Part shown: in pieces, positions 1 through 34,515 of the stretch
Numbering within the stretch: position 1 is the first letter of the stretch
Layout of the letters: the number at the start of each line of letters is the position of its first letter
Assembly: GCA_009928855.1 (NCBI GenBank)
Contig: SABV01000010.1
Location: forward strand, 1-34,515
Direction: 5' to 3'
DNA length: 34,515 bases
DNA from: Erysipelotrichia bacterium
GTDB taxonomy: Bacteria; Muiribacteriota; Ozemobacteria; Ozemobacterales; Ozemobacteraceae
The notes under the pieces: model-generated
What the model was told of the DNA's origin: nothing
The model's database searches: none
Seen by the model: the letters and a program-made list of their open reading frames with translations, nothing else
Translations under genes and position numbers: made by a program

Positions 1-453
1 CGGAATTCTGCCAAAGCCCTGATTATAGATAACGGCAAGGTCCTATGCACCAAAAACCATGATCTGCTCGGAGACTTTTATCTGCTCCCCGGTGGTGGTC
101 AGAATCACAGCGAAACATTGAAAGACGCGGTTGTAAGAGAATGTATCGAAGAAACGGGTGCCCTGATCGAAGTAGGCAACCTCTACTTTGTTCGTGAGTA
201 TATATCGGCAAACCACGAACTGGCAGAGTTTGACGACAGCATTCATCAGATAGAATTCATTTTTGCCTGCACCCTGTCAGAACCGTTACAAAGCAGAGCG
301 CCACATTCCATAGATGCAATGCAAACCGGCGTAGTCTGGATTCCGATATGCGAACTCGACAAATACCGCTTTTACCCCGCCTCTCTGATAGAGCGGATCA
401 GAAATTTCCCGCCAGCTGATTTTACGCATGTTTACCTCGGAGATACTCTTTGA
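1..453 (+). CDS. Nudix hydrolase, 5'-truncated by window edge
   Basis: The frame is open from base 1, so the start lies outside the window. The product is a Nudix-fold hydrolase, which cleaves nucleoside diphosphates linked to another moiety; the substrate cannot be told from this part. A complete Nudix box is visible at about residues 29-51 of the fragment: a glycine of GGG, then E five residues on, then RECIEETGA, matching Gx5Ex7REUxEExGU. The strand before it (KALIIDNGKVLC) is the usual first beta strand, so only a short N-terminal piece is missing. The gene converges on the minus-strand efflux operon with a 3-base gap and no hairpin between the two stop codons. It could be a dNTP or ADP-sugar pyrophosphatase; family is sure, specificity is not. 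Confidence 0.88.
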   Translation, partial: RNSAKALIIDNGKVLCTKNHDLLGDFYLLPGGGQNHSETLKDAVVRECIEETGALIEVGNLYFVREYISANHELAEFDDSIHQIEFIFACTLSEPLQSRAPHSIDAMQTGVVWIPICELDKYRFYPASLIERIRNFPPADFTHVYLGDTL

Positions 454-456
454 GGC

Positions 457-1674
457 TCATTCATACCTGAAAGCATCTATTGGATCAAGCTGTGATGCCT
501 TCCAGGCCGGGTAAAGACCAAAAAATATACCAACAGCCGCAGAAAACAGCACTGACACAGCAATTGAAGTGTTAGAAACAACAGGTGTGAATTCGACAAA
601 ATTGCCAATTATCTGCGAAAGAACCGCACCACCCAATATACCCACCAAACCGCCAACACAGCTCAAAACAACCGATTCAACAAGGAACTGAGTTAAAATA
701 TCTCGGGTTCGTGCCCCAATAGCCATTCTTATGCCTATTTCTCGAGTGCGCTCGGTAACCGAGACAAGCATGATGTTCATGATGCCAATGCCCCCTACCA
801 GTAGAGAAACAGAGGCAATACTGCCAAGCAGCAGACCAATAATCGTGAGCGTTGTGCCGGCCATTTCGGCAATATCATCCTGAGTTCTGATATCAAAATC
901 ATCATCGGCACCTTCCCTGATACGGTGGCGGCGCCGCAACAGCTGCGCAATTTCTTCTTTGGCAGATTCAATTGTCTCAGGCGTCGCAGCAGAGAGGTGA
1001 ACCATATTTACATGACTTATACCCAAAATACGGCGCTGCACAACAGAAAACGGCATCAGAATCAGATCATCCTGGTCACCGCCCATCGAAACTTCACCAC
1101 GATCTTTGAGAATACCAATCACCGTCATCGGCATCTTCTTGAATCTCACCGTCTGCCCAATCGGATTCATATTACCGAAAAGGTTTTCAACAACGGTTTT
1201 ACCAATAACACAGACCTTATGGCCGCCGCGAACTTCTGTGGGCGAGAAGTATCTTCCATCGCTGACCTCTCTTGAAGCAATATCCAGATAATGATCATTG
1301 ACGCCCATAACGCTGGTAGACCAGTTATTGTTGCCAAAAACAATCTGCCCCGAGCTTCTCACGATAGGGGTTACTTTGCCAACAGACGGGCAATCACGAG
1401 CAATTGCATCTGCGTCTTCTGCGGTAAGTGTGGTTCCTGCACCCGGAGGGCCACGAAACCCTCTCTTATGAGAAGCCCCGGACATAATCATAATCAGGTT
1501 CGTGCCCATTTTGGAAATGTTTTCCTGGACAGAGAAGTAGGCGCCCTGGCCAAGAGCCACCATTGCCACCACAGATGTGACACCAATGATGATGCCCAAA
1601 GCAGTCAGAAATGAACGCAGTTTGTTTCTGCCAAGGCTTATAAAAGCCAGCTTAATTATGCCTAAAAAACTCAT
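457..1674 (-). CDS. macB: MacB-like ABC transporter permease (FtsX family)
   Basis: Inner-membrane subunit of a MacAB-TolC-type efflux pump, 405 residues. The layout is that of the MacB membrane half: one transmembrane helix at about residues 20-43, a large periplasmic domain to about 275, then three helices near the C terminus (about 278-305, 325-352, 368-392) forming the FtsX domain, with the conserved segment SVTERTREIGIRMAIGAR between helices. In E. coli MacB the ATPase is fused in front; here it is the separate gene immediately upstream. The start ATG overlaps the ATPase stop as TAATG, and GGAGGAGG lies 7 bases upstream, so translation is probably coupled. Last gene of the operon. Family members export macrolides, peptides, lipoproteins or siderophores; the substrate is unknown. 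Confidence 0.9.
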   Translation of the reverse strand: MSFLGIIKLAFISLGRNKLRSFLTALGIIIGVTSVVAMVALGQGAYFSVQENISKMGTNLIMIMSGASHKRGFRGPPGAGTTLTAEDADAIARDCPSVGKVTPIVRSSGQIVFGNNNWSTSVMGVNDHYLDIASREVSDGRYFSPTEVRGGHKVCVIGKTVVENLFGNMNPIGQTVRFKKMPMTVIGILKDRGEVSMGGDQDDLILMPFSVVQRRILGISHVNMVHLSAATPETIESAKEEIAQLLRRRHRIREGADDDFDIRTQDDIAEMAGTTLTIIGLLLGSIASVSLLVGGIGIMNIMLVSVTERTREIGIRMAIGARTRDILTQFLVESVVLSCVGGLVGILGGAVLSQIIGNFVEFTPVVSNTSIAVSVLFSAAVGIFFGLYPAWKASQLDPIDAFRYE

Positions 1675-2435
1675 TACTGAGCCTCCTCCAGGTAACCCGG
1701 CCGTTTATGTTTTTTGATTTCTTCACTGGCTATCAAACGATCTGTTACCGGGTCATCTGAAATAATCATGCCATCTGAAAGCCTGACTACTCGTGAAGTA
1801 TAAAGAGCGATATCCGGCTCATGGGTTATAAGAACGATAGATATGCCGTGGGCGTTTAGACCCTGAAAAATACCCATTATTTCTACGCTTGAGTATGAAT
1901 CAAGATTGCCTGTGGGTTCATCGGCAAGAATTACAGCCGGTTTGTTCACCAAAGATCTCGCGATGGCAACACGCTGCTGCTGGCCGCCCGAGAGTTGATT
2001 CGGATGATGGTGTTCACGTCCTTTGAGTCCCACTGAAGCAAGGGCTTCCATGGCTCTTTCGTAACGTTCTTCTGGTGGGACACCGGCATAAATCATTGGT
2101 AATTCAACATTTTCAAGGGCGCTGGTACGCGACAAAAGGTTAAATCCCTGAAAAACGAAACCGATTTTTCTATTTCTGACCAGAGCCAGCTGATCTTTTG
2201 AAAATAAAGAAACATCGTCACCGTCAATAAGGTACTGGCCAGAAGTTGGTCGATCGAGACAACCGAGAATGTGCATAAGAGTTGACTTGCCAGAACCGGA
2301 AGGCCCCATGATGGCTGTAAACTCGCCTTTATAAAAACCAATATTGATACCACGCAATGCCCTGACCGAAATCCCATCCATAAAATAGGTTTTGGTTAAT
2401 TCGCGGACTTGCAGTAAAGCGGAGTCTTTGGTCAT
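1674..2435 (-). CDS. ABC transporter ATP-binding protein (MacB/LolD type)
   Basis: Cytoplasmic ATPase partner of the downstream permease, 253 residues from the chosen start. Walker A is GPSGSGKST at residues 44-52, the signature is LSGGQQQR at about 144-151, Walker B is [13 protein letters not shown] and the H-loop is LITHE. These are typical of the MacB/LolD/FtsE subgroup. The frame stays open upstream to 2507, but that would overlap the adaptor gene by about 70 bases; the ATG at 2435, one base after the adaptor stop, gives the normal N terminus for the family. No strong Shine-Dalgarno sequence precedes it, so translation probably depends on ribosomes finishing the adaptor gene. MacB is thus split into two genes, as in many bacteria outside Proteobacteria. 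Confidence 0.9.
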
Positions 2436-2436
2436 A

Positions 2437-3834
2437 TCACAACCGCATTCTGACGCTACTGCGTCGTGAACTGCCATTTGCAGATGATCCGTTGGCGACC
2501 TCACCACGAATGCCGGTAATTACTTTGTCTCCCTCTTTCAGCTCACTTTCAATAATTTCTAGATAATCCTGGTTTGAAAACCCGATTCTGGCGGTTTTGA
2601 GTTCGGGACTGCCTGATTTACCCATAAGCCATACAGGCACTGTATCTGTGGCCTGTTTGCCACCATTTTTGCCCCGGCCGGATCGATTTACGGTCATTGT
2701 CTTCTTCATATCATCCGGAATTTTGAAATATAAAGCTTTTACAGGCAGGCGCAGCACATCATTGCGATCGCCGACAAGAATCTCGGCATTGGCTGTCATA
2801 CCAGGCTTAAGCAATAGATCTTCGTTTTCGACCTTAACCATGACTGAATAAGTAACAACATTAGAGCTTTCTTGTGGCTGCAAACGCACCTGATCGACAA
2901 CGCCCTTAAACGTGCGTTCCTTATACGCATCTACGGTAAAAGATACTTTCTGGCCCGCAGCTACAACACCTATATCTGTTTCATCGACAGCCGTATCTAT
3001 CTGCATTTTTTTGAGATCCTGGGCGATAACAAAAAGTTTCGGCGCCTGCAAACTGGCCGCCACAGTCTGCCCTTCATCGACTTCACGTGAGATGACAACT
3101 CCATCAATTGGTGAATAAATTTTGGTGCGATCAAGATTGATCTGCGCAACACTCAACTGCGCTTCCATCTGGCGAATCCTGGCCTGAGCACCTTTTCGAT
3201 CTGCCTCTTGCGCCTCAAACTGCGCCTTAATAGCCATAATTTTGGCTTTTGTCGCTTCACCTTGCGCCTTAACAGCCTCAAGAGAGGCGTGTTGAGAATC
3301 AAGTGCCGTCTGAGCCGAATCCCGTTCTGAAGCAGAAACCAGCTTTCTTTCAAACAGCTCTTTAATTCTTTTGTAATTACGCTCAGCGTCGGTTACAGCT
3401 ACTTCAGCCTTGCGAATATTCGCTTTGCTGACCTGAACATCCGCATTGGCCGTAAGCATGGAAGCTTCCAGATTTTTTATCTGTGCCAGAATACCAAGTT
3501 CACTCGACACGGCGTTTTCCAGATTGGCTTTGGCCTGCTGCAATTGTGCCTCAAAAGAAGATGCCTCTAACACCGCAATCAATTGCCCCGCCTTCACTTC
3601 ATCGTTAAAATCGGCATACAGCTTGAGAATATTGCCACTGACCTGCGAACCAACTTCTACTGTCGTCAAAGCTGCGAGAGAACCAGATGACGAGATAGTG
3701 TTTCTGATACTGCCACGAGTAACATCTTCGGTAGAAAAAGTTCTGGGTGAAGCCGCTCCACCCCAGAAATACCAGCCAGCAGCGGCAACAGCGACGACAA
3801 GCAGAATAATTGCCGCAATAATCAGTTTTTTCAT
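2437..3834 (-). CDS. macA: MacA-like periplasmic adaptor (HlyD/RND family)
   Basis: Membrane-fusion protein of 465 residues that bridges the inner-membrane ABC transporter and the TolC channel. Residues 1-28 form an N-terminal membrane anchor (LIIAAIILLVVAVAAAGWYF). A biotinyl-lipoyl half motif follows (VGSQVSGNILKLY at about 62-74), then a long alpha hairpin rich in Ala, Gln, Glu and Lys (about 95-235), the second lipoyl half (IYSPIDGVVISREVDEGQTV), beta-barrel and membrane-proximal domains. The C-terminal tail is Ser/Asn/Arg rich and probably disordered. The ATG overlaps the TolC stop as TAATG. MacA is the best match because an ABC ATPase and MacB-type permease follow directly; an RND partner is not present. 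Confidence 0.9.
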   Translation of the reverse strand: MKKLIIAAIILLVVAVAAAGWYFWGGAASPRTFSTEDVTRGSIRNTISSSGSLAALTTVEVGSQVSGNILKLYADFNDEVKAGQLIAVLEASSFEAQLQQAKANLENAVSSELGILAQIKNLEASMLTANADVQVSKANIRKAEVAVTDAERNYKRIKELFERKLVSASERDSAQTALDSQHASLEAVKAQGEATKAKIMAIKAQFEAQEADRKGAQARIRQMEAQLSVAQINLDRTKIYSPIDGVVISREVDEGQTVAASLQAPKLFVIAQDLKKMQIDTAVDETDIGVVAAGQKVSFTVDAYKERTFKGVVDQVRLQPQESSNVVTYSVMVKVENEDLLLKPGMTANAEILVGDRNDVLRLPVKALYFKIPDDMKKTMTVNRSGRGKNGGKQATDTVPVWLMGKSGSPELKTARIGFSNQDYLEIIESELKEGDKVITGIRGEVANGSSANGSSRRSSVRMRL

Positions 3835-5177
3835 TATTTTTCATCTCCCAATTCTTTTGCAACAGTCTCTGTTGCCTTAATGCGGTATTCTGGGGGCAGA
3901 CGCCCAAGAATTCTATCAAGTGCTGTCTGCGCAATCAGACTGTCAAAATAAGCTACGATGTTATTACCACGAGCTTTTGCCAATTCAACACGGGCATCGG
4001 CGATTTCAAGTGGCGAGCCAAGACCGGCATCGTAACGGCCTTCAGCCAAATTCATACTTTCGCTTGCCTGCTGAACCAGAATTCTGGTGGCATGAACACG
4101 CTCAAGGGCGTCAACAAAACCGGTCAATGAATTTTCAAGCTCTGCACTCACCGATAACTTGAGATTTTCAAGACTGGCTGAGATATTATCAAGACTGCTT
4201 TTGGCCGAGTCAATTTTGGCACGGGTTATTGAACCGTCTAAAACAGGCCATGACATACTTACACCCATTCCCCACTGGCGATCGAGTGGAGTCGTGGTGC
4301 CAGACCACTGATAATCGCCGGAAGCTGAGACAGTCGGCTTTTTACTTAAACAGGCTTCTTTAACTTTGTAGCCGGCAGCGTTGACCTGATATTGAGCCGT
4401 TTTGATCTCAGGTCGTCTTAAGGCTTCTGCAAGCAGCTGCTCCTTGCTTCCGGTTTCTATGGCCGGCAGAAGCATCTGATCGAAAGCTGATATATTTATG
4501 GCTGTATCAAGCCCGATCGTGCGGGCAAGATTTGCAAGAGTTACTTTTAGCTGGCTTCTGGCACTGATCAGATCTACTCTGGCATTTGCGACATCGACCT
4601 GGGCACGCGTAATGTCATAAGGAGCCCTGGTGCCAACTTCGACATATCCCTCAACTTTTTCGAGGTGACGCTCATAACCTTCAAGGGTTTCAAGGCGCAC
4701 CTGCAGCAAAGCTCTCGCCTGCTGAGCCTTAAAAAAGGCTGTTTTTATATCGGCGGCAATTTCAATCATAGTTGAATCAAAACGTGCGGCCATGGCAGCA
4801 AGAGATTCGCGTGCCGCCTTTTTCTGGGCGCTGGTCTGACCAGAGTCATAAAGCAATTTTGAAGCGGAAACAGAATCTGACATGCTGTCGGTGGTAGAGT
4901 CGGCAATAGCTCTGCCTGAAGCACTGTCTGTTTTGGAATGCCGCCAGCTGGAACGCAAATCGAGTCTTGGATCATACGCTGAATTTATCTGCATCAAGCG
5001 GGCTTTTTCGCCGGCCACGCTGCTCTCAGCCATTTTAAGAAGGGGGTGAACAGAAAGGCCATGCTCAATGCATTGTTCGAGGGTCCAGTGTTTTTCTTCC
5101 ACTGAAGTCTGCGCTGAAACAGCAGGTGAAATAAAAACGACTGCTGCTGCAATCAACCATTTTGATATTTTTTTCAT
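3834..5177 (-). CDS. tolC: TolC-family outer-membrane efflux channel
   Basis: Outer-membrane efflux protein (OEP family), 447 residues, first gene of the efflux operon. A cleavable signal peptide is clear (hydrophobic stretch LIAAAVVFISPAVSAQ ending in an Ala-x-Ala site near residue 22). The mature part starts with WTLEQCIEHGLSVHPLL, the usual first helix of OEP repeats, and shows two internally similar halves rich in long helices, with ITRAQVDVANARVDLISAR in the first half and IADARVELAKARGNNIVAY in the second, as expected for the trimeric alpha-barrel. Start ATG has GAGGTG 5-6 bases upstream. Having a dedicated TolC in the operon means the pump does not rely on a shared channel. Confidence 0.92.
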   Translation of the reverse strand: MKKISKWLIAAAVVFISPAVSAQTSVEEKHWTLEQCIEHGLSVHPLLKMAESSVAGEKARLMQINSAYDPRLDLRSSWRHSKTDSASGRAIADSTTDSMSDSVSASKLLYDSGQTSAQKKAARESLAAMAARFDSTMIEIAADIKTAFFKAQQARALLQVRLETLEGYERHLEKVEGYVEVGTRAPYDITRAQVDVANARVDLISARSQLKVTLANLARTIGLDTAINISAFDQMLLPAIETGSKEQLLAEALRRPEIKTAQYQVNAAGYKVKEACLSKKPTVSASGDYQWSGTTTPLDRQWGMGVSMSWPVLDGSITRAKIDSAKSSLDNISASLENLKLSVSAELENSLTGFVDALERVHATRILVQQASESMNLAEGRYDAGLGSPLEIADARVELAKARGNNIVAYFDSLIAQTALDRILGRLPPEYRIKATETVAKELGDEK

Positions 5178-5246
5178 TTTTTCACCTCTGTTTCAGATTA
5201 GCGTCATTCTTGCGTTGCTTGCAAGAGTGCAAATGCAAAGAAATGT

Positions 5247-5277
5247 AAATAAGGGCAGCCAGCGGCTGCCCTTATTT
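5247..5277 (-). terminator. Perfect hairpin, probable terminator of the beta-barrel gene
   Basis: A perfect 14-bp inverted repeat (arms 5247-5260 and 5264-5277) with a 3-base loop, GC-rich in the middle and AT-rich at both ends, lies 22 bases past the stop of the outer-membrane barrel gene. In the minus direction the stem ends in TTATTT, giving a short U-rich tail. It separates the barrel gene from the efflux operon, which therefore needs its own promoter in 5178-5246. Confidence 0.75.
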
Positions 5278-5299
5278 AAACTTTAACAAACGACCTGAA

Positions 5300-6130
5300 T
5301 TAGAATCTGGCAAACACACCGAGGGTCGGGCCGGTATACTTGATCTCAGCCTTGTCTCCTTCGCCTTCAAGGTCGTATTTTACGCCACGATAACCAACGT
5401 CGGCAAACCATTCTGTTTCGGTAGATTTCGGATTAAGCCTTAGAGCAGCGTTGATGCTGTAATCATTATGCAATGCGTCATAACCACCGGCATTAACCTT
5501 AATAACCTTGAAGTTACCTCTGAGCCAGACATTGTCAGAAATCTGGCCACCGGCGGCCAGACCAATATAAGGCAGGGGAAAAGACTCACTCCAGCTTTCT
5601 TCAATGCGTCCACCAAGGGCATCAGCGCCTGTAAGATTGATTTCAGAATTACTGAACTTTATTCCGAAGACGCCGTCAAGATAAAAAGCTTCGTGAGCGT
5701 CAACATCGATATATTTTGAAGTAATCAGATTATAAGACCAGGCCAAATCAAGCCAGCTATTCTGTAATCGCATGCTCGCATTGGCCTGATAGTTTTTATT
5801 ATCGAATTTTACCGCTTTGTTTATAGAACCAGTGTGATCATGCTTCAGATACGACAACTCAATGGCAGATTTTTCGCTGAGCACGTGCGAAAGTCTTAAG
5901 CCCAATCGATTTTCGGTTCCAAAAGCGACATCACTGTCAAGGTCGATATCAGTACCATTTTCAACATTAACAGTGCCGTCAAGATCAGATTTCCAACCGA
6001 AAAGCTCGATGCTGGTGACTTTGTTAAAACTTAACCTGCCATCAGCTCCCGGGTGGTATGAGCGATCCCAGGCAGAGGCACCCGCCGGAAGCAGCAGCGC
6101 TGTGATGAGAGCCAGAACCAGTTTTCTCAT
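5300..6130 (-). CDS. Outer-membrane beta-barrel protein, function unknown
   Basis: 276-residue secreted protein. Signal peptide MRKLVLALITALLLPAGASA, then alternating polar/hydrophobic strands throughout, an N-terminal strand with ELFGWKSDLDG, and a C-terminal strand ending in phenylalanine (LGVFARF), the usual BAM recognition pattern. This is what an outer-membrane barrel of 10-12 strands looks like; no known porin or adhesin motif was recognised. The frame extends two codons to a TTG at 6136, but the ATG at 6130 has GGAG six bases upstream and is preferred. It stands alone between its own terminator and the HD-GYP gene. A short AT-rich gap (6131-6248) upstream must hold its promoter. Confidence 0.78.
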   Translation of the reverse strand: MRKLVLALITALLLPAGASAWDRSYHPGADGRLSFNKVTSIELFGWKSDLDGTVNVENGTDIDLDSDVAFGTENRLGLRLSHVLSEKSAIELSYLKHDHTGSINKAVKFDNKNYQANASMRLQNSWLDLAWSYNLITSKYIDVDAHEAFYLDGVFGIKFSNSEINLTGADALGGRIEESWSESFPLPYIGLAAGGQISDNVWLRGNFKVIKVNAGGYDALHNDYSINAALRLNPKSTETEWFADVGYRGVKYDLEGEGDKAEIKYTGPTLGVFARF

Positions 6131-6248
6131 AAGCAACTCCTTTAAAAGAAAGATTGCTCAGGAGATTATTTAAAAGCCAGGCAATGTCAAATTCTATGGG
6201 TATTTTTTGAGAAAATTTTATCCGAAACCCTGCGAAAAGCGCTGAGGA

Positions 6249-9200
6249 TCAAAGTTGCAGCGGAAATTCGTCAGCAAAATTGTGATCAAGTATCTCGCCG
6301 CTGAACCATGGCGGACAGAATTTTGAACTACGCAATCTGACAAAAGCTTCAACAACCTGCGGATCAAACTGACTTCCGGCGCAGCGTACAACTTCTTCGG
6401 TGGCCTCATCAAAAGTAAGAGGTTTTCGATAAGGTCGGCATGATGTAATCGCGTCAAAAGAGTCTGCCACACATATAATTCTTGAGCCAAGCGGTATTTC
6501 TTCATTCGAAAGACTATCCGGGTAGCCTTTTCCGTCGTATCTTTCATGATGGTGCTTGATAATTTCGCAAACACTTTTAAGAAACTCAATTGAATTTAGA
6601 ATGCCGGCACCAATATGCGGGTGCGATTTGATGGTTTCAAACTCATCATCGGTTAATCGCCCCGGCTTGAGCAAAATCTGTTCTGAAATACCTATTTTGC
6701 CTACATCATGGAGCAATGAAGCGTGTCTTATCGTATCGACCTCACTTCTTGGCAAACCCATCTCAAGCGAGATACCAACACTCAGATCAGTAACTCGGCG
6801 TGAATGACCATGGGTATAGCTGTCTTTTGCATCGATCGCAGCCGCGAGTGATCGAATTGTTTCGAGGTATACATTCAGAAGGTTGTGATAAAGTCTGGCA
6901 TTTTCAATGGCAATTGAGGCCTGCGACGCCAGAGTCTCGAGTAAATCGAGGTTTTCGATAGCAAACGGCCCTTTTTTGCTCAGAACTCTTTCGCAATTTA
7001 TAACACCGACCAGATTATCCTTGTTAATAAGCGGAGCCGAAATCAGCGTCAGATCGGTTTTTCTGGCAATACCAGGCAGGTCTTTGTAATCAGGACTTTT
7101 GCCGGTATTATCAACTTTGATCGGTTTGCGCAGTTGGGCAGCCCGCCCCGCAACCCCTTCACCGAGCTTCAATCTTACCTCAGTCACGCCCATATCATCG
7201 AAACCTCTGTAAACTTCAACATAAAGCTCACCGGTGACGTCATCAAACAACATGAGTGTAGCACGGTCAGAATCAGTGATTCGCGTAGTCATGTCGATAA
7301 AATAATTCAAAACGGAGTCCAGATCGAGCGAAGAGTTGACAGCCTTGCCGAGTTCTTGAATAAGGCTCAGTTCAGCAACCTGCATGTCAGTTCGTTCGTG
7401 CAGGCTTGCGTTGGCGATTGCCTGCGAAATCTGACCCGAAATGCCCAGCAACAGATTGAGATCATCCTCAAAAAATGCGTCGCCACTGCGTTTGTTATTT
7501 ACGTTCAAGACCCCAAGAAGAGAGCTGTTATGCAAAATAGGCACAGACAGCACAGAACGGGTCTTGTAATCAAGTCTGCCCTGGTGATTGGCAAACCTCG
7601 CATCTTTTGACACATCTCTGAGAAGCACTGGCTGTAAGTTTTGCGCGACCCAGCCGGCAATGCCGTCACCAATCTTAACCTGGATCTGCCCAACCATATT
7701 GCTTGGCAGACCAATCGCCGCATCAAGAGATAAAGACTCTGTAAGCGGGTCATAGGCCATCAACGAACAGTTTTCGACCTCCATGACTTCCTGGACCTGT
7801 TGCAGAATCGTGTCGAACAATTTCGAAATATTGAGAGTCTTCGACACCGAAGAACCAACCTTGTAAAGAGTCGAAAGATAGTCAAGTTTGCGACGCGAAT
7901 CATTAAAAAGCCTTTCATTTTCGAAATGAGAGGTAATGATACGCCCGACAGTATTGAGAAGATGCTGATCAGACTCCGAAATAGTCTCAGATTCGTCGCG
8001 ATGATAAACCCCAAGAGCCCCGACAAGTCGGTCATCCGGGGTTAAAAGAGGCACAATCAGCAGAGATTTGGCAAACTGATCAAGAAAATTGTTGCGTGCA
8101 ATAGTATTGTCGCGGTGAACATCCTGAATAAGCAGCGCCTTGCGATGCACGCTAACCCAGCCATGGTAGCCCTTTCCCGGAGTTATCGTCAGCGTATCGA
8201 GCTCTTCTGGCAATCCTGATGAAGCACGCATGCAAAGTTCTTCTCGATCACTGTTATAAAGCATCAGCGAAGCAGCGTTACAATCGAGAGCGTCGCAAAG
8301 CTCTTTGAGAATCAAACAATAACCATCGCGATCTAGAGAACGCACCGAAAGGGCTTCTGAGATGGAGAAAAGCCGCGAAAGCTCTTTAAGCTTCTGATTA
8401 GAATTGGCCAGAAGTCGGGCATTTTCAAGAACTTTTGTCACCATTGAGGCAAGAGTGTTCAATGAAAGCACGTCATCTTTGGAAAAAGCGTTGATTTCTG
8501 ATGAATCTACCGATACGACACCGATAAGCTTCTCGCCAACGAGCAACGGAACAGCAAGTTCAGAGTATATAGATTCTGGAGTTTCTATATAACGCGGCTC
8601 AAGAAGCACGTTTGGCACGTTGAGAGTCTCTTTATTGCGGGCAACCCAGCCGGTAATACCCTGACCAAATGGCACTCTGATCTTTTTAACTTCCTGCGGG
8701 TATTTTCCGCGGGCAACGGCCACTTCGAGATAGCTCTTATTTTCTTTGCGCAGAAGCAAAGCACCACAGGTAGCTCCGGTAATTTCGATGGCAATATCCA
8801 TTAGAAACTCAAGAAGATTCTGGAACTCGAGCGTCGAATTCATGATATTCGAAGCTTCTTCGAGCACAGAAAGAATCTTTTCTTTGCGAGCCAGCGCCTC
8901 TTTTTCTGCAGCGATGTCTATCATCTGCATAAAAAAACTTTCGATAGATTCAACCGCAGCGTCAAGCTGTTCATCAGTCATAACAGGCAACTGAGCATCA
9001 CCGTGGTAATTTGCCACAGCCTGCAAAAAAGGGCCAAGAAGCACGGCGCCATAAAAATAGCCGCGGTAATTAAGCTTTATCAGCCTTACTAGAGAACCAT
9101 CCTGGCGCTCAATGATTTCGGATGCGGGATAATCAACAAATTCAGAAGCATCCGGCATACCATCGAAGAGCTCTTCGATTCTGCCTATAACCACTTCGCC

Positions 9201-9311
9201 GCGTTCATTTAACGGTACAACGTTCAGACCGGTGAGTCGACGAAACCGGCTAAGAAAACTTTTAAGGTTCTCGCGGTCACAAACTTCTTCCAGATAGATC
9301 TTCCTGACCAT
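6249..9311 (-). CDS. Multi-GAF sensor with HD-GYP phosphodiesterase output
   Basis: A 1020-residue cytoplasmic signalling protein. N-terminal ~100 residues (LKSFLSRFRRLTGLNVVPLN, then GYFYGAVLLGPF) resemble a PocR-type ligand-binding domain, a tentative match. Four GAF domains follow at about 155-300, 310-465, 480-640 and 655-800, each with the GxGxxGWVA or GEGVAGRAA segment. The C-terminal HD-GYP domain (about 815-1005) is complete: HGHSRRV, HDVGKIG, HPHIGAG, HHHERYDGKGYP and ADSFDAITSCRPYR, so it should hydrolyse c-di-GMP. No membrane segment. ATG at 9311 has only a weak Shine-Dalgarno sequence (AGGGAAA, about 12 bases upstream). A TATAAC at about 9330 could be its -10 box. Ligands of the GAF domains are unknown. 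Confidence 0.93.
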   Translation of the reverse strand: MVRKIYLEEVCDRENLKSFLSRFRRLTGLNVVPLNERGEVVIGRIEELFDGMPDASEFVDYPASEIIERQDGSLVRLIKLNYRGYFYGAVLLGPFLQAVANYHGDAQLPVMTDEQLDAAVESIESFFMQMIDIAAEKEALARKEKILSVLEEASNIMNSTLEFQNLLEFLMDIAIEITGATCGALLLRKENKSYLEVAVARGKYPQEVKKIRVPFGQGITGWVARNKETLNVPNVLLEPRYIETPESIYSELAVPLLVGEKLIGVVSVDSSEINAFSKDDVLSLNTLASMVTKVLENARLLANSNQKLKELSRLFSISEALSVRSLDRDGYCLILKELCDALDCNAASLMLYNSDREELCMRASSGLPEELDTLTITPGKGYHGWVSVHRKALLIQDVHRDNTIARNNFLDQFAKSLLIVPLLTPDDRLVGALGVYHRDESETISESDQHLLNTVGRIITSHFENERLFNDSRRKLDYLSTLYKVGSSVSKTLNISKLFDTILQQVQEVMEVENCSLMAYDPLTESLSLDAAIGLPSNMVGQIQVKIGDGIAGWVAQNLQPVLLRDVSKDARFANHQGRLDYKTRSVLSVPILHNSSLLGVLNVNNKRSGDAFFEDDLNLLLGISGQISQAIANASLHERTDMQVAELSLIQELGKAVNSSLDLDSVLNYFIDMTTRITDSDRATLMLFDDVTGELYVEVYRGFDDMGVTEVRLKLGEGVAGRAAQLRKPIKVDNTGKSPDYKDLPGIARKTDLTLISAPLINKDNLVGVINCERVLSKKGPFAIENLDLLETLASQASIAIENARLYHNLLNVYLETIRSLAAAIDAKDSYTHGHSRRVTDLSVGISLEMGLPRSEVDTIRHASLLHDVGKIGISEQILLKPGRLTDDEFETIKSHPHIGAGILNSIEFLKSVCEIIKHHHERYDGKGYPDSLSNEEIPLGSRIICVADSFDAITSCRPYRKPLTFDEATEEVVRCAGSQFDPQVVEAFVRLRSSKFCPPWFSGEILDHNFADEFPLQL

Positions 9312-9391
9312 TTTGCTATAAGTTTCCCTGTTATACTACATACTGTGGCTCTAAATAACGGTCACAGAAACACCTGCAGATCTCCAGCTTT

Positions 9392-9820
9392 TCAGCTGAT
9401 TTCAATTACAGAATTCATTCCTTCGTATTTGTTTTTAACCGCATTGCCTGATTTTGGATCGATAACCCAGTCAGTATCGTTAACAACGAACTGGTATTCA
9501 TGCTTACCAGATTTGAGCTTAAGAGTGCATTTCCAGATGCCGTTTTCCTTTTTCATGGGAGTTGCATCTTTGTTCCAGTCGTTAAAAGTTCCAACCAGCG
9601 AAACTTTTACAGCGTCTGCATCTTCAAATTCAAACTCAACTTCGCTTTCAGAGTCAGATGTAGTTCCGGCGGGTTTGGCTTCGGCGTCGTCATCAGACTT
9701 TTTAGCTTCGTCTTCCCACATTTCTTCTTCTTCAAAACTGTGTTCGCGACCGATAATATAACCAATACCAAACACACTGGCCATAACAAACAGTTTCCAG
9801 ACAAACCGTAAAAATCTCAT
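9392..9820 (-). CDS. Membrane-anchored protein with CBM48/glycogen-binding-like domain
   Basis: 142 residues. One N-terminal membrane helix (about 5-23, VWKLFVMASVFGIGYIIG), then a very acidic, low-complexity linker (about 25-70, runs of E, D and S), then a single early-set beta domain: VSLVGTFNDWNKDATPM, WKCTLKLKSGKHEYQFVV and WVIDPKSG. This is the pattern of CBM48/AMPK-beta glycogen-binding domains and of isoamylase N-terminal domains, but with no enzyme attached. Orientation predicts the domain outside the cytoplasm unless the helix inserts the other way. The ATG is 12 bases past the helicase stop; its AGGAGG overlaps that TAG stop, so the two genes are probably co-translated. Role unknown; carbohydrate binding is an inference from the fold. 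Confidence 0.8.
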   Translation of the reverse strand: MRFLRFVWKLFVMASVFGIGYIIGREHSFEEEEMWEDEAKKSDDDAEAKPAGTTSDSESEVEFEFEDADAVKVSLVGTFNDWNKDATPMKKENGIWKCTLKLKSGKHEYQFVVNDTDWVIDPKSGNAVKNKYEGMNSVIEIS

Positions 9821-9832
9821 TTTATTGACCTC

Positions 9833-12094
9833 CTAAGCTTTTTCGCTATTTATAACCTGAAGTGAAGCATACTGCAAGAGTAATGTTTTAAGGCCCTGTT
9901 TTTCAAAGCGCACAGTCACACGAAAATCAGCAAGAGAGCCACCGCTGGTTTCTTCGACCTGACCATGCCCAAAAATTTTATGAAGCACTTTTGCTCCCGG
10001 TATTAAATTTATCATGGTTGCGTTCGCAGTGCTACCATAATCATCAGATGTGCCAGCAGTTTTTCGTTCGGCAGACCATTTAACCTGCGGATTAAAAGTA
10101 AACGCACCTGACTTTGGCCGGCTGCTTACCGCCCCTGGAATCGCATTTGCCGACGGGCGACTTCGGCCTTTTTCGGCAGATTCGCTGCGCCCGTGATAAA
10201 GATGAGACGGCACTTCTGTGACAAAGCGTGAAACAGGGTTGTTTCCCCAGGTTCCGAACATCATGCGTCTGTTTGCCGCAGTGAGGAAAAGGCGTTCGCG
10301 GGCTCTCGTCATGCCAACATAGGCCAGCCGTCGTTCTTCTTCGAGTTCTTCGGGAGCATCCTTCGAAGAATGATGCGGAAAAATACCTTCTTCCATGGCC
10401 ACCATAAAAACCACCGGAAACTCAAGCCCCTTGGCATTATGCAATGTCATCAGATGTACTTTTTGCTGAGTTTCGTCGATATCGTCGGCAGCGGCATGCA
10501 GAGCAGTATTGGCCAGATAATCATGCAGTTTCAAGTCAGAGTTGTCTTCTTCCTGGTATCTGATATCAGAGACAAGCGCTTCAACATTGTTTCGACGGTC
10601 ATCTGCCGTTTCGGGATCGTCATTTTTCAAGTAAGCAAAATATTCAACATCATCTACGATCTTGCGGCAAAGCACAGAAACACGCATTTCCTGAGCAGCT
10701 TCCATAAAATCGAGCATCATTCTGAAAAACTTACCAATCTTCGACTCCGGATTACGGCATCCTTCTTCGGAGATCGCATCCCAGAGAGAGCGACCGCCAT
10801 CCGCAAGGAGCTTGTCAATAGTGGATTGACCAATACCACGTCTTGGCGTGTTAATGATTCTTTCGAGCGAGACACCATCTTGCGGGTTATCTATCACCCG
10901 CATATACGCGAGAACATCTTTAACTTCACGACGATCAAAAAATTTAGTGCCACCGGTAATATCATAAGCGATACCCTGACGCTGCAAAGCCTGTTCAATC
11001 GGTCGGCTCAAACTGTTCATTCTAAAAAGCAGGGCAAAATCACCGGGTGCAAAACCATCATTACACAACGAAGTTATTTTGCGAACTATCCATTCGGCTT
11101 CTTCACGGTCATCACCAGCCCTGTTAAAATGAAGCAGTTCGCCGCCCTCTTTGTCTGTCCAGAGTCGTTTCGGGTGTGCGCTTACGTTTCTGGCGATGAC
11201 AGCACCGGCCGCGTTAAGAATCACCTGAGTAGAACGATAGTTCTGTTCGAGTTTAACAATTCTGGCGCCTTTAAAATCATTGGCAAAATCCTGAATATTG
11301 CGGATAGTGGCGCCACGCCAGCTGTAAATAGACTGGTCTTCATCGCCAACGACGCAAAGGTTGCGACTTTTTGAAGAAATCAGAGAAATCAGACAATACT
11401 GAGCGTGATTCGTATCCTGGTATTCATCTACAAGAAAATACTGATACTGGTTTTGCAGCTTATGAAGCAGTTCAGGAGAATCTTTCAACAGATAATAGGT
11501 TTTAAAAATAAGATCGTCAAAATCAACCGCCTGATTCTGCTGCAACTGAGCCTGATAAGCAACATATGCCTTTTGTACTGTCGCTGAAGCGGGTCCTGGC
11601 CCGGCCAGTTTCTGATAATCATCAGGACCGACAAGTTCGTTTTTAGCCTGCGAAATAAAACCAAGCACCGCTTTGGGCGAAAACCTTTTCGGATCGACCT
11701 TCTGGTCTTTGAGAACGTTTTTCATCAATTTTTCACTGTCAGATTCGTCATAAATTGTGAATCCATCAGCGAATCCGGCGTGTTTGTGCCAACGACGCAG
11801 CAACTGGCAGCAAAAAGAATGAAAAGTCGTAAGCGTGACTCTTTCGCCTCCGGCAACAATATCTCTAACGCGCTCGCGCATTTCGCGGGCAGCTTTGTTT
11901 GTAAAAGTGACAGCCAGAATTGAAGACGGATCGACTTCTGATTTCTCGATAAGATAGGCAATGCGCACGGTGAGCATTCTGGTTTTGCCAGAACCTGCGC
12001 CTGCGACCACAAGCAGAGGGCCCGAAGTTATCTTTACGGCTTCACGCTGTCGTTCATTGAGCTGCTGCAAAGTTGTATCTATTGAGTTGAACAA
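9833..12094 (-). CDS. pcrA: UvrD/PcrA-type superfamily 1A DNA helicase
   Basis: 753-residue 3'-5' DNA helicase for repair and replication restart. Motifs in order: Q-motif (LNERQREAV), Walker A AGAGSGKT at about 32-39, Ia (AVTFTNKAAREMRERV), II (DEYQDTN), III (VVGDEDQSIYSWRGA), IV (LEQNYRS), V (VHLMTLHNAKGLEFPVVF) and VI (EERRLAYVGMTRARERL). The C terminus has the Tudor-like module (VLHKIFGHGQVEE) that binds RNA polymerase in PcrA/UvrD. No insertion interrupts any motif. The start is TTG at 12094: no in-frame ATG gives an intact N terminus, and GGGAG lies 9 bases upstream inside the end of the preceding gene. That gene, five bases away, encodes an intein-like protein. Confidence 0.94.
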   Translation of the reverse strand: MFNSIDTTLQQLNERQREAVKITSGPLLVVAGAGSGKTRMLTVRIAYLIEKSEVDPSSILAVTFTNKAAREMRERVRDIVAGGERVTLTTFHSFCCQLLRRWHKHAGFADGFTIYDESDSEKLMKNVLKDQKVDPKRFSPKAVLGFISQAKNELVGPDDYQKLAGPGPASATVQKAYVAYQAQLQQNQAVDFDDLIFKTYYLLKDSPELLHKLQNQYQYFLVDEYQDTNHAQYCLISLISSKSRNLCVVGDEDQSIYSWRGATIRNIQDFANDFKGARIVKLEQNYRSTQVILNAAGAVIARNVSAHPKRLWTDKEGGELLHFNRAGDDREEAEWIVRKITSLCNDGFAPGDFALLFRMNSLSRPIEQALQRQGIAYDITGGTKFFDRREVKDVLAYMRVIDNPQDGVSLERIINTPRRGIGQSTIDKLLADGGRSLWDAISEEGCRNPESKIGKFFRMMLDFMEAAQEMRVSVLCRKIVDDVEYFAYLKNDDPETADDRRNNVEALVSDIRYQEEDNSDLKLHDYLANTALHAAADDIDETQQKVHLMTLHNAKGLEFPVVFMVAMEEGIFPHHSSKDAPEELEEERRLAYVGMTRARERLFLTAANRRMMFGTWGNNPVSRFVTEVPSHLYHGRSESAEKGRSRPSANAIPGAVSSRPKSGAFTFNPQVKWSAERKTAGTSDDYGSTANATMINLIPGAKVLHKIFGHGQVEETSGGSLADFRVTVRFEKQGLKTLLLQYASLQVINSEKA

Positions 12095-12098
12095 GGTT

Positions 12099-13232
12099 TT
12101 AGTCTCCCGACAGTTTGGTAGAAGGGCTATAGCACATAATTACCCACTGCCCTGCGATAAAATTGTGAAGATCATGCACCTGCAGATTATAAAGAGGCCC
12201 TTTATAGTCTTCAAAATCGACCGTAGCAACAGTATCTTCTTCAATCAACCCCTGGCGCAATATAGGCACAAGCATGCCGGGTTTTAGGTGTGAGGCCGGC
12301 AAAATATAAAACGGCGCTTTACGGCTCAGTTGTATTTTTTTCACAATTTCGAGACCATCGAGATGTGAAAGGGTCTTCACAAAAAGTTCGGCTTCTTCAA
12401 GGTCATCACGAGTAATCTCTAAAAACCAGAGACCGTGCTTGCCCTGACGACGCTTAAAATGGCGATGCTCAACACGGTTCGGATCGACCGTTCCTGAAAT
12501 CTGAATTAAATGCGAATACCTGTTAACGGCGCCCTTTTCGCTACCACCAAATATAACAAACTGAATAGCATTGCTACCAGGGTTACTGCTGTTAGAAAGC
12601 CGCATGGTAATATGCGGATGATCGATAAACATGTTGAAGTCGCGTAAAAGCTCATGGGCGCGCGATGGCGTATCAATACTGTTGAATATTTCGCGGGTCA
12701 TATCTTCAGAAAGCTCTGAATCTGGCTGGCGCGCTGAAAAGGGTATATCCGGAAGCCCGTATTTAAAAACCGCATATTTCTGCATAAAGGTTGCATTTGG
12801 CAGGTTTGCCGTCGTATCGATAATCCAGATGCGGTCAACCAGCTCCTGCTGATTAAAAAGATCGTGTCGCAAACTGTTCATCGAAATCAGATCGCGCGTC
12901 AAATCAGCCGAAACTGACACTCTGAAACCCATAGAAGAACGTTCCTGCAAATAAAGCGTATATTGACGCACCATTGGGTTTATGCGACCGAAGCAAAGCT
13001 GGTCGGGAGTGCAACGAAGAACGGCACCACGTGCGGTAACCAGTTTAATCAGTGGAATACGATGATCATAATTCACATAAACATCGCGAACCCTGGTCAA
13101 ACTGATTTCGCCCCACCCGGAAGCCCCGGAAACAGGGTGTTCTTCTCTGATATCGGTTATCGCGACAGACTCGTCTCCGCGTAATATTTTTGCATCAGCA
13201 GGCAGCATCAGCAACCACACCCAGACAGGCAA
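12099..13232 (-). CDS. Free-standing intein-like (Hint) protein, splicing residues lost
   Basis: 377 residues that follow the full plan of an intein. Block A: LPADAKIL (10-17) then VAITDI, where the first-position Cys would fall at Met9. Block B: TPDQLCF (75-81), Gln where the TxxH His is expected. Pre-C region: LPASHLKPGMLVPI (311-324). Blocks F/G: LYNLQVHDLHNFIAG (347-361) then WVIMCYS, with Met366-Cys367 where His-Asn are expected. From memory, the ASHLxPGM and HNFIAG segments and the central part (DRIWIID, KYGLPDIPF) resemble inteins found in UvrD-type helicases. No LAGLIDADG motif was recognised. Start uncertain: TTG 13232 gives this length; ATG 13208 is Met9. It sits directly before pcrA and cannot splice as it stands. 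Could be a relic or a domesticated protein. Confidence 0.72.
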   Translation of the reverse strand: MPVWVWLLMLPADAKILRGDESVAITDIREEHPVSGASGWGEISLTRVRDVYVNYDHRIPLIKLVTARGAVLRCTPDQLCFGRINPMVRQYTLYLQERSSMGFRVSVSADLTRDLISMNSLRHDLFNQQELVDRIWIIDTTANLPNATFMQKYAVFKYGLPDIPFSARQPDSELSEDMTREIFNSIDTPSRAHELLRDFNMFIDHPHITMRLSNSSNPGSNAIQFVIFGGSEKGAVNRYSHLIQISGTVDPNRVEHRHFKRRQGKHGLWFLEITRDDLEEAELFVKTLSHLDGLEIVKKIQLSRKAPFYILPASHLKPGMLVPILRQGLIEEDTVATVDFEDYKGPLYNLQVHDLHNFIAGQWVIMCYSPSTKLSGD

Positions 13233-13262
13233 AATGGTTGTTTCAGCCGGTTAAAATATATC

Positions 13263-13290
13263 GTTATATTCATAGAAAAACATCTTACAA
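13263..13290 (-). promoter_or_regulatory. Candidate sigma-70 promoter for the Hint-pcrA-CBM48 group
   Basis: On the minus strand TTGTAA (13285-13290) and TATAAC (13263-13268) are separated by 16 bases. Transcription would begin near 13256, about 24 bases before the TTG start and 48 before the ATG at 13208. The match is fair (4/6 and 5/6) and the only good one in the 175-base gap to the divergent kinase gene. Confidence 0.4.
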
Positions 13291-13407
13291 CATTTTTGCC
13301 GATTTCTCATCATCTGATCTTAGACAAAAAAAGACGATAGAATTTGACTTTAACAACGCTTCAGATTAAGCTTTGCAGCATAATCTCGAACTGCCGGGGT
13401 ATTTCTA

Positions 13408-14400
13408 ATGAGCGTATGCGACGGAACAAAAAAATATCAAATCACCGCAATCTCCGATGCTCTCACCGACATTATCGCTGAGGTCAGCGACGAGTTGCTG
13501 CAAAAGCTCGACCTGCCCAAAGGCAACAGTATCGCACTCAACGAAGAAAATCTCAAAAAACTGGCGAATATTGTCAGCACCAATAAGCCACGCATTGCGC
13601 CGGGCGGCTCACCAACCAATGTTATTTACGGCGCCAGCAATCTCGGCCTAAAATGCGCCTTCATCGGCTGCGTTGGCTGCGATGATTTTGGCTATGACTA
13701 CATTAACAACCTGAGAGAAAACGACATAGACACCTATGTTTCAATCAAACGTGGCAACTCAGGCTTATGCTACACCCTGATCAGCCCCGACGGGCAGCGC
13801 ACGTTCGGGCTTGATTTTGGTGTAGCAAAACAGGTTTACGAATATGAAATACTGCACAGTCTGATCAAAGACTCTGATTTTCTACACTTTTCGGCCTACG
13901 AATTCAGAGGCGACAACCCGATAAACGTGGCAACACGCCACGCAACCGATATTGCGCGCAAGGCCGGCACACGTATTTCCTTCGATCTCGGCGACAGCCT
14001 GGTTGTAAAATCATCAAGAGAACAGATTGAAGAGTTTTTCAGCGAAAAAATCAATATCCTGTTCGCCAACGAAGACGAGGCCAAAGCCCTGTGCAACGGC
14101 AGCGATAATTATCGCCAGATGCTCAGATATGCAGACATGGTCGTAATCAAACTCGGTTCAAAAGGCGCCCTGGCAATAACGCCCGATGGGGAAACAAGAG
14201 TTTCCGCTTACAAAGTTGAAGATGTTAAAGATACCAACGGTGCCGGTGATAATTTTCAGGCGGGTTTCTTTTATGGTCTCTACAAAAAACTCAGCCTCGA
14301 AACCTGCCTCAGAATCGGCAATTTTCTCGCAGCCAATATTATCAGACGAATTGGCGCCCAATCTCAGGTAAAAATATCAGGCATCGAGTTTATTATCTGA
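13408..14400 (+). CDS. PfkB-family carbohydrate/nucleoside kinase
   Basis: 330-residue ribokinase-like kinase that phosphorylates a sugar or nucleoside with ATP. Both PfkB signatures are present: the first around GGSPTNVIYGASNLGL (about 67-82) with a following GCVGCDDFGYDY, and the second as DTNGAGDNFQAGFFYGL (about 277-293), which contains the catalytic Asp of GAGD. The N-terminal DALTDIIAEVSDELL and lid region fit the adenosine-kinase-like branch (compare bacterial adenosine/sugar kinases), but substrate cannot be settled. ATG has GGGG about 8-10 bases upstream. The gene is alone on the plus strand, divergent from the Hint-helicase group and ending at a shared bidirectional terminator. Confidence 0.9.
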   Translation: MSVCDGTKKYQITAISDALTDIIAEVSDELLQKLDLPKGNSIALNEENLKKLANIVSTNKPRIAPGGSPTNVIYGASNLGLKCAFIGCVGCDDFGYDYINNLRENDIDTYVSIKRGNSGLCYTLISPDGQRTFGLDFGVAKQVYEYEILHSLIKDSDFLHFSAYEFRGDNPINVATRHATDIARKAGTRISFDLGDSLVVKSSREQIEEFFSEKINILFANEDEAKALCNGSDNYRQMLRYADMVVIKLGSKGALAITPDGETRVSAYKVEDVKDTNGAGDNFQAGFFYGLYKKLSLETCLRIGNFLAANIIRRIGAQSQVKISGIEFII

Positions 14401-14513
14401 CGATTTTTTTCATAACCAGGCATCATAGAAGGTTTTGCCCCAGTTAAGATCTGTGTCATTTGCCCTTCTTTATAATAACCGGCTTTTTCAGCCACTGTTC
14501 AGTTTGCCGCCCA

Positions 14514-14550
14514 TAAAAAAACAGCCCCCTTGCGGGGGCTGCCTTTTTTA
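14514..14550. terminator. Bidirectional intrinsic terminator between PfkB kinase and nifJ
   Basis: Arms CAGCCCCC (14522-14529) and GGGGGCTG (14534-14541) form a perfect 8-bp GC-rich stem with a 4-base loop. It is flanked on the left by a run of A and on the right by a run of T, so it works for the plus-strand kinase and the minus-strand nifJ, which end 122 bases before and 19 bases after it. Confidence 0.88.
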
Positions 14551-14559
14551 GTGCTGAGG

Positions 14560-17500
14560 TCAGATTTTGATTTCTGAAAGCTGCTTGTAGAGGCTGAATT
14601 TAAACTTAACATCCTTTTGTGCCTGTTCAATAAGCTTCTGAGACACTTCGGGGTTAGATTTTTTCAACATTCTGAAGCGGTTTTCACCATAAATATAGTC
14701 TGCAAGAGGCAAAGTTGGTTCTTTTGAATCAACAGTCAGCGGGTTCTTGCCCTGAGCAACATTATCAGGATTGAATCTGAACAGAGGCCAGTGACCAGCA
14801 TCAACGGCTCTCTTCTGTTCAATCAGACCCTGCGACATATCGATACCATGGTTAATACAATGGCTGTAAGCGATTATCAAAGCCGGACCATCGTAAGCTT
14901 CAGCTTCGAGCATAGTCTTGAGAGTATGGGCCGGGTTTGCACCCAGACTGACTTTGGCAACATAGATATTGCCGTAGGTCATGGCAATCATGCCGAGATC
15001 TTTCTTGGGCATTGGCTTACCACCGGCGGCAAATTTGGCAACTGAGCCGAGCGGAGTAGATTTGCTCATCTGACCACCGGTATTAGAATACACTTCGGTA
15101 TCGAGAACCAGCACCTTAACATTCTTGCCTGAAGCGAGAACATGGTCAAGTCCGCCGTAACCGATATCATATGCCCAACCATCTCCGCCAATGATCCAGA
15201 CAGAGCGTTTAACCAGATACTGAGCCATATTGGAAAGTCTTACGCAAATTTCGTCTTTGCAATCTTTGATAGCTGCCTTGAGCTCTTCAATATTGGCACG
15301 CTGGGTTTCGATTTCTTCCTGGGTCTTCTGAGTATTGCCAAGAATCTTCGCTGCGATAGCCTTGATGGAAGCAGAGCATTTGCAACCACAATCAGCTGCT
15401 TTATTGAGCAGTTCAACCGCTTCGCCCATCATCTTGTCGGTGGCAAGACGCATACCAAGACCAAATTCTGCGTTGTCTTCAAACAGACTGTTCGCCCAGG
15501 CAACACCACGGCCATCAGCGCGGGCAGCATATGGAGTAGTCGGCAGGTTTCCGCCGTAGATTGATGAACAACCGGTAGCATTTGCAACCATCAGGCGGTC
15601 GCCACAGATCTGGGTTACAAGCTTGATATAAGCAGTTTCGCCGCAACCGGCACAAGCGCCTGAGAATTCGATCATCGGCTTAACATACTGAGTACCCTTG
15701 ATGGTGCTCATATTGATAAGCGAGCGATCCGGGTCTGGGATCTTGTTGAGGAAATAATCCCAGTTTTCAGCTTCATGAGCGCGCATGGCTTCATCTTTGT
15801 GAACCAGGTTAATAGCTTTGGTTTCGAGCTTATTGCCGCTGGCATCCTTCTGGAATGCCGGGCAGATGCTTACACAAGCGCCACAACCGGTGCAGTCTTC
15901 AGGAGCAACCTGAACGGTGAATCCAAGGTCTTCTTTGAAGCCTTTGGCTTTGCATGATTTGAAAGTTTTCGGAGCTTTTTCTGCAAAATTCGGAGTATAT
16001 ACTTTGGTTCTGATGGCAGCGTGGGGGCACACCAGAGAACACATGCCGCACTGAATGCAGGTATTAGAATCCCATAGTGGCATCTTAATACCAACGTTGC
16101 GTTTTTCATACTGAGTAGTGCTGGTCGGGAAAGTGCCATCAACGGGCATCTGTCCAACGGTTATCGCATCGCCTTTGCCGGCGAGGATTGGTTCAAGAAC
16201 ATCTTTAACCAGCTTCGGAGCATTTTTAAGAACCATAGCAGGCTTGATGTGATCTTTTGAAGTAACAGAAGCGGGAACCTTTACTTCGAAAAGATTTTCA
16301 ACAGCCATATCAATGGCCTTCCAGTTCATCTTGACAACTTCTTCGCCTTTTTTGCCATAGGTCTTTTTGGCGGCATCCTTCAAGAACTGCACATATTCTG
16401 CACGGGGCAGAATCTTCGAGATTTCAAAGAAACAGGTCTGCATGAACAGGTTGATGCGATTACCAAGCCCGATTGATTCAGCAAGTTTGGTAGCGTTGAT
16501 AACATACATCTTCGCTTTTTTGTCGATAATACGTTTCTGGGTTTCCTTTGGCAGTTTGTCCCAGACTTCATCTTTGCTGTATTCGGTTTCGAGCAGGAAA
16601 GTGCCACCAGTCTTGAGATCTTTGAGCATGTCGTAAGTATCAACAAAATTGAACTTGTGGCAGGCAATAAAGTTGGCGTGCGAAACAAGGTATGGGCAGC
16701 GCAGCGGTTTTTCGCCAAATCTCAGGTGAGAAATAGTCATGCTGCCTGATTTTTTTGAGTCATAAACGAAGTAGCCCTGAGCATTATTTTTGGTCTTATC
16801 ACCGATAACTTTGATGGCGTCTTTGTTGGCGCCAACAGTACCGTCTGAGCCCAGACCATAAAACATAGCAGAAAAAGTCTTCGGATCGCCTGTTTCTACC
16901 GCTTCGCCAAGTTCAAGACTGGTATTGCAGACGTCATCTACAATACCTACAGTAAAATGATTTTTGGGCTTGTCGGCTTTAAGGTTTTCAAAAACGGCAA
17001 GAACCTGATTTGGAGTAAAATCTTTTGAACCGAGACCGTAACGGCCGCCAACAATTTTCGGCCATTTGGTAAACGGAGCAATTTCGTTTTCAAGAGCTTC
17101 ACCGATGCTGTTTCTGACATCAACATAAAGAGGTTCGCCGGCGCAACCGGGTTCTTTGGTGCGATCAAGAACGGCAATGCTTTTGGTGGTTTTGGGGAAA
17201 GCTTTTACAAGGTGTTCAACGCTGAATGGGCGATACAGGCGAACTTTAACCAGACCAACTTTTTCGCCCTTTTCGTTGAGATATTCAACGACTTCATGAA
17301 TTGTTTCAGCGCCGCTGCCCATGGCAACAATAACGCGTTCAGCTTTAGGATCGCCAACATATTCGAACAGGCTGTATTCACGGCCGGTAAGCTTGGCAAA
17401 CTTTTTCATGGCTTTCAGAACGATTTCTGGGGTCTTTTCGTAAAACCTGTTAACAGTTTCGCGGCCCTGGAAATAAACGTCGGGGTTCTGAGCAGTACCG

Positions 17501-18150
17501 CGCATAGTCGGATGATCAGGATTAAGACCGCGGGCACGATGTTCCTGAACCAGCTTGTCATCGATCATTGCTTTAATGTTTTCTTCAGAAATCAGTTCGA
17601 TTTTGTTAACTTCATGAGAAGTTCTGAAACCATCAAAGAAATGAATGAACGGAACGCGGCTTTCAAGAGTGGCTGCCTGAGAGATCAGAGCCATGTCATG
17701 GGCTTCCTGAACTGAGTTGGCACCGATCATGGCAAAGCCGGTCTGGCGGGTAGCCATAATATCGCTATGATCACCAAAAATCGACAGAGCTGCACAGGCA
17801 AGTGAACGTGCCGAAACATGAAAAACGGTGGAAGTCAGTTCACCGGCAATTTTAAACATGTTCGGAATCATGAGCAGAAGGCCCTGAGAAGCAGTAAAAG
17901 TAGTGGTAAGAGCACCGGAGGTAAGAGAACCGTGAACAGCACCGGCGGCACCGCCCTCAGACTGCATTTCATAAACAGTCGGAACCGTACCCCAGACATT
18001 TTTTTGACCAGCGGCTGAATACGCGTCGGCGTGTTCACCCATATTGCTGGAGGGTGTAATCGGGTAGATCGCAATTACTTCATTAGTTTTGTGCGCAATC
18101 AGCGCGGTAGCTTCGTTCCCGTCCATCATTGCGTATGTCTTTTTAGTCAC
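14560..18150 (-). CDS. nifJ: Pyruvate:ferredoxin (flavodoxin) oxidoreductase
   Basis: Single-chain 1196-residue enzyme that converts pyruvate and CoA to acetyl-CoA, CO2 and reduced ferredoxin; the length is normal for the homodimeric form. N-terminal pyrimidine-binding domain with YPITPSSNMGEHAD and ASQGLLLMIPNMFKIAGE; transketolase-C-like domain (AMGSGAETIHEVV, VRLYRPFS); gamma domain; EKR segment; two 4Fe-4S motifs (CIQCGMCSLVCPHA and CTGCGACVSICPA); then the TPP domain with CAGCGETAY, GCSSIYGGNLPTTPY and GDGWAYDIGYGG...YSNTGGQMS, including the Cys residues for the proximal cluster. Start is GTG at 18150 with AGGAG 7 bases upstream. It is monocistronic. This is the strongest sign of anaerobic metabolism in the window. 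Confidence 0.97.
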   Translation of the reverse strand: MTKKTYAMMDGNEATALIAHKTNEVIAIYPITPSSNMGEHADAYSAAGQKNVWGTVPTVYEMQSEGGAAGAVHGSLTSGALTTTFTASQGLLLMIPNMFKIAGELTSTVFHVSARSLACAALSIFGDHSDIMATRQTGFAMIGANSVQEAHDMALISQAATLESRVPFIHFFDGFRTSHEVNKIELISEENIKAMIDDKLVQEHRARGLNPDHPTMRGTAQNPDVYFQGRETVNRFYEKTPEIVLKAMKKFAKLTGREYSLFEYVGDPKAERVIVAMGSGAETIHEVVEYLNEKGEKVGLVKVRLYRPFSVEHLVKAFPKTTKSIAVLDRTKEPGCAGEPLYVDVRNSIGEALENEIAPFTKWPKIVGGRYGLGSKDFTPNQVLAVFENLKADKPKNHFTVGIVDDVCNTSLELGEAVETGDPKTFSAMFYGLGSDGTVGANKDAIKVIGDKTKNNAQGYFVYDSKKSGSMTISHLRFGEKPLRCPYLVSHANFIACHKFNFVDTYDMLKDLKTGGTFLLETEYSKDEVWDKLPKETQKRIIDKKAKMYVINATKLAESIGLGNRINLFMQTCFFEISKILPRAEYVQFLKDAAKKTYGKKGEEVVKMNWKAIDMAVENLFEVKVPASVTSKDHIKPAMVLKNAPKLVKDVLEPILAGKGDAITVGQMPVDGTFPTSTTQYEKRNVGIKMPLWDSNTCIQCGMCSLVCPHAAIRTKVYTPNFAEKAPKTFKSCKAKGFKEDLGFTVQVAPEDCTGCGACVSICPAFQKDASGNKLETKAINLVHKDEAMRAHEAENWDYFLNKIPDPDRSLINMSTIKGTQYVKPMIEFSGACAGCGETAYIKLVTQICGDRLMVANATGCSSIYGGNLPTTPYAARADGRGVAWANSLFEDNAEFGLGMRLATDKMMGEAVELLNKAADCGCKCSASIKAIAAKILGNTQKTQEEIETQRANIEELKAAIKDCKDEICVRLSNMAQYLVKRSVWIIGGDGWAYDIGYGGLDHVLASGKNVKVLVLDTEVYSNTGGQMSKSTPLGSVAKFAAGGKPMPKKDLGMIAMTYGNIYVAKVSLGANPAHTLKTMLEAEAYDGPALIIAYSHCINHGIDMSQGLIEQKRAVDAGHWPLFRFNPDNVAQGKNPLTVDSKEPTLPLADYIYGENRFRMLKKSNPEVSQKLIEQAQKDVKFKFSLYKQLSEIKI

Positions 18151-18626
18151 AATCGCACTCCTGCCTGAATGATTATTGGCGCCAATAGAAAAAAAAATCC
18201 GGCACCTGAAGGCAAGGTGATATTAAGCCAAAAAGACGGGACAAGTCAAGAAAAGTAAGCCAGGGTTTGTGATTTTTTTTTCAAACCCGGTGGGCTGAAA
18301 AAACCAATTCTCAATCGATATTTTGACTTCACGTATAATATAACTGCACAATACCAACATGCATAAAAACAACAAATCATCGTTGCCGCTTTAAACGGGG
18401 TGTAGGGCAGCATGTGTCTCTTTTTTTCTGACAGAGCAGTTGCATAAGATCAAGCGCAGAAGTTGCATTCAGTTTCTGTGCAACGCAGATTATAAAATGT
18501 TCAAAATTTATTACAAATGACCGGGGCTTTATAACGAAGCCTTTTATAAAAAATTTCGCATGGTTTTGCTGCCTGAGCCAGCCAGATCTGGCCAGTTTGC
18601 GCCGCAAAATCTTAACAGAAGCCGGG
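18151..18626. other. Gene-free stretch between nifJ and a membrane-protein gene
   Basis: No convincing coding frame. It must carry the nifJ promoter and leader on the minus strand. A stem-loop (arms GGGTTTG 18263-18269 and CAAACCC 18282-18288, extended by AGCC/GGCT at 18258-18261 and 18293-18296) surrounds a run of T about 110 bases upstream of nifJ. The rest is AT-rich with no clear family of repeats. Short frames on either strand here show no recognisable protein. Confidence 0.5.
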
Positions 18627-18654
18627 TTGACATTGTCGATTTATCACCTATATT
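18627..18654 (+). promoter_or_regulatory. Sigma-70-type promoter for the 206-residue membrane protein
   Basis: TTGACA (18627-18632), a 16-base spacer and TATATT (18649-18654). The -35 box is a perfect consensus match and the -10 box 5 of 6. The predicted transcript starts about 25 bases before the ATG at 18684 and includes its AGGAG. Confidence 0.65.
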
Positions 18655-18683
18655 GCAAACACAGCCAGAAACAGGAGCATATT

Positions 18684-19304
18684 ATGACCAGAGCCCGAAA
18701 CTTTGCAGATTTTGCCAAAATGCTGCTTATTGCAGGCTTCGCGTCAGTACCATCGATCGCCTCAGCCAATCCACTTGTCTTTGACCCGGTAAGTGCCACT
18801 CTTCCCCTGTTTCTCGAAACTTTTTTCTTCGCTTTTTCATTAAAAGCCCTTGGCTTTCGCCCGATTCCGGTCTTCTTAGCGTGGTTTTTCGTTACCTCAA
18901 CCACCTGGTATCTTCTGATCGGATTCTCGCTTGGCTCATTCGTGGCAATTCTGGCCGGCAGCGCTTTTACAACTGAAGAAGGCGGCATTATATATCTTGC
19001 CGCCGCGATTTTTCTTGAACTGGGCATCAGCCTCATAGAAACGCTTATATTGCTTCTCGCAGCCCGAATGCGATTCTTTCGCCGACCAGACACCGCAAAT
19101 GTTCAACCATTTTTCGGCATTGTTTTTAAAATTGCCATTATCGGAAATCTGGTCTCGATGGTCAGTGCTCTGCCTGAAACGCTTGAGCACGATTATTCAT
19201 GCATCTTCTATCTGATAATCATCCCGGCTATCTATCTGGCAAAATATCTTACCCGAGCCGTTTCGGGGCTGAATACAGCCCCGAAATCAGACACATCGGC
19301 GTAA
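18684..19304 (+). CDS. Polytopic membrane protein, function unknown
   Basis: 206 residues, not recognised. The N terminus looks like a signal peptide or first helix (MLLIAGFASVPSIASA, about 12-27). Hydrophobic stretches follow at about 35-55, 61-95, 104-130, 143-165 and 175-196, so four to six membrane helices are likely. There is no obvious catalytic motif or charged membrane residue cluster apart from Glu residues in helices (FLETFF, FLELGISLIETL). Start ATG at 18684 has AGGAG six bases upstream and a good promoter; the open frame continues upstream to 18597 but those codons lack these signals. Convergent with the sigma-factor operon, 6 bases apart. Codon use looks like its neighbours. Confidence 0.7.
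   Translation: MTRARNFADFAKMLLIAGFASVPSIASANPLVFDPVSATLPLFLETFFFAFSLKALGFRPIPVFLAWFFVTSTTWYLLIGFSLGSFVAILAGSAFTTEEGGIIYLAAAIFLELGISLIETLILLLAARMRFFRRPDTANVQPFFGIVFKIAIIGNLVSMVSALPETLEHDYSCIFYLIIIPAIYLAKYLTRAVSGLNTAPKSDTSA
19261..19286. other. Perfect hairpin inside the 3' end of the membrane-protein gene
   Basis: TTTCGGGGCT (19261-19270) and AGCCCCGAAA (19277-19286) form a 10-bp stem with a 6-base loop, ending 18 bases before the stop codon. It lies between two convergent genes whose stops are 6 bases apart. No U-tract follows on either strand, so it is not a classic terminator; it may be an RNA 3'-end stabiliser or part of a bidirectional stop region. Confidence 0.45.
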
Positions 19305-19310
19305 TTCTGC

Positions 19311-20480
19311 TCATTCAACAGCAGGCAGGCTTATATCATCACCAGTTAACCTGCCATCGACTCTATCAGGGCCAACACTATAAAACACTGTTTCGCCATC
19401 TTTCTGCACTGATTTAATCGGCTGCCCCGACCACGGATCAGTCAGGCTTACAGACTTCCCAAGCAACAGAGCAAGTTTCGACACAAGCATTACTTTTTGT
19501 GCAAGGCGCTCCTGGCAGGCGATATAAGCTTTACGAAAATTTGGCAGAGCAATTAAAAGAACCAGATGATGAGTAAACACACGCAAATCTTCATCATAGC
19601 TACCGGTCTCAAACATCTGCTGTTTCAATTGCTTATATTTCAACACCGGATCACCATAAATCACATCCAGCAGCCACATGGCAAGCGGCGCTTTGCGATA
19701 TAAAGCACCGTAAAAATACTTAAAGTAAACAAACTCATCTTCCATACTGGCTGCCATCGAACGGTCAATTGCCAGAGAATTAGTAAGTGCAACCAGGCAA
19801 TCTGCAACTTCAAATTCGCTAATCAGACCAGCACGAACCATTGGCACCAGGCTTTTTAATGCAATACCATCAATTGCCGCAGCAATCATTTTTCCGATAA
19901 GAAATGGGCTGCTGAGATCGGTCATACGGGCAAGCTTAATCGAAGCCTCAAAAATAAAAGCGCTGTTTTCGGCCGGAAACTGCTCCTTGAACCTGGCATG
20001 AAAAGCGGCAAGAAACTTGGCGGTTTTTCTGATTTTTTTGTAACTTTCAGCCAGCGAGCAATCTAACGGGTCAAGCTGCGGGCTTGCAAAAATTACAAGA
20101 TATTTCCAATCAAGACCGTTAAACGCCTTGATTGCGGCAACAATTTCCTGATCATGCTCTGAAACCGATGCAGCAAGGGCAAATGACTTATTTCCAGCAG
20201 GTTCTTTCAGTAACTTCCCGGCAAAACCTGAAACCGTTTTCCAGCTGGCAAAAGCTGCCCGAGTCGATTCGTCCAGGTACATCAGCTGTTTTTGAGCAGG
20301 CAGGTTTTCAAAACCTGTAGATTTGCTCCATTCAGCATCATTAAGCTGCTTGACCGCACCAACAAGGTTCATAAAGCTGTAAACAGCCGAAACAACAGAA
20401 ATAAAAACCAACAATGAAATAATTGCTACCAGCCTTTTTGCGGGACTGTAAGAGTAAAATTTTTCAATTAGATTACGCAT
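19311..20480 (-). CDS. Membrane-anchored protein in ECF sigma operon, function unknown
   Basis: 389 residues. One membrane helix near the N terminus (about 16-38, LVAIISLLVFISVVSAVYSF) and a large, mostly helical domain beyond it, presumably outside the cytoplasm. The last ~50 residues (LTDPWSGQPIKSV, TVFYSVGPDRVDGRLTGDD) resemble the C terminus of type II secretion pseudopilins and related substrates, where an Asp/Gly-rich loop binds calcium; no pilin-type N terminus is present. Start ATG has GGGAGG six bases upstream and overlaps the preceding gene by 8 bases. The operon position suggests it is a target or partner of the sigma factor system, perhaps a sensor; this is inference. Confidence 0.65.
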   Translation of the reverse strand: MRNLIEKFYSYSPAKRLVAIISLLVFISVVSAVYSFMNLVGAVKQLNDAEWSKSTGFENLPAQKQLMYLDESTRAAFASWKTVSGFAGKLLKEPAGNKSFALAASVSEHDQEIVAAIKAFNGLDWKYLVIFASPQLDPLDCSLAESYKKIRKTAKFLAAFHARFKEQFPAENSAFIFEASIKLARMTDLSSPFLIGKMIAAAIDGIALKSLVPMVRAGLISEFEVADCLVALTNSLAIDRSMAASMEDEFVYFKYFYGALYRKAPLAMWLLDVIYGDPVLKYKQLKQQMFETGSYDEDLRVFTHHLVLLIALPNFRKAYIACQERLAQKVMLVSKLALLLGKSVSLTDPWSGQPIKSVQKDGETVFYSVGPDRVDGRLTGDDISLPAVE

Positions 20481-20898
20481 GGCAAGCCTCCCTTGTTTTG
20501 TCGTGGCGGTGAACCGGCATTACTGCTGCAGTCAGAATGAAAGTCGTCGCCATCAGAATCAAAAACGCACGCATGACACCTCTTACCAACACAAGAACCA
20601 TGCTCTGGCCGCCTGAGAATAAATCAGTGGCATGCCATGCCATCGGCAGGTTCTGTTCGACCATTAGTTCAACATCCAATATCGGCGACTGCATGGGCAC
20701 AAACCCCATGGCAGCGTAAACAAGCAAAACCGGAACAAAAATTACAATGAAGCATTTAAAAACCGCCCACAATTCATTAACGGGAACTACACTCGCGCGC
20801 CTGCTCAATCTTTCGCCGATTTTGCGACTCAACGAATTATCGCGACCAACCTCATCGGTTATTTTATCGAAGGCAGCCTTTATTTTTTCAGACTTCAT
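20473..20898 (-). CDS. Small membrane protein, candidate anti-sigma factor
   Basis: 141 residues. A charged N-terminal segment of about 40 residues (helical, MKSEKIKAAFDKITDEVG...) precedes two membrane helices at about 45-67 (FKCFIVIFVPVLLVYAAMGF) and 100-127 (SMVLVLVRGVMRAFLILMATTFILTAAVM). A cytoplasmic N-terminal domain followed by helices, encoded directly after an ECF sigma gene, is the usual plan of membrane anti-sigma factors, but the N-terminal part does not show a zinc-binding HxxxCxxC motif. Its start overlaps the sigma gene by 11 bases with AGGAG 7 bases upstream; it in turn overlaps the next gene by 8. Function is inferred from context only. Confidence 0.6.
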   Translation of the reverse strand: MKSEKIKAAFDKITDEVGRDNSLSRKIGERLSRRASVVPVNELWAVFKCFIVIFVPVLLVYAAMGFVPMQSPILDVELMVEQNLPMAWHATDLFSGGQSMVLVLVRGVMRAFLILMATTFILTAAVMPVHRHDKTREACHA

Positions 20899-21421
20899 CG
20901 CTGATCTCCTCTTGTAAAACCAGGCCCAAACGGTCTTTTAATCTGGACAGTCTCGACATGACTGTTCCTGTTTTTATCTGCATTTCATCGGCAATTTCTT
21001 TATAACTCATGTCAGCACTGAATCTCAGCGTAATAATCTGCCGGTCTTCATCGTCAAGCTTGCTCAGAATATCTTTAAGCTGCACCACTGTCTCGTCCTT
21101 TATAAAGCGATTCTCAAGCTCTGCTGCCTCGCTGCAGGTCTCAAAACCACAGAAACGCGCCAGATATCTTAGTTTTGTTTTCAGACTGCGACGGTTTTTA
21201 AGAGCCTCATTGCGAGCAACCTTTACCAGCCAGGCTTTTTGCCTGAATGACTCACTCAGAAACTCAGAATTATTAAAAGCCTTGATAAAAACTTCCTGAA
21301 CTATATCCCAGCTGTCTTCAGCATTAAGAGTAATACCATAGACGATTGAATACACCAGCCCCTGAAACTGTCGAATCAGTAAGGCAAATTGTGCATCGAT
21401 TGTCTGATTGTTTTTATTCAT
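20888..21421 (-). CDS. ECF-type RNA polymerase sigma factor
   Basis: 177-residue sigma-70-family regulator with only regions 2 and 4. Region 2 is seen at about residues 11-80: FQGLVYSIVYGITLNAEDSWDIVQEVFIKAF, the core-binding and -10 recognition helices. Region 4 at about 117-170 includes LSKLDDEDRQIITLRF, the helix-turn-helix SYKEIADEMQIKTGTVMSRLSRLKDRL. The linker is slightly longer than usual (about residues 80-115). ATG at 21421 has no strong Shine-Dalgarno sequence. First gene of a three-gene operon in which all junctions overlap, so sigma and its partners are probably made in fixed ratio. I found no convincing autoregulatory ECF promoter in the 120 bases upstream. Confidence 0.9.
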   Translation of the reverse strand: MNKNNQTIDAQFALLIRQFQGLVYSIVYGITLNAEDSWDIVQEVFIKAFNNSEFLSESFRQKAWLVKVARNEALKNRRSLKTKLRYLARFCGFETCSEAAELENRFIKDETVVQLKDILSKLDDEDRQIITLRFSADMSYKEIADEMQIKTGTVMSRLSRLKDRLGLVLQEEISDEV

Positions 21422-21541
21422 CTCATTATCTTAAATCCACCGGCACGAAGTTTATTCCATTTTTTTAACTTATTTTGCGCAACCGCCAGAATAAGCAGTA
21501 TTTTGCATCTGCAAGGAATCAGCCTGCGCACCGACAGCAGC

Positions 21542-22003
21542 CTATCTGGCTTGATAATGGCGGTATTGCCCTTTAAAAAAAGTTGTAAGAGCTCCTTGTT
21601 TTTCGAGACTCTTCAAAGACGCCTGCACTCGGGCATCGCCATAACGCCTGAATTTTCCGCTGATTTTATTGATCGTTCTCGCGGCAGTAGAGCAATATTC
21701 GAGAATTTCTTCAGCAAGCAGATCTACCGCTTCAGGCAAATCCTTTATCGGTATTACCAGGGTTTTGCCCGGATTGGCAGGGGAATAATTTTCGCCGGCT
21801 TCAAAGCGAAGACAGTCTGCGTGACGCAAAAGAAAACTGCGTATTTTGACCCGCAAAGCTCCACCGGTGCCGCTTGAGCCATATCCATGAATGACGTCAA
21901 ACCGGCTGCGATCGCCTTTTTTGACCCTGGAATTATAGAAGCGCACCAGCGCCTCAATTGCCTCAATCTGCGTATACCCGTGCAAATCAATCTCGTTGTT
22001 CAT
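21542..22003 (-). CDS. Smr-domain protein
   Basis: 153 residues. Smr domain at about 3-90: EIDLHGYTQIEAIEAL holds the LDxH-like DLHG motif and IHGYGSSGTGGALR is the second conserved block (HGxGxGxLR). Smr domains of this stand-alone kind are nucleases or nucleic-acid binders; recent family members act on mRNA of collided ribosomes or in DNA repair, while MutS2 carries one at its C terminus. The tail (about 90-153) is basic (ISGKFRRYGDARVQ, FFKGQYRHYQAR) and may bind nucleic acid. It begins 60 bases past the ddh stop and could be the last gene of that operon, although no functional link to lysine synthesis is obvious. Confidence 0.82.
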   Translation of the reverse strand: MNNEIDLHGYTQIEAIEALVRFYNSRVKKGDRSRFDVIHGYGSSGTGGALRVKIRSFLLRHADCLRFEAGENYSPANPGKTLVIPIKDLPEAVDLLAEEILEYCSTAARTINKISGKFRRYGDARVQASLKSLEKQGALTTFFKGQYRHYQAR

Positions 22004-22063
22004 AGATCACCGAATATACCCGATCATCTACCCGATTTCAATAACATGCTTGCCGGCTACTCC

Positions 22064-23050
22064 TTAAAGAAGGGTTCTGCGCAATTCTTCGGCACTACGT
22101 GGGTCAAGCAAAGCCGGCGCAACATCAAGAACCGTCCGACACCCGCTGTGTCCTTGACACGCAAGACGGTAGGCAGCACGAGCATAAGCGACCAGCACGC
22201 TGGCTGTAAACTCCGGATTAGAATCAAGTTTGAGGCTGAATTCTATGACATGGGCATTCTGCCCGTTCATACCCGTAACACCCGACCTGATAACGAAACC
22301 GCCATGTGGAATTTTGGCATGATCCCGCTGCAATTCTGCTTCAGTAATAAAGTGAACGGTAGTATCATAATCGGCAAAATAATTAGGCATAGTCTTGATT
22401 TCATGAGTAATCAGCTCTCTGTCGGCGCCTTCTTCAGCAACAACATAGCACTGCCGAAGATGCTTCTGGCGTGCGGTCAGAGATGGTTTTTCCCCGGATC
22501 GAACGCGTGCCAGCGCCTCATCAACAGGAATCGTATATTGCCGGGCATCTTTTACCCCGCGCAACCGACGGACAGCATCAGAATGGCCCTGACTGACACC
22601 TTTTCCCCAGAACGTTTCGTCGTTGCCCTGCGGCAGAATAGCCTGTGAAATCAATCTGTTCAGCGAAAATAAACCCGGGTCCCAGCCAACAGAAATAATT
22701 CCGAGGTGGTTCGCTTTTTTAGCGGCAGCATCTACCGCAGCGTAATGGTCTGAAATACACGCGTGCGTATCAAAACTGTCCACCACATTAAAATGGCTGG
22801 CGAATTCAGGTGTCTGGGTCGGCAAATCGGTCGCACTGCCACCACAGAGAATCATGACATCGATAGCACCTTTCCATGACCCGGCTTCAGACACAGAAAC
22901 TACTTTAAGGCCTGGCGTAAGCGGTGAAATAGATGCAGGGTCTCTGCGACTGAAAATTGCCGCCAGTTCCATGTCTGGACTTTGCCGGACGGCGCTTTCG
23001 ACTCCTCGCCCAAGATTACCATAACCAACAATGCCGATGCGAATTGTCAT
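22064..23050 (-). CDS. ddh: meso-Diaminopimelate dehydrogenase
   Basis: 328-residue NADPH enzyme that makes meso-diaminopimelate from tetrahydrodipicolinate and ammonia in one step, bypassing the succinylase and acetylase branches. The Rossmann motif is IGIVGYGNLGRGVE at the N terminus. Other conserved segments of the Ddh family are visible: CGGSATDLPTQ, VVDSFDTHACISDHY, SVGWDPGLFS, GKGVSQGHSDAVRR and the C-terminal MPNYFADYDTTVHF. The frame is open to 23092, but ATG at 23050 has GGGAGAG about 7 bases upstream and gives the family's normal N terminus. Follows lysA after a 35-base gap in a lysC-lysA-ddh order. Confidence 0.95.
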   Translation of the reverse strand: MTIRIGIVGYGNLGRGVESAVRQSPDMELAAIFSRRDPASISPLTPGLKVVSVSEAGSWKGAIDVMILCGGSATDLPTQTPEFASHFNVVDSFDTHACISDHYAAVDAAAKKANHLGIISVGWDPGLFSLNRLISQAILPQGNDETFWGKGVSQGHSDAVRRLRGVKDARQYTIPVDEALARVRSGEKPSLTARQKHLRQCYVVAEEGADRELITHEIKTMPNYFADYDTTVHFITEAELQRDHAKIPHGGFVIRSGVTGMNGQNAHVIEFSLKLDSNPEFTASVLVAYARAAYRLACQGHSGCRTVLDVAPALLDPRSAEELRRTLL

Positions 23051-23085
23051 AAAGCAGCTCTCCCTGTCTTTGTTTAATTTAATAT

Positions 23086-24363
23086 TTAACAATCATTTTC
23101 AACCGCTAAAAACTGGTCAAGCTCGCTGAAATTTAGGGTTGAGAAGTAATCTTCAAGTCTTTCGGCCCTTCTGATCACAATAACCTCGCCACTTTCGCGA
23201 CGCAGCAGTTCAGCTGACCTGAGCTGCCCGTTGTAGTTAAAACCCATCGCATGCCCGTGAGCACCGGTAGTGTGTATTACGACAACATCCCCAACTTCGA
23301 CAGATGGCAGCATCCGTTCTATGGCGAACTTATCGTTGTTCTCGCAAAGAGAACCGGTGACATCGTATTTATGGTCGTGCGGTAATGTTTCTTTTCCGAG
23401 AACAGTTATGTGATGGTAAGCACCATACATGCCAGGTCGCATCAGGTCGGCCATGCTGGCATCCAGCCCGATATAGTCGCGATAAATGCTTTTAAGATGC
23501 CTGACCCTGGCAACCAGCCAGCCATAAGGCCCGGTAATCATTCTGCCGTTTTCCATATATATTTTAAGAGGGGAAAGGTTATTACCGACTATCAGTCTTT
23601 CGTATTCGCTTTTAATGCCGGCCGAAACTTTTTTGAGATCCAGCTTTTGCTCTTCTGGTCGGTAAGGAACCCCATATCCGCCGCCGAGATCTACAAATTC
23701 AATTCTGACACCGGTCTGGCAATATATATCAACAACAAGCTCAAACACCATTTTTGCGGTTTCAATATGGTAATCTTCATTCAATTCGTTTGAAGCCACC
23801 ATGGTGTGCAGACCGAATCTTGTGACACCCTTCTGTCTGGCGATTCTGTAAGCTTCAACAATCTGCTCACCTGTCAGGCCATATTTGGCTTCTTCAGGCC
23901 TGCCAATTATCACATTGCCGCTTTTCAGAGGCCCCGGATTATATCTGAAGCTGAGCAGCTCAGGAAGCCCGGCCGATTTTTCCAGAAAATCAATATGTCT
24001 GATGTCATCAAGATTGATAATTGCGCCAAGTTTTTTTGCCGCCACAAACTCTTCTGCCGGAGTATTGTTTGAAGAGAACATTATGTCTTCTCTGGCAATG
24101 CCAGCTTTTTCGGCGAGGATAAGCTCTGGCAAAGAGCTGCAATCGGCACCCATACCAGAAGCCTTAAGAATTTTAAGTATAAATGGGTTTGGCAGAGCCT
24201 TTACAGCGTAATAATTTTTGAACCCCGGCATCCATGAGAATATGCGATTAAACCGCTCGGCATTTTCTCTGATCATTTTCTCGTCGTACAGATGAAAAGG
24301 TGTCGCGCGCTTCGCAATCAGCTCAAGCACCTGCTCTTTTGTCAGCGGAAAATTATAAACCAT
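23086..24363 (-). CDS. lysA: Diaminopimelate decarboxylase
   Basis: 425-residue PLP enzyme (fold type III) that decarboxylates meso-diaminopimelate to lysine. The PLP-binding lysine is in YAVKALPNP at about residue 49. Other landmarks: GADCSSLPEL, the phosphate-binding VDLGGGYGVPY, MENGRMITGPYGWLV, and GSLCENNDKF, whose Cys and Glu form the catalytic and substrate-binding pair at the dimer interface. C-terminal beta domain with GAHGHAMGFNYNG. Start ATG at 24363 has GGGGG seven bases upstream; 19 bases separate it from the lysC stop. Related decarboxylases (carboxynorspermidine, arginine) are possible in this fold, but the neighbours point to LysA. Confidence 0.93.
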   Translation of the reverse strand: MVYNFPLTKEQVLELIAKRATPFHLYDEKMIRENAERFNRIFSWMPGFKNYYAVKALPNPFILKILKASGMGADCSSLPELILAEKAGIAREDIMFSSNNTPAEEFVAAKKLGAIINLDDIRHIDFLEKSAGLPELLSFRYNPGPLKSGNVIIGRPEEAKYGLTGEQIVEAYRIARQKGVTRFGLHTMVASNELNEDYHIETAKMVFELVVDIYCQTGVRIEFVDLGGGYGVPYRPEEQKLDLKKVSAGIKSEYERLIVGNNLSPLKIYMENGRMITGPYGWLVARVRHLKSIYRDYIGLDASMADLMRPGMYGAYHHITVLGKETLPHDHKYDVTGSLCENNDKFAIERMLPSVEVGDVVVIHTTGAHGHAMGFNYNGQLRSAELLRRESGEVIVIRRAERLEDYFSTLNFSELDQFLAVENDC

Positions 24364-24382
24364 ATTTTACCCCCTGCGCCAT

Positions 24383-25726
24383 TCATGCGGCTGGCGGCGC
24401 AGCTTCAAAAAAAGCGCGGTGTAATTCGACAATACAGGTTTCGGCCTGGTTATCATCGACGATAAAACTTATGTTCACCTTTGAAGCCCCCTGCGAGATC
24501 ATCTGCACATTTATGCCGCTGCGATTGAGCACATCAAAGGTTTTTTCGAGAATTTCTGACGAGTGTTTTACGTTGCCGACCATGGTAATAATGGTTTTGC
24601 CGCTTTTGATGTTAACATTGGCAATTTTTTCAAGTTCGGTCTTTAGCTTTTCGAGACCACCATTTTTGCTGTCCAGGGTGAGCGAAATACTAACCTCGCT
24701 GGTAGCGAGCATATCAACCGAAATTTTCTGTTCATCGAAAAGCTGAAAAACCCTTGCCAGAAAACCATACTGTCCGAGCATTCTCGTCGAAACAATGTCG
24801 ACGAGAGTGACATTCTTTTTAAAAGTCAGCACCCGCAACAATTCATCTTTGTCGTCAAAATTTTTCACGATGAGGGTTCCGGGGTGAGCGGGGTTATAAG
24901 AGTTTTTAACTCGAACCGGAATATTTCTGGCCATGGCCGGAAGAATAGAACGCGGATGCAGCACCTTCGCACCAAAATACGCCAGTTCGCTGGCCTCTTC
25001 GAAAGAAATTTTTGTTACCGGCCAGGCACACGCAACGACACGCGGATCGGTAGTAAGTATGCCATCCACGTCTTTCCAAACCTGAATTTCGTCGACAGAA
25101 AGCGCCGCCCCCAGAATTGAAGCAGTTAAATCGCTGCCGCCTCTGCCAAGAGTGGTAATATTGGCGTTCAAATCTTTAGCAATAAAACCTGTGACAACAG
25201 GCGTAAAAGCATAATCAGACTTAAGATTGCCAAGACTGGCGGCGATTTTTGCGTAAGTTTCTTCAAGCACATCGGCATCGGTAAATTCTGAATTGCTTGT
25301 AAAGCCGATATCCCAGGCATCGAAGAATTCTGCTTTAATGCCGGCATTACATAAATAGGCAGCCAGAATTCTCACCGAGAGCCTTTCGCCAAACGAAACG
25401 AGATAATCTCTGGTTCTGTTCGAAATTTCTCTGATCAGAGCGATGCCCTCAAGCAGTTTCTGCAGCTCATCCAGCAGAGTTACTAGGCCGGTCCGGTCAA
25501 CCCATAGTTCTTCTGCAACCGCAAAATGCAGTCTACTGATTTCCTCAATGCAAACTTTGCCAGAAAGCGCCATCTCTGCCGCAGCCAGCAAATTATCGGT
25601 GGTTTTTCCCATTGCCGAAGCGACAATCACAGGCCGATCTGAGACGAACATATTAATGATATCAGCCACATGCCTGATTCTTTCGGCATTTGCCAGTGAA
25701 CTGCCGCCAAATTTCATAACTATCAT
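24383..25726 (-). CDS. lysC: Aspartate kinase (aspartokinase III-like)
   Basis: 447 residues, first enzyme of the aspartate family pathway (aspartate to aspartyl phosphate). Kinase domain: MKFGGSSLANAERIRHVAD at the N terminus, LVSFGERLSVRI, TTLGRGGSDLTAS and WKDVDGILTTDPRVV. Two ACT domains at the C terminus (about 300-447; FLARVFQLFDEQKISVDML and TFDVLNRSGINVQMISQG) indicate feedback control, most likely by lysine or threonine. The frame is open to 25840, but ATG at 25726 with AGGAG 8 bases upstream is the right start. First gene of the lysine operon. The rest of the upper pathway (asd, dapA, dapB) is not in the window. Confidence 0.95.
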   Translation of the reverse strand: MIVMKFGGSSLANAERIRHVADIINMFVSDRPVIVASAMGKTTDNLLAAAEMALSGKVCIEEISRLHFAVAEELWVDRTGLVTLLDELQKLLEGIALIREISNRTRDYLVSFGERLSVRILAAYLCNAGIKAEFFDAWDIGFTSNSEFTDADVLEETYAKIAASLGNLKSDYAFTPVVTGFIAKDLNANITTLGRGGSDLTASILGAALSVDEIQVWKDVDGILTTDPRVVACAWPVTKISFEEASELAYFGAKVLHPRSILPAMARNIPVRVKNSYNPAHPGTLIVKNFDDKDELLRVLTFKKNVTLVDIVSTRMLGQYGFLARVFQLFDEQKISVDMLATSEVSISLTLDSKNGGLEKLKTELEKIANVNIKSGKTIITMVGNVKHSSEILEKTFDVLNRSGINVQMISQGASKVNISFIVDDNQAETCIVELHRAFFEAAPPAA

Positions 25727-26019
25727 GCTTAAGACTCCTTGCGGGGATATCTGACAAAACCACAGTCTGCTCGACATCAGGAGCGTAAGTCTACCCGTAA
25801 AATCACCTAAAAAACAATACTTTTTTACCGGGCACGGCACAGTTGCCCTGAACTACCAGTAAATAACCGATATGAGACTTCGTCATTCAGGGCGAAGAAG
25901 CAAAACACACAGCTTTAATGTTTTGCACGACGTAACGCCCACTTGCTTTGCCTCTGCTGAAAGGTTAGGGTGATCTGAGCAACAAATATTTTACAAAAAA
26001 ACGGTGGTGTATAAAAAGT
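25727..26019. other. Divergent intergenic region rich in inverted repeats
   Basis: Separates lysC (minus) from the M3 peptidase (plus). Inverted repeats crowd its centre: GCCCTGA/TCAGGGC (25845-25851 and 25887-25893), CTTCG/CGAAG (25878-25882 and 25893-25897) and GCAAAACA/TGTTTTGC (25900-25907 and 25919-25926, 8 bp). Must hold both promoters; no strong box pair stands out. I compared the minus strand with the lysine-riboswitch core and did not find it. Confidence 0.4.
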
Positions 26020-28071
26020 ATGAAACCCTCAAACAGAGCACATCTGGTATTTTCGCTTCTGGCGCTATTGCTGATTGGCAATCAAAATTTAATCGCTGAG
26101 CAGTTAAAAGCTCATAAATTTGAGCTTCTTCAAACGCCCGAATTGCCAGACTATCATCAGAGCATCTTTAAGATACTCAAACTTGGGCACAGTGCCATCA
26201 AAGAGTTTGAACAAAAAATAAAAGAACTCGAAAGTCTGCCGGCAGAACAGCTTACAATCGAGAATAGCTTAATAGAGTTCGAAGACCAGCTGGCAATTTT
26301 GCGCTCAAAGATAGATCCATACACTTTTCTTGCTAATGTCAGTTCGCAGAGCATTTATAGAAAAGCGGCTTCCAGGCTTATTAAAGCTAGAAGACTGCTG
26401 TTTAAGCGATTGTCTGCCTCGCAGGCGCTGAAAACCGCATTAGATACGGCAATAAAAAAGACGGCAAAACCTGATCGCGAAATTGCTGCACTTCACACCA
26501 GATTACAGCACAGCTTTTTTTCTTCGCCACATCAAAATGCGCCCCAAAGTGCTTCTGACTTGCAAAAACTGAAGGACAAAATTAAAAACAAAGAAACGAA
26601 ATTCGCACTCAATTACCAAAAATGGGGTGACGATCAGTCTGTTTGCAGAATAGTCGTTTCTGCAGAAGAGCTTAATTCAATCAACAAAGACTTATTTTCT
26701 GAGATAAAGCGCCACGATAATGGCAACATCGAAATCGAAGTTAAGTCTCCACATGAATTTTTAAGTGTTTGCGCATCGGCCAGCGCAAGAAAAAAGTTGA
26801 TGTATAACCTTAACACCTGCTTTTCACGCGAAAATGTAAGGTTGCTTGAAGAAACCCTGTCACTCAGAAATGAATTGGCAAAACAGCATGGCTTTAACAA
26901 CTTCGCCGAAATGACGCTGTCAGAAATGACCTGTAAATCTCCAGATACCGTGCTTGCCTTTCTCAACAGAGAAATAGCCAGGCTTGTTCCTGAAGCACGC
27001 GAAACATTGGCAATGCTTAAAGCCTTAAAGGCCGCCGAAGAGAACTCTTTGCCCGAGCAAACTATTATAAACAGCTGGGATTACGACTACTACAAAAACA
27101 GATATGCGAGCAAAATGACGACCAAGAGTTTCAGCGTGTATTTCCCGGCATTTCAGGTGATAAACAAAGCATTTTCCTTTCTAGAACGGCTTTTTAATAT
27201 AAAATTTGAAAAAATTGACACATCAACGTGGCATAAAGATGTTTCGACCTTCTCAATCAGAGACAGATCAGGAACAATCATAGGCTACATATACCTGGAT
27301 CTGATTATGCGCCCGGGCAAAATGTATGCCTTTTACCTGCAGTCACTTGTAAGAAACAAACTTTCCAGCCAGAACGCGAGAAAAAAAGTTCCGGTAATGG
27401 CTCTTTATGGAGCCTGCTCAAGCGACCAACCCCACCTCATGGAACCAAATGAATACAGAATGCTGCTTCACGAACTTGGTCACTCACTACAGGATATCTT
27501 ATATGGTTCGCGATATTCAGAACTTTCTGGCGCGTTTGCCCAAAAAGATTTTGCCGAAATTCCTTCGCTGTTAATAGAGCATTTCAGCCAACACCCAGAC
27601 ACCCTTTCAGAGGTTACATCTCATGCAGAGACTGGCAAAGCGCTAACCGAAAGTCAAATCGCAGAACTGACAAGCTTAACTCGAAACTTTGCTGCCATTG
27701 AAAAGCTTATGATTATCATGAATGCGAAATATGACCTTCTCATACATATTTCAGCTCCTGACAACACATCAGCATTGTATCTGAAGCTGCAAAAAGACAT
27801 ACTCGCCATGCCTTTGCCCGATAACACGACTCCGCAAACTGCTTTTTTTCATTTAATGGAAGAGGGAAACGCATGCCGCTACTGGGCCTACCCTTTCGCA
27901 AACGCCGTTTCTCAAAAAATATTTGCCAGGCTAAAAGACGTAAAACATGAAAACCGTGATGAAATTGAAAAATACCGCAAATACATTCTCGAACTGCCCA
28001 TAGTCGATGCTAGAGCCACGCTAAGCAACTATTTTGGCTATGATGTTATACAAGAGCTGATAAAGCAATGA
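26020..28071 (+). CDS. Secreted M3-family metallopeptidase
   Basis: 683 residues. Signal peptide (LVFSLLALLLIGNQNLIAEQ, about 9-27) predicts export, unlike most bacterial M3 oligopeptidases, which are cytoplasmic. Zinc site: HELGH at 484-488 and the third ligand Glu513 in KDFAEIPS, with YSELSG between them, as in oligopeptidase F and dipeptidyl carboxypeptidase. The N-terminal half is helical and charged, as in the family, with no extra domain. The usual second HxxH His (HEFGHALH) is Gln491 here, which is not a ligand. Start ATG has GGTGGTG about 10 bases upstream. It is monocistronic, ending at a bidirectional terminator. Expected to trim peptides in the periplasm or outside the cell. Confidence 0.85.
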   Translation: MKPSNRAHLVFSLLALLLIGNQNLIAEQLKAHKFELLQTPELPDYHQSIFKILKLGHSAIKEFEQKIKELESLPAEQLTIENSLIEFEDQLAILRSKIDPYTFLANVSSQSIYRKAASRLIKARRLLFKRLSASQALKTALDTAIKKTAKPDREIAALHTRLQHSFFSSPHQNAPQSASDLQKLKDKIKNKETKFALNYQKWGDDQSVCRIVVSAEELNSINKDLFSEIKRHDNGNIEIEVKSPHEFLSVCASASARKKLMYNLNTCFSRENVRLLEETLSLRNELAKQHGFNNFAEMTLSEMTCKSPDTVLAFLNREIARLVPEARETLAMLKALKAAEENSLPEQTIINSWDYDYYKNRYASKMTTKSFSVYFPAFQVINKAFSFLERLFNIKFEKIDTSTWHKDVSTFSIRDRSGTIIGYIYLDLIMRPGKMYAFYLQSLVRNKLSSQNARKKVPVMALYGACSSDQPHLMEPNEYRMLLHELGHSLQDILYGSRYSELSGAFAQKDFAEIPSLLIEHFSQHPDTLSEVTSHAETGKALTESQIAELTSLTRNFAAIEKLMIIMNAKYDLLIHISAPDNTSALYLKLQKDILAMPLPDNTTPQTAFFHLMEEGNACRYWAYPFANAVSQKIFARLKDVKHENRDEIEKYRKYILELPIVDARATLSNYFGYDVIQELIKQ

Positions 28072-28107
28072 AGAAAGCCCGCCTGATTGCAGCTTACATA
28101 TTGAGAC

Positions 28108-28160
28108 AATAAAAAAATCTCCACCCTCGGCCTACAGACCGGGGATGGAGAAATTTTTAT
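28108..28160. terminator. Bidirectional intrinsic terminator
   Basis: A stem from 28118 to 28151 (TCTCCA/TGGAGA outer arms, then CCTCGG/CCGGGG with one mismatch and one G-T pair, 8-base loop) is flanked by AAAAAAA on the left and ATTTTTATT on the right. It lies between the convergent M3 peptidase and collar-domain genes and serves both. Confidence 0.85.
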
Positions 28161-28173
28161 TGCAACTGTCAGC

Positions 28174-29094
28174 TTATTTTTTACTCTTCAATTCACGGGT
28201 GTTTTTTGACAAATCGGCCTTGGATATAGATCCCTCGCAACGAGAGACAACAGTTTCATCGCTGATCCAGAGAACCGTAGGTGTTTTGGCGACTTTATAT
28301 TTTTCAGCCAGGTCTTTGGCGTTATCGATATCAAACATGAACAGAAGAATATCAGGATTCTTCTCTCCAACATTTTCAATGACCGATTTAACAAGACTTG
28401 CCCGGTTAGAGTCGGCATTGCCCTGAAAAAGAATGACTTGAAAATGACTTTTTTCGCTGACTGCCGGATCATTGGCAATTTTGGCAGAAAGTTTGGAAAG
28501 GTCTGCCATAGGAGGTTTTGATGGCTGATATGACGCCGGCCTCTCAATCACCGGACTTTTTGCCCTGGTTAAAGCGCTGGCCTTAAGAGAGGCCCTTATC
28601 GGCGAAGTGCGGGTGCTTTCGGAATAATCAGGAAAATAACCGCCCGAAACATTGATGCAGAATTGAACAGGCAAAGCTTTGGGCATAGCAGAGAGAGCAT
28701 TATCGCCCTTAGGATCGTATTTGGCGTAGGCAGGCCAGCCTTCGAAAGCTTTTTCCTGGACAGTGGCATATTCGCTTCCACCCATGGTTCCGATGGGCAA
28801 TTTTTCGTAAGCATGAAAAGGGAATCTGCCGCGCAGGTCTGGCAAAGCGAAGTTTTTTTGACCGTCGCCGCCGTATATGGTTCCAATAATCGCGAACAGA
28901 GCCTGGTAATCGCTTATATTCAAAAGCTGACCGTCACATGGCAACCACTGCTCAGGTGCGTAAGAATAAGGCATAAGGCGGATTTCGCCAAGAATACTTT
29001 CCTGGGCCTGGGTTGAGTTTGCAAATGAAATTAGCAGCAAAAGCGCTAAGATGGTGATTTTTAAACAATTTGATCCTGAAGATTGTCTTTTCAT
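28174..29094 (-). CDS. Secreted tail-collar-domain protein fused to a thioredoxin-like domain
   Basis: 306 residues. Signal peptide about 1-30 (ITILALLLLISFANSTQAQ). Phage tail-collar domain (MdpB, microcystin-dependent type) at about 34-95: LGEIRLMPYSYAPEQWLPCDGQLL, YQALFAIIGTIYGGDG and FALPDLRGR. It ends with a collar-like strand (FCINVSGGYFP, about 160), then a low-complexity linker, then a thioredoxin-like fold (about 200-300): VILFQGNADSNRASLV, ILLFMFDIDNAKDLAEKYKVAKTPTVLWI, with the cis-Pro TP motif. The CxxC is absent (S-N-R-A in its place), so redox activity is unlikely. Last of three tandem collar genes; role unknown. ATG 29094 has AAAGG 7-8 bases upstream. Confidence 0.82.
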   Translation of the reverse strand: MKRQSSGSNCLKITILALLLLISFANSTQAQESILGEIRLMPYSYAPEQWLPCDGQLLNISDYQALFAIIGTIYGGDGQKNFALPDLRGRFPFHAYEKLPIGTMGGSEYATVQEKAFEGWPAYAKYDPKGDNALSAMPKALPVQFCINVSGGYFPDYSESTRTSPIRASLKASALTRAKSPVIERPASYQPSKPPMADLSKLSAKIANDPAVSEKSHFQVILFQGNADSNRASLVKSVIENVGEKNPDILLFMFDIDNAKDLAEKYKVAKTPTVLWISDETVVSRCEGSISKADLSKNTRELKSKK

Positions 29095-29127
29095 ATTCTA
29101 ACCTTTCTTGACTGTTTCATTGAACAA

Positions 29128-29640
29128 TCATGGTCTGCAGGGATAAATACCCCTGACAGCTATGATATATTTGATTCCTGCCACCATTGGAGGCTGCAAA
29201 TCTATCATGTGCGTGGCCGTAGCGACTTCCTGCAGATCAAATCTGAACAAGGTATCCGCGGCCTTATATTCTTTCGGAAAGGCGGCAAACTCAGCCGAAG
29301 AAGATTTTGGCCCTACCAGGGTTCCCTGGGTATTTGGAGTCAAGCCTGTTCCTTTGCCCGCGCCTATTACAGGAATGTTGTTCAAGTTGGGAAGGGCAAA
29401 GGTGTTGCGTCCGTCTCCGCCAAACTGGTTATAAAGAAGAGAAAACAAAGCAGCGTTCTGGCGGATGGCAATCATCTGTCCATTGCAGAACATCCAGCCT
29501 CGCGGTGGGTAGTTTCCTGCAAACATGCGAATTTCTCCAAGATAAGGGTCTTGCGCAAAAGTCGGGGCAGAAATGACAACCAATGCACAGCAGACCAAAA
29601 TAGTCTGTATGAATCGATAAAGTCTTCTATGTGTAGTCAT
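29128..29640 (-). CDS. Secreted tail-collar-domain protein
   Basis: 170 residues, second of the three tandem collar genes. Signal peptide with a long hydrophobic core (about 11-29, ILVCCALVVISAPTFAQ). Collar domain at about 33-90: LGEIRMFAGNYPPRGWMFCNGQMI, NAALFSLLYNQFGGDGRNTFALPNL. The C-terminal half is less conserved and ends in IIAVRGIYPCRP, closely matching the end of the upstream paralogue. These domains form trimeric beta structures in phage tail fibres; bacterial free versions are secreted proteins of unknown role. GGAG lies 13 bases before the ATG, unusually far, and no alternative in-frame start exists between them. Confidence 0.82.
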   Translation of the reverse strand: MTTHRRLYRFIQTILVCCALVVISAPTFAQDPYLGEIRMFAGNYPPRGWMFCNGQMIAIRQNAALFSLLYNQFGGDGRNTFALPNLNNIPVIGAGKGTGLTPNTQGTLVGPKSSSAEFAAFPKEYKAADTLFRFDLQEVATATHMIDLQPPMVAGIKYIIAVRGIYPCRP

Positions 29641-29665
29641 AAGATGTTTTTATCTCCTTTGTTTG

Positions 29666-30172
29666 CTATTCGCGGCAGGGATACAAGCCGTTAACGCATA
29701 TTATGTAATTAAGCGCCAGGTAAGGCGGAGTTACCGACAAGGCTTTTCCGTCAGTCGGTGATGTGAGTGCCACATAGTTCCTGCCCTGATACAAAGGCGC
29801 CCCACTCTTATCCAAGCTCTTAAGCGTTCCGGTGAAGTCCAAAAACCTGCTATTAGTAATCTGGGTATTTGAATCCACGCTATGCATTGCTAAACGCCCG
29901 CGCAGATCAGGGATATTGAATGTGTTTTGATTGTCTCCTCCATAATTGAAACCAATTATGCTGAAAAGAGCCTGCCAATCTGCCACTTTGAGCGCCCGGC
30001 CATCGCAGAACATCCAGCCTTTGGGTTCACGGGCTCCACTCCATAGGCGAATTTCTCCTATGTATTGGCAAGACGTGTCCTGGGCGGACAAAGGAATGGT
30101 AATTCCGGTCAACCAGACCAGAATTACCGCGAACATGACAATACGAAAGCATCGACATGGCGAACATTTCAT
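29666..30172 (-). CDS. Secreted tail-collar-domain protein
   Basis: 168 residues, first gene of the collar trio. Signal peptide about 10-31 (IVMFAVILVWLTGITIPLSAQ). Collar domain at about 36-95: YIGEIRLWSGAREPKGWMFCDGRAL, WQALFSIIGFNYGGDNQNTFNIPDLRGRLAMH. The C terminus is LNYIICVNGLYPCRE, with a Cys in the last residues as in the next gene. Similarity of all three suggests tandem duplication followed by divergence. No phage structural genes are near, so this is not part of a prophage tail module as far as visible. AGGAGG lies about 13 bases before the ATG. Confidence 0.83.
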   Translation of the reverse strand: MKCSPCRCFRIVMFAVILVWLTGITIPLSAQDTSCQYIGEIRLWSGAREPKGWMFCDGRALKVADWQALFSIIGFNYGGDNQNTFNIPDLRGRLAMHSVDSNTQITNSRFLDFTGTLKSLDKSGAPLYQGRNYVALTSPTDGKALSVTPPYLALNYIICVNGLYPCRE

Positions 30173-30221
30173 GATTGAAAAATTTCCTCCTTGTATTAAT
30201 CAGGTCTTCTAACTTAGCGCT

Positions 30222-30251
30222 ATTTTAGAAGCAATTATAAGTTCAAGTCAA
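30222..30251 (-). promoter_or_regulatory. Candidate promoter for the collar-gene trio
   Basis: On the minus strand TTGACT (30246-30251) and TAAAAT (30222-30227) are 18 bases apart, 50 bases before the first collar gene's ATG. An alternative -10 (TATAAT, 30234-30239) overlaps the spacer but lacks a -35 at proper distance. Confidence 0.4.
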
Positions 30252-30274
30252 TCACTATAAATTGAATGCACCAG

Positions 30275-30308
30275 AAAGAATCATAACAAAAGATAGTCGT
30301 GATTCTTT
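30275..30308 (-). other. Inverted repeat after the prolyl oligopeptidase gene
   Basis: AAAGAATCA (30275-30283) and TGATTCTTT (30300-30308) form a 9-bp stem with a 16-base loop; one arm touches the stop codon of the oligopeptidase gene. AT-rich and without a clear U-tract in the minus direction, so only a weak candidate terminator. Confidence 0.35.
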
Positions 30309-32392
30309 TAACCATTCGTGTCATCAAGACCAAGCTGCCATCGCAAAAATGCCCACTGGTCGGCTTGCTCTTCGAGAATCTGCGATAAAGGCTTGCCCAT
30401 ACCGTGGCCTGCTTCGCGTTCAACCCACAACAGCACCGGCTGGTCAAGGTCGTTTTTGCCGACAGTCTGAAGTGCTGCGGCCATTTTACGGGCATGCATC
30501 GGGTGAACACGGGTGTCCTTTTCGGCAGTATGAATAAAAATCGCCGGATAACGGCAACCAGCGACAATATTGTGGTATGGCGAGTAACGGCGTAACCAGA
30601 CAAAATCCGCGGGGTTTTCAGCCGTTCCATATTCAGGCACCCAGAACCTGGCCATGAGAAAATTCTGATAACGCAACATATCCAGCAGAGGTACACCGCA
30701 GATTGCCGCCCGGTAAAGATCCGGGCGCCTGGTAATGGCAGCGCCGACCAGCAATCCACCATTCGAACGGCCGCTGACTGCAAGTATATTCGGGTTGGTA
30801 TAACCAGAATCTATAAGCCATTCGGCCGCAGCTTCGAGATCTTCAAAAACCCGTTCTTTATTGCCAAGCGTGCCCATTTTATGCCAGTTATCGCCATATT
30901 CACCGCCACCACGAAGATTGACCACGGCATAAATGCCGCCGTCTTCTATCCAGGGCACAACCGGCGCAGAAAAAGCCGGCGTCATACTGATGGCAAAACC
31001 ACCATAACCATAAATCAGGGCCGGATTTGCGCCGTTTTTAATCAAACCCTTACAGTGAACCAGAAACATGCTGACCCTGGTGCCGTCTTTTGACTCAAAC
31101 CAGTGCTGGCTCACCTGCATAGCAGACAGATCAGCTGCCACGGGCCCTTTCCACCAGACATTAAATGCAGAAGCAGGCTTTTCGTAATGCAGAAGTATAT
31201 TCGGACAATCAAAAGAAGTATAGTCGACAAAAAAATCTTGCCGAAATGGAGAACACGAAAAATGTGCACTGCCAATGCCGGGCAAAATAACCGGCGAGCG
31301 GGCACCAGACCCGGGGTCGACACTCACAAGCACTGAGGCGGCGTTTTTTTTGTATTCAACCAGAATTGCGTCGCTGGTAAAACCCCAGTTTTCGACAACT
31401 GATCCCTTATCTTCAGGCACAAGCGTCTGCCATGAAGCCTGACCGGGGCTCGATAAAGGCGCCGAAAAAATCTGGCTGTCAGGAGCACCTTCGTTAGTAA
31501 GAATATAAAGGCGATTATGCAAAACTCGGGCGCAGCTGCGACTGTCGCAGCCAACAATGATATCGTGCCTGACAAGATTGCCAGTTCTGAGCCAGTCGGC
31601 AAAATTGATCAACCAGAGATCATTTGAACGAGTGCTGGTATAATAAGAGAGAATCATCCATCGGCCGTCTTCCGAAAGCCAGGCTGACGGGCCCCAGGTT
31701 GTGGCAAGCGGGCCTTCGCGGTATTGAGCAAAAATCAGACGGTCGGTGGCAACATCATCACCGAGCATATGCAGCCGGACTTCACGAGAATAAGGGTTAT
31801 AAGGGTCTGCCAGTTTTGAATAGATAAAGCCATGACTGCCCGGAAGCCAGAAAACACCGCCGACTTTATTGCATATATGATCTGAAAGATGTGTCAGATC
31901 GTCAGTTCGCAAGATCTTCAGCTCATGGTTTTCGTCGCCCCCGGTGCTGCTGCCGTATGCCAGAAGGCGGCCGTCAGACGAAGGCTCATACCACCCGATA
32001 CTGGTAAGACCGTCTTTATCAGAACTATTCGGGTCAAGAATCTGCTTTTCGCGATCATCAAAAGCTTCTCGCATAAATATCTGGGGCTGATTCAGGTTTC
32101 CGGGACGCATTGAGAAAAAAAGGCGTTGACCGGCAAAACATGGCAGCCAGCAAGAATCTCTCTCCAAAAACGGTCTTAGTCGGGCTTTTAAAGCAGCCCG
32201 GCCCGGTAGAGCGTCCAGAACAGACCTGGTCAGGGCATTCTGTTCATCTGTCCATGAGTCAATTTCCGGGGTGCTGTTGCCATGATCATCGCCTTCAAGC
32301 CATCTAAAATCATCTTGAATAATGGTTCCATGATAATTATCTTCTACCCGGGCGATACGGCTCAGCGGCAACCTTTTGCAGTCAGAGTTCAT
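30308..32392 (-). CDS. Prolyl oligopeptidase (S9A family)
   Basis: 694-residue serine peptidase that cleaves short peptides after proline. The N-terminal part carries the seven-bladed propeller that screens substrates (DNYHGTIIQDDFRWLEG at the start is the usual family opening). The C-terminal alpha/beta-hydrolase domain holds the triad: Ser543 in SGRSNGGLL, Asp626 in EKDTRVHP and His663 in REAGHGMG. GGGEYGDNWHKMG, also conserved, is present. No signal peptide, so it should be cytoplasmic. ATG has AAAGGA 7 bases upstream. It is upstream of the collar trio on the same strand, but a 135-base gap with its own promoter candidate separates them. Confidence 0.95.
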   Translation of the reverse strand: MNSDCKRLPLSRIARVEDNYHGTIIQDDFRWLEGDDHGNSTPEIDSWTDEQNALTRSVLDALPGRAALKARLRPFLERDSCWLPCFAGQRLFFSMRPGNLNQPQIFMREAFDDREKQILDPNSSDKDGLTSIGWYEPSSDGRLLAYGSSTGGDENHELKILRTDDLTHLSDHICNKVGGVFWLPGSHGFIYSKLADPYNPYSREVRLHMLGDDVATDRLIFAQYREGPLATTWGPSAWLSEDGRWMILSYYTSTRSNDLWLINFADWLRTGNLVRHDIIVGCDSRSCARVLHNRLYILTNEGAPDSQIFSAPLSSPGQASWQTLVPEDKGSVVENWGFTSDAILVEYKKNAASVLVSVDPGSGARSPVILPGIGSAHFSCSPFRQDFFVDYTSFDCPNILLHYEKPASAFNVWWKGPVAADLSAMQVSQHWFESKDGTRVSMFLVHCKGLIKNGANPALIYGYGGFAISMTPAFSAPVVPWIEDGGIYAVVNLRGGGEYGDNWHKMGTLGNKERVFEDLEAAAEWLIDSGYTNPNILAVSGRSNGGLLVGAAITRRPDLYRAAICGVPLLDMLRYQNFLMARFWVPEYGTAENPADFVWLRRYSPYHNIVAGCRYPAIFIHTAEKDTRVHPMHARKMAAALQTVGKNDLDQPVLLWVEREAGHGMGKPLSQILEEQADQWAFLRWQLGLDDTNG

Positions 32393-32799
32393 ACTTTATT
32401 CCTTTCGCTTAAGCAACATGCATGTCCGCAGCAAAAAACCCGGCGCGAACGGTAATAGATTTTTCATAAAATATTTTTGAAGTTTGCATCAACAAAACAC
32501 ATTTAAGCAAGTCCGGCATATAGAATCTGGGCGATCGCACTAAAATAGCACGGGTTTGCAATCAAACAAAATACCGCTACCCTCTATTCACGAGCACAGG
32601 CTTCGTGGGAATCCATGAATTTAGTGCGTTTGCCTTGCATATAGAGCACCTTACGCCTCAACATGGCATGTATTTTTTTTTCATGCTCTTCAGCTGGTAG
32701 ATTTTCTGTTAACAGTGTGCTATAAAATCTGAGCCGTTTTGGTTGGTGGCGCGTGTAGATCTGCAATGCTTTGTCATTGTTTGTGCGAACTACATGTTC
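32393..32799. other. AT-rich gap between oligopeptidase and riboswitch
   Basis: Holds the promoter of the oligopeptidase (minus) and of the receptor (plus). On the minus strand a frame without stop runs from about 32826 to 32584 (80 codons, no ATG near its beginning, TTG at 32766) with charged, protein-like content (e.g. RHQPKRLRFYSTLL). It could be the tail of a decayed gene; I do not recognise it and do not call it as a gene. Confidence 0.35.
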
Positions 32800-32990
32800 T
32801 GTTTTTCTAAAACAGGCATCAATGGCTTACAGGGAAGCGGGTGCGAATCCCGCGCGAGTCCGTCGCCGTGTTTGGGGACAAATGCCCACCGGGGTCACTG
32901 TCGAAAGATGGGAAGACCGGGCAGGAGAATGATCCATCAGTCGGAATACCTCGAAGAAGCCCATCGGGCGTTTTTGCCCGGTGAATTTTA
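32800..32990 (+). ncRNA. Cobalamin riboswitch
   Basis: The core reads AGGGAAGCGGGTGCGAATCC (32831-32850), then a GC-rich arm, CACTGTC (32896-32902), GGGAAGACCGG, and a B12-box-like AGTCGGAATACCTCG (32939-32953), in the order of the adenosylcobalamin aptamer. GGCTT (32824-32828) and AAGCC (32957-32961) can close it. It is followed by CATCGGGC/GCCCGGTG (32962-32969 and 32976-32983, 8-bp stem) and AATTTTAT, then GAGGTGG and the receptor start. High cobalamin would favour the stem or hide the ribosome site and lower receptor synthesis, as with btuB in other bacteria. Confidence 0.82.
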
Positions 32991-33009
32991 TACGAGGTGG
33001 CGATGACCC

Positions 33010-34515
33010 ATGCTCAAAAAGCTTTTTCTTGCACATTTTTTTTGCGTTTCTGCTTCTCTTGCTCTGGCAGCGGCCAGCAACACTGATCAGCCTCAACCAG
33101 CAAGATTTGATCTTGGCACGATAACAGTCGAGGCACCATATTGGAATCACCCGGAAGACATCACAGGAAAACCTGACGGAGAAACCTTCTTCGAGACTCT
33201 GCCGGCAACCGGCAAAACAACGCTTAGCGAATCCCTCGACGGATTGATGGGAATAAACCTGCGTGTAAGCGGTGGCAGCGGTCACATTGCCGGCTTAAGT
33301 TCAGGTGGGTTGTCGGGCAACAAAATTCTTGTAATCAAAGACGGGCTACCCGTAAACGACCCATTCACCGGAAGCCCTGATATTGGCGACTTTTCAACAG
33401 TTCAGTTCGAAAAAGCCGAAATCTGGCAGGGAAACCGCGCAACATTGTGGGGCAGCAACAGCATCGGCGGCACTCTTCGCCTTACCACGCGGTTTCCCGA
33501 TTATGGGCGTCTGCGCCTCTGGACCGATGGGCTTGGCGGCAACGGAAAATCTATGGAAACCCGCATTTACCCGGGCAATGTAAAGCTTGGCATCAGACTG
33601 ACCCAATTCAACACGCCTGGTTTTTCAGCTGCTGCGGCTGAGAATGGAAACACCGAGCGCGACGCATTTGAACTCCAGAATGGGCTATTGAGTTTAGAAG
33701 GTGATCTCAATGCTCGTCTACGACTTCAAATGAGCGCTGAAAGCAACAAAAGCCTGACCGAACTCGACGGTTTTGATTTTGTTTCGGGGTTACCGGCCGA
33801 CAATCTTGACTTCAGACAAAAAAAGCTCGGCAACCAGTTCAATTTTGGCCTGGTAAACCATTACAATAACGGCGAACTACGCCTGACACATGCTTTTAAC
33901 CACACCAGTCTGACCGGAATCGACGAAAGCAATCCTTTCAACGAATACGGCCTCGAAACCAGCAGGCAAAAACAGGCAATAAACCGCAGCTTCAACACAG
34001 ACGACGGCTCTTTTCTCGCTGAAATCTCTCGAACAGAGATACGAGCACAAAACCACGGGCTTTTTGTTAATCGCGAAACAGATACGGTCGCCTGCCTCGC
34101 CGGAGAATACAATCTCAATCACAATCTTAAAGTTCAGGGCACCGCCAGACACGACAACCCGCAAAATCATGAAGGCGTAACCACGGGAAATTTTTCGCTG
34201 ACCAAAAATCTCAAAAATTTTGAATTATCAACCGCATGGGGGCAGGCATTTCGCATGCCTGCACTTAACGAACGCTATTATCCTGCCTACGGCGACCCAA
34301 AGCTTGAGGCCGAACACTCAACCTCTTTTGGAGTTACAGCCACACACAAAATTGCCAATTTTGCAAAAATCACCGTTGGGGCCACTCGATTCATGGTGCG
34401 CGATCTTATCGGAACCACCGCCACAACAGACCCGGCATACGCATGGGGTATAAAAGCCGCCAATCTCAATCGAGCCCAGCTGCTGTCACATTATTTCAGG
34501 CTGAGCGAATGCAAA
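33010..34515 (+). CDS. TonB-dependent receptor (BtuB-like), 3'-truncated by window edge
   Basis: 502 codons without a stop up to the right edge. Signal peptide MLKKLFLAHFFCVSASLALA. A TonB-box-like segment (LGTITVEAP, about 35-43) precedes the plug (about 60-165: KTTLSESLDGLMGINLRVSGG, ILVIKDGLPVNDPF, KAEIWQGNRATLWGSNSIGGTL). From about 170 on, barrel strands alternate, with the conserved QAFRMPALNERYYPAYGDPKLEAE region seen near residue 415-440. ATG at 33010 has GAGGTGG about 9 bases upstream. Another ATG at 33003 opens a 27-codon frame that overlaps this gene. The upstream cobalamin riboswitch makes a corrinoid the probable ligand; ExbB/TonB and BtuCDF are not in the window. Confidence 0.9.
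   Translation, partial: MLKKLFLAHFFCVSASLALAAASNTDQPQPARFDLGTITVEAPYWNHPEDITGKPDGETFFETLPATGKTTLSESLDGLMGINLRVSGGSGHIAGLSSGGLSGNKILVIKDGLPVNDPFTGSPDIGDFSTVQFEKAEIWQGNRATLWGSNSIGGTLRLTTRFPDYGRLRLWTDGLGGNGKSMETRIYPGNVKLGIRLTQFNTPGFSAAAAENGNTERDAFELQNGLLSLEGDLNARLRLQMSAESNKSLTELDGFDFVSGLPADNLDFRQKKLGNQFNFGLVNHYNNGELRLTHAFNHTSLTGIDESNPFNEYGLETSRQKQAINRSFNTDDGSFLAEISRTEIRAQNHGLFVNRETDTVACLAGEYNLNHNLKVQGTARHDNPQNHEGVTTGNFSLTKNLKNFELSTAWGQAFRMPALNERYYPAYGDPKLEAEHSTSFGVTATHKIANFAKITVGATRFMVRDLIGTTATTDPAYAWGIKAANLNRAQLLSHYFRLSECK

Follow-up and report, generated by a model that had tools for sequence, protein, structure and literature searches.

The stretch of DNA analysed here (the window, 34,515 nucleotides), part of a MAG whose named relatives are Riflebacteria, carries an intein-like gene directly before the helicase gene pcrA, which raises the question of where a free-standing intein comes from, and why it has been kept, when the protein beside it is uninterrupted. 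It had been proposed from the letters of the window that this gene is the intein of a UvrD-type helicase, moved out of its host gene with every splicing residue replaced, perhaps to serve as a binding partner or regulator (the original prediction). The limits of the gene, its relatives inside and outside Riflebacteria, the selection acting on it and its likely function were therefore considered in turn.

Limits of the gene and splicing residues

The open reading frame of the predicted 377-residue gene (377 codons, 12099-13232, reverse strand) was confirmed in the window. However, homologue alignment placed the real start at the ATG at 13208, which is Met9 in the numbering of the original prediction, and two homologues have in-frame stop codons directly before this position. 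The gene therefore encodes 369 amino acids (Table 1), and the Met at the Cys1 position of the intein is the initiator and not a substitution within a longer protein. The initiator codon at this place is ATG in most genomes of the window's family and GTG or TTG in some.

Table 1. Features of the intein-derived gene and its surroundings in the window
Feature	Coordinates	Strand	Basis or remark
Free-standing intein-derived gene, 369 aa	12099..13208	−	ATG at intein Cys1 position; TAA stop; homologue alignment
In-frame ORF extension from an upstream TTG; translation improbable	13209..13232	−	Homologues align from M1, some with stops just before
N-terminal Hint half, residues 1-78; Cys1 is the start Met, TxxH is TPDQ	12975..13208	−	
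Central domain 1, residues 79-165; common to phage inteins; weak GIY-YIG-like pattern	12714..12974	−	
Central domain 2, residues 166-295; region of strongest conservation in the window's family	12324..12713	−	
C-terminal Hint half, residues 296-359; ends in HNFIAGQWVIMC versus HNFIVDGFVVHN in active inteins	12132..12323	−	
C-terminal tail, residues 360-369; weakly conserved	12102..12131	−	
GGGAG, likely pcrA ribosome-binding site, within the last codons of the intein-derived gene	12104..12108	−	Inferred from reading the sequence
pcrA, uninterrupted; begins with TTG, 4 nt after the stop of the intein-derived gene	9833..12094	−	
Empty ancestral insertion site in pcrA motif III, GDEDQ/SIYSW; junction 11333/11332	11318..11347	−	
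Small glycogen-binding CBM48/AMPK1_CBM protein, next gene of the conserved block	9392..9820	−	

Compared with active inteins, the window protein has Met for Cys1, CTPDQ for the TxxH motif and Met-Cys for the terminal His-Asn, so that the replacement of every splicing residue was correctly predicted for these three sites in this protein, but it does not extend to all relatives: among 22 members of the window's family (f1), the block B TxxH His is Gln in 14 and kept in eight. Residue 1 is a start Met, Val or Leu throughout this family and Cys in families f4 and f5, and the terminal His-Asn is replaced in 22 of 22 members by Met or Gly followed by Cys, Ala or Ser. No exteins surround the gene, which has its own start and stop beside an uninterrupted pcrA. 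With a start codon for Cys1 and the terminal His-Asn gone, the proteins of the window's family are predicted to be dead for splicing.

Descent from an intein of PcrA/UvrD helicases

Searched as a single sequence, the window protein gave E=0.0035 against Pfam Intein_splicing, which misses the cut-off, 0.099 against TIGR01443 and 1.4e-4 against the Pho RadA intein. A profile built with 17 homologues matched the solved inteins RadA and MJ0781 at 2.7e-10 and 2.4e-9, respectively, and the predicted membership of the intein/Hint families can thus be retained. The f5 relatives pass the Pfam intein cut-off at 2.3e-16, and the window protein aligns over its full length with the f5 inteins inside PcrA (E=7e-44 to 2e-40). 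The gene is an intein by descent, not by function, and on alignment is assigned by descent to the lineage of motif III UvrD/PcrA inteins. Viral contigs searched with the f5 intein yielded no relative, and fold prediction for the window protein and four relatives gave no usable model (pLDDT 31).

Inside PcrA, the embedded form of the element was found at one site. Four f5 Riflebacteria genomes have a full-length homologue within PcrA at VVGDDDQ/C...VHN/SIYSWRGA (a slash marks a junction) which keeps Cys1, TPNH and His-Asn-Ser. Among 342 genomes from outside the phylum, searched with a cut-off of E<=1e-15, one (G123, of another phylum) has a homologue, likewise in PcrA and at that site (HN/SIYSWRGA), and none has the stand-alone form. 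Phage UvrD/Rep helicases (Justusliebigvirus; SPO1 gp34.33) carry inteins of the same lineage at the same junction, GDxxQ/S. In f5, G123 and the phages, those splicing residues open to checking (Cys1, TxxH, HN/S) are intact. The intein-free PcrAs examined have no insert at motif III. Of the two forms, the intein is therefore the widespread one, the stand-alone gene having been seen in Riflebacteria only. The occurrence of the same full-length element at a single site in PcrA/UvrD of f5, G123 and phages agrees with the predicted source, a UvrD-type helicase intein, and the uninterrupted PcrA expected directly after the gene was likewise found, the window's pcrA matching TIGR01073 at E=5e-239. 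Origin from an intein at motif III of PcrA/UvrD, followed by domestication, is well supported.

In two f4 genomes the homologue has the same splicing residues and lies in a very divergent UvrD-like protein. Motif III of these host proteins (L030:3385-6429, L031:2759-5866) reads TTDGEY or TLNGDH, not GDDDQ, and both genomes also have a separate intein-free PcrA; the UvrD-like protein is possibly a degenerate helicase retained with its intein.

Distribution and neighbourhood in Riflebacteria

Of the 40 Riflebacteria genomes examined, 36 have exactly one homologue; in one of them contig ends split the copy into two pieces. Within the window's family, the neighbourhood is assembled in 22 genomes representing 10 genera, and each of these carries a single, intact copy directly before pcrA. 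The locus of another genome of the family (G008) is broken by a contig end, consistent with the pair, and a 64% complete one (G011) is without both the intein-derived gene and pcrA. The distance from the stop of the gene to the start of pcrA ranges from −17 to +18 nt, the two genes overlapping in several genera, and the pair is constant while the genes ahead of it vary (pfkB, glnA, others). Downstream of pcrA, a homologue of the CBM48-like gene is found in 18 of the 22 loci. In the window (6249-9820) the CBM48/AMPK1_CBM protein is followed by a long GAF/HD-GYP protein, a homologue of which is likewise found after pcrA at 18 of the family's 22 loci, an association of glycogen binding with the helicase.

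The stand-alone form also occurs in four other Riflebacteria families (f2, f3, f6, f7), and the embedded form persists in two (f4, f5). The very recent escape considered in the original prediction is contradicted by this spread over four further families besides the window's own, in which at least 10 genera have the gene. The gene order in f3 is mnmA, intein-derived gene, galU, pcrA, as seen in genus g13; in the two genomes of the sister genus g19 the gene has been lost, and mnmA and galU lie next to each other. This clean presence/absence polymorphism (L117:1150-4158, L118:3135-6143, L120:5343-7284) indicates that the gene is not essential everywhere. The stand-alone gene is not adjacent to pcrA in f2, f6 and f7, and since galU intervenes in f3, linkage to pcrA is not phylum-wide. 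The f7 homologues (L033:5193-6380, L034:4995-6209, L035:4549-5763) are distant from pcrA, and upstream of that in L035 lies an apparent ECF sigma factor gene, judged from its translation alone.

Inheritance and selection

Pairwise pN/pS within the window's genus and its sister genus was 0.05-0.28 for the intein-derived gene and 0.10-0.33 for pcrA, and 0.05-0.20 for the stand-alone gene in f3 and f7. Because dS approaches saturation in most pairs, these ratios are given in place of dN/dS, and constraint is for the same reason stronger than they indicate. Within f1, the gene tree and the pcrA tree have 11 of 18 splits in common (random mean 0.27, maximum 3), with a few supported conflicts, chiefly among near relatives. 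The f1 clade has a support of 100/98 in the homologue tree, on which one release and several releases of the stand-alone forms fit about equally well (a single release is not rejected; AU p=0.38). Inheritance is broadly vertical and selection purifying, as for a domesticated gene. Among the 22 family members, 34 of 217 positions are invariant in the two central domains and 4 of 78 in the N-terminal Hint half, a pattern indicating that selection preserves the central region and not the splicing chemistry.

Central domains

Central domain 1 shares with GIY-YIG nucleases a Y...(F/Y)xG hairpin followed by helix-strand-helix in similar register, and hhalign aligned the two in the right register with a probability of 26%, 40 column-shuffled decoys reaching 3.9% or less. 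However, searches of Pfam and PDB profiles gave no significant match to GIY-YIG, and the putative catalytic Glu, whose assignment holds only if the resemblance is right, is Q, L, H or A in 17 of 22 members of the window's family; it is kept in f5 and in three aligned phage inteins. Nuclease activity would appear to have been lost in the window's family. A domain of the same kind (YLM...RVGIT...E...KYGIP) was also observed in the DNA methyltransferase intein of Streptococcus phage Javan575 (L130:1625-3736). Central domain 1 therefore seems to move among inteins whose hosts are unrelated, and it may be a mobile module, for instance an endonuclease domain.

The codons at the old insertion site in pcrA have no extra synonymous conservation and so give no sign of a retained DNA target. 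Synonymous conservation is far stronger in the last pcrA codons (window 9836-9892) than elsewhere in the gene, with a codon identity of up to 0.77 compared with a mean of 0.41; a signal for the gene that follows, or an effect of the alignment end, may be responsible.

Proposed function and alternatives

The reading we favour, with somewhat better than even confidence, is that a former PcrA intein now persists as a separate, splicing-dead gene coupled to pcrA, whose product most likely serves as a PcrA accessory protein binding the helicase and/or DNA. An intein at motif III of PcrA/UvrD would have left its host gene and become a gene of its own, which in the window's family would be co-transcribed with pcrA and translationally coupled to it. 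Co-translation is suggested by the strict adjacency, by stop and start codons that overlap and by a likely ribosome-binding site for pcrA in the last codons of the gene, and a function shared with PcrA by the matched constraint and the broadly congruent trees. The protein could act either through the old contacts with the helicase or through a DNA-binding surface of the central domains; from sequence, a role as PcrA partner or DNA-binding accessory is probable. Physical contact with PcrA, and an effect of such contact, are inferred from genomic linkage. The broader proposal that, across a bacterial phylum, a parasitic PcrA insert was turned into a regulator or subunit dedicated to that helicase and co-translated with it is put forward more tentatively, at somewhat less than even confidence.

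The main rival to a PcrA accessory is a domesticated intein that has kept the DNA binding of its homing-endonuclease region and acts on DNA without contacting PcrA, for instance by regulating its own pcrA operon or as a nuclease in repair. Homing endonucleases are able to repress their own operon, as I-TevI does, and the best-conserved part of the gene is formed by the central domains, at the place expected for the endonuclease, the first of them aligning to GIY-YIG above the decoys. We nevertheless consider this role rather unlikely, given the replacement of the putative catalytic Glu in most family members, the insignificance of the GIY-YIG match in profile searches and the ordinary synonymous variation at the old homing site. 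The loss of this Glu also weighs against an active selfish homing endonuclease that cuts alleles of its neighbour lacking the element, a behaviour for which the intein-like, free-standing WHO elements beside the yeast host gene FBA1 offer a precedent (PMC7282813). The Riflebacteria gene is single-copy and largely vertically inherited, with no clusters or duplicated pcrA ends at the loci examined and no pseudogene copies seen, and such activity is very improbable.

Two further explanations concern the history of the gene. A decaying, functionless remnant could account for the lost splicing residues and the weak single-sequence profile scores; however, the orthologues are not the randomly broken frames that decay would leave, keeping instead their frame and their position before pcrA through 10 genera with pN/pS as low as that of the essential helicase (f3 and f7 likewise), and the selection test led us to reject decay, to which we give almost no credence. 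The reverse direction, in which a free-standing Hint-type gene is ancestral and later became the PcrA intein, draws on the stand-alone forms outnumbering the embedded ones in the phylum and on a tree that the data do not root. It is nonetheless a most doubtful history, as a splicing intein occupies the identical site in phages, G123 and f5, the stand-alone form is absent from the 342 genomes outside the phylum, and that form begins exactly at intein residue 1 without the splicing residues.

Comparison with known systems

Inteins are viewed as selfish elements, and the chief benefit proposed for them is regulated splicing. Among the motif III UvrD/PcrA inteins, that of the Justusliebigvirus UvrD/Rep helicase (MZ501084 bas62_0080) resembles the window gene in full-length homology, both Hint halves, central domain 1 and the helicase site, and that of Bacillus phage SPO1 gp34.33 mainly over the first 170 residues, at the same helicase site. 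Unlike these inteins, the window gene has no host protein, no Cys1 and no His-Asn end, and has its own start and stop codons. Bacterial intein-like (BIL) and pretoxin-Hint domains also place the Hint fold outside classical inteins. They are parts of larger secreted or toxin proteins with active Hint chemistry, whereas the Riflebacteria gene consists entirely of the intein, whose chemistry is lost.

A search of the open-access literature (subscription papers being outside its scope) returned no description of stand-alone inteins in bacteria or of Riflebacteria inteins, and as far as found, a stand-alone domesticated descendant of an intein has been described earlier only for yeast HO. Living intermediates are available in bacteria, namely an intein within PcrA, one within a diverged helicase, and free genes both beside pcrA and elsewhere. 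They make it possible to study how a host gene arises from a splicing parasite, whether it acts on its former host protein, and whether specificity for the helicase site was the reason. If the proposed function is true, a selfish insert has been recruited as partner of the protein that it once interrupted.

The closest published parallel is that of yeast HO and WHO, stand-alone relatives of the VMA1 intein which combine a zinc finger with a LAGLIDADG endonuclease; the WHO genes sit beside FBA1, home into it, form clusters and duplicate the FBA1 end, and HO is domesticated (PMC7282813). The Riflebacteria gene differs in being bacterial and of another intein lineage, with no zinc finger seen, the putative active sites lost, one copy per genome, one pcrA match per locus and no sign of homing. 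Common to both systems is an intein-like protein encoded by a stand-alone gene without exteins, lying beside the host gene in the case of WHO and domesticated in that of HO.
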